Below, one piece after another: positions 1-64,000 of a DNA stretch of 64,000 bases (position 1 is its first letter; each line of letters starts with the position of its first letter). This DNA comes from Thioalkalivibrio sulfidiphilus HL-EbGr7 (lineage in GTDB: Bacteria > Pseudomonadota > Gammaproteobacteria > Ectothiorhodospirales > Ectothiorhodospiraceae), in contig NC_011901.1 in NCBI RefSeq assembly GCF_000021985.1, positions 2,552,501-2,616,500 on the forward strand. Reading direction: 5' to 3'. Both the position numbers and the translations under genes were made by a program. Below the pieces are notes generated by a model. That model was not told the origin of the DNA. It saw only the letters and a program-made list of their open reading frames with translations, and ran no database searches.

Positions 1-465
1 CGCTTCGGCAGCCGGCGTCATCCCATCCTGCACACCATGCGCCAGCACCGGGGCGTGGACTACGCCGCCCCCACTGGTACGCCGATCCGCGCCTCCGGTG
101 ACGGTCGGATCGCCTACCGGGGCAGCCGGGGCGGCTACGGCAAGACCATCGTCATTCAGCATGGTCAGCAATACCAGACCCTGTATGCCCACATGAACGG
201 CTTCGCCCGCAATACCGCTGTCGGTGAGCGGGTGCGCCAGGGCCAGGTGATCGGTTACGTGGGCAGCACGGGCATGGCCACCGGGCCCCACCTGCACTAC
301 GAATTCCTGGTCAACGGCGTGCACCGCGACCCGCTGACCGTGCGCCTGCCCGACGCAGAGCCCCTGCCTGATAGGTACATGAGCGACTTCAAGGCCAAGA
401 CCGCTCCCCTGCTGGCACAGATCGAGATGCTCAACAGCCTGACCCTGGCCGGATCTTCCCGGTGA
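1..465 (+). CDS. M23-family peptidoglycan endopeptidase, C-terminal part
   Basis: The reading frame is open from the first base, so the gene starts upstream of the window and only the last 154 residues are visible. They form the LytM/M23 zinc metallopeptidase domain: an HxxxD-type motif (HRGVDY), a conserved YAHMN segment and the second metal motif GPHLHYEF. The family cleaves cross-links in peptidoglycan in the periplasm. The N-terminal part, which would show a signal peptide, LysM or OapA domain, is missing. The stop overlaps the possible GTG start of anmK, so the two cell-wall genes are probably co-transcribed. The domain is intact; the exact subfamily cannot be decided. Confidence 0.93.
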   Translation, partial: RFGSRRHPILHTMRQHRGVDYAAPTGTPIRASGDGRIAYRGSRGGYGKTIVIQHGQQYQTLYAHMNGFARNTAVGERVRQGQVIGYVGSTGMATGPHLHYEFLVNGVHRDPLTVRLPDAEPLPDRYMSDFKAKTAPLLAQIEMLNSLTLAGSSR

Positions 466-473
466 ACCCAAAG

Positions 474-1616
474 ATGAGCGCCCTCTACGCGGGCCTCATC
501 TCCGGAACCAGCATGGACGCCGTGGATGCGGTGCTGGTGGACCTGCCCGAGCAAGGCCCGCTGCGCTGCCTGGCCGCCCTGGCCTACCCGATACCCCCTG
601 ATCTGCACGCCCGCCTCAAGCGCCTCGCGGATCCCGCGGCAGGTGCCGGCCTGGATGAACTGGGGGAAGCGGACGTACTCACCGGTGAATTGTTCGCCGA
701 GGCCGCACTGGCGGTGATCGAGGCGGCCGGCGTCAGCACAGACGCGGTTGTCGCCATCGGCAGTCATGGCCAGACGGTGCGCCACCGCCCCGAGGCCAAC
801 CCGCCCTTTACCCTGCAGATCGGCAACCCCCACCGCATCGCCCAGCGTACCGGCATCACCACCGTGGCGGATTTCCGCCAGCGTGACATGGCTGCGGGTG
901 GCCAGGGCGCACCGCTGGTACCGGCCTTTCACCGCGCCGTGTTCGGTGCGGCGCACGAGTCCCGGGTGGTGATCAACATCGGCGGCATCGCCAACATCAC
1001 CCGCCTGCCCGCCCAGGGGATGGCACCGGTCATCGGCTTCGACACCGGGCCCGGGAATACCCTGATGGACGGCTGGATACGCCGGCACCGGAACCTGCCC
1101 TACGATTCGGATGGCGCCTGGGCACGGCAGGGATTGATCCTCGATGATCTCCTGCAGCGCCTGCTGGCGGACCCCTACCTGGCCCTGCCCGCCCCCAAGA
1201 GCACCGGTCCCGAGCATTTCAGCCCCGCATGGCTGGAGGCACACCTGAGCGACCTGACCGCCAGGCCCGAGGACATCCAGCGCACCCTGCTGGAGTTCAC
1301 CGCCCGCAGCATCGCCCGGGCCGTGGATGCCTTTGCCGCGGACAGCGTGCGCGCCCTGGTCTGTGGCGGAGGGGCCCACAACGGCCTGCTCATGGAGCGC
1401 CTGGCGGCACTGATGCCGGGACGGCAGGTCACGGACACCGCCGCAATGGGTGTCGACCCGGATTGGGTGGAGGCGATGGCCTTCGCCTGGCTGGCGAGGG
1501 AAGCCCTGCAGGGGCGGCCTGGGAATATAAGGGAAGTCACTGGCGCCCGTGAGGACGTAATCCTGGGTGGCATCTTTCCGGGCAGAGACAAGAGACAAGA
1601 TCCAAGAGACAAGTAA
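474..1616 (+). CDS. anmK: Anhydro-N-acetylmuramic acid kinase
   Basis: AnmK phosphorylates and opens 1,6-anhydro-MurNAc to MurNAc-6-phosphate during cytoplasmic cell-wall recycling. Visible family motifs are GLISGTSMDAVD at the N-terminus, GSHGQTVRH, the long stretch ADFRQRDMAAGGQGAPL, NIGGIANIT and GFDTGPGNTLMD (proposed catalytic Asp), with GGGAHN near the C-terminus. Length of about 380 residues is usual. ATG 474 puts the first motif at the expected distance; an in-frame GTG at 462 overlaps the upstream stop (GTGA) and is an alternative. The last residues (RDKRQDPRDK) are encoded by an intergenic heptamer repeat that has run into the gene's 3' end. Confidence 0.95.
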   Translation: MSALYAGLISGTSMDAVDAVLVDLPEQGPLRCLAALAYPIPPDLHARLKRLADPAAGAGLDELGEADVLTGELFAEAALAVIEAAGVSTDAVVAIGSHGQTVRHRPEANPPFTLQIGNPHRIAQRTGITTVADFRQRDMAAGGQGAPLVPAFHRAVFGAAHESRVVINIGGIANITRLPAQGMAPVIGFDTGPGNTLMDGWIRRHRNLPYDSDGAWARQGLILDDLLQRLLADPYLALPAPKSTGPEHFSPAWLEAHLSDLTARPEDIQRTLLEFTARSIARAVDAFAADSVRALVCGGGAHNGLLMERLAALMPGRQVTDTAAMGVDPDWVEAMAFAWLAREALQGRPGNIREVTGAREDVILGGIFPGRDKRQDPRDK

Positions 1617-1673
1617 AAGAAAAGGGGGGCTTTCGCCCCCCCTTGTCTCTTGGATCTCGTAACTTGTCTCTGC
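1585..1673. repeat. Heptad inverted element, GAGACAA type (copy 1), enclosing a terminator
   Basis: The left arm (about 1585-1614) repeats AGAGACA/AGAGACAAG, and the right arm (about 1644-1673) is its complement (TTGTCTCTTG...CTTGTCTCTG). Between them sits a G6/C7 hairpin. The element lies between convergent anmK and erpA, overlaps the anmK 3' end, and ends a few bases before the erpA stop. Another two-armed copy is at 11525-11602 and a lone arm at 50848-50878. Confidence 0.85.
1620..1645. terminator. Bidirectional hairpin terminator between anmK and erpA
   Basis: An A-rich stretch precedes a run of Gs, a TTTC loop, a run of Cs and TT. The stem is strong and could serve both convergent genes, though the T tract is short. 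It occupies the loop of the surrounding GAGACAA heptad arms. Confidence 0.6.
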
Positions 1674-1679
1674 GCCTTC

Positions 1680-2042
1680 CTACACCGAGAAGGAAGAGCC
1701 GCAGCCGCAGGTGGTGGTCGCGTTGGGATTGCGGATCACAAACTGGGCGCCTTCCAGGCCTTCCGTGTAGTCGATCTCGGCACCCATCAGGTACTGGAAG
1801 CTCATGGGATCGATCAGCAGGGTGACGCCGCCCTTTTCCACCACGGTATCACCGTCGTTGACGTTCTCGTCGAAGGTGAAGCCGTACTGGAAGCCGGAGC
1901 AGCCGCCGCCACTGACGAACACCCGCAGCTTCAGGGCGTTGTTGTTCTCTTCCTCGATCAGGCTCTTGACCTTGGAGGCCGCCGAATCGGTGAAGATCAG
2001 CGGGCTGGGCATGGATTCATTGACGGTTTCAGTAGCGCTCAT
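1680..2042 (-). CDS. erpA: Iron-sulfur cluster insertion protein ErpA
   Basis: A-type carrier that delivers Fe-S clusters to apo-proteins, for example in isoprenoid synthesis. The 120-residue protein has the HesB/IscA fold signature with its three cysteines: one in [11 protein letters not shown] and two in the C-terminal CGCGSSFSV. The [22 protein letters not shown] start region is typical of ErpA rather than IscA or SufA, and it stands alone rather than in an isc or suf operon, as is usual for erpA. ATG start at 2042. The upstream bactofilin and argC genes lie on the same strand. Confidence 0.95.
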
Positions 2043-2112
2043 GATAAATCTCTCCGAACGTGAGTTCTGTCCGATGGGTTGGGGCTACGCTAGCATTTGT
2101 TGACCATCCCGG

Positions 2113-2571
2113 TCAAGAATTCGCCTTGCCTGCCCCGCCCGTGGGGGCGTTGCCCGCCGTCGCTGCGGAACCCTCCTCGGGTTTGAGGTATTCGAGTCGG
2201 GGCTTGTCGTTGGACCGGCGGATCAGGTTGCCGTTCACCTCGGCGCCCATGGCCATCTCGATCAGATTGTAATACACGCTGCCGCTGATCCTCGCCTTGG
2301 GTGCCAGTTCCACCCGCTCGCTGGCATGCACATCGCCTTCCACGGTACCGTTGATCACCACCCGGGGGACATTGACCTCCCCCTCGATCCGACCGCCTTC
2401 GTTGAGGATCAGGATGGAGGGACGCTCGCCGTCATCGGCGTAGAGATTGCCGCGGATGGTGCCCTCCACGTGCAGGCCCCCGGAGAAGCGCATGTTGCCC
2501 TCCACGACGGTGTTGCGCCCCACCAGGGTGTCCACCTGGGCGGAACTCATCTTTTTGCGATTTCCCCACAT
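2113..2571 (-). CDS. Bactofilin (polymer-forming cytoskeletal protein)
   Basis: Bactofilins self-assemble without nucleotide into filaments and often recruit cell-wall enzymes. The 152-residue product shows the short beta-helix core (about residues 15-110) with repeating hydrophobic/glycine turns: GNMRFSGGLHVEGTIRGN, GRIEGEVNVPRVVINGTVEGDV and ISGSVYYNLIEMAMGAEVNG. A flexible Gly/Ala/Pro tail follows. ATG 2571 (MWGNRKKMSS) lies 4 bp after the upstream stop; a farther upstream start would overlap the neighbour. The usual partner in this context is a membrane-bound coiled-coil or M23 protein, and the next gene upstream fits that pattern. Confidence 0.9.
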   Translation of the reverse strand: MWGNRKKMSSAQVDTLVGRNTVVEGNMRFSGGLHVEGTIRGNLYADDGERPSILILNEGGRIEGEVNVPRVVINGTVEGDVHASERVELAPKARISGSVYYNLIEMAMGAEVNGNLIRRSNDKPRLEYLKPEEGSAATAGNAPTGGAGKANS

Positions 2572-2575
2572 CGGC

Positions 2576-3304
2576 TCAGTTACCTGTCCTGAGGCTGGCA
2601 TGCCAGCCGTATTCCTGCTCCACCACCCGGGGACGGTTGCCCGCCGGTGTGAGCGTGACCTTGATCTGTTCGGGCCTCACGCCCTCCGGGAGAAGGACGC
2701 GTCCCTCGATGTTCTGAAAGTAACGGAAGGAGAAGGGTCGGCTGCCCTCGCCCAGGGCGTCGGCGGGCACATCCACCTTCGCCCCACCCCGTTGGCCGCG
2801 CACGGCCAGTTCCAGGGTACCTTCCACGTTGGCGGTGCCCCGGATCTGGGTCAATACCGCCCTGAAGACATACTCGCCACTGGCCCCCACGGGCTCAAGG
2901 ACGAAGCTGTGAATATGCAAACCCGATTCCAGATTTTCCGGCGAAACGATGTTGCGGTAGAAAGTCAGTTCCTCGTCCATGGACTGCAGGCGGGTCTGCA
3001 TGTCGGCCAGGTTTTCGCGCAGTCGCTCGGCGGCGGCCTTTTCGATGATCTGCCCCCGTTCCAGCCGGGCATTGCGCTGTACCAGTTCCCGGTTGGTACG
3101 CTCCAGGCTCGCCACGCGCCGTTGCAGTTCGCGTATCTCGCCACGGGCATCGCTGTGACGTTCACCACCCAGATTCTGGCCCGCCTCAAACAGGCCCCAA
3201 CCGGCCAGAATCAGGGCCACGGCCAGGCCGCCCCAGATCAGGGCACGACGCACCGGATGGTGATACCGGACCCGGTAGCCGCCTTGTGTACCCAGTGACT
3301 TCAC
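2576..3304 (-). CDS. Membrane-anchored coiled-coil protein (DUF6776-like)
   Basis: The protein has 242 residues from a GTG start. A basic N-terminus is followed by one transmembrane helix (about residues 22-44, ALIWGGLAVALILAGWGLF), a periplasmic coiled coil (about 55-125, rich in R, E, L and Q: EIRELQRRVASLERTNREL) and a beta-rich C-terminal domain. It sits between argC and the bactofilin gene with 4-bp spacings, so all three are probably translationally coupled. It has no catalytic motif. I infer a structural role at the inner membrane with the bactofilin; the family assignment is from memory. Confidence 0.8.
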   Translation of the reverse strand: MKSLGTQGGYRVRYHHPVRRALIWGGLAVALILAGWGLFEAGQNLGGERHSDARGEIRELQRRVASLERTNRELVQRNARLERGQIIEKAAAERLRENLADMQTRLQSMDEELTFYRNIVSPENLESGLHIHSFVLEPVGASGEYVFRAVLTQIRGTANVEGTLELAVRGQRGGAKVDVPADALGEGSRPFSFRYFQNIEGRVLLPEGVRPEQIKVTLTPAGNRPRVVEQEYGWHASLRTGN

Positions 3305-3308
3305 GCGC

Positions 3309-4340
3309 TCAGGGCAGGACCGCGATGCCGTCCAGGCCCGCGGTCTCGGGCAGGCCGAACATCAGGTTCATGTTCTGCACCGCCTGGCCCGAGGCCCCCT
3401 TGACCAGGTTGTCGATCACCGACAGGACCACCGCGGTGTCGCCCCCCTGGGGACGGTGCACGGCGATGCGGCAGCGGTTGGTGCCGCGCACGCTGCGGGT
3501 CTCGGGGTGACTGCCCGGGGGCATCACGTCCACGAACGGTTCCGCGGCGTAGCGCTGTTCGTAGAGGGCCTGAAGGTCGGTGTCCATATCTTTCAGCACC
3601 GCGTAGAGGCTGGCCTCGATGCCGCGGATCATGGGCAGCAGGTGGGGCACGAAGGTCAGCCCCGGCGTCTGACCGGCCACGTCGCCCAGGGTCTGCAGGA
3701 TCTCCGGCAGGTGACGGTGACCCGCCACGCCGTAGGCCTTGAAGTTCTCGCTGGCCTCGCACAGCAGCATGCCCACCTGGGCCTTGCGACCCGCGCCGCT
3801 GACCCCGGACTTGGCATCGGCCACCAGGTGCGCGGTGTCCACCAGCCCGGCTTCCAGCAAGGGGATGAAGCCCAGGCTCACCGCCGTGGGGTAACAGCCG
3901 GGCACGGCGATCAGGCGGGCATCAGGGATACGTTTCCGGTTGATCTCGGGCAGGCCGTAGACCGCCTGGTCAAGCAGCTCCGGGGCACCATGGGGCTGAC
4001 CGTACCAGCGGGACCAGAGCGCGGCGTCCCGGATGCGAAAATCGGCGGACAGGTCGATCACCCGGGTGCCCCGGGAGAGCAGTTCACCGGCCATGGCATG
4101 GGCCACGCCGTGGGGGGTGGCGAAGAACACCACGTCGCATTCGGCCAGGAGGCCCGGATCGGGCTCGGTGAAGGCCAGGTCCGTGTGCCCGCGCAGGTTG
4201 GGGAACATGGCATCGAGGCGCTCCCCGGCATTGCCCCGGGAGGTCACCACCGCCGGTTCGGCCCCGGGATGGGCCAGCAGCAGACGCAGCAGCTCCACAC
4301 CCGTGTACCCGGTTGCCCCTACGATACCTGCCCTGATCAC
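3309..4340 (-). CDS. argC: N-acetyl-gamma-glutamyl-phosphate reductase
   Basis: Third step of arginine biosynthesis: NADPH-dependent reduction of N-acetylglutamyl phosphate to the semialdehyde. The 343-residue protein has the N-terminal nucleotide-binding [14 protein letters not shown], the catalytic cysteine in [12 protein letters not shown] and the conserved [10 protein letters not shown]. The start is GTG 4340 with a good Shine-Dalgarno (AGGAGGG) just upstream. argG and argD are elsewhere in the window, so the arginine genes are dispersed. Confidence 0.97.
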
Positions 4341-4510
4341 GATGCCCTCCTGCCAGTGTCTGAATATGTCAGGCTGGCGATCATACTCCCATTACCCTCA
4401 GGGGAAAAACGCACATCCGACCACGGTTTTGGCAGCGAACTTCCTTAACGGCTGGTACTCCAACGGGTACACTGCGCCTTCTTCGACCCAAACGGCAGAC
4501 GAGCAGACCC

Positions 4511-5014
4511 ATGAAACGACGTGATCTGATCACCCTCGCCATCGTGGCCATCCTGATCGGCGGCGGCCTGGCCCTGTGGCTTGCCCCCGAGGAGGGCCTG
4601 CGCCCGGCCCCCGAAGTGAGCTTCCAGACCCTGGACGGACGGACCCTGTCCATGGAAGGCCTGCGTGGTCAGCCGGTGCTGCTGACCTTCTGGGCCACCA
4701 ACTGCCCGAGTTGCGTACGCGAAATCCCGCACCTGGCGGAATTGCACGAACGCTATCAGGCCCAGGGCCTGAAGGTCATCGGCATCGCCATGTCCTATGA
4801 CCGGCGCGACCACGTGGAAGAGATGGTGCGCGCCCGCGAGATCCCCTACACCATCGCCCACGACACCAACGATGCCGCCGCCCTGGCCTTCGGCCAGATC
4901 CGCCTCACCCCCACCTCGTTCCTGATCTCCCCCCAGGGCCGCATCGTCTACCAGAAGCTGGGCGACATCGACTGGTCGCTGGTTGAGCGCAACCTGGAGC
5001 GCTGGCTGGGATGA
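4511..5014 (+). CDS. TlpA-like membrane-anchored thioredoxin-fold protein
   Basis: The protein has 167 residues with a single N-terminal membrane anchor (residues 5-25) and a periplasmic thioredoxin fold. The redox motif is WATNCPSC (Cys65, Cys68), followed by the cis-proline region LTPTSFLISPQGRIVYQ. This is the AhpC/TSA-Redoxin TlpA/ResA group, which reduces periplasmic disulfides, often for cytochrome c maturation. The stop overlaps the hemJ start (ATGA), so the two are translationally coupled. Coupling to a heme-synthesis gene supports a role linked to cytochromes, but the substrate is unknown. Confidence 0.88.
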   Translation: MKRRDLITLAIVAILIGGGLALWLAPEEGLRPAPEVSFQTLDGRTLSMEGLRGQPVLLTFWATNCPSCVREIPHLAELHERYQAQGLKVIGIAMSYDRRDHVEEMVRAREIPYTIAHDTNDAAALAFGQIRLTPTSFLISPQGRIVYQKLGDIDWSLVERNLERWLG

Positions 5015-5517
5015 GCGCCTACCTGTGGGCCAAGTCCCTGCACGTGATCTTCATGGTGACCTGGTTCGCAGGCCTGTTCTATCTGCCGCGGCTGTTCGTC
5101 TACCACGCCGAGACCCGTGACGAGGCGGGCAATGAGCGCTTCAAGATCATGGAGCGCAAGCTGTTCTGGGGCATCATGACCCCCGGCGCGGTGATCACCG
5201 CCGCCTTCGGCATCTGGATGATCGCCATGCACCCCCAGGCCTACGCCGCCGGCTGGATGCACTTCAAGCTGCTGCTGGTGGTGCTGCTGATCGGCTACCA
5301 CATCTGGTGCGGCGTGCTGGTGCAGCAGTTCCGGGAGGATGCCAACCGCCATTCCCACCAGTGGTACCGCTGGTTCAACGAGATCCCGGTATTCATGCTG
5401 GTGGGCATCGTGGTGCTGGTGATCAGCCGCCAGGTGATGCCAGGTCTGATTGCCATGGGGGTGGTGTTGGGCATCTTCGTCGCGTTCGCGCTGATGCAGC
5501 GCATGAAGGCCCGTTAG
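5011..5517 (+). CDS. hemJ: Protoporphyrinogen IX oxidase HemJ
   Basis: HemJ converts protoporphyrinogen IX to protoporphyrin IX in bacteria that lack HemG/HemY. The 168-residue integral membrane protein starts SAYLWAKSLHVIFMVTWFAGLFYLPRLFVYH, with the conserved His and Arg of the family, and contains MERKLFWGIMTPGAVITAAFGIWM; about four to five membrane helices are apparent. The start overlaps the TlpA-like gene by 4 bp. A heptad inverted repeat begins directly after the TAG stop. Confidence 0.92.
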   Translation: MSAYLWAKSLHVIFMVTWFAGLFYLPRLFVYHAETRDEAGNERFKIMERKLFWGIMTPGAVITAAFGIWMIAMHPQAYAAGWMHFKLLLVVLLIGYHIWCGVLVQQFREDANRHSHQWYRWFNEIPVFMLVGIVVLVISRQVMPGLIAMGVVLGIFVAFALMQRMKAR

Positions 5518-5629
5518 GAAGTGAGAAGGATGAATTGGGAAGTGCGAAGTGAAAGGCTTTTACTTCCAACTTCCAAATTCTCACTTCCCACTTTCGCGCG
5601 CACTTCCCAATTCACACTTCGCAATTAAA
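5518..5629. repeat. Heptad inverted element, GTGAGAA type (copy 1)
   Basis: The left arm (GAAGTGAGAAGG...GGGAAGTGCGAAGTG) starts immediately after the hemJ stop. The right arm has the complementary CACTTCC/CAATTCC heptads and reaches the ptsP stop. A short AAAGGCTTTT core lies in the middle. The flanking genes converge. Other copies are at 9299-9367, 43637-43702, 56206-56280 and 58004-58094. Confidence 0.85.
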
Positions 5630-5630
5630 A

Positions 5631-7901
5631 TCAGGTCTTCCCCGCCCGCACCAGGCCACCCAGGCCCACCTGCATCAGGGCGTTGTTGAGCAGGGCGCGG
5701 ATGGCCGCTGGCTCTTCCATCTCCATGCACTGATTGAGCAGTTCTCGGGCGCGGGCCTGGGAGAAGCTGCGGATCACCCATTTCACCCGGGCCAGTGAGG
5801 CGACGTTGACGCTCAGGGAGTCGATGCCCATACCGATCAGCAGGATCGCGGCGGCGGGGTCGGCGGCCATCTCGCCGCAGATGCTCACCGGCTTGCCCGC
5901 CTTCTTGGCACCCTCGCTCACCTGCTTGAGGGCGCGCAGCACCGCCGGGTGCAAGGCGTTGTAGAGATCCGCCACCCGGGCGTTGTTGCGGTCCACCGCC
6001 AGCAGGTACTGCACCAGGTCGTTGCTGCCCACGGACAGGAAGTCCACCCGCCGCGCCAGGGCCTCGGCCAGGTACACCGCCGAGGGCACCTCCACCATCA
6101 CGCCCACCTTGGGCATGGGGATGACGTAGTGCTCGTCGAGCAGTTCGTCCCGGGCCCGCTGCAGCAGGCGCAGGGCGCCCTTCAGCTCATCCAGGGAGCT
6201 GATCATGGGGAACAGGATCTGCAGGTTGCTCAGACCCTGGCTGGCACGCAGCATGGCACGCAGCTGGGTGAGAAAGATCTCCGGGTGGTCCAGGGTAATG
6301 CGGATGCCGCGCCAGCCCAGGAAAGGGTTGTCCTCGTGCACCGGGAAATAGGGCAGCGCCTTGTCGCCGCCAACGTCCAGGGTGCGCAGGGTCACTGGCC
6401 GGGGATCGAAGGAGGACAGGATCTGGCGGTAGATCTCTACCTGCTCCTCTTCACCCGGGAACCGGTCGCGGATCATGAACGGCACTTCGGTGCGGTACAG
6501 GCCGATGCCGTCGGCACCCGACTGCTTGGAGGGGTTGATGTCCGCCAGCAGGCCGCTGTTGGCGTACACCGGGATGACCACGCCGTCCTGGGTGGTGGCC
6601 GGTTCCAGGGCCAGGTTGCGCAGCCCCTCGGCCAGCTCCCGCTCCTCGTCCACCAGGCGCTGGAATTCCTCGCGCAGCTCTCGACTGGGCTGGAGGAAGA
6701 TCTGGCCCCGGTAGCCGTCGATGACCACCTCCATGCCGTCCATGCGCCCCACCGGCAGGTCGGAGACGCCCATCACCGCGGGGATGCCCATGGCCCGGGC
6801 CAGGATGGCCACGTGGGAGGAACCCGTACCCCGGGCCGAGACCAGGCCCGCCAGGCGCTCCACGGGGACCTCGGCCAGCTGGGTGGCGGTCAGATCCTCG
6901 CCGATCAGAATGGTGCGCTCGGGGAAGTCCTCGGTCTTGCGCTGGCCGGACTGCAGGTGGGTGAGGATGCGCCGCCCGATGTCGCGCAGGTCCGTGGCCC
7001 GCTCCCGCAGGTACGGGTCGTCCATGTCATCGAAGGCGCGGGTGCTCTCGCGGATCGTGTCGCGCAGGGCCGCCTGGGCCCAGCTGCCCGCCTCGATGCG
7101 TTCGATGGTGCGCAGCACCAGACTGTCACTGCCGAGCATCATCACGTAGGCGTCGAATAGCAGCAGTTCTTCTGAGGAAAGCACACCGTTCATGCGCAGC
7201 TTGATGGACTCCATCTCCTCGCGCACCCGCTGCACCGCTTCCCTGAAGGCGTGAATCTCCTCCTCCACCGAGACCACCGGCTCGCGATCCGGCACCGAGT
7301 CCAGGGCCGCCGCAGCATAGGCCACCACGGCGGTGCCGATGGCCACGCCGGAGGCGCCCGGGATACCCATGATCTGCAGGTTGGCCTGGCGCGGGGTACC
7401 GCGCCGGGGTCCCACTTCACCGATCAGTTCCGCGTGGCTGATGGCCCCGGCCAGCTGCGCCGCCAGGGTGATCAGCAGGGCAACGTGTTCGTCGTCGAAG
7501 CGCCGACGCTCGTGCTGCTGTGCCACCAGCACGCCCAGCATGCGGCGGTGATGGACGATGGGCACACCCAGGAAGGCGTGGTAGCGCTCCTCGCCGGTCT
7601 CGGGGAAATAACGGAACAGAGGGTGGTCGGTGGCGTTGTCCAGGTTCACCGGCTCGGCCCGCTCGGCCACCAGGCCCACCAGGCCCTCGCCCAGGGCCAG
7701 GCGCACGTGGCCCACGGAATCCGGGTTGAGGCCCTCGGTGGCCATGAGCATCAGGTGCTGGCGATCCGGCGCCATCAGGTAAACGGAGCAAACATCGATC
7801 CCCAGGGCCTGCTTGACCCGGTGCACGATGATGTCCAGGGCCTGGTGCAGGTCCTCGGCGGTACTGACTTCCTGAACGATGCGTCTGAGAATGTCCAGCA
7901 T
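5631..7901 (-). CDS. ptsP: PEP-protein phosphotransferase of the nitrogen PTS (EI-Ntr)
   Basis: PtsP transfers phosphate from PEP to NPr in the regulatory PTS. The 756-residue protein has an N-terminal GAF domain (about 1-155, CSVYLMAPDRQHLMLMATEG), the PEP-utilising N-terminal domain, the phosphohistidine site in GTGSSHVAILARAMG (His about 360) and the C-terminal TIM barrel with KPVSICGEMA (Cys about 670). The GAF domain distinguishes it from sugar-PTS EI. It lies 78 bp downstream of rppH in the same direction, the usual nudH-ptsP pair of gammaproteobacteria. Confidence 0.96.
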   Translation of the reverse strand: MLDILRRIVQEVSTAEDLHQALDIIVHRVKQALGIDVCSVYLMAPDRQHLMLMATEGLNPDSVGHVRLALGEGLVGLVAERAEPVNLDNATDHPLFRYFPETGEERYHAFLGVPIVHHRRMLGVLVAQQHERRRFDDEHVALLITLAAQLAGAISHAELIGEVGPRRGTPRQANLQIMGIPGASGVAIGTAVVAYAAAALDSVPDREPVVSVEEEIHAFREAVQRVREEMESIKLRMNGVLSSEELLLFDAYVMMLGSDSLVLRTIERIEAGSWAQAALRDTIRESTRAFDDMDDPYLRERATDLRDIGRRILTHLQSGQRKTEDFPERTILIGEDLTATQLAEVPVERLAGLVSARGTGSSHVAILARAMGIPAVMGVSDLPVGRMDGMEVVIDGYRGQIFLQPSRELREEFQRLVDEERELAEGLRNLALEPATTQDGVVIPVYANSGLLADINPSKQSGADGIGLYRTEVPFMIRDRFPGEEEQVEIYRQILSSFDPRPVTLRTLDVGGDKALPYFPVHEDNPFLGWRGIRITLDHPEIFLTQLRAMLRASQGLSNLQILFPMISSLDELKGALRLLQRARDELLDEHYVIPMPKVGVMVEVPSAVYLAEALARRVDFLSVGSNDLVQYLLAVDRNNARVADLYNALHPAVLRALKQVSEGAKKAGKPVSICGEMAADPAAAILLIGMGIDSLSVNVASLARVKWVIRSFSQARARELLNQCMEMEEPAAIRALLNNALMQVGLGGLVRAGKT

Positions 7902-7979
7902 GGGGGATTCAGTCCTGATCCAGGGGCGGTGACGCGGGGTAGCGCCGACGGAATCGCCGGCGCCGGGGCGCGATGGGAC

Positions 7980-8501
7980 TCAAGCGCCGCTCCGGGTGCG
8001 GGGCTGGCGTTGCTGGCCGGGCATGCCCTCGGGGAACAGCAGCGGTGCCAGTTCACGCAGGGCCCGGCGGTAGACATGGCGCTTGAAGAATACCACCTCG
8101 CGCATGGGCCGCCAGTAATCCACCCAGCGCCAGGAGTCGAATTCCGCCGGCTGCACGCTGTCCAGGCGCACGCAGGTCTCGTCCCCCACAAGGCGCAGCA
8201 TGAACCAGATCTGTTTCTGGCCGATGCACACGGGGTTGGAATGGCGCCGGATCAGGTGCTTGGGCAGGCGGTAACGCAGCCAGTCCCGGGTCTTGCCGAT
8301 GACCTCCACGTGCTCGGGACCAAGGCCGGTCTCCTCGGCCAGTTCCCGGTACATGGCGTCCAGGGGGGACTCGTCGCGACGGATACCGCCCTGGGGAAAC
8401 TGCCAGGCCTGCTGGCCGATGCGTTTCGCCCAGAAAAGGCGTCTTTCCTGATTGCTCAGGATGATGCCTACGTTCGGTCTATATCCATCACAATCAATCA
8501 C
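7980..8501 (-). CDS. rppH: RNA pyrophosphohydrolase
   Basis: RppH removes pyrophosphate from 5'-triphosphorylated RNA and so triggers mRNA decay. The 173-residue protein has a complete Nudix box at residues 38-60 (G-x5-E-x7-REx-EE-xG) and the RppH-specific N-terminus [15 protein letters not shown], read from GTG 8501. The C-terminus is a basic, proline/arginine-rich tail. It is the first gene of a two-gene unit with ptsP. The divergent HAD gene starts 138 bp away. Confidence 0.95.
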
Positions 8502-8638
8502 TTAATGAAACCGCTCGTGTGCCGCGTCTGTCCTGCATTGTTCCACAACCCAGGATTTCGGGCAAACCCCGGACATCACAGTAAAAAGCATATCCGATAC
8601 AATGCCCGGTCCATCGCACAGCCCAAGGGAGAATCCCG

Positions 8639-9298
8639 GTGACATTGGCCATCTTCGATCTGGACAATACCCTGCTCTCAGGGGACAGCGACTACGAATG
8701 GGGCCGCTTCCTGGTGGAACTGGGGGTGGTGGATGCCGAGACCTACGAGGCCGCCAATCGGGCGTTCTACGAACAGTACAAGGCCGGCACGCTGGATATC
8801 CGGGAGTTCTGCCGCTTCGCCTTCCGCCCCCTGGCCAGCCACGACCTGGCCACCCTGGAAGGCTGGCGCAGTCGCTTTCTGGCCGAGCGCGTCGAACCCC
8901 TGGTGCTGCCCGCCGCGGAGGCACTGCTGGCCAGACACCGGGACGACGGCGATACCCTCATGATCATCACCGCCACCAACCGCTTCATCACTGCCCCCAT
9001 CGCCGAACGCCTGGGGGTGCCCCACCTGCTGGCCACGGAACCGGAATTGCGGGACGGTCGGTACACGGGAGAACTGGCGGGTGTGCCCTGTTTCCAGGAG
9101 GGCAAGGTGCTGCGCCTGGAGACCTGGCTCAAGGAACACGGCGAGACCCTGGCGGGCAGCTGGTTCTACAGCGACTCCCACAACGACATCCCGCTGCTGG
9201 AGCGGGTGGATCACCCGGTGGTGGTGGATGGGGATGTGAAGCTCACCGACCATGCCCAGGAAAAGGGCTGGCCGATGATCTCACTGAGATACGTCTGA
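8639..9298 (+). CDS. HAD-IB family (SerB-like) phosphatase
   Basis: The 219-residue HAD-superfamily hydrolase has motif I DLDNT (nucleophile Asp7, acid Asp9), motif II TATN, and a motif III/IV region with Lys plus DSHNDIPLL. The subfamily IB cap lies between motifs I and II. Relatives hydrolyse small phosphomonoesters such as histidinol or serine phosphate; the substrate cannot be told here. The start is GTG 8639, preceded by AAGGGAG. A heptad repeat begins at the TGA stop (TGAAGTG). Confidence 0.85.
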   Translation: MTLAIFDLDNTLLSGDSDYEWGRFLVELGVVDAETYEAANRAFYEQYKAGTLDIREFCRFAFRPLASHDLATLEGWRSRFLAERVEPLVLPAAEALLARHRDDGDTLMIITATNRFITAPIAERLGVPHLLATEPELRDGRYTGELAGVPCFQEGKVLRLETWLKEHGETLAGSWFYSDSHNDIPLLERVDHPVVVDGDVKLTDHAQEKGWPMISLRYV

Positions 9299-9367
9299 AG
9301 TGAGAAGTGAGAAGTGAGAAGTGAGAAGTGAGAAGTAAATGCCCACTTCCCAATTCCCCCTTCCCAC
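9299..9367. repeat. Heptad inverted element, GTGAGAA type (copy 2)
   Basis: The left arm carries about five tandem GTGAGAA heptamers. The right arm is the degenerate complement (CCACTTCC CAATTCC CCCTTCC CACTTC). Both convergent neighbours end in TGA followed by AGTG, so both stop codons are part of the arms. Confidence 0.88.
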
Positions 9368-9368
9368 T

Positions 9369-9836
9369 TCAAAGCAGTCCCGCCAGCTCCTTCACGCGTC
9401 GGCCGGCGGGCGTATCGGCCTTGCCTGCGGCGGCCACGGCGGCGGCATAGCCGCGGAAGAATTCCGGCAGCGCCGCCACCAGCTGCTGGCGGCGCAGACG
9501 ACCCACGCCCTGCACCGGCCACATGGGGCGCAGGTCGTTGTTATCCAGACCGTCGCAGATCTTCAGGCCCCAGCCGGCGGTGGTGGTGTCCCAGACATGA
9601 TGGCGTACCACCAGGCGGTAGACGTGCTCGGCCTTCATGTCGGCCATGCCCACGCCGGGGCCCAGGTGCTCCACCTTGAGGGTGCCGGCCAGCCGGGTCA
9701 TCTCCTCGTCCAGGGCGGTGAGCGCCGCGTCCAGCTCCGGCCCCTTGGGCAGGTTGCCGGCGCGGGCCTCGCGCATCAGCCAGAGGACGAGATCCTCGGG
9801 GGTTTCCCGGTCTTTTTCCTGGTCCGTTTCGCTCAC
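9369..9836 (-). CDS. Conserved-looking protein of unknown function, coupled to rubredoxin
   Basis: The 155-residue product is read from GTG 9836, which overlaps the rubredoxin stop (GTGA), a sign of translational coupling. It is soluble and charged, with no signal peptide or membrane helix. Features include a helical N-terminus ([20 protein letters not shown]), a central [20 protein letters not shown] with paired histidines, and a conserved-looking [19 protein letters not shown] do not recognise a named family. The adjacent rubredoxin suggests a redox context, but no metal-binding motif is certain. Confidence 0.75.
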
Positions 9837-10000
9837 AGTTCCACCATCTCGAAATCGTCCTTGCCGGCGCCGCATTCCGGGCAGGTCCAGTCGGCGGGGA
9901 CATCATCCCAGCGGGTTCCCGGGGGGATACCTTCGTCGGGCAGACCCTTGCTCTCGTCGTAGATGAATCCGCAGATCACACACTGATAGGTCTTCACCAC
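9833..10000 (-). CDS. Rubredoxin
   Basis: A small electron carrier of 55 residues. Its iron is bound by four cysteines in the classic pair CxxC(G)...CPxC(G): [15 protein letters not shown] near the N-terminus and [16 protein letters not shown] near the C-terminus. The start is GTG (two adjacent GTG codons, 9995-10000). It is divergent from thiD, and rubredoxin next to thiD-thiE-hemL is a familiar order in gammaproteobacteria. The downstream unknown gene overlaps by 4 bp. Confidence 0.95.
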
Positions 10001-10089
10001 ATGCCCCCTTTGATCTGTTGAATCGGCCCGCAGTGCGATGCTGCCAGCCGGTGATACACTCGGTTGGAAATACGGATCGGGAGCTTACC

Positions 10090-10899
10090 ATGAACGAACC
10101 CAAGGCGGTCCCGGTGGTGATGACCTTCGCGGGCAATGACCCCACCGGTGGCGCGGGCATCCAGGCGGACATCGAGGCCATCATCAGCATGGGCTGCCAT
10201 GCCGCGCCGGTGGTCACCGCCCTGACGGTCCAGGACACCACCTCGGTGCAGGGCTTCGCCCCCATCGACGCGGAGCTGATCATCCAGCAGGCCCGGGCGG
10301 TGCTCGAGGACATGCCCGTGGCCGCCGCCAAGATCGGCATGGTGGGTTCCATCGAGGCGGTGCAGGCCATCCACACCATCCTCATGGACTACCCGGACAT
10401 CCCGGTGGTGCTGGACCCGGTGATCAGCGCCGGCGGCGGCGGGGAACTGGCCAACGAGGAGGTGGTGGACGGTCTGCGCAGCCTGCTGCTGCCGCTGACC
10501 ACCGTGCTCACCCCCAACAGCCTGGAGGCCCGGCGCCTGGCCCCGGAGTCCGACAACCTGGATGCCTGCGCCATGGCCCTGCTGGACCATGGCGCCGAGT
10601 TCGTGCTGATCACCGGCAGCCACGAGAACACGCCCGAGGTGCACAACACCCTGTACGGCAACCGGCGCAAACTGGAGACCTTCACCTGGCCCCGGTTGGA
10701 GGGCAGCTACCACGGTTCCGGCTGCACCCTGGCCTCGGCCATCGCCGGCCTGCTGGCCCAGGGCACCGAACCGCTCTCGGCGGCCCACGAGGCCCAGGAA
10801 TTCACCTGGCAGGCGCTTAACCACGGCTATCGCATCGGCATGGGCCAGCGCCTGCCCAACCGCCTGTTCTGGGCTAGCCCCGACGAGGAACATGACTGA
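10090..10899 (+). CDS. thiD: Hydroxymethylpyrimidine/phosphomethylpyrimidine kinase
   Basis: ThiD phosphorylates HMP and HMP-P for thiamine synthesis. The 269-residue ribokinase-fold protein has FAGNDPTGGAGIQADI at the N-terminus and the anion-hole/catalytic GSGCTLASAIAG near the C-terminus. ATG 10090 has a GGGAG ribosome site; the open frame extends upstream without support. thiE overlaps its end by 8 bp. I see no TPP riboswitch in the 89 bp upstream. Confidence 0.95.
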   Translation: MNEPKAVPVVMTFAGNDPTGGAGIQADIEAIISMGCHAAPVVTALTVQDTTSVQGFAPIDAELIIQQARAVLEDMPVAAAKIGMVGSIEAVQAIHTILMDYPDIPVVLDPVISAGGGGELANEEVVDGLRSLLLPLTTVLTPNSLEARRLAPESDNLDACAMALLDHGAEFVLITGSHENTPEVHNTLYGNRRKLETFTWPRLEGSYHGSGCTLASAIAGLLAQGTEPLSAAHEAQEFTWQALNHGYRIGMGQRLPNRLFWASPDEEHD

Positions 10900-11527
10900 G
10901 ACAGGGGAGCGCCTGAGGGGCCTCTACGCCGTCACCCCCGATATCCCCACGGACATCGAGGATCTGCGCGCCCGGGCGGAGGCGGTGCTGCGCGGCGGCG
11001 CCCGGCTCCTGCAGTACCGGGACAAGTCCGCCGACCTGCCGCGCCGCGAGCAGGCGGCGCGGGCCTTGCGGGCACTCTGCGAACGGCACGGCGCCCTGTT
11101 CATCGTCAACGACGATGTTGCGCTGGCCCTGCGGGTGGGCGCCCACGGTGTTCACCTGGGCCAGCAGGACATGCCCCTGGCCGAGGCCCGAGCGATGCTC
11201 GGCCGGGAGGCCATCATCGGCATCACCTGCCACGAACGCCTGGACCTGGCCCTGAGCGCCCAGGCCGCGGGGGCCGACTACGTGGCCTTCGGCGCCGTCT
11301 ACCCCTCCCCCACCAAACCCGGCGCCGTGCGCGCACCGCTGCCTCTCTTCACCGAGGCCCGCGAGACCCTGTCCATTCCCGTGTGCGCCATCGGCGGTAT
11401 CGAGGCGGACAATGCAGCAGCGGTGATCGCAGCCGGCGCGGACATGGTAGCGGTCGTCAGTGGTGTCTTTGCTCGACCCGACCCTGAAGCAGAAGCCAGG
11501 CGGCTTGCGGCGATGTTCGAGGTCTAG
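10892..11527 (+). CDS. thiE: Thiamine-phosphate synthase
   Basis: ThiE couples HMP-PP and the thiazole phosphate to thiamine phosphate. The 211-residue TIM-barrel protein has QYRDKSADLPRREQ, NDDVALALRVGAHGVHLGQQD, the GAVYPSPTKPGA loop and AIGGIEADNAAAVIAAGAD, all diagnostic. It overlaps thiD by 8 bp and so belongs to the same transcription unit. The TAG stop merges with the following GAGACAA heptad element. Confidence 0.95.
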   Translation: MTETGERLRGLYAVTPDIPTDIEDLRARAEAVLRGGARLLQYRDKSADLPRREQAARALRALCERHGALFIVNDDVALALRVGAHGVHLGQQDMPLAEARAMLGREAIIGITCHERLDLALSAQAAGADYVAFGAVYPSPTKPGAVRAPLPLFTEARETLSIPVCAIGGIEADNAAAVIAAGADMVAVVSGVFARPDPEAEARRLAAMFEV

Positions 11528-11602
11528 AGACAAGAGGCAAGAAAAAGCGGACTCCGCCCTTTGGTTTTCACTTGTCTCTTGTCTCTTGTATCTTGTCTCT
11601 GT
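11525..11602. repeat. Heptad inverted element, GAGACAA type (copy 2)
   Basis: The left arm starts within the thiE stop (TAGAGACAAGAGGCAAG). A GCGGA-C-TCCGC hairpin sits in the centre. The right arm carries tandem TTGTCTC heptamers. It lies between two co-directional genes, thiE and hemL, so it may act as an attenuator or intercistronic stabiliser as well as a terminator. Confidence 0.82.
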
Positions 11603-11638
11603 TAACCGATTCCAAACCCATCACAGAAGCCTCCCCCA

Positions 11639-12925
11639 ATGACCCGATCCCACGACCTCTTCAAAGCCGCCCAACGCCACATCCCCGGCGGCGTGAACTC
11701 CCCCGTGCGCGCCTTCAAGGGCGTGGGCGGCGACCCGGTGTTCATCCAGCGCGCCGAGGGTGCGTACATGTATGACGCCGACGGCAAGCGCTACATCGAC
11801 TATGTGGGTTCCTGGGGCCCCATGATCGCCGGTCATGCCCACCCGGAGGTGGTGGAGGCGGTGCGCGAGGCGGCCCGGGGCGGACTGTCCTTCGGCGCGC
11901 CCACGGAGATCGAGATCCGCATGGCGGAGCGGGTGTGCGAACTGGTGCCCTCCATGGACATGGTGCGCATGGTCAGCTCCGGCACCGAGGCCACCATGAG
12001 CGCCATCCGCCTGGCCCGCGGCTTCACCGGACGGGACAAGATCATCAAGTTCGAGGGCTGCTACCACGGCCACGGCGACTCCCTGCTGGTGAAGGCCGGC
12101 TCCGGCGCCCTGACCCTGGGCGTGCCCAGCTCCCCGGGCGTGCCGGCGGCGCTCGCCGAGCACACCCTGACACTCACCTACAACGATCTGGACGAGGTGC
12201 GCGAGACCCTCGCCCACGTGGGCGGCCAGGTGGCCTGCATCATCGTCGAGCCGGTGGCGGGCAACATGAACTGCATCCCCCCGGTGCCCGGTTTCCTGGA
12301 AGGCCTGCGTGAACTCTGCGACGAGTACGGCGCGTTGCTGATCTTCGACGAGGTGATGACCGGTTTCCGCGTCGCCCTGGGCGGCGCCCAGGCCCACTAC
12401 GGGGTGAAGCCCGACCTCACCACCCTGGGCAAGATCATCGGTGGCGGGATGCCCGTGGGTGCCTTCGGCGGACGCCGCGAGGTGATGGAGCAGCTGGCAC
12501 CGCTCGGCCCCGTGTACCAGGCGGGCACCCTGTCCGGCAACCCGGTGGCCATGGCGGCGGGCCTCAAGACCCTGGAGATCATCTCCCGGCCCGGCTTCTA
12601 CGACGAACTCACCCGCAAGACCCGGGTGATGGTGGACGGCGTGCTGACCGCGGCCGGCGAGGCGGGCATCCCCATGACCGCCAACCAGGTGGGCGGCATG
12701 TTCGGCCTGTTCTTCAGCGAGCAGCCGGTGACCAATTTCTACCAGGCCACCCAGTGCGACCTGGACCGCTTCCGGCTGTTCTTCCACGAGATGCTGGAGC
12801 GCGGCGTCTACCTGGCGCCCTCCGCCTACGAGGCGGGCTTCGTCTCCAGCGCCCACAGCGAGGCGGACCTAGCCGAGACCATCGAGGCGGCGGCGCGGTC
12901 ACTGCGGGAAGTGTCAGGCAACTGA
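11639..12925 (+). CDS. hemL: Glutamate-1-semialdehyde 2,1-aminomutase
   Basis: A PLP enzyme that makes 5-aminolevulinate in the C5 tetrapyrrole pathway. The 428-residue class-III aminotransferase fold has [16 protein letters not shown] near the start, [32 protein letters not shown] and the PLP lysine in [18 protein letters not shown] (about residue 265). ATG 11639. It follows thiD-thiE in the same direction but is separated by a heptad element. With hemJ earlier in the window, it makes a second tetrapyrrole gene. Confidence 0.97.
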
Positions 12926-12937
12926 CAGGGCAACCGC

Positions 12938-12977
12938 GACGCAGAGGCGCGAAGACGCGGAGGACCGCAAAGGCTCA
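12938..12977. repeat. CGCAGAGGCGC-type intergenic repeat, single arm
   Basis: A purine-rich CGACGCAGAGGCGCGAAGACGCGG sequence (split here into its recognisable units: CGCAGAGGCGC and GAAGACGCGGAGG) follows hemL. Related arms occur at 15719-15815, 48784-48950, 58517-58540 and 62996-63111. No complementary arm is visible here. Confidence 0.55.
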
Positions 12978-13000
12978 AAACGCTTCGAGCCCTGGCTGTC

Positions 13001-13423
13001 TCATCGCGCTCCAGCGTCGGAGGTGTTGTGGTAGAGGGCGCCCAACCGGTCTCCCGCCCACACCGCCAGCAGCGCCAGGCCCAGGGAACCGAACAGGTTC
13101 AGCCCGGCCAGCAGGAAAGCGCCGGCGTCGAACAGCTTCCAGGTCTCGAGGCTCAACATGGAGAAGGTGGTGTAGCCCCCCAGGAAGCCGGTGGCCACGG
13201 CCAGACGCAAGGCGCCGGGCAGGCGCAGCCTAGGCCCGGCGCTGACGGCGGCGAACAGACCGATCAGCAGGGAACCGGTGATGTTGACGAAGGCCGTGGC
13301 CCAGGCACCCGCCAGTCCCAGCTGTGTGACCGTAAACCACACCACACCGTAGCGCAGGCTCCCACCCAGGGCCGCACCCAGGCCCACTGCCAGGTAGGCC
13401 TTCAAAGTACCTATCCAGTCCAC
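13001..13423 (-). CDS. crcB: Fluoride channel Fluc/CrcB, second subunit
   Basis: A small four-helix membrane protein of the Fluc family, which exports fluoride as a dual-topology dimer. It has GGSLRYGVVW near the N-terminus, NITGSLLIGLF and the fluoride-path segment GFLGGYTTFSMLSLE. The GTG start at 13423 (VDWIGTLKAYL) overlaps the end of the first crcB by 13 bp; a longer form would begin at 13441. Two divergent crcB copies in tandem indicate an obligate heterodimer of opposite topology, known in some bacteria. No fluoride riboswitch was recognised upstream of the pair. Confidence 0.9.
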   Translation of the reverse strand: MDWIGTLKAYLAVGLGAALGGSLRYGVVWFTVTQLGLAGAWATAFVNITGSLLIGLFAAVSAGPRLRLPGALRLAVATGFLGGYTTFSMLSLETWKLFDAGAFLLAGLNLFGSLGLALLAVWAGDRLGALYHNTSDAGAR

Positions 13424-13794
13424 AGGCCACCCCCGAGCCACACACCCAGACCGGCGGCCAGCGTGCAGGCAATGGCCGTCCCGAGGACATTGGAGCCGGC
13501 CCGGAACAGGTGCCCGTCCCGGGCCAGGGCCAGGGTCTGCAGGCTGAAGGTGGAGACCGTGGTGTAACTGCCGAGGAAACCGTAGATCAGCCAGGCGGAC
13601 AGCCAGCCGCCGCCGTCATGCATGACACCCGCGAGCAGGCCCAGGGCAAAGGCACCGCTCAGGTTCACCACCCATGTGCCCCAGGGAAAACCCTCCCCCA
13701 GATGCCGCGCCACCCACTGGGACAGCCCATGACGCGCCATGGCGCCCAGGGCACTGCCCAGGGCCACACCGAGGATGGACACGGGCTCAGGCAT
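13411..13794 (-). CDS. crcB: Fluoride channel Fluc/CrcB, first subunit
   Basis: A 127-residue Fluc-family membrane protein with GAMARHGLSQW, NLSGAFALGLLAG and GFLGSYTTVSTFSLQ. It lies upstream of and overlaps the second crcB gene, so the two subunits are translated together. Sequence identity between them is low, as expected for paired heterodimeric subunits. The divergent TauE/SafE transporter begins 100 bp upstream. Confidence 0.9.
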   Translation of the reverse strand: MPEPVSILGVALGSALGAMARHGLSQWVARHLGEGFPWGTWVVNLSGAFALGLLAGVMHDGGGWLSAWLIYGFLGSYTTVSTFSLQTLALARDGHLFRAGSNVLGTAIACTLAAGLGVWLGGGLWTG

Positions 13795-13893
13795 CGGGCT
13801 CGCGGGGTTCGGTGCGATTCAGAGGCATGGCATTCTGCGCTTGATGTGTGCAAAGGCTATCATGCCGGTTTTTTCGATCCATGGGGGCACTTG

Positions 13894-14679
13894 ATGGAAG
13901 CCTGGCTGGCCTACCTGATTCTGGGCGCCGTGGCCGGCGTACTGGCCGGCCTTCTGGGCATCGGCGGCGGCCTGCTGATCGTGCCGGTGCTGGTGTGGCT
14001 CTATGTGCACCAGGGGGTGGATGCGGCCGTGATCACGCATCTTGCCATCGGCACCTCGCTGGCCACCATCGTGCCCACGGCCATCGCCTCGGCCCGGGCG
14101 CACCACGCCCACGGCGCGGTGCGCTGGGACCTGGTCTGGCGCCTGGCGCCCGGCGTGGTGTTCGGTGCCCTGGCCGGCGCGACCCTGGCGGAGTTCCTGA
14201 GCTCCGACATGCTGCGCCGGGTGTTCGGCGTCTTCGAGATTGCGCTGGCCCTGTACATGCTGATCGGCACACGTCCTGCGCCCCAGCGCCCCCTGCCCGG
14301 CGTGGCCACCCTGAGCGCCGGTGGCGGTGTGATCGGCCTGGTTTCATCCCTGCTGGGGATCGGCGGCGGCACCCTCACGGTGCCCTACCTGGTGTGGTTC
14401 AACGTGGCCGTGCGCCAGGCCATCGGCACCGCCTCGGCCGTGGGGCTGCCCATCGCGCTCGCCGGTGCCGCGGGTTTCATGATTCACGGCTGGCAGGCGC
14501 AAGGGCTGCCGGCCTGGAGCGCCGGGTATATCCACGGACCCGCCCTGGCCGGCATCGCCATCGCCAGCTTCCTCACCGCGCCCATAGGCGCCCGGCTCAC
14601 ACACCGGTTGCCGGTGCCGTTGGTGCGCCGACTTTTCGCGCTGCTGCTGATGGGGTTGGGGGTGAAGATGCTGGTGTAG
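13894..14679 (+). CDS. TauE/SafE-family sulfite/organic anion exporter
   Basis: The 261-residue integral membrane protein has about eight helices. It carries the internal duplication typical of the family: GLLGIGGGLLIVPVL in the first half and SLLGIGGGTLTVPYLV in the second. Members move sulfite, sulfoacetate or similar anions across the inner membrane, plausible in a sulfur oxidiser, but the substrate is not determined. The start is ATG 13894 (MEAWLAYLILG); longer open frame upstream overlaps the crcB region and is not supported. Confidence 0.88.
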   Translation: MEAWLAYLILGAVAGVLAGLLGIGGGLLIVPVLVWLYVHQGVDAAVITHLAIGTSLATIVPTAIASARAHHAHGAVRWDLVWRLAPGVVFGALAGATLAEFLSSDMLRRVFGVFEIALALYMLIGTRPAPQRPLPGVATLSAGGGVIGLVSSLLGIGGGTLTVPYLVWFNVAVRQAIGTASAVGLPIALAGAAGFMIHGWQAQGLPAWSAGYIHGPALAGIAIASFLTAPIGARLTHRLPVPLVRRLFALLLMGLGVKMLV

Positions 14680-14683
14680 GGAC

Positions 14684-14745
14684 AATTCAAAATTCAAAGG
14701 ATGATCGCTCGCCCTTTGAATTTTGAATTTTGAATTTTGAATTCG
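14684..14745. repeat. Heptad inverted element, TTGAATT type (copy 1)
   Basis: The left arm is CAATTCAAAATTCAAAGG and the right arm is CCTTTGAATTTTGAATT plus one more heptamer. About 12 bases separate the arms. It lies between convergent tauE and the AEC transporter and stands out as very AT-rich against the GC-rich genes. A second copy is at 47812-47888. Confidence 0.85.
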
Positions 14746-14747
14746 CT

Positions 14748-15662
14748 TCAACTGACCCAGCCGTACCACAGCGGAAGCGTCACCAGCGCCAGTGCCGTGG
14801 TCACCGTCACCGCAGCCGCGTACACGGAGGTGTCCAGACGGTAGCGATCGCAGAACACCAGACCCAGCACCATGCTGGGCATGGCCGCCTCCAGCACCGT
14901 GCCCACCAGCAGTTCTCCTTCCAGGCCGATGCCGCTGGCCAGGCCCCAGGCCCACAGGGGCATTAAGAACAGCTGCACCGCCACCACGGGGATCAGCACC
15001 GCCACGTAGCTCATGCGCCAGTTGCGGATGCACAGGGCCAGGCCCAGGGAGAACAGCATCAGCGGCGCCACGCCGTTGGCCAGCATGGTGAGCCAGGTGT
15101 CCAGCCAGGGGATCAGGGGCACGCCGCCGAGGTTGAAGGCCATGCCGGTGAGTCCCGCCCAGATAGCCGGCACCCGGATCAGGCTTGAGATGGGATGCAG
15201 GGCATCACCGGGTTCGCCGAAATGGCGTGCCACCAGGGCGCCCACGGTGAGCAGCAGGGGCAGACAGGCGAACAGGTCGAACTGGATGGCAATGGAACGG
15301 CCGGTCTCGCCGAACAGGCTCTCCAGCACCGGCAGGCCCAGGTAGACGGCGTTGGGGAACGCGGCGGCCAGGATCATGGCGCCGGTGATGGCCCGGGACT
15401 GGCCGCAGACCCGGCAACCGCCCCAGATGACCAGCATGGCCACCAGCACGGAGCTGCCCGCCACCACCGCGATGCGCACCGAATCCAGCCCCAGGGGCGC
15501 GCGCCACATGACCAGCAGCACCAGGGCCGGCAGCAGCAGGTGATAGACCACGTTGGTGAGCACCCGGCGGGTGGTGTCCGCGTCCAGGCCGGCCGGCTGC
15601 AGCAGACGCCACAGGACCCCGCAGACGATCAGTGCCGCCATCTGGCTGGTGACTGCAAACAT
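14748..15662 (-). CDS. AEC-family (auxin efflux carrier-like) transporter
   Basis: A 304-residue inner-membrane protein with about ten predicted helices in two repeats. Family features include TRRVLTNVVYHLLLPALVLL, AAAFPNAVYLGLPVLESLFGE and a C-terminal LEAAMPSMVLGLVFCDRYRLD. Bacterial AEC members export small carboxylates such as malate; the substrate here is unknown. ATG 15662. The stop lies against the AT-rich heptad element. Confidence 0.87.
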   Translation of the reverse strand: MFAVTSQMAALIVCGVLWRLLQPAGLDADTTRRVLTNVVYHLLLPALVLLVMWRAPLGLDSVRIAVVAGSSVLVAMLVIWGGCRVCGQSRAITGAMILAAAFPNAVYLGLPVLESLFGETGRSIAIQFDLFACLPLLLTVGALVARHFGEPGDALHPISSLIRVPAIWAGLTGMAFNLGGVPLIPWLDTWLTMLANGVAPLMLFSLGLALCIRNWRMSYVAVLIPVVAVQLFLMPLWAWGLASGIGLEGELLVGTVLEAAMPSMVLGLVFCDRYRLDTSVYAAAVTVTTALALVTLPLWYGWVS

Positions 15663-15718
15663 GCTTTGTCCTCAGGGCTGCATTGGGAGGCCGGGCGGGT
15701 GTGTCAGCATCAGCATGT

Positions 15719-15815
15719 GGAGATAACGCAGAGGGCGCAGAGACGCAAAGGTCGCGGAGTCGGAAAGATGAAAAATCCTTGCGATCTCTGCGTCCTCTGC
15801 GTGCACTCACGCAGC
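15719..15815. repeat. CGCAGAGACGC-type inverted intergenic repeat
   Basis: The left arm (AACGCAGAGGGCGCAGAGACG, about 15725-15750) and the right arm (CTCTGCGTCCTCTGCGTGC, about 15786-15805) are complementary around a spacer of roughly 40 bases. The element lies between the AEC gene and trx in a 236-bp non-coding gap. Confidence 0.7.
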
Positions 15816-15828
15816 CCCGCACCACGCA

Positions 15829-15857
15829 AAAGGCCCCGCATGGGCGGGGCCTTTGCA
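15829..15857 (-). terminator. Hairpin downstream of the thioredoxin gene
   Basis: AAAGGCCCCGC and GCGGGGCCTTT form a strong stem with a minimal loop, 42 bp past the thioredoxin stop on the minus strand. The T tract is short, so efficiency is uncertain. Confidence 0.55.
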
Positions 15858-15898
15858 CATCATACGACAGCCGGGATACCGCGGCGAGGGGATTACCC

Positions 15899-16270
15899 TC
15901 AGCCCTGCTCGGCCTGCTGCTGGCGGATCTCCTCGTGCACCTGGGCCATGTCCAGCTCGCGCACCTTGCCGATCACGTCCTCCAGCTGGGCGGCGGAGAG
16001 CATGCCGGGCTGGGCGAACAGGATCACCTGCTCACGGAAGATCATCAGGGTGGGGATGGAACGGATCTGGAAGTGGGCGGCCAGGGCCTGCTCTTCCTCG
16101 GTGTTGACCTTGGCGAACACCACGTCGGGATGGTTCTCCGAAGCCGCCTCGAAGATGGGCGCGAAGGCTCGGCAGGGGGCACACCAGGGCGCCCAGAAGT
16201 CCAGGATGACGATGTCGTTGCCGGTGATGGTGGACTCGAAGTCCCCCTCGGTGAGTTCGATGACGGCCAT
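15899..16270 (-). CDS. Thioredoxin-family protein with CAPC active site
   Basis: A 123-residue cytoplasmic thioredoxin fold. The redox site is WAPWCAPC (Cys30, Cys33) instead of the canonical WCGPC, and the cis-proline is in IRSIPTLMIFR. A Gln/Glu-rich tail follows residue 105. The general role is disulfide reduction; the changed dipeptide would alter redox potential and partner choice, so it may not be the main cellular thioredoxin. It appears monocistronic, with a hairpin downstream. Confidence 0.9.
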   Translation of the reverse strand: MAVIELTEGDFESTITGNDIVILDFWAPWCAPCRAFAPIFEAASENHPDVVFAKVNTEEEQALAAHFQIRSIPTLMIFREQVILFAQPGMLSAAQLEDVIGKVRELDMAQVHEEIRQQQAEQG

Positions 16271-16382
16271 GATGGGTTCCGAAAAATTGGGGTGGGGCGG
16301 GTCAGACGCGTGTCCGAGCGAACCTATACCTTACCAGCCGCGGGTACCGGGGTGTCAACGAAAACCCCGGTGCGGGCAGGGT

Positions 16383-16955
16383 TCAGAAATGGTTGAGCAT
16401 GGCGTCGCGCAGCATGAACAGGCGCGCCAGGGGATCATCGGTCTCCAGCATGCGCTGCTTGACCGTGTGATCCACCGGCAGCAGTTCCGCCAGTCGTGCG
16501 CCCACCCACACCGCGTTGTCCGGCTCCCGGGGCAGGCTGGCGTAGGGTTCGCCCAGCTCCGTGAGGATGCGCTCGGCCAGGGTGGCCAGGCTCAGGAATT
16601 CCTCAGGCAGGGGCGTGGCCGCGGGCTCATCCATGGGTTCCACCTCGCCCATGAGCAGCTGATCCGGCTGCACCCAGGTGCGCAGGATGCGAAAGCGCCG
16701 CTCGCCCCGGGCGGTGATGCCCAGCAGCCCGTCGGGACGTCCCTCCCAGTCGGCGATCATCGCCAGGGTGCCCACAGGCTGGACCTCGGCCGCCTGCCCC
16801 ACCTCGGCGCCCTCGCGGATCATGCACACGCCGAAGCCGCTGTCGGTACGCAGACACCGGCGCACCATGTCGATGTAGCGGGTCTCGAAGATGCGCAGGG
16901 GCAGGCGCCCGCCGGGAAACAGCACGGTGTTCAGCGGGAACAGCGGCAGGGTCAT
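16383..16955 (-). CDS. LON substrate-binding-domain protein (stand-alone)
   Basis: A 190-residue protein that is only the Lon N-terminal domain: LPLFPLNTVLFPGGRLPLRIFETRYIDM at the start, then GFGVCMIREG and a helical C-terminal half. It lacks the ATPase and protease domains. Such stand-alone proteins are widespread and probably bind unfolded polypeptides. The ATG at 16955 overlaps the ubiX stop (ATGA), so translation is coupled to ubiX; the longer open frame upstream is an artefact. Confidence 0.9.
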   Translation of the reverse strand: MTLPLFPLNTVLFPGGRLPLRIFETRYIDMVRRCLRTDSGFGVCMIREGAEVGQAAEVQPVGTLAMIADWEGRPDGLLGITARGERRFRILRTWVQPDQLLMGEVEPMDEPAATPLPEEFLSLATLAERILTELGEPYASLPREPDNAVWVGARLAELLPVDHTVKQRMLETDDPLARLFMLRDAMLNHF

Positions 16956-17602
16956 CACTCGTCCGGCTCCGGCTCCGGCTCCGTACCCCAGCGACGGATC
17001 AGCGCGTTGGGGATGCGAAGGTGATCCAGCACCCGGGAGACCATGAAGTCCACCAGGTCGTCCACCCCTTGCGGGTGATGATAGAAGGCGGGGTTGGCGG
17101 GCATGATGGTCACGCCCATGCGCGCGAGCTTGAGCATGTTCTCCAGGTGCACCTCGGAGAACGGCGTCTCGCGCACCACCAGGATCAGCGGGCGGCGCTC
17201 CTTGAGCACCACGTCCGCGGCCCGCTCCAGCAGGCTGCGGCTCGCGCCGGTGGCCACCGCCGACAGGGTGGCGGTGGTGCAGGGACAGATCACCATGGCA
17301 TCCGGCGGCGAGGAGCCGCTGGCCACCGGGGCGGTCCACTGCTCCCGGTCGTAGACGCGGATCTGACCGTCGCGGGCGTGGTAACGCTCGGTGAAGAAGC
17401 GCTCGATCTCCCGGCTGCGCCCGGGCAGGGACAGGTCCGTTTCCATGCCGATCACCACCTGGGCGGGGCGCGACAGCATCAGGGATACCTGCACGTCCGC
17501 CTCCACCAGGCACTGCAACAGGCGCAGACCGTACTGGGCGCCGGAGGCGCCGGTCATGGCGAGGGCGACGGAACGGGGGCTGGGCTGACTCACGGCAGAC
17601 AC
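16955..17602 (-). CDS. ubiX: Flavin prenyltransferase UbiX
   Basis: UbiX makes prenylated FMN, the cofactor of the UbiD decarboxylase in ubiquinone synthesis. The sequence has ALAMTGASGAQYGLRLLQ near the N-terminus, the CPCTTATLSAVATGAS loop, KERRPLILVVRETPFSEVHLENM and a C-terminal MPANPAFYHHPQ with DFMVSRVLDH. The start is not certain: GTG 17602 avoids overlap with the upstream gene and GTG 17593 is also possible; no ATG fits. The acidic tail EPEPEPDE is unusual but short. A LON-domain gene is translationally coupled downstream. Confidence 0.93.
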   Translation of the reverse strand: MSAVSQPSPRSVALAMTGASGAQYGLRLLQCLVEADVQVSLMLSRPAQVVIGMETDLSLPGRSREIERFFTERYHARDGQIRVYDREQWTAPVASGSSPPDAMVICPCTTATLSAVATGASRSLLERAADVVLKERRPLILVVRETPFSEVHLENMLKLARMGVTIMPANPAFYHHPQGVDDLVDFMVSRVLDHLRIPNALIRRWGTEPEPEPDE

Positions 17603-17624
17603 TCTACGCTGGAGGAACGAGGGC

Positions 17625-18125
17625 TCAAAGATAGGCAATCAGGCGGCCGCTGACCAGCACGCCCAGCCAGCTCGCGATGGAGATCACCGCCACCGCCTGG
17701 GCCCGCCACGGGGCTGGCGTGGCCCGGTTCCAGCGGTAGAGATGGCGCAGGCAGCCGCGATGAAACAGCAGGGCGTTGAGTCCGGCCAGGCCGATCAGGC
17801 CCAGCTTGACCCAGAACACCGGCTGCATACCGATGGCCGTGGCCTGGGTGGCCAGCAGCAGGAAGCCCGTGGGCAGGGCCAGGCCGAAACCGACCCAGGC
17901 GGCGGGCAGCAGCAGGTGGCCCAGGTCGTCCACCGCCAGGTGCGCCTGGCGGCCCAGCACCCGCAGATCGAACAACAACACCGCCGTCAGCAGCAGGGCA
18001 AAACCCAGGATGTGCAGGATCTCGACACTGGGGTAGAGCCACAGGGATTCGCGCATCATGCGTCCCAGGGCACCGGCTTCCAGCCACACCAGCAGGGCTG
18101 GTGCATCGACTCCATGATCGTGCAT
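17625..18125 (-). CDS. Small integral membrane protein (DUF6644/CopD-like)
   Basis: A 166-residue protein with four hydrophobic segments (about 24-45, 65-88, 95-115 and 140-165). Conserved-looking histidines in SVEILHILGFALLL and in QAHLAVDDLGHLLLPAAW could bind heme or metal, as in cytochrome b-like or copper-resistance D-like families. It directly follows the DUF6152 gene (TGATG overlap), a pairing I recall as common, which suggests joint function at the membrane. The function is unknown. Confidence 0.75.
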   Translation of the reverse strand: MHDHGVDAPALLVWLEAGALGRMMRESLWLYPSVEILHILGFALLLTAVLLFDLRVLGRQAHLAVDDLGHLLLPAAWVGFGLALPTGFLLLATQATAIGMQPVFWVKLGLIGLAGLNALLFHRGCLRHLYRWNRATPAPWRAQAVAVISIASWLGVLVSGRLIAYL

Positions 18126-18478
18126 CAACGCAGCTCGATGGCTTCGTCACCCACGATGATGCGCTCGGCGCGCAGCTCCACCTCATCGACCCGGTGTGGA
18201 TAGCCCACCACCGTGACCGTCGCCCCCTCGGTCACCCACTCGGGCAACAGGCCCCGGGCCCGGGTCCGGCTGGGCGGCGCCAGCACCACGCGCCACTGCT
18301 TCTCGCCGGTGTCGATCACCACCTCCGCGTGGGGCCATTCGAACACCGCCGAGACCACCGTGCCGGTGAGGGTCAGTTCGTTCTGGTTGTCGTAGGCGCT
18401 CCAGCCGTGGTGGGCCCAGGCTACCGAGGCCAACACCCACAGCACGGCCGCCAACAGCCATCGGGAATACGAACGCAT
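18125..18478 (-). CDS. Exported DUF6152-like protein
   Basis: A 117-residue protein with a signal peptide: MRSYSRWLLAAVLWVLASVAWA, predicted cleavage before HHGWSAYD. The mature part is a small beta-domain (LTLTGTVVSAVFEWPHAEVVID) resembling OB-like folds, with the histidine-rich start HHGW characteristic of DUF6152. The likely start is ATG 18478; an upstream in-frame start would hide the signal peptide. It is coupled to the membrane protein downstream. The function is unknown; a periplasmic metal-related role is a guess. Confidence 0.78.
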   Translation of the reverse strand: MRSYSRWLLAAVLWVLASVAWAHHGWSAYDNQNELTLTGTVVSAVFEWPHAEVVIDTGEKQWRVVLAPPSRTRARGLLPEWVTEGATVTVVGYPHRVDEVELRAERIIVGDEAIELR

Positions 18479-18595
18479 GCATCCTCCACGCCCCTTGGGA
18501 CTATGGGGCTCGTTGTGATTGTTCTCATCCCAAGCATACATGTAGAGCCCTCCATCAGGTATCCCCGTCAGGAAGTGATGCCTGCCTCATGAAAT

Positions 18596-18628
18596 GCATC
18601 GGGCGCCCTTGTGGGGCGCCCGATGAGG
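18596..18628 (-). terminator. Hairpin downstream of the 5'-nucleotidase gene
   Basis: ATCGGGCGCCC and GGGCGCCCGAT form a perfect stem with a short loop, 18-20 bp past the minus-strand stop at 18645. The uridine tract is weak. Confidence 0.6.
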
Positions 18629-18644
18629 TCATCCGAATCCGCAC

Positions 18645-20504
18645 CTACTCTGCGATCAGACGGCCTTCAAGCCCCCGGTTCACGGGGGAGTTCCTTTCAA
18701 ATTCATCCACGAATGCATCGAGCATCAGAAAGAAGGTGTCTTCGCAGAAATTACCGATCCGATTGCAGGCCGTGGCCAGCGAAGCATAGAAGTCGCCGCC
18801 TCGGGCCATGAAGTTGTTGGTCACGATGCGGTAGGTCTGATCCAGGGACAGGGGCGCGCCCTGGATCTCCACGGCCTTGACCACCCCGCCCTCGAGCAAG
18901 GCATCACCGCAGACCGCCGGCGGAAGAATGGCCGCCTGGATGTCAGCCACCGTGGAGTGGCAATAGCTTACGGTCATGCCGGAAACCTGGGGCCAGGCGC
19001 CGGTGGACTGGACACGGTTTCCGACCGGGTCATACGACCAGGTCAGGCCGTTGTCCAGTGCCGCCACCAGCTCGGCACCGGTCACATCCATGGCCACCAG
19101 CGAGTTGCCGAAGGGCAGCACGGAGAGGGCGTCGCCGAAGCTCACGTCGCCCTGGTTGATGGAAGCGCGAATGCCGCCGCCGTTGGTGATGGCGGCCTCA
19201 ATCCCGAGCCCATCCAGCTGGACATAGTTGAGCATGGTGTCGGTGACCAGGTTGCCCAGAGGCATCTCCTGGGAACGCACGCCGGGAATGCGATTGCCAT
19301 CGAAGAACATGCCGGAGGAGCCGATGATGACATTGGCGAAGGCATCCACCGGCACGCGGTAGGCGGCCACCTTCTGGCCCAGCCCCTGATCCTCGGGGAT
19401 GCTCAGATCGGCCACGATGGGACCTCCGGACCAGCCCACCACGCGACCCAGGGCGTCGAACTCCACGTCCAGGCGTCCCACCACGCGCGTCCATTCCCAG
19501 GCGCTGACCACCAGCGTGTTGTCACCGTCGCGACCGCTCACCACGGCGGGATACTCGCCCTGGATGCGGTTGTGCGTCCACGAAGGCAGCTGGGACATGT
19601 CTCCAAGCAGCACATGGTCGTGACCGGAGACGATGATGTCCACGCCGGAGAGCTGGCGCGCCAACTCCAGGTCATCGGCATGATTCACGTGGGAGAGCAG
19701 GATGATGTGGCGAATGCCTTCCTGATCGCGCAAGCGGTCCACCTCGGCCTGCACGCTCTGGACGTAATCCAGGAACAAGACATTCAGTCCCGGACTGGAG
19801 ATATTGCGCGTGGTGTCGGTGATCAGACCCAGTACGCCAAAGCGCACCCCGCCTTTCTCGATGATTGCGCTGGGCTGCACCAGGCGATCCAGGTTGGGCT
19901 CACCGCTCAGATCCAGGTTGGTGGCCACCACGGCCGCGCGCAGGGCCTCGGTGGCATAGTCCACACCTGCGATGGTGACCGGATGACCCTCAATGCGGGC
20001 CACCAGGTTATCGGGCCCCAGATTGAACTCATGATTACCAAGGGTGATGACATCGTAGCCGATATCATTGATGAACATCACCGCGTCGGAGCCCTTCCAG
20101 GCATTCCAGAAGATGGTGCCCTGGGAATAGTCACCCGCGTCCACGAGGATGACGTTGTCGTGACCGACTTCGGCACGCACCTGCTCGACGATCGTCTTGA
20201 CCCGTGCCACCCCCCCATGTTCCGGATCGGAACCGGATGCAGAGATGGGCTCGAGTCGGGCATGGCTGTCATTCGTGTGCATCAGGGTCACGCTGATACC
20301 CTGACAGTTGGGGTGGGCCTGCAGACGTTCCTGGGCACGACCAGGAACCCGTCCCTGAATCTGGTCGATGCGCTCACAGGCCTGGGACTGAACCGGCAGC
20401 GGCCGCTTGCCGGGCTCGGCGTGGACCACACCCGCATAAAACATCATGCCGCCTGTCAACAACGCGGCAGCATACAACCCTACGGAAAAACGTGACTTGA
20501 TCAT
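18645..20504 (-). CDS. Secreted 5'-nucleotidase/UshA-family phosphohydrolase
   Basis: A 619-residue protein with an N-terminal signal sequence (about 1-29, ending VVHA). The metallophosphatase domain holds the di-metal motifs HTNDSHARLEP, DAGDYSQGT, TLGNHEFN and SHVNHADD...VSGHDH. The C-terminal 5'-nucleotidase domain carries TNGGGIRASINQGDVSFGD, which contacts the nucleotide base. It should release phosphate and nucleosides from extracellular nucleotides. A GGGAGG site lies 8 bp before ATG 20504. A short insert rich in Gln/Arg (residues 36-65) precedes the first metal motif. Confidence 0.93.
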   Translation of the reverse strand: MIKSRFSVGLYAAALLTGGMMFYAGVVHAEPGKRPLPVQSQACERIDQIQGRVPGRAQERLQAHPNCQGISVTLMHTNDSHARLEPISASGSDPEHGGVARVKTIVEQVRAEVGHDNVILVDAGDYSQGTIFWNAWKGSDAVMFINDIGYDVITLGNHEFNLGPDNLVARIEGHPVTIAGVDYATEALRAAVVATNLDLSGEPNLDRLVQPSAIIEKGGVRFGVLGLITDTTRNISSPGLNVLFLDYVQSVQAEVDRLRDQEGIRHIILLSHVNHADDLELARQLSGVDIIVSGHDHVLLGDMSQLPSWTHNRIQGEYPAVVSGRDGDNTLVVSAWEWTRVVGRLDVEFDALGRVVGWSGGPIVADLSIPEDQGLGQKVAAYRVPVDAFANVIIGSSGMFFDGNRIPGVRSQEMPLGNLVTDTMLNYVQLDGLGIEAAITNGGGIRASINQGDVSFGDALSVLPFGNSLVAMDVTGAELVAALDNGLTWSYDPVGNRVQSTGAWPQVSGMTVSYCHSTVADIQAAILPPAVCGDALLEGGVVKAVEIQGAPLSLDQTYRIVTNNFMARGGDFYASLATACNRIGNFCEDTFFLMLDAFVDEFERNSPVNRGLEGRLIAE

Positions 20505-20806
20505 GGCGAAACCTCCCTAGGACTAAGGAGGCTCAGCATCGCCGCAAGTACGTGACAGGGTGATGAGGGGGCTTTGACGACTTGGTGAATTGCCACAAAA
20601 TACTGGCGTCATTCACAGCCTTGTGGGCGGCCTGTTCATGATCCTTGCCGCGACCCTCCTGGCAGGACTGTGGTACGGAGCATGACAGCCGGTGATATAC
20701 CGAATCACATGCTATGCTGATTCCCCGCCAGTCGCGGCACACACCCGTGGTCGTACCACGAGGCGCCTCGGGCGTAGGGGTCGGGTCACGACTGGCCTCA
20801 CCCCTA
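20505..20806. other. Non-coding gap with a 70-bp structured segment
   Basis: No convincing gene is present. Positions 20727-20736 (GCCAGTCGCG) and 20787-20796 (CACGACTGGC) are an imperfect inverted repeat. Inside it are CGTGGT-CGT-ACCACG (20746-20760) and the palindrome CGAGGCGCCTCG (20759-20770). This could be a REP-like element or a small structured RNA. The 5'-nucleotidase promoter must lie near 20510-20620. Confidence 0.55.
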
Positions 20807-21140
20807 GTGTCCTGAGTCAGAGATTCGTTACATTTCAGCGGGCCTGTACGGGATGCGCGGCAAGGCGCACGAGCGAAGGACGGGCAGGCCCATTCGAGCG
20901 AGAGCAACGCGGCCGAGCGCCCGTACAGGCCCGCCCGCAGGGAGCCCCGCACAAGACCCAATGCGGCGTTGCGGACTCCATCCATGGAGTCCGCCCTTCG
21001 GGCCGGCCTGCGGCCATCCCCATCTGCTCCCGACAGATGGGTGCGGGCCTTGCCAAGGGCTTGCCATTGCCTGCGGCCCGCGCCTTGCCTTGGGTCTTGT
21101 GCGGGGCTCTGAAATGCAACGAATCTCTGACTCAGGACAC
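20807..21140. mobile_element. MITE-like element with 32-bp terminal inverted repeats, flanked by TA
   Basis: The ends 20807-20838 and 21109-21140 are inverted repeats that match at 31 of 32 positions (GTGTCCTGAGTCAGAGATTC at each outer end). TA occurs on both sides (20805-20806 and 21141-21142), the target duplication expected of the IS630/Tc1-mariner superfamily. At 334 bp it has no transposase-sized frame. Long internal complementary arms (CGGGCCTGTACGG/CCGTACAGGCCCG and AGCCCCGCACAAGACCCA/TGGGTCTTGTGCGGGGCT with one copy next to an end) show a nested hairpin structure. It is inserted at the trailer end of the CRISPR array and abuts a truncated repeat. Confidence 0.82.
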
Positions 21141-21141
21141 T

Positions 21142-24100
21142 ATGCCGCGGATGACATGGCTGCGGCAGAGAGATCGGCCAAGAGATTCGGCGCTTCAATG
21201 AGGCCGCGGCTAAATGCCGCGGATGACGGGCGCCGGTGATCGGCACGCTAATCGTCTCGTTGTCGCTTCAATGAGGCCGCGGCTAAATGCCGCGGATGAC
21301 AAGGACACCGAGGGCTGCCCCGTCACTGCCACACTGGCTTCAATGAGGCCGCGGCTAAATGCCGCGGATGACTTTGCAAAAATGCAACCCGGTGACAGTG
21401 TGTTCATTGCTTCAATGAGGCCGCGGCTAAATGCCGCGGATGACAAGAGCTTTGATGAAGTCGTGATCCACCCCCGGTGTGCTTCAATGAGGCCGCGGCT
21501 AAATGCCGCGGATGACTGATCGACGTGGACACGCTGGACCACCTTGTGGTGCGCTTCAATGAGGCCGCGGCTAAATGCCGCGGATGACACCGGTCTGCCC
21601 GTGCGTAACGAGCGCCGTAACAGGCTTCAATGAGGCCGCGGCTAAATGCCGCGGATGACGCGGCGCCGAACTGGAGGCCATGGGCATTGTCCCCGTGGCT
21701 TCAATGAGGCCGCGGCTAAATGCCGCGGATGACTCAGCAGCGGAACCAGCGTGGAACCGCTGTCCTCGCGCTTCAATGAGGCCGCGGCTAAATGCCGCGG
21801 ATGACGGGTCGTCGTCAGTAGTGCTCATCTCGATGCCGGCGCGCTTCAATGAGGCCGCGGCTAAATGCCGCGGATGACGGCCGCAAGCCCGCACAGCAGG
21901 ACCGGCCGGAACCTGCTTCAATGAGGCCGCGGCTAAATGCCGCGGATGACGTACCGCTGCTCTGGATCGGCCCCGAGTCGGCCAATGCTTCAATGAGGCC
22001 GCGGCTAAATGCCGCGGATGACGTAGTGCCTGTCATGACGTTTGCGACGGGCGCACAAGCTTCAATGAGGCCGCGGCTAAATGCCGCGGATGACAAGGAT
22101 GCGGCACGCATTGACTGGCTGGCAGATCCGCTTCAATGAGGCCGCGGCTAAATGCCGCGGATGACAGTGACGGTGAGTTCGTGGACGTGGGCGGTTCTGT
22201 CGCTTCAATGAGGCCGCGGCTAAATGCCGCGGATGACGCTGCCGGGGGAGTGACGCCGATGCAGACACTGGAGCTGCTTCAATGAGGCCGCGGCTAAATG
22301 CCGCGGATGACGCTGCTGTCGGAGATGCTGCGCACCGTGGCCTTTCAGGCTTCAATGAGGCCGCGGCTAAATGCCGCGGATGACGCCTTGGTTTTCGCCG
22401 GCGGCTTGGCCTCGACGATCGCTTCAATGAGGCCGCGGCTAAATGCCGCGGATGACTCCAGCGCCGGGTCGGCACCGACAGCTTGTTGCGCAGGCTTCAA
22501 TGAGGCCGCGGCTAAATGCCGCGGATGACCCGGTGAGACGAATGTCAAGAAAGCCGTGGCTGAGGCGCTTCAATGAGGCCGCGGCTAAATGCCGCGGATG
22601 ACGTCGTTCTTCTCGATGTCGCCTTCCCAGCATTCTCGCTTCAATGAGGCCGCGGCTAAATGCCGCGGATGACACCCGTTCGCCGGTTGTCAGAATCCGC
22701 CCCCGGTGCGGGCTTCAATGAGGCCGCGGCTAAATGCCGCGGATGACGCGCTGGGCCCGGGTCTATGGCCCTGTCTGGTGCCCGCTTCAATGAGGCCGCG
22801 GCTAAATGCCGCGGATGACAAGGCTGTTGAAACATCGCAGTCGTTAGGATCACTGCGCTTCAATGAGGCCGCGGCTAAATGCCGCGGATGACATGAGTAG
22901 TCAGTCCCTTGATAGATGAAACGGCGAAGAGCTTCAATGAGGCCGCGGCTAAATGCCGCGGATGACGTGTCATCGTCCAGGAACTGGTCGTCGTTGGTGG
23001 TGCCGCTTCAATGAGGCCGCGGCTAAATGCCGCGGATGACTCCAGGCAATCCGCCACCAGGACCATGGCAGCGCGGCTTCAATGAGGCCGCGGCTAAATG
23101 CCGCGGATGACGGGAGGAGCCCGGGGCAGGTGTCCCGGGTGGACGAGCTTCAATGAGGCCGCGGCTAAATGCCGCGGATGACGCCGGGCGCAGGGGGTTC
23201 CCCGACTACATGCTGAAGCTTCAATGAGGCCGCGGCTAAATGCCGCGGATGACACTCCCGCGGCATCAAGTACATCGACAAGGCTATCGGGCTTCAATGA
23301 GGCCGCGGCTAAATGCCGCGGATGACCTGTCCTGGAAGTCGCTGGGCTTTGCAGCACCCTGGGTGCTTCAATGAGGCCGCGGCTAAATGCCGCGGATGAC
23401 GACACATGAAGAACCGTGCCGCAATGCTGGCAGGCTTCGCTTCAATGAGGCCGCGGCTAAATGCCGCGGATGACGGCGCTCCAGCAGGCTGAAGCCGCCC
23501 AGCAGCAGGCCGCTTCAATGAGGCCGCGGCTAAATGCCGCGGATGACCTACCAGCACGGCCCGGCTGGCTTTCAGGCTGCTGCAGTGCTTCAATGAGGCC
23601 GCGGCTAAATGCCGCGGATGACAAGTTCATCAACGTGGTGGCCTTCTCCGGCTTCGGGCTTCAATGAGGCCGCGGCTAAATGCCGCGGATGACGAGGCCC
23701 GAATGGTTACTTCTTGGCGAGATCTCCAGCTTCAATGAGGCCGCGGCTAAATGCCGCGGATGACATAACACCGATGTTCAGGTATTTTCCGGCAACTCCA
23801 AGCTTCAATGAGGCCGCGGCTAAATGCCGCGGATGACATGGGATGCCCTCGCGCATGAGATCAAAGCCAGGCTTGCTTCAATGAGGCCGCGGCTAAATGC
23901 CGCGGATGACATCTGGGTGCCAGGTGAGGGCCTGACCAAGCTGTGAGGCTTCAATGAGGCCGCGGCTAAATGCCGCGGATGACGTTGTGAGACGCTGATA
24001 AAAACCAGTCAAGGCTGTTGCTTCAATGAGGCCGCGGCTAAATGCCGCGGATGACGGAAAAGCACGGCGCTGAAGGCCGGCGGATCCTCGCGCTTCAATG

Positions 24101-25730
24101 AGGCCGCGGCTAAATGCCGCGGATGACTAACCGCGCCCAGGAGGAGCTGTACGGGACTGCATGGGGCTTCAATGAGGCCGCGGCTAAATGCCGCGGATGA
24201 CACCTGATCCGCGGGGTGATCGTGGCTCCGCCAGGGGAGCTTCAATGAGGCCGCGGCTAAATGCCGCGGATGACACGCCCGCCCCCTCAACCGGTGAGAC
24301 GAATGTCAAGGCTTCAATGAGGCCGCGGCTAAATGCCGCGGATGACGCCTTTGAGGGCGTCACCGAAGCCAGCGTCCTGGTGCTTCAATGAGGCCGCGGC
24401 TAAATGCCGCGGATGACCTCCCATGGGTGGGAATCTCCCCCGTCTCCTGTGGCAGGCTTCAATGAGGCCGCGGCTAAATGCCGCGGATGACTGCGGGTAT
24501 TCGCTCGAAATCAACTCATGGTTCAGAGGCTTCAATGAGGCCGCGGCTAAATGCCGCGGATGACGCTGCTGGTCACGCCGTGGATCGTTTAAGGGGGTGT
24601 TGCTTCAATGAGGCCGCGGCTAAATGCCGCGGATGACACCCCGCCGCCTCCCCCTGGCGCATTGCCGTCTCGATGCAGCTTCAATGAGGCCGCGGCTAAA
24701 TGCCGCGGATGACGCCGTCTGGCGATGATTCCGGCCGGTACCTTCAACCAGCTTCAATGAGGCCGCGGCTAAATGCCGCGGATGACGGATATGGATCGGA
24801 GGACGTGGGCCTTTGCCCAGCTCGCTTCAATGAGGCCGCGGCTAAATGCCGCGGATGACGGAAGAGTACCCGCACTCGGCGGCTAGGGAGCTCTGGGCTT
24901 CAATGAGGCCGCGGCTAAATGCCGCGGATGACTGCCACCGTGCCCTCCCGCGCGAGGCCTTCCGCGACAGCTTCAATGAGGCCGCGGCTAAATGCCGCGG
25001 ATGACGCAGCTTCGCCCACTGGTGCTTGGGCTGGGCAAGCTGGGCTTCAATGAGGCCGCGGCTAAATGCCGCGGATGACCTCATGAAAGAAGACCAGGAC
25101 CAATGGCAACGAAGCAGCTTCAATGAGGCCGCGGCTAAATGCCGCGGATGACTCCATCTCCGTGAACAGGGCATCGGGCACGTCCCAGGGCTTCAATGAG
25201 GCCGCGGCTAAATGCCGCGGATGACACCCCGGGCGCGTCCACGAACAGCTGGCACCTCACTGAGCTTCAATGAGGCCGCGGCTAAATGCCGCGGATGACC
25301 GCGAGCTCCTTGCGCTCGGCCGGGGTCAGGTGGCGCTGCTTCAATGAGGCCGCGGCTAAATGCCGCGGATGACGCGCCTATCCGGCGGCCGAGCTCAACC
25401 TGTCCCCTGCTTCAATGAGGCCGCGGCTAAATGCCGCGGATGACGGTACCCTGCCAGACGCGGTTCACCTGCGTGGAGGGGCTTCAATGAGGCCGCGGCT
25501 AAATGCCGCGGATGACCACGCATGTCATTCTTTCCTGTATCTGTAGGTTTCGCTTCAATGAGGCCGCGGCTAAATGCCGCGGATGACGCGGGGAACTTGA
25601 CCTGAACGCCCTGGCGCGCCGCGCTTCAATGAGGCCGCGGCTAAATGCCGCGGATGACATCCACTGGCGCGCCGCCCGCTCAGCCATGGAATAAGCTTCA
25701 ATGAGGCCGCGGCTAAATGCCGCGGATGAC
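21142..25730 (-). CRISPR. Type I-G CRISPR array, 63 full repeats and one truncated repeat
   Basis: I counted 63 copies of a 36-base repeat, the first at 21192-21227 and the last at 25695-25730, with 71-76 bp spacing. A 14-base partial repeat lies at 21142-21155, giving 63 spacers of 35-40 bases. On the plus strand the unit begins GCTTCAATGAGG and ends GCCGCGGATGAC; positions 13-19 and 25-31 form a 7-bp stem CCGCGGC/GCCGCGG around TAAAT. The likely transcript is the minus strand, so crRNAs would carry a 5' handle ATTGAAGC, and the leader is next to cas2. All full repeats looked identical. Spacers beginning at 22530 and 24275 share 20 bases. Confidence 0.98.
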
Positions 25731-25954
25731 GGCCCTCGCAGAAAAGTCGATGACACAAGGCCTGGAGGGCGGGTTTTCGAGCACCTTCAATTCAAACACG
25801 AATTCACGCATATCCGGCACTCCACTAAGTCCGACAATAAACCAATTTATCCCATATTTTCAAAGAGCTGGAGTCTTTCGAGCGCTGCCCGGGCTTGCCG
25901 GCATCAACCCAGCGCTCGAATCACTCCGGCGGCATGTCGATTAACACGTGCCGT
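25731..25954 (-). promoter_or_regulatory. CRISPR leader, between cas2 and the array
   Basis: This 224-bp non-coding segment separates cas2 from the newest repeat. It contains an AT-rich tract (about 25785-25865) suited to the array promoter. An 11-bp stem follows, TTCGAGCGCTG (25877-25887) with CAGCGCTCGAA (25910-25920), 45 bp past the cas2 stop. The stem may end cas2 transcription or form a leader structure. The leader side is inferred from cas2 adjacency and from the truncated repeat at the far end. Confidence 0.75.
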
Positions 25955-25964
25955 GCCCGAAAGT

Positions 25965-26255
25965 TTAAATGATCACCGGTTCCCGAGCGACCGGTTCGAA
26001 ATCCTTGCCCAGGCTTACAACCCTGGGCGCAACTTTCTCGGCAATACCTACGTCGAGGATCACGATGTGATCCTCATCATGATGAATCATGCCGTCCAGC
26101 AGCGCGATCAATTCTGCATGGCGCTGCCGGCTCATTCGACACTGGAACACTGATAATTGCAGCCACTCACCGTAACCACGCATGAGTCTGAACACACGGC
26201 GCCAGCGCTTCTGATCACTGATGTCGTAGGTGACGATGTAGAGATGTTCGTCCAT
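25965..26255 (-). CDS. cas2: CRISPR-associated endoribonuclease-fold protein Cas2
   Basis: Cas2 forms the structural core of the Cas1-Cas2 spacer integrase. The 96-residue ferredoxin-fold protein has MDEHLYIVTYDISDQKRWRRVF with the conserved Asp11, and GYGEWLQLSVFQCRMS, typical of type I-G and related Cas2. ATG 26255 follows the cas4-cas1 stop by 5 bp; a GTG at 26264 overlapping that stop is an alternative. It is the last cas gene before the leader. Confidence 0.95.
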   Translation of the reverse strand: MDEHLYIVTYDISDQKRWRRVFRLMRGYGEWLQLSVFQCRMSRQRHAELIALLDGMIHHDEDHIVILDVGIAEKVAPRVVSLGKDFEPVAREPVII

Positions 26256-26260
26256 GGGTA

Positions 26261-27973
26261 TCACCGGGTCGTGAAGTTCGGATAGTCGGGCAGCTCACCC
26301 AACAGATAGCGCGCGAGCAGCCTGCCCTGGACCTCCAGCAGCCGGCGGTAGCTGAGCCGGTATCCGAACAGGGGATGGGTGATCTCATGACTCATGCGCC
26401 GCTCGAAGGTGGCGATGAAGCGCTTGCGTCCGTCGTTGGTCAGCGCGACGCTGCCGGCCACGCTCTGGAAATCCGATGGACGCACTTCACCGTTGTTGAT
26501 CGCCTGAATGACACTGGAATCCGCGATCAAGGGTCTGAACGGCTCCATCATGTCCAATGCCAGCGCCGGACGGCCGTAACGGGGCTGATGATAGAAGCCT
26601 CGATACGGATCAAGGCCCACTGCCGAGAGCGAAGCCGTCCAGGACCGGGTCAGAAGGGCGTAGGCGTAGGACAACAGGGCGTTGACCGGGTCCGTGGGCG
26701 GACGGCGGTTGCGCGTGGTGAAGTCGAATGTCAGTTCGGGCCCGGCATCGCTGTGCTTCAACAGCCGGGCGAAGGCACCGAAGTAGCGGGAGGCGGCCGC
26801 CCCTTCGATGCCAAGCAGCTCCTGAAGATTGGATGCACGACGGGATTTCCTGATATCCACCTGCAGGCCGTCGAGCAGATCCACGGGCTTGTCCTCGCCT
26901 TTCCAGTTGCGCCGCAACAGCGTGCGGCAATTCTGGATCTTGGCCTCCACCAGGCCCTTGGCGATGTGCAGACACTGGTGCTCCTCGAAGCTCGCCTTGT
27001 ACTGGGCAGTCCGGATCTCCACGTTCTTGTGGCCGGTGCCCATGGTGTGGCCCATGAACCAGCCGCCATGGGAATGCCAACTGACGGGGATCTCGCGCTG
27101 CATGAGTTCCTGAAGGCACGGCGTGGTGATATAGACATTGCCCATGACGATCACCTGGGAGACGTCGATGAGGCGCACCGACTGTACTTTTTCGTCATCC
27201 ACCGTGACCTCCAAAGTCTCGCCCCGCTTGGCCAGCTTGGCGCCCCGGGCCTGGATATAGAGTGGCAGGGCCTCATCCCGGGCGACGGCCAGGGGCCTTG
27301 GCGGCGTCTGTTCCCGGCGGAGGTAGTTGACCTCGTCGGGCAGGCAGATACCTACCAGCGAACAGCGCGGACACTTGGGACTGTCCTCCAGGGGTGCGGG
27401 GATCTGTCCACCCGCGGCGATGAATCGTAGTCCGTTGATGGCGTTGAGCGTCAACCGGCGTAATTCCTCGTCGAAGGGCACACGTACACGCTCGCGGGAT
27501 TCGGTGAAGTACAACTCCCCTTCGTCGCAGGTATAGCCGCATTCCTCCAGAATCATGCCCTGCACGCACAACTGGACCCTTTCGGGCTCGTAGGCGCCGC
27601 GGGCCACATGAGGCCGCTTGCCACGCTTGTAGTCGACGGGTGTGACATGGTCACCCTCGCCTTCCAGCAGATCCATGCGGGCGATGAGGCCCAGGCGGTT
27701 GGAGGACAGGGTTATGGAGCGGGCATGGTAGCGTTCACCCGCCTCGGCGACGCCGGGGGCCGGAAGATCTCCAGAACCTTTGTCCACCCGACGGTGACGG
27801 TAGCGTCCATCCACGGTATCCGCGGACTCGGACCACTCCCCCTGCACCCATTCCAGATACGCCAGACGGGGGCAGTACTGGTATTCGTTGACCATGCGCG
27901 CCGGGAGCAAGGGCATATCGCCGGATAGCTCCGGAAAAGGGAGCGGCAGTTCGGGCTGCTGCTGATCGTCCAT
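26261..27973 (-). CDS. cas4-cas1: Cas4-Cas1 fusion protein
   Basis: The fusion of the PAM-selecting Cas4 nuclease and the Cas1 integrase is a hallmark of type I-G. Residues 1-225 are Cas4: Cys34 in YQYCPRLAYLEW, the PD-(D/E)XK part VDYKRGKRP (Asp114, Lys116), EPERVQLCVQG, and the Fe-S cysteines in CPRCSLVGIC (201, 204, 210). From about 236 to 570 is Cas1 with Glu390 (GIEGAAASRYF), His462 (FYHQPRYGRPAL) and Asp474/Glu477 (LDMMEPFRPL). ATG 27973 has GGGAGG 9 bp upstream; the frame extends to GTG 28003. Its promoter region overlaps the operator of a divergent antitoxin gene. The effector genes lie beyond the toxin-antitoxin cluster. Confidence 0.97.
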   Translation of the reverse strand: MDDQQQPELPLPFPELSGDMPLLPARMVNEYQYCPRLAYLEWVQGEWSESADTVDGRYRHRRVDKGSGDLPAPGVAEAGERYHARSITLSSNRLGLIARMDLLEGEGDHVTPVDYKRGKRPHVARGAYEPERVQLCVQGMILEECGYTCDEGELYFTESRERVRVPFDEELRRLTLNAINGLRFIAAGGQIPAPLEDSPKCPRCSLVGICLPDEVNYLRREQTPPRPLAVARDEALPLYIQARGAKLAKRGETLEVTVDDEKVQSVRLIDVSQVIVMGNVYITTPCLQELMQREIPVSWHSHGGWFMGHTMGTGHKNVEIRTAQYKASFEEHQCLHIAKGLVEAKIQNCRTLLRRNWKGEDKPVDLLDGLQVDIRKSRRASNLQELLGIEGAAASRYFGAFARLLKHSDAGPELTFDFTTRNRRPPTDPVNALLSYAYALLTRSWTASLSAVGLDPYRGFYHQPRYGRPALALDMMEPFRPLIADSSVIQAINNGEVRPSDFQSVAGSVALTNDGRKRFIATFERRMSHEITHPLFGYRLSYRRLLEVQGRLLARYLLGELPDYPNFTTR

Positions 27974-28015
27974 TGCGGCTGGCCTCCCACTTGCGGATAG
28001 CACGAAACAGAGCTA

Positions 28016-28050
28016 CATTACGTAATACATTTCGTAATACATTTCGTAAT
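28016..28050. promoter_or_regulatory. Tandem CGTAATACATTT operator between cas4-cas1 and the RHH antitoxin
   Basis: A 12-bp unit CGTAATACATTT occurs at 28021-28032 and 28033-28044, followed by CGTAAT at 28045-28050. TTACGTAA forms a palindrome at the left end. It occupies the 91-bp divergent gap between cas4-cas1 and the antitoxin gene. Tandem half-sites are typical for RHH antitoxin autorepression, so the same protein may also repress cas4-cas1-cas2. Confidence 0.7.
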
Positions 28051-28064
28051 TCGAGATAAAACAC

Positions 28065-28382
28065 ATGCCTGCCATCAGTCTCCGCCTTCCGGATGAGATC
28101 GAGGCCCGCCTCGCCGAAGAGGCCCGTATTGAAGGCCGCCCACGCTCCGAAGTGGTGCGCGAGGCGATCGCGGAATACATCACCCGACGGGAGCGCGAGC
28201 GGTTCATGGCGGAGCTCGTAGCCGAAGCGCAAGCCTATTACCGTGACCCCGAGGCATGTCGCGAAGCCCTTGAACTGGCGGAGGAAGCGATCGTCACTGG
28301 CAACGAGGCCCTCGACATTGCCGAGGGCCGCCGACCCGGCGAACCGTGGCCGGAGGAAACCGGTGAGAAGTGGTGGCGCTGA
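28065..28382 (+). CDS. Ribbon-helix-helix antitoxin
   Basis: A 105-residue protein whose N-terminus is an RHH DNA-binding domain (PAISLRLPDEIEARLAEEARIEGRPRSEVVREAIAEYI split as strand, helix, helix at residues 2-42). An acidic, Trp-containing C-terminal tail (about 85-105) would bind the toxin. The MazF-like gene follows with a 1-bp overlap (TGATG), the standard antitoxin-toxin order. It lies on the plus strand, opposite to all cas genes, and separates cas4-cas1 from the effector genes. Upstream tandem CGTAAT sites are the probable operator. Confidence 0.9.
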   Translation: MPAISLRLPDEIEARLAEEARIEGRPRSEVVREAIAEYITRRERERFMAELVAEAQAYYRDPEACREALELAEEAIVTGNEALDIAEGRRPGEPWPEETGEKWWR

Positions 28383-28723
28383 TGCGCCGGGGGGAAGTGT
28401 GGGTGGCCCAGCTTAACCCGAACCGGGGGAGCGAAATCGGCAAGATCCGCCCGGTGCTCGTTATCCAGGCGGACGAGCTTACGGCCGTCGGTGACAACCC
28501 GATCATCGTGCTTCCGATCACCACTCAGATATATCCCTCCTTCAAGCGCTGGCGCATCTCCCTGCCCGCCCGGGACCGTCTTCTCAAAGATGGCCAGATC
28601 ATCGTGGACCAACCACGAGCCATCGATCGCAGCCGCTTCGGCGAAGGGCCCCTGACCACGCTGACGACGGATGAACTGGCCAGCGTCGAAAAGAGCCTCA
28701 AGGCTGTGATGGGGATGTGGTGA
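28382..28723 (+). CDS. MazF/PemK-family mRNA endonuclease toxin
   Basis: A 113-residue protein with the PemK/MazF signature: MRRGEVWVAQLNPNRGSEIGKIRPVLVIQ near the N-terminus, PIIVLPITTQI, DGQIIVDQPRAIDRSRF and a C-terminal helix with LASVEKSLKAVMG. The basic loop and the Thr/Ser region of the active site are present, so it looks functional. The start is ATG 28382, one base overlapping the antitoxin stop. It converges on the PIN toxin gene at 28749. Confidence 0.92.
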   Translation: MRRGEVWVAQLNPNRGSEIGKIRPVLVIQADELTAVGDNPIIVLPITTQIYPSFKRWRISLPARDRLLKDGQIIVDQPRAIDRSRFGEGPLTTLTTDELASVEKSLKAVMGMW

Positions 28724-28748
28724 CGCAGGGACTGCGTACCGGCAATCC

Positions 28749-29129
28749 TTAACCCATCACCTTACGGCGGTAGTGCACACCCTCAATGCCTTCAAAGTCA
28801 CCGTCCTGTGTCCACAGTCGAGCCTGATATCGCCTGGCGGTGGCGAGCATGACGGAGTCCGCCATCGGCAGCTTATGGGTCACAGCGAGTTTCGCCGCAC
28901 TGAGAGAAATATCCGCAGTGAGGTCCACGACGGCTCCCTGCTGCATCATGGCCACTGCCTGCAAGGCGGCATTCTCTTCCCGCTGCTGAAGTATTCGTTT
29001 GAACACCTCAAACAACGCGAGGGTCGGCACGAGCAAGTTGGCCGTGTCGGTGATGGCGGGCACGAAGAACCCGGCGTTGTCACCATCGGCGAAATACTCC
29101 AGCCAACCACAGGAATCCACCAGATTCAC
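28749..29129 (-). CDS. PIN-domain (VapC-like) toxin
   Basis: A 126-residue ribonuclease of the PIN family, with the first acidic residue in MNLVDSCGWLEYF, the middle EVFKRILQQ with Glu, and the C-terminal acidic pair in LPMADSVMLATARRY...LWTQDGDFEGI. All four expected acidic positions appear to be present. The start is GTG 29129, overlapping the antitoxin stop (GTGA). It forms a pair with the AbrB-type antitoxin upstream and lies on the same strand as the cas effector genes, downstream of the ERCC4 nuclease gene. Confidence 0.9.
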   Translation of the reverse strand: MNLVDSCGWLEYFADGDNAGFFVPAITDTANLLVPTLALFEVFKRILQQREENAALQAVAMMQQGAVVDLTADISLSAAKLAVTHKLPMADSVMLATARRYQARLWTQDGDFEGIEGVHYRRKVMG

Positions 29130-29332
29130 ACCCGATCCCCATCCCGTGGAACGTCGGTTTCAATACCTCTTAGAAAACCGCGCATCTCCGTGATATCCCG
29201 AACAGGAATCAACTCGGCCCGTCCTTCATAAAGCACCACCTGGAGCTTCTGCCCCGGGCGGATCCCCATGGCCTGGCGCATCTCCCGAGGCATAACAATC
29301 TGATATTTCTTGGAAACAGTCACAGTCGTCAT
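29126..29332 (-). CDS. AbrB/MazE-type (SpoVT fold) antitoxin
   Basis: A 68-residue protein with the swapped-hairpin DNA-binding fold: MTTVTVSKKYQIVMPREMRQAMGI followed by RPGQKLQVVLYEGRAELIPV. The C-terminal part (ITEMRGFLRGIETDVPRD) would contact the PIN toxin. The start is ATG 29332; a longer open frame upstream is not supported. The TGA stop overlaps the PIN start. It lies 55 bp after the ERCC4 nuclease gene, so it is either read through from the cas operon or has its own promoter in the gap. Confidence 0.9.
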   Translation of the reverse strand: MTTVTVSKKYQIVMPREMRQAMGIRPGQKLQVVLYEGRAELIPVRDITEMRGFLRGIETDVPRDGDRV

Positions 29333-29387
29333 ACAAAATTCCCATCGATGGAGTACACGTAAAGCGTAGTCCCCGGTCTTAACCGGG

Positions 29388-30092
29388 TCAAACGAGACAA
29401 CGCCGACCGCCATCCACCGCATAAGGGCCCCTGCTCTCCTCCACGGCCCAGCGGATACAGCGAGCAGTTCGTTGCCCAATCCCATCCACCTCCTTCAACT
29501 CCGCGTCACCCGCCCGGATGACGGCCTCGACGGAACCGAACCGGTCGAGCAGCCGTGCCGCACGCTCGGCACCGACCCGGGGCAGGCTCTGGAGGATGTG
29601 GGATTGCAGGGCCCGCTTGCCCTTGGGTCGGGCACCGCGGCGCGGCAGCGCACCGCCGGCCACGGTGCGGCCCTGACGGGCAATGGAGAGAAACGTCCCG
29701 ACGGTCTCCCCCGCCGAACGAGTGCGCAGGACCGGCAGGCCGATAAACAGACTCACCGTGACCAGGGCCCCCTGAACCGCCTCCCAGCGCATGGCGCTGC
29801 CTTCGATGTCCCTTGCCGTGCCTTCCAGTATCAGGGCCGGGCGCCACTGTTCGACCGCGGCCAGCCTCAGGGCCTGATCGAACAGCCGTCCTGATTTGAT
29901 CGACTCGATGAGGTCGGGGAGCGTCTTGCGCTCGACGAGGAAGCGGTTGTCGATCAAATAGTCGCCGCAATCGAGCCGGGCGAAGGTCGCGGCGACCCCA
30001 GCCGATGCGCGCAGCGCGGCCACCACCGGGCTCCTGGATTCGCGGTGGTCGATGGTGATGGCGATCGGCCGTTTGTTGAAATCGTGATCCAT
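29388..30092 (-). CDS. ERCC4/XPF-type nuclease with HhH domain, in the cas operon
   Basis: The 234-residue protein is an ERCC4-domain nuclease with C-terminal helix-hairpin-helix motifs, the architecture of XPF/Mus81/Hef without a helicase. The full active-site motif is visible: Asp15 in ITIDHRES, GDY at 43-45, then VERK at 53-56 and Asp60 (GDx(n)ERKx3D). Tandem HhH motifs are near 167-190 and 198-212 (VDGIGQRTARCIRWAV). Relatives cut branched or 3'-flap DNA. ATG 30092 lies 4 bp after the csb2 stop, so it is almost certainly translated with the Cascade genes. I do not know it as a standard type I-G component; a role in processing DNA after Cas3 cleavage or during spacer capture is inference. 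Confidence 0.9.
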   Translation of the reverse strand: MDHDFNKRPIAITIDHRESRSPVVAALRASAGVAATFARLDCGDYLIDNRFLVERKTLPDLIESIKSGRLFDQALRLAAVEQWRPALILEGTARDIEGSAMRWEAVQGALVTVSLFIGLPVLRTRSAGETVGTFLSIARQGRTVAGGALPRRGARPKGKRALQSHILQSLPRVGAERAARLLDRFGSVEAVIRAGDAELKEVDGIGQRTARCIRWAVEESRGPYAVDGGRRCLV

Positions 30093-30096
30093 GCCT

Positions 30097-31647
30097 CTAC
30101 TCCGAGTCATGCGACGGCGCAAACAGGCCCAGGCCGTAATGACATCCAAACCCCAAGGCAAGCGGCCCCGAGACCGGCTGCGGGAACGTCAGGCGAACGA
30201 AGGCGCCGTGGGTGTCTGGTTGCGGCAACCCACGCTTGGTGCGGAAACGATGGAACTGAACCGGTCGGCAGCTTCTGCCGCTGCCGACCGGGATCTCCGG
30301 CAAGAGGTCCACCTGACTAGGGATGGGCAGCCCGCGCTCTCGGCATTCCCGGCGAATCTGCTCAACGTAGCCGAAGCCTTTCTTGGCATGCCAGGGATGC
30401 AAATAGGGGGTGCGCGTGACCCAAACAGTGGCATGTCCGAGTGCCGGAATCGCGGACTGGATCGCCTGCCAGTGACGCTCATCCTCTCGACCGCCGACGG
30501 ATTCCAGTGCGACCTGCCATTGACTGCCATCCTGCCCCCGCAGGATGGGCAGATCCTCGAAGACCTTGAGCATCTCCTGCGGGAAACCGGCCTCCGCATG
30601 GACAATCACGTGATCGATGCGTCCCTTGTCATTTCCCTCCGGGAGAAAGAAGGCGTGGGCATGACGGTTATCCGGCGGCAAGCCGTGTCCGGACAGCTGC
30701 GCGGGAATGTCGGACTCACCGAACCGGCGTTTCGCCCGGGACATCAGTGCCGCGCGCATCCGTTCCGCCACACGCACCGTGTCCTCGACCCTGGGCAGGG
30801 GCCTGCCGGCCAGCGCGAAACGGGCCGTCGTAATCCGGCTGGTACGATGCCACTCGGGCACGCGGCGGCGGCGCACGCCCAAGGCCCCCTGGGGCCGCTG
30901 ATAGAGCACCTCCGTGGCGCCGGGCGCCAGACTCCAGCCGGCGCGCTGAATGTCACCGGTCTCCAGGCGCAAGGCATCGATCAGACGTTCCGGCAAGGTG
31001 GCCAGGACCGAGAGCCGTTTCTGTTTGGCCAGTTTTTCCAGCCTGAGGTCCTCAACGGTCTGTTGTTGCCATTGGGCATAGTCAGCTGCCGATCTTGGCA
31101 CGATCAATCTGACCGGTTCGCTGGTCTCGCCCGTGGCCGGATTCACAGCCAGGTTGCCCGGACGGCAATTGGCATCCTCAGGGTTCCAGCCCTCCAGCCG
31201 ACGGCACTCGATCCAGCTCTCGACGCGACCGAAGAAATTCAGATCCCGCATAAGCGCGTCCAGGGATCCCAGAAGCTCCGGGTCCGGGTCCAGGTCGGGC
31301 CAGGCGATGATCAGCTCTTCATCAGGATCGATTCGAAGGAAGGCGTCGAACACCAGGACCGACTTATCGGCCCGTCCCTCGCGCACCGGCATGTAGTGGC
31401 GCGTATGGGCATGGACCGCATCCGGCAGACGATAGACAGGCGCAACACCGGAGAGGGCATTGACGAGCGCCTCCAGGCGGGCCTCTGGAAACTCGCCTGG
31501 ATCATGCTTGCGGTGCCAGGTGGCGATCAGGGCGCGCAGGAAACGCCACGGGGACGGCGGCCATTCCACGTCGGCCTCGTTTACATGCCGCCCCCAGGGT
31601 GTGGCATGAAAACGTCCGGCTGTGAACCGGCAGGCAACGGCAAGCAT
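30097..31647 (-). CDS. csb2: Type I-G Cas5-Cas6 protein Csb2
   Basis: In type I-G, Csb2 combines Cas5 and Cas6 roles: it binds the crRNA 5' end and cleaves pre-crRNA. The 516-residue protein starts MLAVACRFTAGRFHATPWGRHVNE, a RAMP-like beta strand with the family's conserved region, followed by WPPSPWRFLRALI. The C-terminus has the glycine-rich loop SGPLALGFGCHYGLGLF typical of Cas6-like RAMP folds. Histidines in LPPDNRHAHAFFLP are candidate catalytic residues. It starts 3 bp after csb1 and precedes the ERCC4 nuclease by 4 bp. Confidence 0.93.
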   Translation of the reverse strand: MLAVACRFTAGRFHATPWGRHVNEADVEWPPSPWRFLRALIATWHRKHDPGEFPEARLEALVNALSGVAPVYRLPDAVHAHTRHYMPVREGRADKSVLVFDAFLRIDPDEELIIAWPDLDPDPELLGSLDALMRDLNFFGRVESWIECRRLEGWNPEDANCRPGNLAVNPATGETSEPVRLIVPRSAADYAQWQQQTVEDLRLEKLAKQKRLSVLATLPERLIDALRLETGDIQRAGWSLAPGATEVLYQRPQGALGVRRRRVPEWHRTSRITTARFALAGRPLPRVEDTVRVAERMRAALMSRAKRRFGESDIPAQLSGHGLPPDNRHAHAFFLPEGNDKGRIDHVIVHAEAGFPQEMLKVFEDLPILRGQDGSQWQVALESVGGREDERHWQAIQSAIPALGHATVWVTRTPYLHPWHAKKGFGYVEQIRRECRERGLPIPSQVDLLPEIPVGSGRSCRPVQFHRFRTKRGLPQPDTHGAFVRLTFPQPVSGPLALGFGCHYGLGLFAPSHDSE

Positions 31648-31650
31648 GGT

Positions 31651-32634
<984 letters not shown>

Positions 32635-34797
32635 TCAGGACGCATCCTGGGTGGCGGGTTCGTCGGACTTGTGATCAGCGAGGCGTTTGATAAAGCCTTT
32701 GATGACACGGATTTCCACCGGGATCATGAGCGCCGCCAGCAGGCGCCCGCCATCCGGGTAGGGCGGCGTCAGGCGCCAGCCGGCATCCGCCAGCCCGGAG
32801 GCCCGGCGCCTGCGGCGAGCTAGGTCCACGGCACGCCCCACACCAGCCGGACCGGCCCGCAGCAGCCGAGGCAAGGCCGGCGGGAGCGGCAGGCATCCAT
32901 CGGGTGTCAGAACACCGGCCTCGCGGAGCTGGGCATCCGGCACGAACAGCGGTTTGAGCAAGGCGTAGATCATGGGCAGGGATGATGCCTCCGAGGCACC
33001 GCGTTGCCGGAGGGGTAAACGGGCCGGCAGCCGCGCGCACGCCAGACCTGCCATCAGCTCGGCGATGCGGCGCTCGTCAGCGTCGCCTGCCAAAAAGGCC
33101 GCCACCGCTCCCTCATCGGCGGGACAACGGCCGGACAGGGGTTTGTCGTTGAGATCCGTTCTGCTGGCGGTCAGCAGGCGCCGTTGCAGCACCTGGGCGA
33201 GATTGTCCGAGAGATTGCCCTGCCCCCAGACGGCCAGGCGGCTTTCCGGTGCCCAAACATTGCGCTTCACGGGATCGATGGGGGCCAGATGTACGCCCAT
33301 GGGCAGGCCATCGTCGAGACCGGCCAGGGCTGCCGCCACCCGGAATTCGTGGCTGTCATCCCGGGCGGCCTCGACCCAGTGCGCGTCAAGCCGGGGCACG
33401 GGCCGCACTTGCTCGCGCAGGGAGGGACTGAGCGCCAGGTAGAACTGTACCTCGCCCAGGACCTTGAGCACCTCCTGCACCCTACGGGGATCCGCCACAC
33501 GGACCAGATCGAACAGGGCGTCGTCCAGACGGTGGGCAAGCCCCTGCAAGCGCGCCGGTGCATGTGTGGAACGGGCCGCACGGCGGAAACGGCGCAACCA
33601 ATCACCGCGCTCCAACTGGTCGATCAGGTCGGCCTTGGGGTTTCGATGCACATGGAATCGGTTCAACGGCGTGGCCAGATAGGCCTTTCCGGAACGCATC
33701 ATAAACGCGTAACGCTGGAAGGCACGTACGCCCCGATCTGTCCCCAGCTTGGCCACGGCACGGGCAAAGTCCAAGCCGTCCCGGGGAAGCCGCCCATTGA
33801 GGGTGACACGCCCCTCGCCCAGTAACACTCGCAATTCCGGCAGCGAGGCCGGACGTTCCCACAGGGGCATCCAGATCTCGGCCCGGGCCGGCCTTTCATC
33901 CCCCAGGGCAACAGCGCCGCTGCCACCACCACTGGGGCGTACCGTGAAGGGATAACTCAAGGCCGAAGGATCGGCGCTCTCCAAACGGCGGGTGGCAGTC
34001 GCTGCGAACAGCAGCGCGCCCTCAAGCATCAACACGTAATCCCAGATATTGACCTGCGCGCCGCTGTCAAAGCCGGTGGAACTGTTGGGCCCACCCGCGG
34101 CACCGGGGGAAAATTGGCCGATCGCGAGGGCCGTCATACCGGGGACCGGACGAGCGAACAAGGCAGACTCCAACTTGTTCCCGACATCCCCCTGCGCCTT
34201 GCCCGTGACGGGATCGAACATCTCCAGCAGCCGCTGCATGTAGTTGCTGGTGAAATCGAGACGGCCGTCGTTACCCCCCGTACCCAGCAAGGGCGGGTAG
34301 TCGGGCTTGTCGTCGGTCAGCAGGACTGCGGCATCCAGCCACGGCAGGAACTCGTCATCCAGTGTCGCCCGCAAGCGGGCCAAGAGCGCGCGCTTGTCCA
34401 ACTCGGCAGGCTTTTCGGTCAGTTTCAAGTGTTCAAGCGCATCGGCCATGACCTCCGCCGTATCACGGAACGGGCGCCAGCGCTCGGCCTGGGTGGTTAT
34501 GATTTTCTCAAGCGTGCTCCAGGCCGTTTCATTGCCCTTGCGATAGAACCCGCTGCCGCCGTTCCAGGGCGACAGCATGGGTGTGGGGCGATAGTCCTCG
34601 ATAAAGAAGCGCCGCAGATCGTTGTCATCGAGACGGGTACGGAGCATGAAGCACTCATCCTGCCACCAGCCCTTCGCCGTTGCGTCCACCTGCTCGCAAA
34701 CAAGCCGCAGGACACCCAGCGCCTTGAGATAGGCGGCCAGAGGCGTAGGAGCACAACCACGCAGGACGATCTCATTTATATGCATGTCCTTATCCAT
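32635..34797 (-). CDS. csx17: Type I-G Cas8-like large subunit Csx17
   Basis: Csx17 (also Cas8u2/Cas8g) is the large Cascade subunit that recognises the PAM. The 720-residue protein begins MDKDMHINEIVLRGCAPTPLAAYLKALGVLRLV, the characteristic start of the family, and contains GGNDGRLDFTSNYMQRLLE and AAGGPNSSTGFDSGAQVNIWDY. ATG 34797 overlaps the end of cas3 by 8 bp and has AGGAG 7 bp upstream; the longer open frame is a read into cas3. C-terminal AGPAGVGRAVDLARRRRRASGL is also family-like. Length is normal for the family. Confidence 0.93.
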   Translation of the reverse strand: MDKDMHINEIVLRGCAPTPLAAYLKALGVLRLVCEQVDATAKGWWQDECFMLRTRLDDNDLRRFFIEDYRPTPMLSPWNGGSGFYRKGNETAWSTLEKIITTQAERWRPFRDTAEVMADALEHLKLTEKPAELDKRALLARLRATLDDEFLPWLDAAVLLTDDKPDYPPLLGTGGNDGRLDFTSNYMQRLLEMFDPVTGKAQGDVGNKLESALFARPVPGMTALAIGQFSPGAAGGPNSSTGFDSGAQVNIWDYVLMLEGALLFAATATRRLESADPSALSYPFTVRPSGGGSGAVALGDERPARAEIWMPLWERPASLPELRVLLGEGRVTLNGRLPRDGLDFARAVAKLGTDRGVRAFQRYAFMMRSGKAYLATPLNRFHVHRNPKADLIDQLERGDWLRRFRRAARSTHAPARLQGLAHRLDDALFDLVRVADPRRVQEVLKVLGEVQFYLALSPSLREQVRPVPRLDAHWVEAARDDSHEFRVAAALAGLDDGLPMGVHLAPIDPVKRNVWAPESRLAVWGQGNLSDNLAQVLQRRLLTASRTDLNDKPLSGRCPADEGAVAAFLAGDADERRIAELMAGLACARLPARLPLRQRGASEASSLPMIYALLKPLFVPDAQLREAGVLTPDGCLPLPPALPRLLRAGPAGVGRAVDLARRRRRASGLADAGWRLTPPYPDGGRLLAALMIPVEIRVIKGFIKRLADHKSDEPATQDAS

Positions 34798-37276
34798 GGC
34801 CATTCTCCTGTGACGGCTCATCGTCGGTATGCTCGGCGCCCTCTGCTTGCTCAAGCCGACTCGCCCGCCAGTCGGCCAGCCGCACCAGGGTTTCCAGCCA
34901 GGCCAGTCTGAACGGGCCGTGTTCAGATAAGAGGCTCTGGGTGCGCGCGCTCCATGACGGGCCCTGGGGTCCGTCGCCCAGGCGCATGAGATCCAGGCGC
35001 AAGACCGTGGGCGGCACCGACTCGCCTTCATCGATGGGCACCGGCGGCAACGCGTCGCCATCCCACACCCCGCGCGCGAACAGGAGATCGGGATCACGCG
35101 GCTGTTGCTCACGTTGCAGAGCACGCAGGCCCATGCGCACCTTGCCGTGATGGGCGGCGATCAGATAGGCGATCAGGTTGGATTCGGGTTCTTCGGGGTG
35201 ATGTTCCAACCAGGCCAGCATGGAGGCCAACTCGTGGCGAAAGTGCGGGCGCTTCTCCTGTAAGCCGTCGCGCTCGACGAAATACTCGGGACGCGCCCTG
35301 GCCATGCCGTCGGATTTGGCCCAGAGACCCGCGCGCCGCGCCTGCGGATCTTGCATGGCGGCGCGTAGCATGTTCTGAAAGGCCTCGTGGGCCTTGCCCA
35401 CGTCATGCCAACGGGCGGCTCGGATGACCGAGCGGCTGAAGACCTCATCAAGTTCCAATGCCCGGCACAGCTCGCCGGCCGCCTGACCCACATCTCGCAA
35501 ATGCATATCCAAAGGCACGGCCCGTCGCAAGAGACTGCGCACATCCGACGAATAGGCCTCGGGCGCGGGGAGATCCGCCGGAACGGGGATCACCTCGACA
35601 TCCCCTTTATGCGCGGCATCGAAGCCCAGCACGGGGTCGTACCCGCCCGCCTCGGCATCGAGCAGTAGCGTCATGCCGGGTCGAATGGCATCGCTCACCG
35701 ATTGCCATGTGCCCATGACCGCATCCCACGCCCAAACCCGGCCGGCCTTGCGCTTGTCGCGGTAGGACTTGATCTGGCTCAGCGACGCACGGCACAACTC
35801 CCGAGACAAGGGCCTCGGGATGTCATCGAGCCGGGACGCTGTTTTTTGATCCCGGTTCAAAGTACGCCAGAAGACCTGCACATCGGTCTCTCGGACATCG
35901 CGGATATAAGGGGAGACATCCAGGTCGAAACCGGACAGGTCCGGGTCGGTGTCGAACAACTGCAACAGATCCTTGCGACGCAACACCATCGCCTCGGGTG
36001 CTGTCTCCTTGGTGGGCGGCAGATCCACCGGACTGGCGGATGTCAGGGCGCGCAGCCTTTCACGGCTTGGGGCAAGCTGTTCGGCGTCATAGGGGACCGA
36101 CACGGCATCGTCCAGATCGATCCAGTAGATTCGCGCGCCCCCATCGCCGTTGTACTCCCCATAGCGGTTGCAACGGCCAAAGCGCTGCACCATGGAGGAC
36201 CAGGGCGCCAGTTCGGTGAACAGCGTACGCGACGTCATGTCCACGCCCGCCTCCACCGCCTGGGTGGCAACCACGATACGCCCTTCGGGCGGCACCTGCG
36301 TGCCCAGGGCCTGCTCCAGCAGGCGTCTTTCCCGGGCACGGAATCGCGCATGGACGAGCAACGGATCCCGGTCTTCCGTGCGCTCCTTGAGCGCACGCGC
36401 CAGCCCCTGGGCCCGCTCCACCGTGTTCAGCACCACCAGCGTGGTCGTGCCCGGCACATGGGCCTGGATCACCCGCTCGGCAAGCCCGGTCACGTAGGCT
36501 TGAACGAACGTCTTAGAGTCCCCTTCCAGGCTGACCGGGAGACACTCCAGATGCTTGACCGCCTCCCGACGTGCCCGCACCGCGTCCATTGTGCATTCCT
36601 GCGCATCGAGAGCGTGGCGCGCAAGCTTATCCATCCAGGGGCGCATGTCCACGGTGCCGAGCCAGCCAGGATTCAGGGTCGCAGACACCCACAGGCTGCG
36701 ACTCTGACGCACACAACCGAGGTCACGGCGCAAGGCCTCCAGTTGCGCTGATGTCTGCAGACCGGGTCCCATGAGCTGAACCTCGTCGAACACCCACAGG
36801 GCATCGTTGTGCAGTAGGCCGAAGTGCATGGGCCATTGATACCGGCTCATTCCGTAACCACGCATCAACGCACGGGAAAGCAGCATGTCCTGGGTGCCCA
36901 CCAGGATCATGTCCTCCTCGGGGTGCTCCGCCCAGGTCGCGGCCCGAACATCGTCCTCCCCGCCCATGAGCAAATGAACCGACACCTTGCCCTCGCCGGG
37001 TAAGCCGTGCAGATTCAGTCGCTGAAGCCAATGCTCGATATTGCGGCAGGTCTGCTCCACCAGCACGCGCATGGGCAGACACCAGATCAGGCGCCGAGGG
37101 GTGGCCTCATCGCGCTGCTCACGGCGCTTGTAGAGCCAGGCCAGCGTGACTGCGGCGGTCTTGCCCAACCCCGTGGGGACATCGAGGGTATCCGGCCATG
37201 GAGCCTCGGCAAGCCTGGCCTGATATGGGAAGGGCTCGAAGCCAGCCGCCTGATTGAAAAAATCAGCGTATTTCAT
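34790..37276 (-). CDS. cas3: Type I-G Cas3 helicase-nuclease with C-terminal HD domain
   Basis: Cas3 unwinds and degrades DNA recognised by Cascade. The 828-residue protein has the SF2 helicase first: PTGLGKT (Walker A, 34-40), FDEVQLMGP (DExx box, about 163), and VLNTVERAQGLARAL with VVATQAVEAGVDM and QRFGRCNRYGE in the second RecA fold. The HD nuclease is at the C-terminus (ARWHDVGKAHEAFQ, about residue 622, and later ELASMLAW and YLIAAHHGKVRMG). This helicase-then-HD order is the one seen in type I-G. ATG 37276. It is the first cas gene of the effector operon. Confidence 0.96.
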   Translation of the reverse strand: MKYADFFNQAAGFEPFPYQARLAEAPWPDTLDVPTGLGKTAAVTLAWLYKRREQRDEATPRRLIWCLPMRVLVEQTCRNIEHWLQRLNLHGLPGEGKVSVHLLMGGEDDVRAATWAEHPEEDMILVGTQDMLLSRALMRGYGMSRYQWPMHFGLLHNDALWVFDEVQLMGPGLQTSAQLEALRRDLGCVRQSRSLWVSATLNPGWLGTVDMRPWMDKLARHALDAQECTMDAVRARREAVKHLECLPVSLEGDSKTFVQAYVTGLAERVIQAHVPGTTTLVVLNTVERAQGLARALKERTEDRDPLLVHARFRARERRLLEQALGTQVPPEGRIVVATQAVEAGVDMTSRTLFTELAPWSSMVQRFGRCNRYGEYNGDGGARIYWIDLDDAVSVPYDAEQLAPSRERLRALTSASPVDLPPTKETAPEAMVLRRKDLLQLFDTDPDLSGFDLDVSPYIRDVRETDVQVFWRTLNRDQKTASRLDDIPRPLSRELCRASLSQIKSYRDKRKAGRVWAWDAVMGTWQSVSDAIRPGMTLLLDAEAGGYDPVLGFDAAHKGDVEVIPVPADLPAPEAYSSDVRSLLRRAVPLDMHLRDVGQAAGELCRALELDEVFSRSVIRAARWHDVGKAHEAFQNMLRAAMQDPQARRAGLWAKSDGMARARPEYFVERDGLQEKRPHFRHELASMLAWLEHHPEEPESNLIAYLIAAHHGKVRMGLRALQREQQPRDPDLLFARGVWDGDALPPVPIDEGESVPPTVLRLDLMRLGDGPQGPSWSARTQSLLSEHGPFRLAWLETLVRLADWRASRLEQAEGAEHTDDEPSQENGHG

Positions 37277-37386
37277 CGGCAATGCCTGCTCACTTAATCT
37301 GATTGCTTTGTACCAGCCCCGGTGGCTCACAGATTGAGCCTGTGCCTGTCTTTTTTCCGTGGCAGCGGTGATCGACGGACAGCCGC

Positions 37387-37785
37387 TCAGCCCGGCAGGG
37401 AATGCCAGGGTGACTTCGCGGCGCGCTTGTCAAAGGTGTAGGTGGCCGTGCATCCGGCCTCCCGGTTGCGGGCACCGATCAGGTAATCGGCGAAATCGGC
37501 ATGATCCTGTTCGTAGGCGCGCAAGGCGGCCCAGGCCAGGTGGGGTGCCTCGACGGACAGCTCGGCGGTGGACAGGATCTGCCTCAGCACACCGGCGACG
37601 ATCCCGCTTGAATACCCGTAGGCGGATTCCAGTACCCAGACGAGCTCACACAGCACGATCGTATCGACCCGGCCAGGGGATTCGGCCGTGCACATGCCCT
37701 CGATGAGATCTCCGGCCACAGCCGATTGGGCGGGGTCGTCCTGAACGATATATCGCACCAGGACATTGGTATCGAGACCGATCAT
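37387..37785 (-). CDS. PIN-domain (VapC-like) toxin upstream of cas3
   Basis: A 132-residue PIN ribonuclease with MIGLDTNVLVRYIVQDD (first Asp), ELVWVLESAYGYSS (Glu) and HADFADYLIGARNREAGCTATYTFDKRA (C-terminal acidic residues). ATG 37785 overlaps the AbrB antitoxin stop (ATGA). The pair lies 110 bp upstream of cas3 on the same strand, so its promoter might also feed the cas genes. It resembles the PIN protein at 28749 only in fold; the sequences differ. Confidence 0.92.
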   Translation of the reverse strand: MIGLDTNVLVRYIVQDDPAQSAVAGDLIEGMCTAESPGRVDTIVLCELVWVLESAYGYSSGIVAGVLRQILSTAELSVEAPHLAWAALRAYEQDHADFADYLIGARNREAGCTATYTFDKRAAKSPWHSLPG

Positions 37786-38021
37786 TCGTGATCCTGCGCC
37801 CGACGGCGGATGGCGGTCTCCATACCCTCGATGGAAACCGAGCGTTTGGGTCTCGGCACCATACCCTTCAGGCGAGTCACCGGCGCGGTGACGGGGAGAA
37901 GCTCCACCCGCCCATCTTCATGAATGAGAAACTCCACCTTGTCACCCGTCCGAAGGTGCAGGCGTTCCCGCAAGGCCTTGGGCAGAGTCACCTGCCCTTT
38001 GCTGGTCAACGTGGAGAGCAT
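37782..38021 (-). CDS. AbrB-type (SpoVT fold) antitoxin
   Basis: A 79-residue antitoxin with MLSTLTSKGQVTLPKALRERLHLRTGDKVEFLIHEDGRVELLPV, written here as its two parts: strand-turn LTSKGQVTLPKALRERL and RTGDKVEFLIHEDGRV. A basic C-terminal tail (PRPKRSVSIEGMETAIRRRA) would bind the toxin. It precedes and overlaps the PIN gene. An inverted repeat upstream is a probable operator. Confidence 0.92.
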   Translation of the reverse strand: MLSTLTSKGQVTLPKALRERLHLRTGDKVEFLIHEDGRVELLPVTAPVTRLKGMVPRPKRSVSIEGMETAIRRRAQDHE

Positions 38022-38026
38022 AATTC

Positions 38027-38061
38027 CTTACCTTTCAAAATCAGCCTTACAAAAGGGTAAG
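38027..38061. promoter_or_regulatory. Inverted repeat upstream of the AbrB/PIN pair
   Basis: CTTACCTTT (38027-38035) and AAAGGGTAAG (38052-38061) are imperfect inverted repeats, just before the antitoxin ATG at 38021. The position fits an autoregulatory operator for the antitoxin. Confidence 0.55.
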
Positions 38062-38165
38062 TTTGTGGCCGCGCCACGTCAAATTCGGCCCGAACGCGTC
38101 GACGCGCGGCGTAAGCCGACACCCCCCGCCGGCGACAAATATTGGTCAAGTTGCACCCCCTGGGA

Positions 38166-39122
38166 TCAAGACAGCCCCTGGCGCACAAGGCAGCATTTCT
38201 TGTACTTCCTTCCGCTGCCGCACGGGCAGGGGTCGTTGCGACCTGTCTTCGGTTCGGACCGAATGTATGGCTCGACATCGGTCCACACCGACGGACCAAG
38301 AAGGTCCTGTCGTCGGCGACGTCGTCGAGCCTCTTCCGCCCAGCGAAGCTGGCGCTTACTGATCGCCGCCGGGCGGTAGAACGCCCACGGGTCCCGGAAC
38401 CGCTCCCAGTCCGGTGCGTCCGCGCCGGCCCCGTAGGCTCGTTCGATATCCCGCTGGTCGAAATGCTTACCGAAGCCTTCCTGGCGTCGCTCCAGGGACT
38501 CGATCAAGGGGCGGTGCCGCTCCCTGGGGAAGTCCAGGAGCGTGCTGCACAGGCACAGACGGGTACTCCAGTCCTGCTCCTCATCCGCCACGATCCCGGC
38601 CAGCCAGTCGATGGCCTCCTCGAGCCGGGCCGCGTCCTCCCGGGCATGCAGGCTGAGGACCGTGTCCGCCGCGTTGGTGCGTGTATAGAGATCGTAACCA
38701 CAGTGCTCGGCGAGCACGCGCAAGGGCTCCGCGAGGTCTTCAGGCTTGTTGGCAAACAGGGTAGGCCAATAGCCTGTCAGCCACTCCATCATGTTCTCGT
38801 CGCCGGTCGCTTCCAGTCGATGCATGAGATCGATCAGAAACGTCCCGGCCTCCCGGGACGGCAGGCGTCCGGCAATCATGGCGGCGTGGTAGGAAAGCCA
38901 CCACAGTCCGTCTTCGCCTTCCTCGATGGGATAAGGCTCGCCCATGGCTTCAAGTAACGCTTCGAGTATCCCGTCGCCATGGGCCACGCAGGCATCGATG
39001 AGATTCAGCGGAACACGGTCCTGGTCGCACACGAGGAGGGCGACGAGCCGAGGCGGATCGAGAGCGGCAAGGGTTTCGTCCTCGTAGGTGGGCAGTTCTA
39101 CGTAATTGAGTTCGGCGGTCAT
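38166..39122 (-). CDS. SEC-C motif protein (DUF1186-like)
   Basis: A 318-residue protein made of helical repeats (about 10-250) resembling the DUF1186 group, ending in a SEC-C zinc motif [17 protein letters not shown] (CxCx8CC). SEC-C motifs bind zinc and, in SecA, SecB or ribosomes. An Arg-rich stretch (RRRRRRQ) precedes it. The start ATG 39122 ([14 protein letters not shown]) is preferred; a longer frame exists. It lies between the AbrB/PIN pair and the WYL regulator. SEC-C proteins recur near defence genes, but its function here is unknown. Confidence 0.82.
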
Positions 39123-39201
39123 GGGTACTCCATTCATTGGCATGAAATGCAAGGCACTTGGCATGGCCGGAAAGCGGTGTCCGTCCCATGGGGCAACCGG
39201 A

Positions 39202-40176
39202 TCAATCCCCAGGCCCTCGATAACGCTCCCAGGCCGCCCGCAGACGCGCGGCCACCTGCCGACGCAGGGATGCCGGCGCGGCCACCTCCACATCCGGCCC
39301 GTACTTGAGGATGTCCATCAGCAGCTCCCTCGGGTCGGAATAAGGCACCTGGAGCTCGTAAACGTCGCCGTCCCAACGTCCGATCTGGTCGGGGTGCCAA
39401 TTCTCGTCCGCCACCCAGCGGGCGCGTTCGGAGGTAAAGCGCAACACGGCCCAGTGCTCGACCGTGCCGGTGAAGATGCCGAAGCTTCCGCCCAGGTAGC
39501 GGTCCAGGAGGCTGGCGTCCACGGGTCGCAGAGGACCCTCGACAGGTTCCGCCTGGCGAATTCTGTCCAGGGAAAAGGTGCGCAGGGAATTGGCCTGATC
39601 ACACCAGGCGATCAGGTACCAGTTGTCACGGTAATGCGTGAGACGGTAAGGATGCACTCGGCGCTGGGAAAAGATATCGCGCTCGCGCCCGTGGTATTCG
39701 ATGTGAAGCGGCATGGATTCGAGCACAGCCGCCGAGACCTGTCCGAACAACCGGTCGTCCACCCGTCTCGGGGCCATGGGCTGGAGGCGCACCCGCTGAC
39801 TCACCGTTTGCGAGGAATGACCGCTCTCCCCCAGCAGTTTCCGGATACGCCCCTTGAGGGGTCCAAGACTTGGGCCCAGCAGACCGGGCTGCACGGATTC
39901 GAGTAGTTGTTCCGTGGCAAGCAGGGCATACAGTTCACTGGCGTTGAACCACAGGCCAGGGAGTTCGAACTCCGGGGCGTTCGGATCATAGCCGTAACCG
40001 TTGAGGTTGCGATCATAGGGCAACGGCGCCCCCATGAAATCGCGCATGTAGGCGAGATCCCGCACCACCGTGGCCCGGGACGCGCCCAATTCCTCCATGA
40101 GCCGGGCCAGCGGGACAGGCCTGCGGCTGCCCTTGAGCAGCCCGTGAATCCGGTAGATGCGCTCCGCGCGGTTCAT
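39202..40176 (-). CDS. WYL-domain transcriptional regulator
   Basis: A 324-residue protein with an N-terminal DeoR-type winged helix ([29 protein letters not shown], about 1-60) and a WYL domain with the motif [24 protein letters not shown] (about 200-225), then a C-terminal WCX region. WYL domains bind ligands, probably nucleic acid, and regulators of this type control several CRISPR-Cas and other defence loci. The start is ATG 40176; the extension to 40212 is not required. It is 79 bp upstream of the SEC-C gene on the same strand. Confidence 0.92.
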
Positions 40177-40273
40177 AGGCCTTGCTATCCCTCTGATTTT
40201 ATCCTCGGCCATTCCCTGCGAAGTTTGAGGATACCACCGATGGCAACGGGGAGGCCCGTGGCTGGTGCTGCTT

Positions 40274-40352
40274 CGGATACCTGGTTGTCGGGCTGAAAGC
40301 CCGACCTACCTCATGACGCTCCGTAGGTCGGCCTTAAGGCCGACATCCCGCC
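40274..40352. repeat. GTCGGGCT-type palindromic repeat pair (copy 1)
   Basis: GTCGGGCTGAAAGCCCGAC with flanking CTACC, and GTAGGTCGGCCTTAAGGCCGAC, form two adjacent palindromes between the WYL gene and mpl. A related double palindrome is at 50761-50832. This resembles dispersed REP-like intergenic elements. Confidence 0.7.
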
Positions 40353-40378
40353 ATGGTTTGAGCGGGGAAAGGAGGATC

Positions 40379-41740
40379 CTACGGTCCGGACAGGGCGGCC
40401 AGCAGCCGGTCATGCAGGCCGCCGAAACCGCCGTTGCTCATGATGAGCACGTGGTCGCCGGGGCGCACCTCGGCGAGCAACGCGGCCAGCAGGGCATCGG
40501 TGTCCGCACAGGCCAGACCATGGGGCAAGGCATCGATCACCACCTGGCTGTCCCAGCCCAGGTCCGCCGGGGCGTGCAGGAACACCCGGTCGGCGGCCGC
40601 CAGCGACCCGGCCAGGCGGTCGCGATGCACGCCCATGCGCATGGTGTTGGAGCGCGGATCCAGCACGGCGATGATACGCGCCGCGCCCACCCGGGCGCGC
40701 AGAGCCTCCAGGGTCGTGGCGATGGCGGTAGGATGGTGAGCGAAGTCGTCGTAGACCTGGATGCCCGAACGCTCGCCGCGCAGCTGCAGACGCCGCTTGA
40801 CGCTCTGAAACTTGGCCAGGGCATGGATGCCTTGTGGCACCGGCACCCCGGCGTGGCGTGCGGCGGCCAAGGCCGCCAGGGCGTTGGCCATGTTGTGGCG
40901 GCCGATCATTTCCCAACAGACCTCACCCTGAGACTCACCCCGGTAAAGCACCTGGAAACGGCTGGCATCGGGACTTTGCGGCCGCCCCTGCCAGTCACCA
41001 TGACCCGCCACACTGAAACCCTGCACCGGCGTCCAGCAGCCCTGGGACAGTACCCGGCTCAGGTTCTCGTCATCAGCGTTGCGCACGATCAGGCCCTCGC
41101 CGGGCACGGTGCGCACCAGGTGATGGAACTGGCGCTCGATGGCAGCAAGGTCCGGAAAAATGTCCGCGTGGTCGTATTCCAGGTTATTGAGCACCAGGGT
41201 GCGCGGGCGGTAGTGGACGAACTTGGAACGCTTGTCGAAGAACGCGGTGTCGTACTCATCGGCCTCCACCACGAAGAACGGCGCCTCGCCCAGGCGCGCG
41301 GAGACGCCGAAGTTCTCCGGCACACCGCCGATCAGGAAGCCGGGCCTGAGACCCGCGTACTCCAGGATCCAGGCCAGCATGCTCGAAGTGGTGGTCTTGC
41401 CATGGGTGCCGGCCACCGCCAGGACCCAGCGGTCCTTGAGCACGTGCTCGGCCAGCCACTGGGGACCCGAGGTGTAAGCAAGCCCGCGGTTAAGCACGTA
41501 CTCCACCGCCGGGTTGCCCCGGCTCATGACATTGCCGATCACCACCTGGTCCGGTGCGGGATCCAAGTGGGCGGGATCGAAGCCCTGGGAGACATCGATG
41601 CCCTGCTCCGCCAGCAGGGTGCTCATGGGCGGGTAGACGTTCTGATCGGAGCCGGTGACCCGGTAGCCGGCGGCCCGGGCCAGCAGGGCGATGCCGCCCA
41701 TGAAGGTGCCGCAGATGCCGAGGATGTGTATGTGCCGCAA
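40379..41740 (-). CDS. mpl: UDP-MurNAc:L-alanyl-gamma-D-Glu-meso-DAP ligase
   Basis: Mpl reattaches recovered murein tripeptide to UDP-MurNAc in cell-wall recycling, complementing anmK in this window. The 453-residue Mur-ligase fold has HIHILGICGTFMGGIALLARAAGY, the ATP loop AGTHGKTTTSSMLAWILE, and EADEYDTAFFDKRSKFVHYRP. The start appears to be TTG 41740, giving MRHIHILGICG as in homologues; no ATG is available nearby. The next gene upstream is a small membrane protein 13 bp away. Confidence 0.95.
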   Translation of the reverse strand: MRHIHILGICGTFMGGIALLARAAGYRVTGSDQNVYPPMSTLLAEQGIDVSQGFDPAHLDPAPDQVVIGNVMSRGNPAVEYVLNRGLAYTSGPQWLAEHVLKDRWVLAVAGTHGKTTTSSMLAWILEYAGLRPGFLIGGVPENFGVSARLGEAPFFVVEADEYDTAFFDKRSKFVHYRPRTLVLNNLEYDHADIFPDLAAIERQFHHLVRTVPGEGLIVRNADDENLSRVLSQGCWTPVQGFSVAGHGDWQGRPQSPDASRFQVLYRGESQGEVCWEMIGRHNMANALAALAAARHAGVPVPQGIHALAKFQSVKRRLQLRGERSGIQVYDDFAHHPTAIATTLEALRARVGAARIIAVLDPRSNTMRMGVHRDRLAGSLAAADRVFLHAPADLGWDSQVVIDALPHGLACADTDALLAALLAEVRPGDHVLIMSNGGFGGLHDRLLAALSGP

Positions 41741-41753
41741 GCCGGATACCCCG

Positions 41754-42281
41754 TCAGGACCGCAGCCAGGCGCCCACCACCAGCTCGATCAGGCCGGCGG
41801 ACAGGATCAGGTACAGGAGCGCCAGACCGAAACCGAAACTCAGCCGGCGCAGGGCCAGGGCGTGCCGGATGATGTTGCCGTAGGCCGCCAGCAGCCAGCC
41901 CAGCATGAGCAGGTAGGCAAGACTGATCAGCGGCGGGGTCTGCCCGCCCTGCTCCAGCCCTCCGGCCAGGCTATGGGTAAGCGGCAGCATCACCACGCCC
42001 AGCACCACGCCGACCCCGAGCAGGCCGCTGTAGGTCTGCAGGAAGCGCCCGGGATGGCCCACCAGGTGCAGGGCCAGGTGCACCACCACCGCCAGCAGCA
42101 CCAGCTCGGCAAAGCTCTGGATCATGGCGCTCTGGAAGCCGTAGAAGGGCGTGCCCAGCAGGCTGCCCACCAGCAGGTAGAGCAGCCCGATGATCCCGGC
42201 CAGGGTCGAGGAAGCGGGCAGGTCCTGAGGGCCGATCTGCAAGAGGGTCAGTTGCAGGAAAGGTCGGATGATGGCGTACAT
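41754..42281 (-). CDS. Integral membrane protein of unknown function (Yip1-like)
   Basis: A 175-residue hydrophobic protein from ATG 42281 with about five membrane helices: LAGIIGLLYLLVGSLLG, ELVLLAVVVHLALHLVG, YSGLLGVGVVLGVVML, LISLAYLLMLGWLLAAYG and ALLYLILSAGLIELVVG. QIGPQDLPASS before the first helix recalls the Yip1-domain group. It lies 13 bp upstream of mpl and is probably co-transcribed. The function is unknown. Confidence 0.75.
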   Translation of the reverse strand: MYAIIRPFLQLTLLQIGPQDLPASSTLAGIIGLLYLLVGSLLGTPFYGFQSAMIQSFAELVLLAVVVHLALHLVGHPGRFLQTYSGLLGVGVVLGVVMLPLTHSLAGGLEQGGQTPPLISLAYLLMLGWLLAAYGNIIRHALALRRLSFGFGLALLYLILSAGLIELVVGAWLRS

Positions 42282-42287
42282 GCAAGT

Positions 42288-42469
42288 AGAGTGGCTAGTG
42301 GCTAGTGGCAAGGAAATACGAAAAGCTTCTGACCTCGAGGGGGAATCCTCTTGGTACGAATAGGATACCTGAATCCGTGTTCGCGCTTTTCCCATTCAAG
42401 GGACGATAGACTAGCCAACTGACGAATTATTGACCTTGCCACTTGCCACTTGCCACTTGCCACTAAATT
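42288..42469. repeat. Heptad inverted element, GTGGCTA type (copy 1)
   Basis: The left arm (about 42291-42311) has GTGGCTAGTGGCTAGTGGCA and the right arm (about 42435-42465) has tandem TTGCCAC heptamers. About 120 bases separate them, enough for both divergent promoters. Unlike most copies of the other families, this one lies between divergent genes. The second copy is at 60528-60663. Confidence 0.8.
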
Positions 42470-43648
42470 ATGCCCGCCAACCCCCTGCGCCGTCCCAGAA
42501 CCGCGTTTCCAGAGCGAGCAGGCCACCGCTACGCACTGCTGGTGGACGGCGAGCGCTTCCTGCCCGCCATGCTCCAGGCCATCGAAGCGGCCCGCCGCTA
42601 CGTCCTGCTGGAACTCTACCTGGTCGAGGATGGCCACTGCGCCGGCAGCTTCGTGGACGCCCTGTGCCGGGCGGCGCAGCGGGGTGTGGCGGTATTCATC
42701 CTTCTGGACGGTTATGGCGGGCGTGGCCTGTCCGAGGCGCACCGCCAAGCACTGGCCGCAGCCGGGGTGCAACTGGCCTTCTTCAACCCCCTGAGCCTGC
42801 ACCGCTGGCGACTGAGCCTGTGGCGGGATCACCGCAAGCTGCTGCTGGTGGACGGGGAGATCGCTTTCACAGGCGGCATGGGCATGACCGATGACTTCGA
42901 CCCGGCCGTGCGCGGCGAGGCCGCATGGCACGAGGTGATGCTCGAGATCCGCGGACCCTGCGTGCAGGACTGGCAGAAGCTGTTCGAGGCCGCATGGCGG
43001 CGCTGGTGCACCGATGCCCGCCGCCTGCCCTCGCCCTCCCGGACAATCGACTCCGCCGGCGGCGGTGGTCAGGTGCTGGGGGAGTTCGGCCACGGCGGGC
43101 GAGCGGTGATGTCCTCGACGATCGCCGCCATGGGTCGGTCCCGTTCGCGCATCTGGCTGGCCACCGGCTATTTCGTGCCGACCGGACGCCTGCGCCGCGC
43201 CCTGGTGCGCGCGGCCCGGCGAGGGGTGGACGTGCGCCTGCTGCTGCCCGGCCCGCACACGGACCACCCCAGCGTCTGGCACGCGGGCAGGCGCTTCTAC
43301 GGGCGGCTGCTGCGTTCAGGGGTGAAAATCTACGAATACCAGCCACGCTTCCTGCACGCCAAGTTCCTGCTCTGCGACCAGTGGGCAAGCGTCGGCTCCA
43401 GCAACCTGGACCACTGGACCCTGCGCTGGAATCTGGAGGCCAATCAGGCGGTGATGGATGAGGACCTGGCCGGGGCACTGGCGCGCCTGTTCGAGCAGGA
43501 CTTTGCGCAGAGCCTGGCCTGGCAGGCCGAGGACTGGCGTGCCCGGGGCCGCTGGCAGCGTTTCAAGGAATGGCTGTTCGGCGGCCTGGACGACTGGCTG
43601 ATGCAACTGGGGGACAGGTATGCCTTGAGGATGGAAAGTGAGAAGTGA
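42470..43648 (+). CDS. Phospholipase D-family cardiolipin synthase-like protein
   Basis: A 392-residue protein with two HKD motifs: WRDHRKLLLVDGEIAFTGG (about 120-140) and LHAKFLLCDQWASVGSSNLD (about 295-315). This duplication is found in bacterial cardiolipin synthases and phosphatidyl transferases; the absence of the N-terminal membrane helices of ClsA makes it closest to ClsB. It should act at the inner membrane on phosphatidylglycerol or related lipids. The last residues (MESEK) are encoded by a GTGAGAA heptad. Confidence 0.87.
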   Translation: MPANPLRRPRTAFPERAGHRYALLVDGERFLPAMLQAIEAARRYVLLELYLVEDGHCAGSFVDALCRAAQRGVAVFILLDGYGGRGLSEAHRQALAAAGVQLAFFNPLSLHRWRLSLWRDHRKLLLVDGEIAFTGGMGMTDDFDPAVRGEAAWHEVMLEIRGPCVQDWQKLFEAAWRRWCTDARRLPSPSRTIDSAGGGGQVLGEFGHGGRAVMSSTIAAMGRSRSRIWLATGYFVPTGRLRRALVRAARRGVDVRLLLPGPHTDHPSVWHAGRRFYGRLLRSGVKIYEYQPRFLHAKFLLCDQWASVGSSNLDHWTLRWNLEANQAVMDEDLAGALARLFEQDFAQSLAWQAEDWRARGRWQRFKEWLFGGLDDWLMQLGDRYALRMESEK

Positions 43649-43702
43649 GAAGTGAAATGCGATCTTTCAATTCGCACTTCCCAATTCCCACTTCGCACTT
43701 GC
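43637..43702. repeat. Heptad inverted element, GTGAGAA type (copy 3)
   Basis: AGTGAGAAGTGAGAAGTGAA covers the 3' end and stop of the synthase gene. The right arm is CGCACTTCCCAATTCCCAC followed by CGCACTT. Located between convergent genes. Confidence 0.85.
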
Positions 43703-43703
43703 T

Positions 43704-44495
43704 CTACTGTCCTTCCTGCCTCTGCCTGGCCTCTTCCGCTTCCAGGACCTCGAGCGCCTCCAGTTCGTCGAACAGGTCGGCGCCCACGTCCCGACCCCGG
43801 GCCTCGCCATTGTGGACCAGGAACTCACGGCGCTGCAGGTAGAAGTCCCTGATGGCCGAGTAACGGTCGGCGGCGATGCCGTCGAGCATCTGTTCGGTGG
43901 CCAGGAAGCCTGCCCGGGTATCGATGACATAGACGCCCGCGAGGATGTTCCGGCGGCCTTCAGGCTCGTGGTAGTAGAGCGGATTGGTCAGGGCATCCAC
44001 GTAGAGACTGGGGGCATCGCGCACGGTACTCGGCCCGAGCAGGGGCAGCACCAGGTAGGGTCCGGAGGGCACGCCCCAGTGGCCCAGGGTCTGGCCGAAG
44101 TCCTCGTTGCTCTTGGGCAGGTCCATGTGGCTGGCCACGTCGAGGATGCCCAGCAGGCCGATGGTGCTGTTGAAGGTGATCCGGCCGAAATCGTTGAGTG
44201 CCGGCTCGAACTTGAGCTGCAGGATGTTGTTGAACAGGTTGGTGACATCGCCCAGGTTGGCGAAGAAGTTACCGATGCCGGTGCGCACCGGTCGCGGGGT
44301 CACCTTCACGTAGCCCTGGGCGACCGGCTTGAGCACCGCCTTGTCCACCGCCTCGTTGAACTGGAACATGGCGCGGTTGTAACCCTCCCACGGATCGGCG
44401 GGATCCCGCGGCCCCTGGGTGCTCGCGCAACCGACCAGCAGCCAGGCGGCACACAGCAGCCAAACCAGGCGAATGTAAGAGGATGGGCGTGTCAT
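43704..44495 (-). CDS. mlaA: MlaA/VacJ outer-membrane lipoprotein
   Basis: MlaA removes misplaced phospholipids from the outer leaflet of the outer membrane. The 263-residue protein has a lipoprotein signal with the lipobox LLVGC (Cys about 23), then DPWEGYNRAMFQFNEAVDKAVLKPVAQGY, typical of the family, and GVPSGPYLVLPLLGPSTVRD. ATG 44495. A C-terminal charged tail (EALEVLEAEEARQRQEGQ) is extra. It is not in an mla operon here, as is usual for mlaA. Confidence 0.94.
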   Translation of the reverse strand: MTRPSSYIRLVWLLCAAWLLVGCASTQGPRDPADPWEGYNRAMFQFNEAVDKAVLKPVAQGYVKVTPRPVRTGIGNFFANLGDVTNLFNNILQLKFEPALNDFGRITFNSTIGLLGILDVASHMDLPKSNEDFGQTLGHWGVPSGPYLVLPLLGPSTVRDAPSLYVDALTNPLYYHEPEGRRNILAGVYVIDTRAGFLATEQMLDGIAADRYSAIRDFYLQRREFLVHNGEARGRDVGADLFDELEALEVLEAEEARQRQEGQ

Positions 44496-44553
44496 GAACG
44501 AATGTCCTTTCCAGGCGATGATGCTGCGTCTCGGCGCAGCCGCCTGACGGGGG

Positions 44554-46509
44554 TCAACTGGGGTCGCTGGAGTATACGTGATAGCGGTTGCGGCCGTGTT
44601 CCTTGGCAGTGTAACAGGCCTCGTCGGCCGCCTTGAGGATCGCACCCAGGTTTCCGCTTTGCCGATCGATGAGCACCAGTCCCTGGCTCACGCCCACCCG
44701 GTAGGTCTCTCCCCCGGATACGTAGCTGTAGCCGGCAATGGCATCGCGCAGCTTCTCCGCCACGGCGATCCCCGCCTCCAGTTCGCAGTTCAGGAGCAGG
44801 ATGCCGAACTCGTCGCCGCCGATCCGGGCGGCGGTGTCCGTGGAACGCACCTGCCGTTCCAGCATGTCGGCCACCTCCCTGAGCACCTGGTCGCCGGCGG
44901 CATGGCCCAGGGTGTCGTTGATGGCCTTGAACCAGTCCAGGTCCAGGAAGATCAGCACGTGGGTCTGGCCGCTCTTCTGGCTGCCATCCACGGCCCGGGA
45001 CAAGCGGGTCTCGAACTCCCGGCGGTTGACCAGGCCGGTGAGCGGGTCGTGGGCCGCCTGGAACTTGAGCTGGCGTGCCAGGGTGCGCAGTTCCGTTACG
45101 TCATGGATCACCAGCACGCAGCCCGAGACCCGGCTGAGCCCGGCGCGGATGGTGGAGGTGGTGATCTTCACCGAGTATTCCTGGCCGTCGCGACCCAGCA
45201 GCAGGCCGTCGAAGGTGTACGGCCGCGGCTCCCGCATGCTGGCGCTGTGGCGGGCGAGGTTGCCCAGTTCCTTGCGGCTGGACTCGTCCACCAGGTGGAA
45301 CACCTGCCGGTAGTCATGGCCCTGGACATCCGGCAGGCTGCAATGCCCCATGCGCTCGGCCACCGGATTCATGTACTGGATCAGGCCCTGGGTGTCGGTG
45401 GTCACCACCGCGTCGCCGATGGAGCGCAGGGTGTTGGCCAGGCTCACCCGGGAGGCGGTCAGACTGCGGTTCAGCCGCATCACGAAGGCCAGGAAACCGG
45501 TGAGCAGGATGCCCAGGATCCCGGCGAACCAGGGGCCATAGACGGTGAGCACCTCGCGCAGGGTGATCACCTCGTCGGGCTGGTAGAGGCCTACCTTGAG
45601 TTCGCGCATCAGGTCATGGACCGGATCGTAGTTGAGCGGGATGGTCCAGCCGGCGATCTCGGCGGCATCCAGCGCGGGGTGACCTTGCGGCAGTGCGAAC
45701 AGGGCCTGGAGCACCCGCTTGGCCAGATCCTCGTCCATGTCCGGCTGCACCGCCAGCGGCCATTCCGGGTACAGGCGGGTGCTGTGCAGGAACGGGAAAC
45801 CCGGCGTGGTCCGGGCATTGAGGACATGAAACTCGTCGGCGCGGATACGCCCCTCATTGATCCACTGTTCCAGCAGTTCGGTGCGGAAGGTGCCGGCATC
45901 CACCTGGCCTGAACGCACCGCCTCCATGACCAGGTCCACCGGAAATCCGGTGAATTCCAGCTGCATGTCCTGCAGCGGCTCGATGCCGTGATCACGCAGT
46001 TCCTTCCAGCCCATCCACCAGCCACCGAAACCATCCGGATGGATGGCGGCGAATCGCTTGCCGCGCAGATCAGCGATCTCGCGGATGTCGTCGCGGTCGG
46101 CCCGGCTGATGATCACCGCACCGAAGCGGGTGGAGGTGCCGGTGGGGCGCTGGCTGATCAGGGTGGCGATGCGGGTGATACCGTGGCGCTGGTTGAGTGC
46201 CACGTAGGAACCGGAGTTGGTGATGACGAAATCCGCCTCGCCACTGGCCACGGCCTCCTCGATGGTGTCATTGGTCAGCGGCAGGATGCGGAACTGCACG
46301 CCGGGCAATTGCGATTCCAGGTACTCGGCGGTGGGCGACCACATGCGCACCGCCTCGTCCATGCCTCGGAAGGCCAGCACGCCGATGGTGATCTCATCGT
46401 GGTGATGCCAGGCCTTGATGGGCGATGCGAAGACCAGCAGCCACAGGCAGACCGAGGCCGCGACTACCACGGGCTTGCGCCAGGCAGATGACCATGAGCC
46501 TTGCTTCAT
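44554..46509 (-). CDS. PhnD-like sensor, PAS, GGDEF diguanylate cyclase
   Basis: A 651-residue inner-membrane protein. After a signal/anchor helix (about 10-30), residues 35-300 form a phosphate/phosphonate-binding (PhnD-like) periplasmic domain (ITIGVLAFRGMDEAVRMWSPTAEYLE). A membrane helix (about 312-335) leads to a PAS domain (about 345-470) and a GGDEF domain with RIGGDEFGILL. The allosteric I-site RxxD precedes it (RSTD). It probably makes c-di-GMP in response to a periplasmic ligand; the ligand is not known. Confidence 0.92.
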   Translation of the reverse strand: MKQGSWSSAWRKPVVVAASVCLWLLVFASPIKAWHHHDEITIGVLAFRGMDEAVRMWSPTAEYLESQLPGVQFRILPLTNDTIEEAVASGEADFVITNSGSYVALNQRHGITRIATLISQRPTGTSTRFGAVIISRADRDDIREIADLRGKRFAAIHPDGFGGWWMGWKELRDHGIEPLQDMQLEFTGFPVDLVMEAVRSGQVDAGTFRTELLEQWINEGRIRADEFHVLNARTTPGFPFLHSTRLYPEWPLAVQPDMDEDLAKRVLQALFALPQGHPALDAAEIAGWTIPLNYDPVHDLMRELKVGLYQPDEVITLREVLTVYGPWFAGILGILLTGFLAFVMRLNRSLTASRVSLANTLRSIGDAVVTTDTQGLIQYMNPVAERMGHCSLPDVQGHDYRQVFHLVDESSRKELGNLARHSASMREPRPYTFDGLLLGRDGQEYSVKITTSTIRAGLSRVSGCVLVIHDVTELRTLARQLKFQAAHDPLTGLVNRREFETRLSRAVDGSQKSGQTHVLIFLDLDWFKAINDTLGHAAGDQVLREVADMLERQVRSTDTAARIGGDEFGILLLNCELEAGIAVAEKLRDAIAGYSYVSGGETYRVGVSQGLVLIDRQSGNLGAILKAADEACYTAKEHGRNRYHVYSSDPS

Positions 46510-46542
46510 CGTCCGGCGCCCCGGTGCCCGGCAGTGCGCCGC

Positions 46543-47757
<1,215 letters not shown>

Positions 47758-47811
47758 GGAGGAACCTTCAAAGAAAAAGTTGAGGATAGGGGGCGGGATT
47801 ATACGTAAGGG

Positions 47812-47888
47812 GAGATTCAAAGTTCAAAATTCAAGATTCAAAGGGGTTCTCTGTCCTTTGAATCTTGAATTTTGAATCTTGAATTTAT
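47812..47888. repeat. Heptad inverted element, TTGAATT type (copy 2)
   Basis: The left arm (GATTCAAAGTTCAAAATTC and GATTCAAAGG) and right arm (CCTTTGAATCTTGAATTTTG and ATCTTGAATTTA) are complementary around a short spacer. It lies upstream of argG and downstream of the MotY-like gene, both minus strand. Confidence 0.83.
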
Positions 47889-47895
47889 ATCGCCC

Positions 47896-48738
47896 CTATG
47901 GCGCCAGCCAGACCGTCGCGCGGCGGTTCAGGGCCCAGGCGGCCTCGCCCTCGCCCGGGTCCAGGGGCCAGGTGGCGCCGAAGGAACGCAGCTCGATGCG
48001 GTTGCGGGGGATGCCGTAGACATCCAGGAAGGTACGCACCGCCTCGGCGCGACGCCGGGACAGGGGGTCATTGATGGTGTCGCCACCGCGCACGTCGGCA
48101 TGACCGGCCACGATCACCCGCATGTGGCGCTGGGCGCGCCAGGCGGTGAGGACCTCACGCAGGGTCTCGTGGGCCCGGGCATCCAGGCGGCTCAGGTTGG
48201 TGTCAAAATGCACCCGCCACTCGGCCACCGGCCGGAAATCCAGCTGGATCATGCCGGCCCGGCAACGGCTGAATTCCGCCTGCACATCCCGGAAACGCAC
48301 CGTGGAGACCGCCGCCGCCACCTGGAAGCCGCCGGCCCCGGGGGACGGATGCTCCACGCTCAGCTGGTAGCCGGCCTCCAGGGCGTGAAAGAGTTCCAGG
48401 GTGGTGGCCCTGTCCAGGCTCAGGGTCCGGGCCTCGGAGCCCACGTCCGCCAGGTGCCGGGGACGCAGGTCATGACGCCAGTTGGGCGGCACCAGCACCA
48501 GCCGCGCCTCTCGGCCCGAGGCGCCGGAGAGATCGGTATCCAGCCTGAATCCCAGCTCGTGGCCGGCCCGCTCCTGGAAGCGCGCCACCCCGTAGCGGGG
48601 GATCTCGTGGCGCAGTTCGCAGGCATCCGGCGCGCTGCTGACCGTCCAGAAGGACTGCTCCAGGCGCGCGCCGAACTCCACCCCCGCCCAGGCGGGCGCG
48701 GCGGCAAACAGCATGAGGATCGCCATAAGTCGGGCCAT
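47896..48738 (-). CDS. OmpA-family protein resembling MotY
   Basis: A 280-residue secreted protein (signal peptide about 1-18, MARLMAILMLFAAAPAWA). The N-terminal domain (about 20-150) is like MotY of the sodium-driven flagellar motor, and the C-terminal OmpA domain (HFDTNLSRLDARAHETL...VAGHADVRGGDTINDPLSRRRAEAVRTFL) binds peptidoglycan. MotY forms the T ring around the flagellar motor. No flagellar genes are near, so the assignment rests on domain layout. Confidence 0.82.
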   Translation of the reverse strand: MARLMAILMLFAAAPAWAGVEFGARLEQSFWTVSSAPDACELRHEIPRYGVARFQERAGHELGFRLDTDLSGASGREARLVLVPPNWRHDLRPRHLADVGSEARTLSLDRATTLELFHALEAGYQLSVEHPSPGAGGFQVAAAVSTVRFRDVQAEFSRCRAGMIQLDFRPVAEWRVHFDTNLSRLDARAHETLREVLTAWRAQRHMRVIVAGHADVRGGDTINDPLSRRRAEAVRTFLDVYGIPRNRIELRSFGATWPLDPGEGEAAWALNRRATVWLAP

Positions 48739-48783
48739 AGACCCTGTATCGGCGGGCGTGTGCGGGACTTTAGAAGAACCTGC

Positions 48784-48950
48784 CGCGCAGAAGCGGAGGC
48801 ACAGAGCAATGCATAAGGCGTGGACAGGATTGACATGATTAACAGGATTGTCGGGAATCTCGTTCAGAAATCCCGTTAATCATGTCAATCCTGTCAACAA
48901 AGCTTTTTCTCTGCGTCTTCGCGTCTTTGCGTCGAAGGCTTTCAGGGGCA
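48784..48950. repeat. Nested intergenic element: CGCAGA arms around AACATGATT arms
   Basis: The outer arms are CGCAGAAGCGGAGGCACAG (left) and TTTCTCTGCGTCTTCGCG (right). The inner arms are GACAGGATTGACATGATTAA (about 48821-48840) and TTAATCATGTCAATCCTGTC (about 48875-48895), with a further inner ATCTCGTTCAGAAAT spacer. The same nesting is seen at 58517-58710. Confidence 0.8.
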
Positions 48951-48956
48951 GGGAAT

Positions 48957-50696
48957 CTACTTCCGCTTGGGCGCCATGATGTCCGTGACGCTGCCGTGGG
49001 CCACCTCAGCGGCGAAGCAGATGGTTTCGGACAGGGTCGGGTGGGGGTGCACGGTCAGGCCGATGTCTTCCATGTCGGCACCCATCTCCAGGGCCAGCAC
49101 CGTCTCGCCGATCAGCTCGCCAGCGTTGGGGCCGACGATGCCGGCGCCCATCACCCGGCCGTGTTCGTCGAACAGCAGCTTGGTCAGGCCGCTGTCGCCG
49201 CCCACGCTGATGGCCCGGCCGCTGGCGGCCCAGGGGAACACGCCCTTGGTGTACTCGATGCCCTGGGCCTTGGCCTCGGTCTCGGTGATGCCCATCCAGG
49301 CCACCTCCGGGTGGGTGTAGGCCACGGAGGGGATGGCCCGGGCGTCGAAGTGGGACTTCTCGCCGGCGGCGACCTCGGCGGCCACCTTGCCCTCATGGGC
49401 CGCCTTGTGGGCCAGCATGGGCTGGCCGACGATGTCGCCGATGGCGAAGATGTGGGCCACGTTGGTGCGCTGCTGCTTGTCCACGTTGATGAAACCGCGC
49501 TCATCCACCTGCACGCCTGCGGCCTCGGCATTGATCTTCTTGCCGTTGGGGCTGCGGCCCACGGCCACCAGCACCCGGTCGAAGGTGTCTGTCTCCGGGG
49601 CCTTGCCGCCCTCGAAGCTCACCTTGATGCCCTGCCTGGTGGCCTCGGCCCTGGCCACCTTGGTGCCGGTGTAGATGGCCTCGTAGCGGCCCTTGATGCG
49701 CTTCTCCAGCGGCCGCACCAGATCGCGGTCGGCGCCGGGCATGAGCTCGTTGGACAGTTCGCAGACCGTCACCTTGGCGCCCAGGGCGTCGTAGACACAG
49801 GCCATTTCCAGGCCGATGATGCCGCCGCCCACCACCAGCAGGCGCTTGGGCACGTCTTTGAGCATCAGGGCGTCGGTGGAATCCATGACGCGTTCGTCGT
49901 CCCAAGGGAAGCCGGGCAGCTTCACCGCCTGGGAGCCGGCGGCGATGATGGCCTGCTCGAAACCGATCACCTGCGTGCCGTCCTTGCCCTCCACCGTGAG
50001 GGTGTTGGCAGAGGAGAACTGCCCCGTGCCATGGACCACGCGCACCTTGCGCTGCTTGGCCAGCTGCTTGAGGCCGCCGGTGAGCTTGCCCACCACGCCG
50101 TCCTTGTAGCTGGCCAGTTTCTTGAGGTCGATCCTGGGCTTGCCGAAAGTGATGCCGTGCTCGGCAAAGGCCTCGGCCTCCTCAATCACCTGGCCCGCAT
50201 GCAGCAGGGCCTTGGAGGGGATGCAGCCCACGTTCAGGCACACGCCGCCGATCTCGGCGTAACGCTCCACCATGACCACGTCCAGGCCCAGGTCTGCGGC
50301 GCGGAAGGCGGCGGTGTAGCCGCCAGGACCGGAACCCAGTACCAGTAGCTGGCAGTTGATGTCGGCGTCGCCGGGGGCGGTGGCCGAGGCCTTGGCCGCC
50401 GGTGCCTTGGCTTCGGACTTGGCAGACTTGTCGGCGGGCTTGGCCGCCTCGGCCTCGTCCACCTCCAGATCCAGGATGGCGTCGCCCTGGGAGACCTTGC
50501 CGCCCTTCTTCACCTTGAGCCCCTTGACCTTGCCGGCCTGGGGCGCGGGGATGTCGATGCTGGCCTTCTCGGATTCCAGGGTGATGAGCGGGTCTTCCGG
50601 CTTGACCTTGTCACCGGGTTTCACCAGGACGTCGATGATCTCCACGCCCTTGAAATCGCCGATGTCCGGCACCTTGATCTCAACCACCTTGCCCAT
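48957..50696 (-). CDS. lpdA: Dihydrolipoyl dehydrogenase with N-terminal lipoyl domain
   Basis: E3 of the pyruvate dehydrogenase complex: it reoxidises dihydrolipoamide with NAD. Of 579 residues, about 1-80 form a lipoyl domain ([15 protein letters not shown], lipoylated Lys) joined by an Ala/Lys-rich linker to the flavoprotein (from about 115). The FAD region [15 protein letters not shown], redox disulfide [13 protein letters not shown] and catalytic VHPHPTLSE are present. The lipoyl fusion occurs in a group of bacterial E3 proteins. It lies downstream of aceF and aceE. Confidence 0.96.
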
Positions 50697-50760
50697 GGCA
50701 AAACTCCGATTTGTTCTCGTATGTTCAGACCCTACGTGACAAGCGATGGGCCACAGTTGC

Positions 50761-50832
50761 CTGTAGGTCGGGCTTCAGCCCGACAACGGCGGCTCCGACG
50801 GGCACCGGCGTCGGGCTGAAGCCCGACCTACG
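50761..50832. repeat. GTCGGGCT-type palindromic repeat pair (copy 2)
   Basis: GTAGGTCGGGCTTCAGCCCG and CGGGCTGAAGCCCGACCTAC are inverted copies around a GGCGGCTCCGACGGGCACCG spacer. It lies between lpdA and aceF. Confidence 0.8.
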
Positions 50833-50847
50833 ACCGGCACCCCTTCT

Positions 50848-50878
50848 TGCCTCTTGTCTCTTGTATCCTGCCTCTCGC
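50848..50878. repeat. Lone GAGACAA-type heptad arm before the aceF stop
   Basis: On the plus strand it reads TTGCCTCTTGTCTCTTGTAT followed by CCTGCCTCTCG. There is no matching arm nearby. It runs into CGCGCCTTCCTACA at the aceF stop; nearly the same junction (TGCGCCTTCCTACA) occurs at the erpA stop. Confidence 0.7.
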
Positions 50879-50884
50879 GCCTTC

Positions 50885-52192
50885 CTACAGAAGCATCCTG
50901 CGCATATCCGACAGCCGGCTGCTCAAAAAGGTCGTGAAGCGTGCGCCCAGCGCGCCGTCGATGACCCTGTGATCATAGGACAGGGACAGGGGCAGGATCA
51001 TGCGCGGGGTGAATTCCTTGCCGTTCCACACCGGCTGCATCTTGGCCCGGGAGACGCCCAGGATGGCCACCTCGGGGGCGTTGACGATGGGCGTGAACGA
51101 GGTGCCGCCGATGCCGCCGAGGCTGGAGATGGTGAAGCAGCCCCCCTGCATATCGGCGGGCTTGAGCTTCTTGTCCCGGGCCTTCTGGGACATCTCCTGC
51201 AGGGCCCGGGCGATATCCACCAGGCTCATGCGGTCCACGTCGCGGATCACCGGCACCACCAGGCCGTCAGGCGTGTCCACCGCCACACCGACGTGATAGT
51301 ACTGTTTGAGGATCAGGTGCTCGCCGGTGGCATCCAGGGAGGCGTTCACCCGCGGGTATTCCTTGAGCGCCGAGACCACCGCCTTCATCAGGAAGGCCAG
51401 GAAGGTGATCTTCACCCCCTTGTCCTTGTATTCCTCGGCCAGGGTCTTGCGGAAGGACTCCAGCTCGGTGATGTCCGCCTCGTCGAACTGGGTGACGTGG
51501 GGGATGGTCACCCAGTTGCGGTGCAGGTTCTGACCGGTGAGCTTGTTGATCTTGGTCAGCGCCTGGGTCTCCACAGGACCGAACTGGCTGAAGTCGATCT
51601 CCGGCATGGGCGCCACGCCCAGACCGCCGCCGCCCTGGGCGAGCGCCCGCTTCACGTAGCCCTGCACGTCTTCCCTGAGGATGCGCCCCTTGGGGCCGCT
51701 GCCGTCCACGGCGCCCAGATCCACGCCCAGTTCCCGGGCGAAACGGCGCACCGTGGGCGAGGCATGGGCCTTGCGGAAGCCCTCCTCGTTGACCAACCCC
51801 GCCGTGGGCGAGGGGCGCGGACCGGCGGGCCGCGCGGGCTCGGCGGCGGACCCGGTGTCGGCGCGCTCCGGCTCGGCGGCCTTGGGCGAGGGCGCCGGTT
51901 CGGCGGGTTTCTCCGCGGCCTTCTGCGCCGGCTTTTCGGCGGGCGCGCCGGCCGCGGCCTCCATGTCGGCGATGGCATCGCCCTGGGAGACCCGGTCGCC
52001 CTTTTTCACCTTCAGCGCCTTGATGACACCGGCGCCCGGGGACGGGATGTCGATGGTGGCCTTGTCGGATTCCAGGGTAATGAGCGGGTCCTCGGCCTTG
52101 ACCGCGTCACCCGGCTTGACCAGCACATCGATGATTTCCACGTCCTTGAAATCCCCGATGTCCGGGACCTTCACCTCAACCACGTTGCTCAT
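50885..52192 (-). CDS. aceF: Pyruvate dehydrogenase E2, dihydrolipoyllysine acetyltransferase
   Basis: The E2 core that transfers acetyl groups to CoA. The 435-residue protein has one lipoyl domain (about 1-80, ITLESDKATIDIPSP), an Ala/Pro linker, the E1/E3-binding domain (SPTVRRFARELGVDLGAVDG, about 140-170) and the catalytic domain ending in LSYDHRVIDGALGARF with the His/Asp pair. A single lipoyl domain is fewer than the three of E. coli. It lies between aceE and lpdA. Confidence 0.97.
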   Translation of the reverse strand: MSNVVEVKVPDIGDFKDVEIIDVLVKPGDAVKAEDPLITLESDKATIDIPSPGAGVIKALKVKKGDRVSQGDAIADMEAAAGAPAEKPAQKAAEKPAEPAPSPKAAEPERADTGSAAEPARPAGPRPSPTAGLVNEEGFRKAHASPTVRRFARELGVDLGAVDGSGPKGRILREDVQGYVKRALAQGGGGLGVAPMPEIDFSQFGPVETQALTKINKLTGQNLHRNWVTIPHVTQFDEADITELESFRKTLAEEYKDKGVKITFLAFLMKAVVSALKEYPRVNASLDATGEHLILKQYYHVGVAVDTPDGLVVPVIRDVDRMSLVDIARALQEMSQKARDKKLKPADMQGGCFTISSLGGIGGTSFTPIVNAPEVAILGVSRAKMQPVWNGKEFTPRMILPLSLSYDHRVIDGALGARFTTFLSSRLSDMRRMLL

Positions 52193-52248
52193 CTCGCAAC
52201 TCCAGTGTCTTGTAATCGATCAACGCAACTCAAAGCCCCACCGCGCGC

Positions 52249-54915
52249 TCAGGCGCGCAGCGGGTTGGGCCGGTTCACGTCGATGCCGTATTTCTTGATC
52301 GCCTCGCCCACCTTGGAGGCGGCGATGGCGCCCTCGTCGGCCAGGGCCTTCAGTGCCGCCACGACCACGAAGTGGCGGTCCACCTCGAAGTGGCGACGCA
52401 GGGCGGAGCGCAGGTCGGAACGACCGAAGCCGTCGGTGCCCAGCACCACGTAACGCCCGGGCACCCAGGCGCGGATCTGGTCCGCGTAGGCCTTCACGTA
52501 GTCGGTGGCGGCGATCACCGGGCCCTCGGCGTCCTTGAGGCACCGGGTCACGTAGGCCTCGCGGGGCCTGGCATCCGGGTGCAGCAGGTTGTGACGCTCG
52601 CAATCGCGGCCCTCGCGGGCCAGCTCGGTGAAGCTGGTGGCGCTCCAGATATCCGATTCCACGCCGAAGTCGCTCTTGAGCAGCTCGGCGGCAGCGATCA
52701 CCTCGCGCAGGATGGCGCCGGAGCCCATCAGCTGCACGCGCTGCTTCTTGCCGCGCCCGCCCTTCTGGAACAGGTACATGCCCTTGACGATACCCTCCTC
52801 GGCGCCCTTGGGCAGGGCCGGCTGAGGATAATTCTCGTTCATGACGGTGATGTAGTAGAAGACGCTCTCCTGCTCGGCGTACATGCGGCGCAGGCCGTCG
52901 TGCACGATCACCGCCAGCTCGTAGGCGAAGGTGGGGTCGTAGCTGATGCAGTTGGGGACGTTGGCGGCCATCATCAGGCTGTGACCGTCCTGGTGCTGCA
53001 GGCCCTCGCCGGCCAGCGTGGTGCGACCGGCGGTGGCGCCCATGAGGAAGCCGCGCGCCTGCATGTCGCCGGCGGCCCAGATGAGATCCCCCACCCGCTG
53101 GAAGCCGAACATGGAATAGAAGATATAGAAGGGGATCATGTTCACGCCGTGGGTGGAGTACGACGTGGCGGCGGCGATCCACGAGGACATGGAACCGGCC
53201 TCGTTGATGCCCTCCTCCAGGATCTGACCCTGCTTGTCCTCCTTGTAGTACATCACCTGGTCACGGTCCTGGGGCTCGTAGAGCTGGCCCACGGAGGAGT
53301 AGATGCCCAGCTGGCGGAACAGGCCCTCCATGCCGAAGGTGCGCGCCTCGTCGGGCACGATGGGCACCACGTGGCGGCCCGCCTTCTTGTCCCGGGCGAG
53401 CGCGGTGATCATGCGCACGAAGGCCATGGTGGTGGACATCTCGCGCTCGCCGCTGGATTCCAGCAGGGCGTCGAACACGGACAGCTCCGGGATCTCGAGC
53501 GGCGCGGCCTTGTGCTTGCGCACCGGCATGTAGCCGCCGAGTGCCTTGCGCCGCTCGTGCATGTACTTCATCTCCGGCGCGTCCTCGTCCGGCTTGATGT
53601 ACTCGGCGCGCTCCACCTGCTCGTCGCTGAGCGGGATGCTGAAGCGGTCGCGGAAGGCCTTCATGTCGTCCACGCCCAGCTTCTTCTGGCTGTGGGTGCG
53701 CATCTGGCCCTCGCCGGCGCCGCCCATGCCGTAGCCCTTCACGGTATGGGCGAGGATCACGGTCGGCCCGTCGGTGTATTCCATGGCGGCCTTGTAGGCG
53801 GCGTAGACCTTGTAAGGGTCGTGGCCACCGCGGTTCAGGCGCCAGATGTCCTCGTCGGTCATCTTGGCCACCATGGCCTTGAGTTCCGGGTACTTGCCAA
53901 AGAAATGCTCGCGCACGTAGGCGCCGTCCTTGGACTTGTAGTTCTGATAATCGCCGTCCACGGCCTCCATCATGCGCTGGTGCAGCAGACCCTTGGTGTC
54001 CCGGGCCAGCAGCGGATCCCAGTAGCTTCCCCAGAGCACCTTGATCACGTTCCAGCCGGCGCCGCGGAACGTGGCTTCCAGCTCCTGCACGATCTTGCCG
54101 TTGCCGCGCACCGGGCCGTCCAGGCGCTGCAGGTTACAGTTGACCACGAAGGTGAGGTTGTCGAGCTTCTCCCGGGAGCCCAGGGAGATGGCGCCCAGGG
54201 ACTCCGGCTCGTCCACCTCGCCGTCGCCCATGAAGCACCACACCTTGCGGTCCTTGGTGTTGGCCAGACCGCGGTCCTGCAGGTACTTCATGAAGCGGGC
54301 CTGGTAGATGGCCATGATGGGGCCGAGGCCCATGGACACCGTGGGGAACTGCCAGAAATCCGGCATCAGCCAGGGGTGCGGGTAGGAGGACAGGCCCTTG
54401 CCGTCCACCTCCTGGCGGAAGTGGTCAAGCTGCTCGGCCGTGAGGCGCCCCTCCAGGAAGGCCCGGGCGTAGATGCCCGGCGAGGAGTGACCCTGCACGA
54501 ACAGCAGGTCGCCGCCATGCTCATGGGAAGGGGCGCGCCAGAAGTGGTTGAAGCCCACGTCGTAGAGGGTGGCGGCGGAGGCGAAGGTGGCGATGTGGCC
54601 GCCCAGCTCGGCGCTGATGCGGTTGGCCTTCACCACCATGGCCATGGCGTTCCAGCGGATGTAGGAGCGGATGCGATGTTCCAGATCACCGTCACCCGGA
54701 TACTCGGGCTCCAGGTGCGGCGGGATGGTATTCACGTAGGCCGTGTTGGCCGAATACGGCAGGAAGGCGCCGGAACGGCGGGCCTGGTCCACCAAGCGTT
54801 CCAGCAGGTAATGCGCCCGCTCGGGGCCCTCCGCCTTGATGACCGCCTCAAGGGCGTCGAGCCACTCCTGGGTTTCCTGGGCGTCCAGATCCTGGGTCTG
54901 ATTCTGCTGTGTCAT
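52249..54915 (-). CDS. aceE: Pyruvate dehydrogenase E1, homodimeric type
   Basis: TPP-dependent decarboxylation of pyruvate and acetylation of E2 lipoate. The 888-residue length and single chain fit the homodimeric AceE. The TPP/Mg motif is MGDGEVDEPESLGAI...NCNLQRLDGPVRGN, and the catalytic region includes GGHIATFASAATLYDVGFNHF and HTVKGYGMGGAGEG. ATG 54915. It is the first gene of the aceE-aceF-lpdA group. The divergent pyrC starts 249 bp away. The TPP it uses links to thiD/thiE in the window. Confidence 0.98.
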   Translation of the reverse strand: MTQQNQTQDLDAQETQEWLDALEAVIKAEGPERAHYLLERLVDQARRSGAFLPYSANTAYVNTIPPHLEPEYPGDGDLEHRIRSYIRWNAMAMVVKANRISAELGGHIATFASAATLYDVGFNHFWRAPSHEHGGDLLFVQGHSSPGIYARAFLEGRLTAEQLDHFRQEVDGKGLSSYPHPWLMPDFWQFPTVSMGLGPIMAIYQARFMKYLQDRGLANTKDRKVWCFMGDGEVDEPESLGAISLGSREKLDNLTFVVNCNLQRLDGPVRGNGKIVQELEATFRGAGWNVIKVLWGSYWDPLLARDTKGLLHQRMMEAVDGDYQNYKSKDGAYVREHFFGKYPELKAMVAKMTDEDIWRLNRGGHDPYKVYAAYKAAMEYTDGPTVILAHTVKGYGMGGAGEGQMRTHSQKKLGVDDMKAFRDRFSIPLSDEQVERAEYIKPDEDAPEMKYMHERRKALGGYMPVRKHKAAPLEIPELSVFDALLESSGEREMSTTMAFVRMITALARDKKAGRHVVPIVPDEARTFGMEGLFRQLGIYSSVGQLYEPQDRDQVMYYKEDKQGQILEEGINEAGSMSSWIAAATSYSTHGVNMIPFYIFYSMFGFQRVGDLIWAAGDMQARGFLMGATAGRTTLAGEGLQHQDGHSLMMAANVPNCISYDPTFAYELAVIVHDGLRRMYAEQESVFYYITVMNENYPQPALPKGAEEGIVKGMYLFQKGGRGKKQRVQLMGSGAILREVIAAAELLKSDFGVESDIWSATSFTELAREGRDCERHNLLHPDARPREAYVTRCLKDAEGPVIAATDYVKAYADQIRAWVPGRYVVLGTDGFGRSDLRSALRRHFEVDRHFVVVAALKALADEGAIAASKVGEAIKKYGIDVNRPNPLRA

Positions 54916-55164
54916 GCCAGCCTCGTGGGGTCAGGTTCCGTGACCGGCCGACCATCCCCTGCTCCATCGGGGCGGACACAGGCGGGAGGGTCAAACCGGG
55001 GAGAATCCTGATATGTTAGTCATTCTGTTGAGCCCGCCCGTGATCACGGGGCAGAGCAAAGCCGGGTATGTTCAAGCCTCGGGGCAAACAGGTCAATGTG
55101 CAGCGCAGCAATCGGCACACCCCGTCACGCCCGCAAGCTACCGAAAAGACACAGGAATCAGGCC

Positions 55165-56205
55165 ATGACCGTCCCCCAGACCCTCACCCTGCGACGTCCC
55201 GACGACTGGCACCTGCACCTGCGCGACGGCGCAGTGCTCAAGGACGTGGTGCCGCATACTGCCGCGCGCTTCGCCCGGGCCATCATCATGCCCAACCTCA
55301 AGCCGCCGGTGACCACCACTGCCCAGGCCGAGGGCTACCGCGACCGCATCCTGGCGGCGGTGCCCGAGGGCGTGGACTTCACCCCGCTGATGACCCTGTA
55401 CCTCACGGACGCCACCTCCCCGGAAGAGATCCAGCGCGCCCGGGACAGCGGCATCGTGTTCGGCGTCAAGCTCTATCCGGCCGGCGCCACCACCCATTCC
55501 GATGCCGGCGTGACCCACATCCGCCATACCTACGCCGCCCTGGAGGCCATGCAGGCCGCGGGTCTGCCCCTGCTGATCCACGGCGAGGCCACCGACCCGG
55601 CCGTGGACGTGTTCGACCGGGAGGCGGTGTTCATCGAACAGACCCTCGCGCCCCTGCGCAGGGACTTCCCGGAACTGAAGATCGTGTTCGAACACATCAC
55701 CACCGCAGATGCCGTGGCCTTCGTGCGCGAGGCCGGTGAGCGGGTGGGCGCCACGGTGACCCCGCAGCACATCCTCATGAACCGCAACGCCCTGTTCCAG
55801 GGCGGCATCCGCCCGCATCACTACTGCCTGCCGGTGCTCAAGCGGGAAAGCCATCGCAAGGCCATCATGGACGTGCTGGCCGAGGGCCACCCGCGCTTCT
55901 TCCTGGGTACCGACAGCGCGCCCCATGCCAAGGGCGCCAAGGAGTCCGCCTGCGGCTGCGCCGGCATCTACAGCGCCCATGGCGCCATCGAACTCTACGC
56001 CGAGGCCTTCGAGCAGGCCGGCGCGCTGGACAGGCTGGAGGGCTTCGCCAGCCTCAACGGCCCGCGCTTCTACGGCCTGCCGGTGAACGAGGAGCGCATC
56101 ACCCTGGTGAAGCAGGACTGGGAGGTGCCCGGGGAGTATCCCCTGGGTGGCGAGACGGTGGTGCCCCTGCGGGCCGGCGGGAAGATAGGCTGGAAACTCG
56201 TCTGA
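55165..56205 (+). CDS. pyrC: Dihydroorotase
   Basis: Zinc amidohydrolase of pyrimidine synthesis that closes N-carbamoyl-aspartate to dihydroorotate. The 346-residue protein has the metal site [23 protein letters not shown] with the carbamylated Lys, and [13 protein letters not shown]. It is the type-II PyrC of enterobacteria and related groups. ATG 55165; the upstream frame is not supported. A heptad repeat begins at the TGA stop. Confidence 0.97.
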
Positions 56206-56280
56206 AGTGGGAAGTTGGAATTGGGAAGTGCGAAGCGAGGCCTTTCACTTCCCACTTCCCAATTCTTACTTCGCCCTTCA
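56206..56280. repeat. Heptad inverted element, GTGAGAA type (copy 4)
   Basis: The left arm AGTGGGAAGTTGGAATTGGG plus AAGTGCGAAGC and the right arm CACTTCCCACTTCCCAATTC flank an AGGCCTTT core. It lies between co-directional pyrC and rnt, unlike most copies. Confidence 0.83.
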
Positions 56281-56308
56281 CACCCCGTCTGTATTACCCT
56301 ACGCACCC

Positions 56309-56959
56309 ATGAGCGAGACATCCGACTTCATCCCCCTGGCTCAGCGCTTCCGGGGCTTCCTGCCGGTGGTGGTGGACGTGGAGACCGGCGGCTTCAACCC
56401 GCGCACCGACGCCCTGCTGCAGGTGGCGGCGGTGCTGCTGCGCATGGACCCCGAAGGTCAGCTGTACCGGCACCAGACCCTGTCCTTCCACGTTCAGCCC
56501 TTCGAAGGGGCCAACCTGGACCCCAAGTCCCTGGAAGTGAACGGCATCAATCCCTGGCACCCGCTGCGCATCGCCCACCCCGAAAAGGACGCCCTGGCCA
56601 CGGTATTTCGCGGCGTGCGCGAGGAGATGAAGCTCAATGCCTGCAAGCGCGCCATCCTGGTGGGGCACAACGCCGGCTTTGATCTTTCCTTCATCCACCA
56701 GGGCGCGGAACGGGCCGGGCTCAAGCGCAACCCCTTCCATCCCTTCAGCAGCCTGGACACGGTGACCCTGTCGGCCATGGCCTTCGGCCAGACGGTACTG
56801 GCCCGCGCGGTACAGGCGGCGGGCATGGAATGGAGCAACAGCGAGGCCCACTCCGCCGTCTACGACGCCGAGAAGACCGCCGATCTCTTCTGCCACGTGA
56901 TCAACCGCTGGGGACCGGTGGCCATGCCGCCCGTCGATACGCTCATGGACAAGGCCTGA
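56309..56959 (+). CDS. rnt: Ribonuclease T
   Basis: DEDD exoribonuclease that trims tRNA and other RNA 3' ends. The 216-residue protein has [19 protein letters not shown] (ExoI), [12 protein letters not shown] (ExoII) and [14 protein letters not shown] (ExoIII). The start is ATG 56309 ([20 protein letters not shown]), typical of the family; the earlier frame runs through the repeat. Confidence 0.95.
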
Positions 56960-56999
56960 ACAAGCCGTTATAAGGGCCCAAGGGAGAGGAGAAGCCGGT

Positions 57000-58007
57000 A
57001 TGGAAGCGAATACGGCCGAGACAACGACAAAACACAATCAAACCAGGGCTGAACAAGGGATGGTCGAAGACCTCGCCATCGTCATCGTCGACGACATGCA
57101 GTACAGCCGTGCCGTGCTGCGCACCACGCTCAACCGCATCGGTTACACCGACATCCGCATGGCCGGATCCGCCTCGGAATGCCTGGCCATGCTCAGCGAC
57201 CGGCGCGCCGAGGTGGTGCTGGCGGACTGGGTCATGCCGGAGATGAACGGTCTGGAGCTGACCGCCGCGATCCGCCAGAAGGACGATGATCGTGGTCACT
57301 ACACCGCCATCATCCTGTTCACCGGCAAGGAAGGCGACGAACCCATGATGGAGGCCTTCCGCCACGGGGTGGACGACTACCTCACCAAGCCGGTCAACCA
57401 GACCCAGCTGGCCGCCCGGGTCTACGCGGCCGGACGCATCGCCCGGCTGCAGAACACCGTACTGGAGACCTCCTCCGCCCTGGCCGCCGCCAACCGGCAG
57501 CTGGAATATCTCTCCACCACCGACCCGCTCACCGGCCTGCCCAACCGCCGTGCGCTCAACAAGCGCCTGGAGGCCGTGCTGCTGGAGACCCAGGGGCGCG
57601 GCGGCGGCATGTGCGTGGGCCTGCTGGACGTGGATCACTTCAAGCAGATCAACGACACCTACGGCCACGACGTGGGCGACGAGGTGCTGACCACCCTGTC
57701 AAAACGTCTGCGGCTGGCATTGCGCCCCATGGACATGGTGGCGCGACTGGGAGGAGAGGAATTCGCCCTGGTGATGCACTTCCACGATGTGGACAACTGC
57801 AACCCGGGCATCTTCCAGCGGGTGCTGGACACCGTGAGCAAGGACCCTTTCCCCACCTCCGAGGGCCAGATCCCCGTCACCGCCTCCATCGGCGCCTGTT
57901 GCTACCGGCACGGCGAGCAGATGGTGACCATCCAGGGGATGCTCAAGATCGCCGACGAGAACCTGTACCGGGCGAAGGCCGAGGGACGCAACAGGGTCGT
58001 GGGGTAA
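57000..58007 (+). CDS. Response regulator with GGDEF output domain
   Basis: A 335-residue protein. Residues 25-145 form a receiver domain: IVIVDDMQYSRAV (acidic pair), phosphoacceptor Asp in VVLADWVMPEMNG and Lys in YLTKPVN. Residues 175-335 form a GGDEF cyclase with DVDHFKQINDTYGHDVGDE, the signature LGGEEF and an RxxD I-site (RPMD). It probably makes c-di-GMP upon phosphorylation; no kinase is adjacent. A strong ribosome site (GGGAGAGGAG) precedes ATG 57000. Confidence 0.95.
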   Translation: MEANTAETTTKHNQTRAEQGMVEDLAIVIVDDMQYSRAVLRTTLNRIGYTDIRMAGSASECLAMLSDRRAEVVLADWVMPEMNGLELTAAIRQKDDDRGHYTAIILFTGKEGDEPMMEAFRHGVDDYLTKPVNQTQLAARVYAAGRIARLQNTVLETSSALAAANRQLEYLSTTDPLTGLPNRRALNKRLEAVLLETQGRGGGMCVGLLDVDHFKQINDTYGHDVGDEVLTTLSKRLRLALRPMDMVARLGGEEFALVMHFHDVDNCNPGIFQRVLDTVSKDPFPTSEGQIPVTASIGACCYRHGEQMVTIQGMLKIADENLYRAKAEGRNRVVG

Positions 58008-58094
58008 GTGGGAAGTGCGAATCGGGAAGTAGGCAGTGAAAGGCTTTAACTTCCCACTTCTCAATTCACACTTCGGATTTCCTTCCCACTTCAA
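58004..58094. repeat. Heptad inverted element, GTGAGAA type (copy 5)
   Basis: The left arm begins at the stop (TAAGTGGGAAGTGCGAATCG), a core AAAGGCTTT matches copy 1, and the right arm has CACTTCTCAATTCACACTTC and CCCACTTCAA. The genes converge. Confidence 0.85.
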
Positions 58095-58424
58095 TTACGC
58101 GCTTTTGCGCTTCGCAGTCGCCTCGTCGACCATCTTCTTCAGCTCACCGCTCTGGAACAGCTCCAGGGTGATGTCGCAGCCGCCCACCAGCTCGCCGTCG
58201 ATGTAGACCTGGGGGAAAGTGGGCCAGTTGGCATACTGGGGCAGGGCCTGCATGATCTCCTGATCGGCGATCACGTTCACGTAGGCAAACTCCTGACCGC
58301 ACTGCTTCAGGGCCTCCACGGCACGGCTGGAGAAGCCGCACATGGGGAACTGGGGCGTGCCCTTCATGAAGATGACCACGGAATGACCTTCCACCTGCTG
58401 CTTGATGCGTTCGAGCGCGTCCAC
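58095..58424 (-). CDS. grxD: Monothiol glutaredoxin Grx4
   Basis: A 109-residue CGFS-type glutaredoxin that binds and transfers Fe-S clusters together with BolA-like partners. The active site is MCGFSSRAVEAL (Cys29), with KGTPQFPMCGF and the glutathione-binding WPTFPQVYIDGELVGGCDI. The start is GTG 58424. A second Fe-S carrier, erpA, is in the window. Confidence 0.96.
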   Translation of the reverse strand: MDALERIKQQVEGHSVVIFMKGTPQFPMCGFSSRAVEALKQCGQEFAYVNVIADQEIMQALPQYANWPTFPQVYIDGELVGGCDITLELFQSGELKKMVDEATAKRKSA

Positions 58425-58516
58425 GTCTTGTAACCTCTCAAATCAAAAGATGTATCCGGTCGGGTAGTCTATACCCCACCCCCCGGCAAATAAACGGCCC
58501 GGCTGTGGGGCAATCT

Positions 58517-58710
58517 GCCGCAGAGGCGCAGAGAAATGAATGGACAGGATTTTTCAGGACTTGTAGAAAAGGGCCAAAGATAAAGGATCTGACAGGATTA
58601 ACATGATTAACAGGATTTAAGCCGCCTTAAACCCTGTTAATCATGTTAATCATGTTAATCCTGTCAAAAAGCTTTATGTCGCGATCCTGAGTCCTGACAA
58701 ATCCTGTCCA
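58517..58710. repeat. Nested AACATGATT-type inverted element
   Basis: This fills the 315-bp gap between grxD and the amidotransferase gene. Outer parts are CAGAGGCGCAGAGAAATG and ATGGACAGGATTTTTCAGGA (left), and TGACAAATCCTGTCCATTCC (right). The core has GACAGGATTAACATGATTAA (about 58590-58609) against tandem GTTAATCATGTTAATCATGT. It resembles 48784-48950. No gene is evident in the gap. Confidence 0.8.
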
Positions 58711-58739
58711 TTCCATCGCCCCGCTCGGCGGCAGATGAC

Positions 58740-60521
58740 TCACCGCCCGTCCACGTTGCGCTGCAGCCAGAACTCCAGCAGGGCCAGGTGCCAGAGCTTG
58801 CTGCCCTGGATGCGGGTAAGGTGCTGCTCGGGGGCCTTGAGCAGCCTCTCCACGTAATCCCGCTGGTACAGGCCCCGCTCCCGGCAGGCGAGGGAATCCA
58901 GGATGTCGCGCATGAAGTCCAGGAACTCGCCGCGCACGTATTTCAGGGCCGGCACCGGGAAATAGCCCTTGGGCCGGTCGATCACCGCATCGGGCAGGCG
59001 GCCGCGGGCTATTTTGCGCAGGGCGTACTTGCCGCCCTCCTGGAGTTTCAGCTCCGGCGGCATGGCGGCGGCCAGCTCCACCAGTTCGTGGTCCAGGAAC
59101 GGCACCCGGGCCTCCAGGCCCCAGGCCATGGTCATGTTGTCCACCCGTTTGACCGGGTCGTCCACGATCAGGGTGGTCACGTCCAGGCGCAGCACCGCGT
59201 CCAGCATGGTGTCCGCGCCCGGGGCGTCCAGCAGCTCGCCGATCAGCGCGGCGGTATGGTCCCCGTCCACCAGGGCCGGGTCGATCATGCGCGCGAACTC
59301 GTCGTGGTCCCGGTCGAAGTAGTGTTTGCGGAAACGCTCCACCCGGCTGCCCTCGGTCTCCCCGGCCATGCGCGGATACCAGAAATAGCCGCCGAAGACC
59401 TCGTCCGCACCCTGCCCCGACTGCACCACCTTGACGTGCCTGGAGACCTGCTCCGAGAGCAGGTAGAAGGCCACCGCGTCCTGGCCCACCATGGGCTCGG
59501 CCATGGCGTCCACCGCCTCGGGCAGGCGGGTGAGCACCTCGGCGTTGGGCACGTGGAAGCGGTGATGCTCGGTGGCGTAGCGCTCGGCCACCGGGTCGGA
59601 ATACTCGAACTCGCTGCCCTTCTCCTCGGGCTGGTCCTCGAAGCCCACGGTGAAGGTCTTCAGGCCCTGCACGCCGCTCTCGGCCAGCAGCGCCACCAGC
59701 AGGCTGGAGTCCAGCCCGCCTGAGAGCAGCACGCCCACGGGCACGTCGGCGATCTCCAACCGGCGCTTCACCGCCAGGCGCAGGCTCTCGTGGATGGCAT
59801 CGATCCATTCCTGCTCGCTGCGCGGCTCTGAAGGGCGCACGGCATCCAGGTGCCAGTAACGGGTCAGGTGGCTGCGGCCGTCGGCCTCGATGGTCAGGGT
59901 GTGGGCCGGCGGCAGCTTGCGGATGCCCTTGAACAGGGTGCGCGGCGCGGGCACCACCGCGTGCAGGGTGAAGTGGTGATGCAGGGCCACCGGGTCGATG
60001 GCCGTGTCCACGCCGCCGGCGGCCAGCAGGGCCTGGCTGTTGGAGGCAAAGCGCAGGCGCTGGGCGTCCTGGGTGTAGTAGAGGGGCTTGATGCCCATGC
60101 GGTCCCGGGCCAGGAACAGGCGCCGGTTGCGCAGGTCCCACAGGGCGATGGCGAACATGCCCTTGAAGTGACGCACGCAGTCCCCGCCCCACTCGGCGTA
60201 GGCCTTGAGGATCACCTCGGTGTCGCCGGTGGAGAAGAACTGGTGCCCGCGCGCCTCCAGCTGCGCACGCAGATCCCGGAAGTTGTAGATCGTGCCGTTG
60301 AACACCACCGCATAGCCGAGCCCCGGATCCAGCATGGGCTGATGGGCACGTTCGGAGAGATCGAGGATGGACAGGCGCCGGTGGCCGAAGGCGAGCGAGC
60401 CGTCGCTCCACATGCCTTCGTGGTCGGGACCGCGCCGCTCCAGCCTGTCCAGCATGCGCCGGATGGAGGAGAGCTCGGGGAGCGCGCCGTGGAAATTCAG
60501 TTCACCGCAGATGCCGCACAT
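58740..60521 (-). CDS. Glutamine-hydrolysing asparagine-synthase family amidotransferase
   Basis: A 593-residue class-II amidotransferase: Cys2 nucleophile in [12 protein letters not shown], glutaminase motifs RRGPDHEG and [10 protein letters not shown], then the ATP-pyrophosphatase loop [16 protein letters not shown] and the synthase core. [23 protein letters not shown] resembles N-acetylglutaminylglutamine amidotransferase, which makes the osmolyte NAGGN. The partner ligase gene usually next to it is absent here. A simple asparagine synthetase is the alternative. ATG 60521. Confidence 0.88.
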
Positions 60522-60527
60522 AAGGGC

Positions 60528-60663
60528 AGTGGCTAGTCTCAAGTGGCGAGTGGCAAGGAAGTGCGCAGTGGCTGCCGCTCACATCTCGATGGATGACGGC
60601 ATCACCTGCCTAAGCATTCTAACACCGGTTTTCCTAGCCACTTGCTACTTGCCACTAGCCACT
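60528..60663. repeat. Heptad inverted element, GTGGCTA type (copy 2)
   Basis: Left arm GCAGTGGCTAGTCTCAAGTG and GCGAGTGGCAAGG, right arm CCTAGCCACTTGCTACTTGC and CACTAGCCACTG. The right arm runs into the 3' end of the hydantoinase-family gene and encodes its last residues and stop. Confidence 0.78.
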
Positions 60664-62192
60664 GTGCCAAAGGCACCCCCACCCGGGGTCTCGATGGTGA
60701 GCACGTCGCCTGGCTGCACTTCGCGGCTGACCTTGCCGGGGAGGATCTCGTCGTTGAGGCGGTTGATGCCGGGCGCTCCGTCACCACCGCCGTCGAGGCC
60801 CCAGGGGGCGTGGCGGCGGCGCTCGGTGAGCAGGGTCACGTGGGCGGGGGCCAGGAACTCGTAGCTGCGGATCAGGCCGTCACCGCCGGGACGGGCGCCC
60901 TGCCCGCCGGAGCAGCGTCTAAGGGCGTAGCGGCGCACCCGTAACGGGTAGCGGCTCTCCAGCACCTCGATGGGCGTGTTGCGGGTGTTGGTCATGTGGG
61001 TCTGCACGGCGGACAGTCCGCCGCCGTTGCGGCCGGCGCCCATGCCGCCGCCCAGGGTCTCGTAGTAACCCCAGGGATGCTTGCCGCCATAACCCATGGC
61101 GACGTTGTTCATGCTGCCGTGACTGGCGGCGGGGATGCGATCCGGCAGGGCGTGTGCCAGCGCGCCGAGCACCACGTCCACCACCCGGGTGCTGGTCTCC
61201 ACGTTGCCGGCCGCCACCGCCGCAGGTCGCAGGGCGTTGAGCAAGCTGCCCTCGGGAACCGAAAGATGGATGGGGCTGAAGGTGCCGGCGCAGGCGGGGG
61301 TCTGGGGCGGCATGAGGCAGCGCAGGGCATAGAACACGCCGGCGGCGGTCACCGACAGGGGGCAGTTGATGTTGCCCTGGACCTGGGGCGCGGTGCCGGT
61401 GAAGTCCACCCGCAGGTCCTCGCCGTGACGCTCGATGGCCACCCGGATGGGGATGTCCGCGTGACCGAGTCCGTCGTCGTCCATGCAATCCTCGAACTCG
61501 AAGCGACCCTCGGGGATGGCCGCCAGGGCGCTGCGTGCCAGGCGCGCGCCGTAGTCGTTGAGCTGAGACACGGCCTGCGACCAAGCTTCTACACCCAGGG
61601 ACTCGACCAGGGCAGCGAGGCGTTCCAGACCCCGGCGGTTGGCACTGATCTGGGCGGCGAAATCCCCCTCTGCGTCCCGGGGATTGCGGGTGGCGGCGGT
61701 GATCTCGGCGAGCCGTGCCCGGTTCAGCGCACCGCCCCGCACGATGTGCCCGGGCGGGATCAGGATACCCTCCTCCATCAGGCTGCGGGACAGGGGCATG
61801 GAACCCGGCGCCTCGCCGCCGATGTCCGCGTGGTGGGCACGGTTGGCCACGAAGGCCACCAGTGCATCCCCCGCGAACAGGGGCGCCACCACGGTCACAT
61901 CCGGCAGGTGGGTGCCGCCCAGGAAGGGATCGTTGAGCATCACCATGTCGCCCGGCGCCCATTCAAGCCCCGCGACGATGTCGGCCATGGCATAGGCCAT
62001 GCTACCCAGGTGCACCGGGATGTGGGCCGCCTGGGCGCACAGCCCGCCGTCTGCGTCGAACAGGGCGCAGGAGAAATCCAGCCGGTCGCGGATGTTGGGC
62101 GAGAAGGCCGCCTGGGCCAGCTGCACGCCCATCTCGCCGCAGATGGAGTCCACCCGGCTGGCGAACAGGCTGAGTTCAACAGGATCGAGCAT
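60645..62192 (-). CDS. Hydantoinase B/oxoprolinase family protein
   Basis: A 515-residue HyuB-type protein. It has [36 protein letters not shown] near the N-terminus, [21 protein letters not shown] and [20 protein letters not shown], all characteristic. The usual HyuA partner gene is not beside it in the visible region. Members hydrolyse 5-oxoproline, hydantoin or related cyclic compounds, or are acetone-carboxylase-like. ATG 62192; a TTG at 62204 is in frame. The C-terminal TVASGK comes from a heptad repeat. Confidence 0.9.
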
Positions 62193-62337
62193 GGCAGCAT
62201 TCAACGGTATGCAGAGTGGACATTATTGCATTGGCGGGAGGCCCTGCCCTAATCTTAACGACTTTCCTCAGGATTCACTTCGGGCCTTCAACCTTCGCAA
62301 GGCCTGACATTCACTCAAGAAGAACAGGAGAACACTC

Positions 62338-62919
62338 ATGGCCCACGAACTGCCTGCCCTGCCCTATGCCAAGGACGCCCTGGCCCCGCACATCTCCGCG
62401 GAGACCCTGGAGTTCCACCACGACAAGCACCACGCCACCTACGTGACCAACCTGAACAAGCTGATCGTGGGCACCGAGTTCGAGAACATGTCCCTGGAGG
62501 ACATCGTGAAGAAGGCCCCCGCCGGCGGCATCTTCAACAACGCCGCCCAGGTGTGGAACCACACCTTCTACTTCAACTGCATGGGCCCCAACGGCGGCGG
62601 TGAGCCCACCGGCGCCCTGGCCGATGCCATCAACAAGGCCTTCGGCTCCTTCGCCGAGTTCAAGGAGAAGTTCGCCGCCTCCGGCGCCGGCAATTTCGGT
62701 TCCGGCTGGACCTGGCTGGTGAAGAATGCCGACGGCAGCGTGGAGATCGTCAACACCAGCAACGCCGCCACCCCGCTGACCACCGACAAGAAGCCCCTGA
62801 TGACCGCCGATGTGTGGGAGCACGCCTACTACATCGACTACCGCAACGCCCGCCCCAAGTACCTGGAGGCGTTCTGGAACGTGGTGAACTGGGACTTCGT
62901 GGCCAAGAACTACGCCTGA
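62338..62919 (+). CDS. sodB: Superoxide dismutase, iron type
   Basis: A 193-residue Fe/Mn superoxide dismutase. Metal ligands are His27 ([11 protein letters not shown]), His75 ([10 protein letters not shown]), Asp158 and His162 ([13 protein letters not shown]). Gln71 in AAQVWNH favours the iron form. ATG 62338 has AGGAG upstream, and a terminator follows. It stands alone between the hydantoinase and argD genes. Confidence 0.97.
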
Positions 62920-62950
62920 AGTACCCCGGCCCCTTCCGGGGGCTGACAGA

Positions 62951-62987
62951 AAACCGGCAGGGGGGGAACTCCTGCCGGTTTTTTTTG
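62951..62987 (+). terminator. Rho-independent terminator of sodB
   Basis: AAACCGGCAGG and CCTGCCGGTTT form an 11-bp stem followed by a T run. This is the clearest terminator in the window. Confidence 0.88.
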
Positions 62988-62995
62988 GCCCCAAA

Positions 62996-63111
62996 GCGGA
63001 CCGCGAAGGACGCCAAGATAGGCGCGAAGGGCACGAAGGTTCTTTTCAGCTTGCAGGGTTTCCTTTGCGACCTTGGCGCATGCCTTGGCGTCCTTCGCGG
63101 TCCGCTTTCCA
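62996..63111. repeat. Long inverted CGAAGGACGCCAAG-type repeat before argD
   Basis: The left arm (about 62996-63038: GCGGACCGCGAAGGACGCC, then AAGATAGGCGCGAAGGGCAC) and right arm (about 63060-63111: TTGCGACCTTGGCGC, then GCCTTGGCGTCCTTCGCGGT) are complementary around a short spacer. This and the terminator account for most of the 306-bp gap before argD. Confidence 0.78.
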
Positions 63112-63225
63112 ACACGCCAGACAAGAATTGAACGCCGCGCCCCCACGCGTATAATGAACCCGACGCGGCAGCTCTATATCGCTGCCGTTTTGCGTTTTTT
63201 GGACACCACTTTCCCGGATATCGCC

Positions 63226-64000
63226 ATGTCGGACGCCCTGATGCACAACTATGGTCGCCAGCCCGTCGCCTTCGAGCGCGGGGAAGGCGTGTGGCTGTGG
63301 GACACCGAGGGCCGTCGCTACCTGGATGCCCTCTCGGGCATCGCGGTCTGCGGCCTGGGCCACGCCCACCCGGCGGTGGCCCGCGCCCTGTGCGATCAGG
63401 CCAACACCCTGATCCACACCTCCAACATCTACCGCATCCCCCTGCAGGAGCAGCTGGCCGAGCGCCTGTGCGCGCTGTCCGGTATGGAGCGGGCATTCTT
63501 CTGCAATTCCGGCGCCGAGGCCAACGAGGCGGCCATCAAGCTTTCGCGCCTGCACGGCCATGCCCGTGGCATTGCCAATCCCACGGTGATCGTCATGGAA
63601 GGCAGCTTCCACGGCCGCACCATGGCCACCCTGACCGCCACCGGCAACGCGAAGATCCAGAAGGGCTTCGAGCCCCTGGTGTCCGGTTTCCTGCGGGTGC
63701 CCTACGGGGATCTGGCCGCCATCGAGCAACACGCCGGCAACCCGGACGTGGTGGCGGTACTGGTGGAACCCATTACCGGCGAGGGCGGCATCCGCGTGCC
63801 TCCGGCGGGCTATCTGCAGGGCATCCGCGAATTGTGCGACCGGCACGACTGGCTGATGATGCTGGACGAGATCCAGGCGGGCATCGGCCGCACCGGGCGC
63901 TGGTTCGCCTACCAGCACGAAGGCGTGCTGCCCGACGTGCTGTCCCTGGCCAAGGGACTGGGCAACGGCGTGCCCATCGGCGCATCGCTTGCCCGGGGCA
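63226..64000 (+). CDS. argD: Acetylornithine aminotransferase, N-terminal part
   Basis: The frame starts at ATG 63226 (MSDALMHNYGRQPVAFERGEG) and is open to the end of the window, so the gene continues beyond it. It encodes a class-III PLP aminotransferase: RYLDALSGIAVCGLGHAHP, FFCNSGAEANEAAIKLSRL, EGSFHGRTMATLTATGN, LMMLDEIQAGIGRTG and SLAKGLGNGVPIGA with the PLP lysine. This subgroup transfers the amino group to N-acetylglutamate semialdehyde in arginine synthesis; ornithine or succinylornithine transaminase are alternatives. Confidence 0.92.
   Translation, partial: MSDALMHNYGRQPVAFERGEGVWLWDTEGRRYLDALSGIAVCGLGHAHPAVARALCDQANTLIHTSNIYRIPLQEQLAERLCALSGMERAFFCNSGAEANEAAIKLSRLHGHARGIANPTVIVMEGSFHGRTMATLTATGNAKIQKGFEPLVSGFLRVPYGDLAAIEQHAGNPDVVAVLVEPITGEGGIRVPPAGYLQGIRELCDRHDWLMMLDEIQAGIGRTGRWFAYQHEGVLPDVLSLAKGLGNGVPIGASLARG

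Follow-up and report, generated by a model that had tools for sequence, protein, structure and literature searches.

An XPF-family nuclease gene in the type I-G CRISPR-Cas locus of Thioalkalivibrio sulfidiphilus, a possible optional accessory of the adaptation genes

The type I-G CRISPR-Cas locus of Thioalkalivibrio sulfidiphilus HL-EbGr7 carries an intact gene for a stand-alone ERCC4-(HhH)2 nuclease of the XPF/Hef type, at 29388-30092 on the minus strand of the window (the whole stretch of 64,000 nucleotides analysed here, to which all coordinates refer). As a tentative first choice, we take its product to be a captured nuclease that serves a few I-G loci as an optional adaptation-side accessory and is unneeded for interference; a general repair nuclease that was captured by the locus is only slightly less likely. 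The gene and a guessed role in prespacer processing are already known for this locus. The type I-G system of this strain was the subject of Shangguan et al. 2022, whose Fig. 1 legend gives five genes between csb2 and cas4-1, comprising two toxin-antitoxin (TA) systems and one xpf-like gene, which the paper terms uncharacterised and guesses to encode a 3'-flap endonuclease for prespacer processing (PMC9638904). The gene order and the 36-nt repeat there are the same as in the window, with no sequence difference, and the published xpf-like gene (WP_012638991.1) is almost certainly the one at 29388-30092. Added here are the distribution of the gene, its tie to the adaptation genes, and its apparent natural loss via effector exchange. 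Our search of the literature on CRISPR-linked ERCC4 found nothing besides this paper.

The reading frame is open throughout and encodes 234 amino acids. Pfam model ERCC4 (PF02732) matches residues 14-132 (E=1.3e-20; 74 bits against a cut-off of 24), and HHH_5 and HHH_2 match residues 167-214 above cut-off (E~1e-8). The AlphaFold2 model (pLDDT 89) has five helices at 159-217, after the nuclease domain, and its top fold match is Aeropyrum pernix XPF, to which phmmer also aligns the protein end to end among solved structures (2bgw, E=9e-27, residues 8-214). The active-site motif is complete (D15-x-R17-E18...G43-D44-Y...V-E54-R55-K56-T-L-P-D60), with D15, R17, E18, D44, E54, R55, K56, and D60 invariant across family relatives. 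Both marks of the XPF/Mus81/Hef (ERCC4) superfamily, a GDX(n)ERKX3D active site and a tandem HhH, are present, and assignment to the ERCC4 family is far beyond chance. The preliminary description, made from the sequence, had claimed an intact XPF/Hef-type nuclease with HhH motifs that starts 4 bp past csb2 on the same strand as cas3-csx17-csb1-csb2. Profiles, motif, and fold bear out the first claim and the coordinates agree with the second: the csb2 stop codon (TAG) ends at 30097, four nucleotides (AGGC) follow, and the ercc4 ATG is at 30092, with GGAG upstream. Between the window and the copy in the conspecific genome G004, which is also intact (92.6% identity), dN/dS for ercc4 is 0.22, near the 0.19-0.20 of cas3 and csx17, so the gene is under purifying selection.

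Aeropyrum pernix XPF (2bgw, 2bhn) is likewise a short ERCC4 plus (HhH)2 protein with no helicase; it differs in being an archaeal repair enzyme, shares 30-35% identity, and falls outside the bacterial clade in the tree. The nuclease domain of Pyrococcus furiosus Hef (1j24) superposes on the model at 2.0 A (TM 0.88 by target length), and Hef and FANCM have the catalytic motif in common with the window protein. In Hef, however, an SF2 helicase forms part of the same polypeptide, whereas the 234-residue protein has no helicase-domain match and scores 153 bits against the NCBIfam Hef model, whose cut-off is 610. It also stays below the cut-off of the archaeal Xpf equivalog NF040956 (86.4 bits against 300), and no PADLOC-DB family matches it at E<=0.01.

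Known players in the trimming of prespacer ends are Cas4, Cas1, and DnaQ-like and ExoT-like exonucleases. Next to these, a flap nuclease of the XPF type tied to Cas4/1-Cas2 would, if true, represent another class of trimming enzyme. The protein is predicted to be a catalytically competent bacterial endonuclease of the XPF/Hef family that would form a homodimer and cleave flaps and branched DNA on their 3' side, both the dimerisation and the substrate being presumed. It probably belongs to an otherwise stand-alone nuclease lineage that a few I-G loci have captured into the stretch separating their effector genes from their adaptation genes. There it would most likely trim 3' single-stranded flaps of prespacers, or resolve flapped or half-integrated intermediates, for Cas4/1-Cas2, a putative adaptation role first proposed in PMC9638904.

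The surrounding locus is a full type I-G system. Its minus-strand genes are cas3g (34790-37330; TIGR02621, E=3.6e-247, start uncertain), csx17/cas8g (32635-34797; TIGR04113, E=1.9e-264, start picked at an ATG overlapping cas3), csb1/cas7g (31651-32601; PF09617, E=7e-45, and TIGR02570), csb2, a cas5/6 fusion of type I-G (30097-31647; NCBIfam TIGR02165, E=3.9e-62), a cas4/cas1 fusion (26261-28003; NF049935 cas4g_cas1g, E=9.7e-254), and cas2 (25965-26264; Pfam CRISPR_Cas2 PF09827, E=6e-17). The CRISPR array, to which no strand is assigned, spans 21120-25730 (ends approximate), with 63 copies of a 36-nt repeat and spacers of 36.6 +/- 1.1 nt. The cas3, csx17, csb1, csb2, and cas4/1 products each score above the cut-off of their own type I-G NCBIfam model.

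The interval between csb2 and cas4/1 is where toxin-antitoxin cargo gathers in I-G loci. Here it contains a MazE/AbrB-like antitoxin (29126-29332, minus strand; PF04014, E=2e-9) with its partner, a VapC-like PIN-domain toxin (28749-29129, minus strand; PF01850, E=1.3e-11), and an RHH (CopG-like) antitoxin (28065-28382, plus strand; PF01402, E=3.4e-8) with a PemK/MazF-like toxin (28370-28723, plus strand; PF02452, E=8e-23). The MazE-like/PIN pair (28749-29332), between ercc4 and the PemK gene, is not in the conspecific strain (L042), and its antitoxin is missing at this place in strain G004; the difference from L042 is a recent insertion or loss, which altered the last residues of the nuclease as well. 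The RHH-PemK/MazF pair (28065-28723), divergent from cas4/1, has counterparts at this position in further I-G loci, with pairs of this type beside cas4/1 in L037, L042, L043, L226, L234, L246, L247, and L272, a diverged pair in L059, and the RHH gene only in L231 and L232. Among I-G loci it is much commoner than ERCC4, and it may protect the locus as an addiction module.

With csb1 (PF09617) as the I-G marker, the system was found in 6 of 398 sampled Pseudomonadota genomes, 31 of 194 Chromatiaceae, 13 of 195 Verrucomicrobiota, and 5 of the 23 genomes in the window's own family group. ERCC4 was sought by profile or tblastn in the csb1 flanks, up to ~10 kb on each side where contigs allowed. Among 53 other I-G loci (5 from Pseudomonadota, 34 from Chromatiaceae, 12 from Verrucomicrobiota, and 2 of the window's family), none has an intact linked copy in these flanks, several of which are cut by contig ends; one congener retains a truncated remnant. 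In line with the preliminary description, ERCC4 belongs neither to the core nor to the standard gene set of type I-G. The 21 of 23 family genomes outside the species pair, the congener G002 included, are mostly without I-G. ERCC4 proteins of the family at 27-32% identity (G006-G036) were considered as kin of the window gene and rejected, as they sit in a plasmid clade.

A scan of ~85,000 species genomes returned 80 ERCC4 loci, ~30 of them at 43% identity or more; those below are archaeal XPF/Hef and plasmid proteins. The nearest relative is that of Thioalkalivibrio sulfidiphilus ALJ17. Only three close relatives are linked to I-G genes, a conspecific copy (L055), one from a betaproteobacterial MAG (L056), and one from Hydrocarboniphaga (L059). 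L056 has the order PIN gene, ERCC4, cas4/1, cas2, and array. L059 has csx17, csb1, csb2, toxin-antitoxin-like genes, a SEC-C gene, ERCC4, further genes, cas4/1, cas2, and array. In a maximum-likelihood tree the window protein groups with those of G004, L056, L059, L057, and L060 in one clade (support 100/99), in which L060, from Verrucomicrobiota, is unlinked and L057 lies on a contig too short for linkage to be judged. Plasmid copies and the archaeal XPF/Hef proteins fall apart from this clade. The link to I-G proposed in the preliminary description thus extends past one genome in so far as one subclade occurs in the loci of three diverged lineages, upstream of cas4/1, although most relatives are unlinked.

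Within the linked loci, ERCC4 diverges in step with one part of the system. Between the window and L059, identity is 59% for ERCC4, 67% for Cas4/1, and 66% for Cas2, against 30% for csb1, 26% for csb2, and 27% for csx17, in alignments that cover most of each protein. For L056 compared with the window it is 62% for ERCC4, 59% for Cas4/1, and 65% for Cas2; no effector gene occurs in the 2.4 kb upstream on the L056 contig. Every linked copy precedes cas4/1 and shares its strand. By this position, together with a divergence matching that of Cas4/1-Cas2, ERCC4 goes with the adaptation genes and not with the effector. Only in this species does the gene follow csb2 at 4 nt, since ERCC4 abuts a SEC-C gene in L059 and a PIN gene in L056. 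The preliminary description had taken the coupling to csb2 as the sign of a dedicated nuclease. That argument is not supported: the junction is not conserved, ERCC4 tracks the adaptation genes, and the effector was reconstituted in E. coli without the gene (PMC9638904).

The congener G002 provides a natural loss for comparison. Only the last ~80 codons of ercc4 are left there. DNA alignment with the window shows the 3' end shared at high identity from ~codon 170 on, and the sequence upstream of that point, which is unrelated to the window ercc4, leads into a csb2 that is itself diverged; the breakpoint within ercc4 lies at L043:9886-10150 in G002, compared with 29388-30100 in the window. Identity to the window is 92% for Cas4/1 and 90% for Cas2, against 45% for csb2, 37% for csx17, 67% for csb1, and 57% for cas3. 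The simplest reading of the alignment is that the effector cassette cas3-csx17-csb1-csb2 was swapped, with a crossover inside ercc4 that deleted the nuclease domain, and the breakpoint appears to reflect modular effector replacement in type I-G. The other cas genes of G002 are still open and its array has 90 repeats. Taken as a footprint of the nuclease, spacer length shows no difference between G002 (36.64 +/- 1.15), the window (36.63 +/- 1.14), and loci without linked ERCC4 (36.0-37.3). The unchanged lengths in G002 argue against a required role of ERCC4 in spacer length, although many of its spacers may predate the loss.

The reading as an optional adaptation accessory draws on the invariant catalytic residues, the XPF fold, the low dN/dS, and the three diverged linked lineages within one well-supported clade, and it would also account for the parallel divergence of ERCC4 and Cas4/1-Cas2 and the constant placement upstream of cas4/1 on the same strand. 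Against it stand the 0 of 53 other loci, the mostly unlinked relatives, and the G002 locus, which persists with its cas genes intact and its spacer lengths unchanged. The toxin-antitoxin character of the interval also counts against it, as does the Cas4/1 tree, where the linked loci do not form one clade, so that either capture or loss has to have happened more than once; by this tree, a single capture with strict co-inheritance of ERCC4 is not shown. In vitro, moreover, type I-G Cas4/1-Cas2 manages unaided, the Methanosarcina barkeri Cas4/1 trimming both prespacer ends (PMC10504553). Since Cas4/1 alone trims both ends, help from ERCC4 to adaptation would be optional at best. The stronger version, in which this XPF subclade is a dedicated I-G adaptation accessory, kept with cas4/1-cas2 through effector swaps and processing prespacers or integration intermediates as a structure-specific flap nuclease, is somewhat less likely than not. 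The comparative data sharpen the published guess: an effect would be expected on adaptation and none on interference, with ERCC4 expected to be dispensable.

The main alternative, a serious contender in spite of what speaks against it, is a general stand-alone repair or recombination nuclease, horizontally mobile, that rides as a co-transcribed passenger in the cargo interval of some I-G loci, acts on cellular branched DNA, and has no dedicated CRISPR role. It fits the distribution of the family, since 27 of the 30 close relatives (at least 43% identity) lie beside housekeeping genes, including carbonic anhydrase, argininosuccinate synthase, glyoxalase, and RNase T, with no I-G gene in the flanks examined (some contigs are short), and 16 of 31 Chromatiaceae carriers are without csb1. 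The preliminary description had held that homologues scattered without cas genes would break the link; such scatter is largely what the relatives show, but not the nearest subclade. Large plasmids, too, encode related ERCC4-HhH proteins: 144 plasmid records have ERCC4, all below 60% identity (best 38.6%), with no cas genes listed near it in the six regions opened and no csb1 on plasmids. These proteins, such as those of Azospira pAZI09 and Polaromonas JS666 plasmid 1, are likewise ERCC4-HhH proteins of ~220 aa; they form a separate clade and, unlike the window gene, neighbour plasmid genes such as the PRTRC system. In phage records, tblastn found no ERCC4 homologue. Survival of the G002 locus without the nuclease domain, and an interval rich in toxin-antitoxin genes, also suit a passenger. 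Random insertion, however, would hardly place the same subclade at comparable places in three diverged I-G loci, and ERCC4 divergence tracks Cas4/1-Cas2. If ercc4 is a passenger after all, it is a warning against inferring function from a 4-nt operon junction.

It is improbable that unlinked ERCC4 copies serve an I-G system elsewhere in the genome as partners in trans. Of the scan genomes with ERCC4, 15 of 34 have csb1 anywhere, mostly unlinked, against the 6 of 398 in the Pseudomonadota sample, and within Chromatiaceae csb1 occurs in 15 of 31 ERCC4 carriers and 16 of 163 non-carriers (Fisher p=2e-6). ERCC4 and csb1 both go with large genomes there, however, and a logistic model with log genome size lowers the odds ratio to 3.3 (p=0.023, without phylogeny correction); among cas1-positive Chromatiaceae genomes it is 3.1 (p=0.043, again without phylogeny correction). 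Verrucomicrobiota gave no replication, with csb1 in 2 of 9 ERCC4 carriers (at least 42% identity) where ~0.6 would be expected, one of the two being the sample's centre genome, and csb1 is patchy inside ERCC4 subclades. The unlinked association is weak once genome size is counted and stays unproven; an initial candidate of strong co-occurrence in trans was downgraded, since much of it can be put down to genome size and it failed to recur in Verrucomicrobiota.

Least likely, and very improbable, is the first suggestion of the preliminary description, an interference accessory cutting R-loop, flap, or Cas3-made branched DNA: ercc4 does end the cas3-csx17-csb1-csb2 run, 4 nt past csb2, but the effectors of L059 and G002 are highly diverged, the L056 ERCC4 stands directly before cas4/1, and csb2, cas7, cas8g, cas3, and an array sufficed in E. 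coli to rebuild interference with plasmids and with phage P1 (PMC9638904), so that the xpf-like gene was unneeded for it there.

Some further features of these regions deserve mention. Matches labelled cas3 in L089-L132 were rejected, being the helicase part of archaeal Hef and not Cas3. In Chromatiaceae (e.g. L152-L179), a stand-alone chromosomal ERCC4-HhH nuclease at 50-57% identity, unusual for bacteria, is found in 31 of 194 genomes, often with neighbours in common; the partly shared neighbours suggest that these copies are stable chromosomal residents. Upstream of cas3 in the window lie genes for a SEC-C protein (38166-39293, minus strand) and an HTH-WYL regulator (39202-40212, minus strand). 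The I-G loci L037 and L043 likewise have a relative of the WYL gene, from cluster c7, beside them, and in L059 and L057 a SEC-C gene immediately precedes ERCC4.
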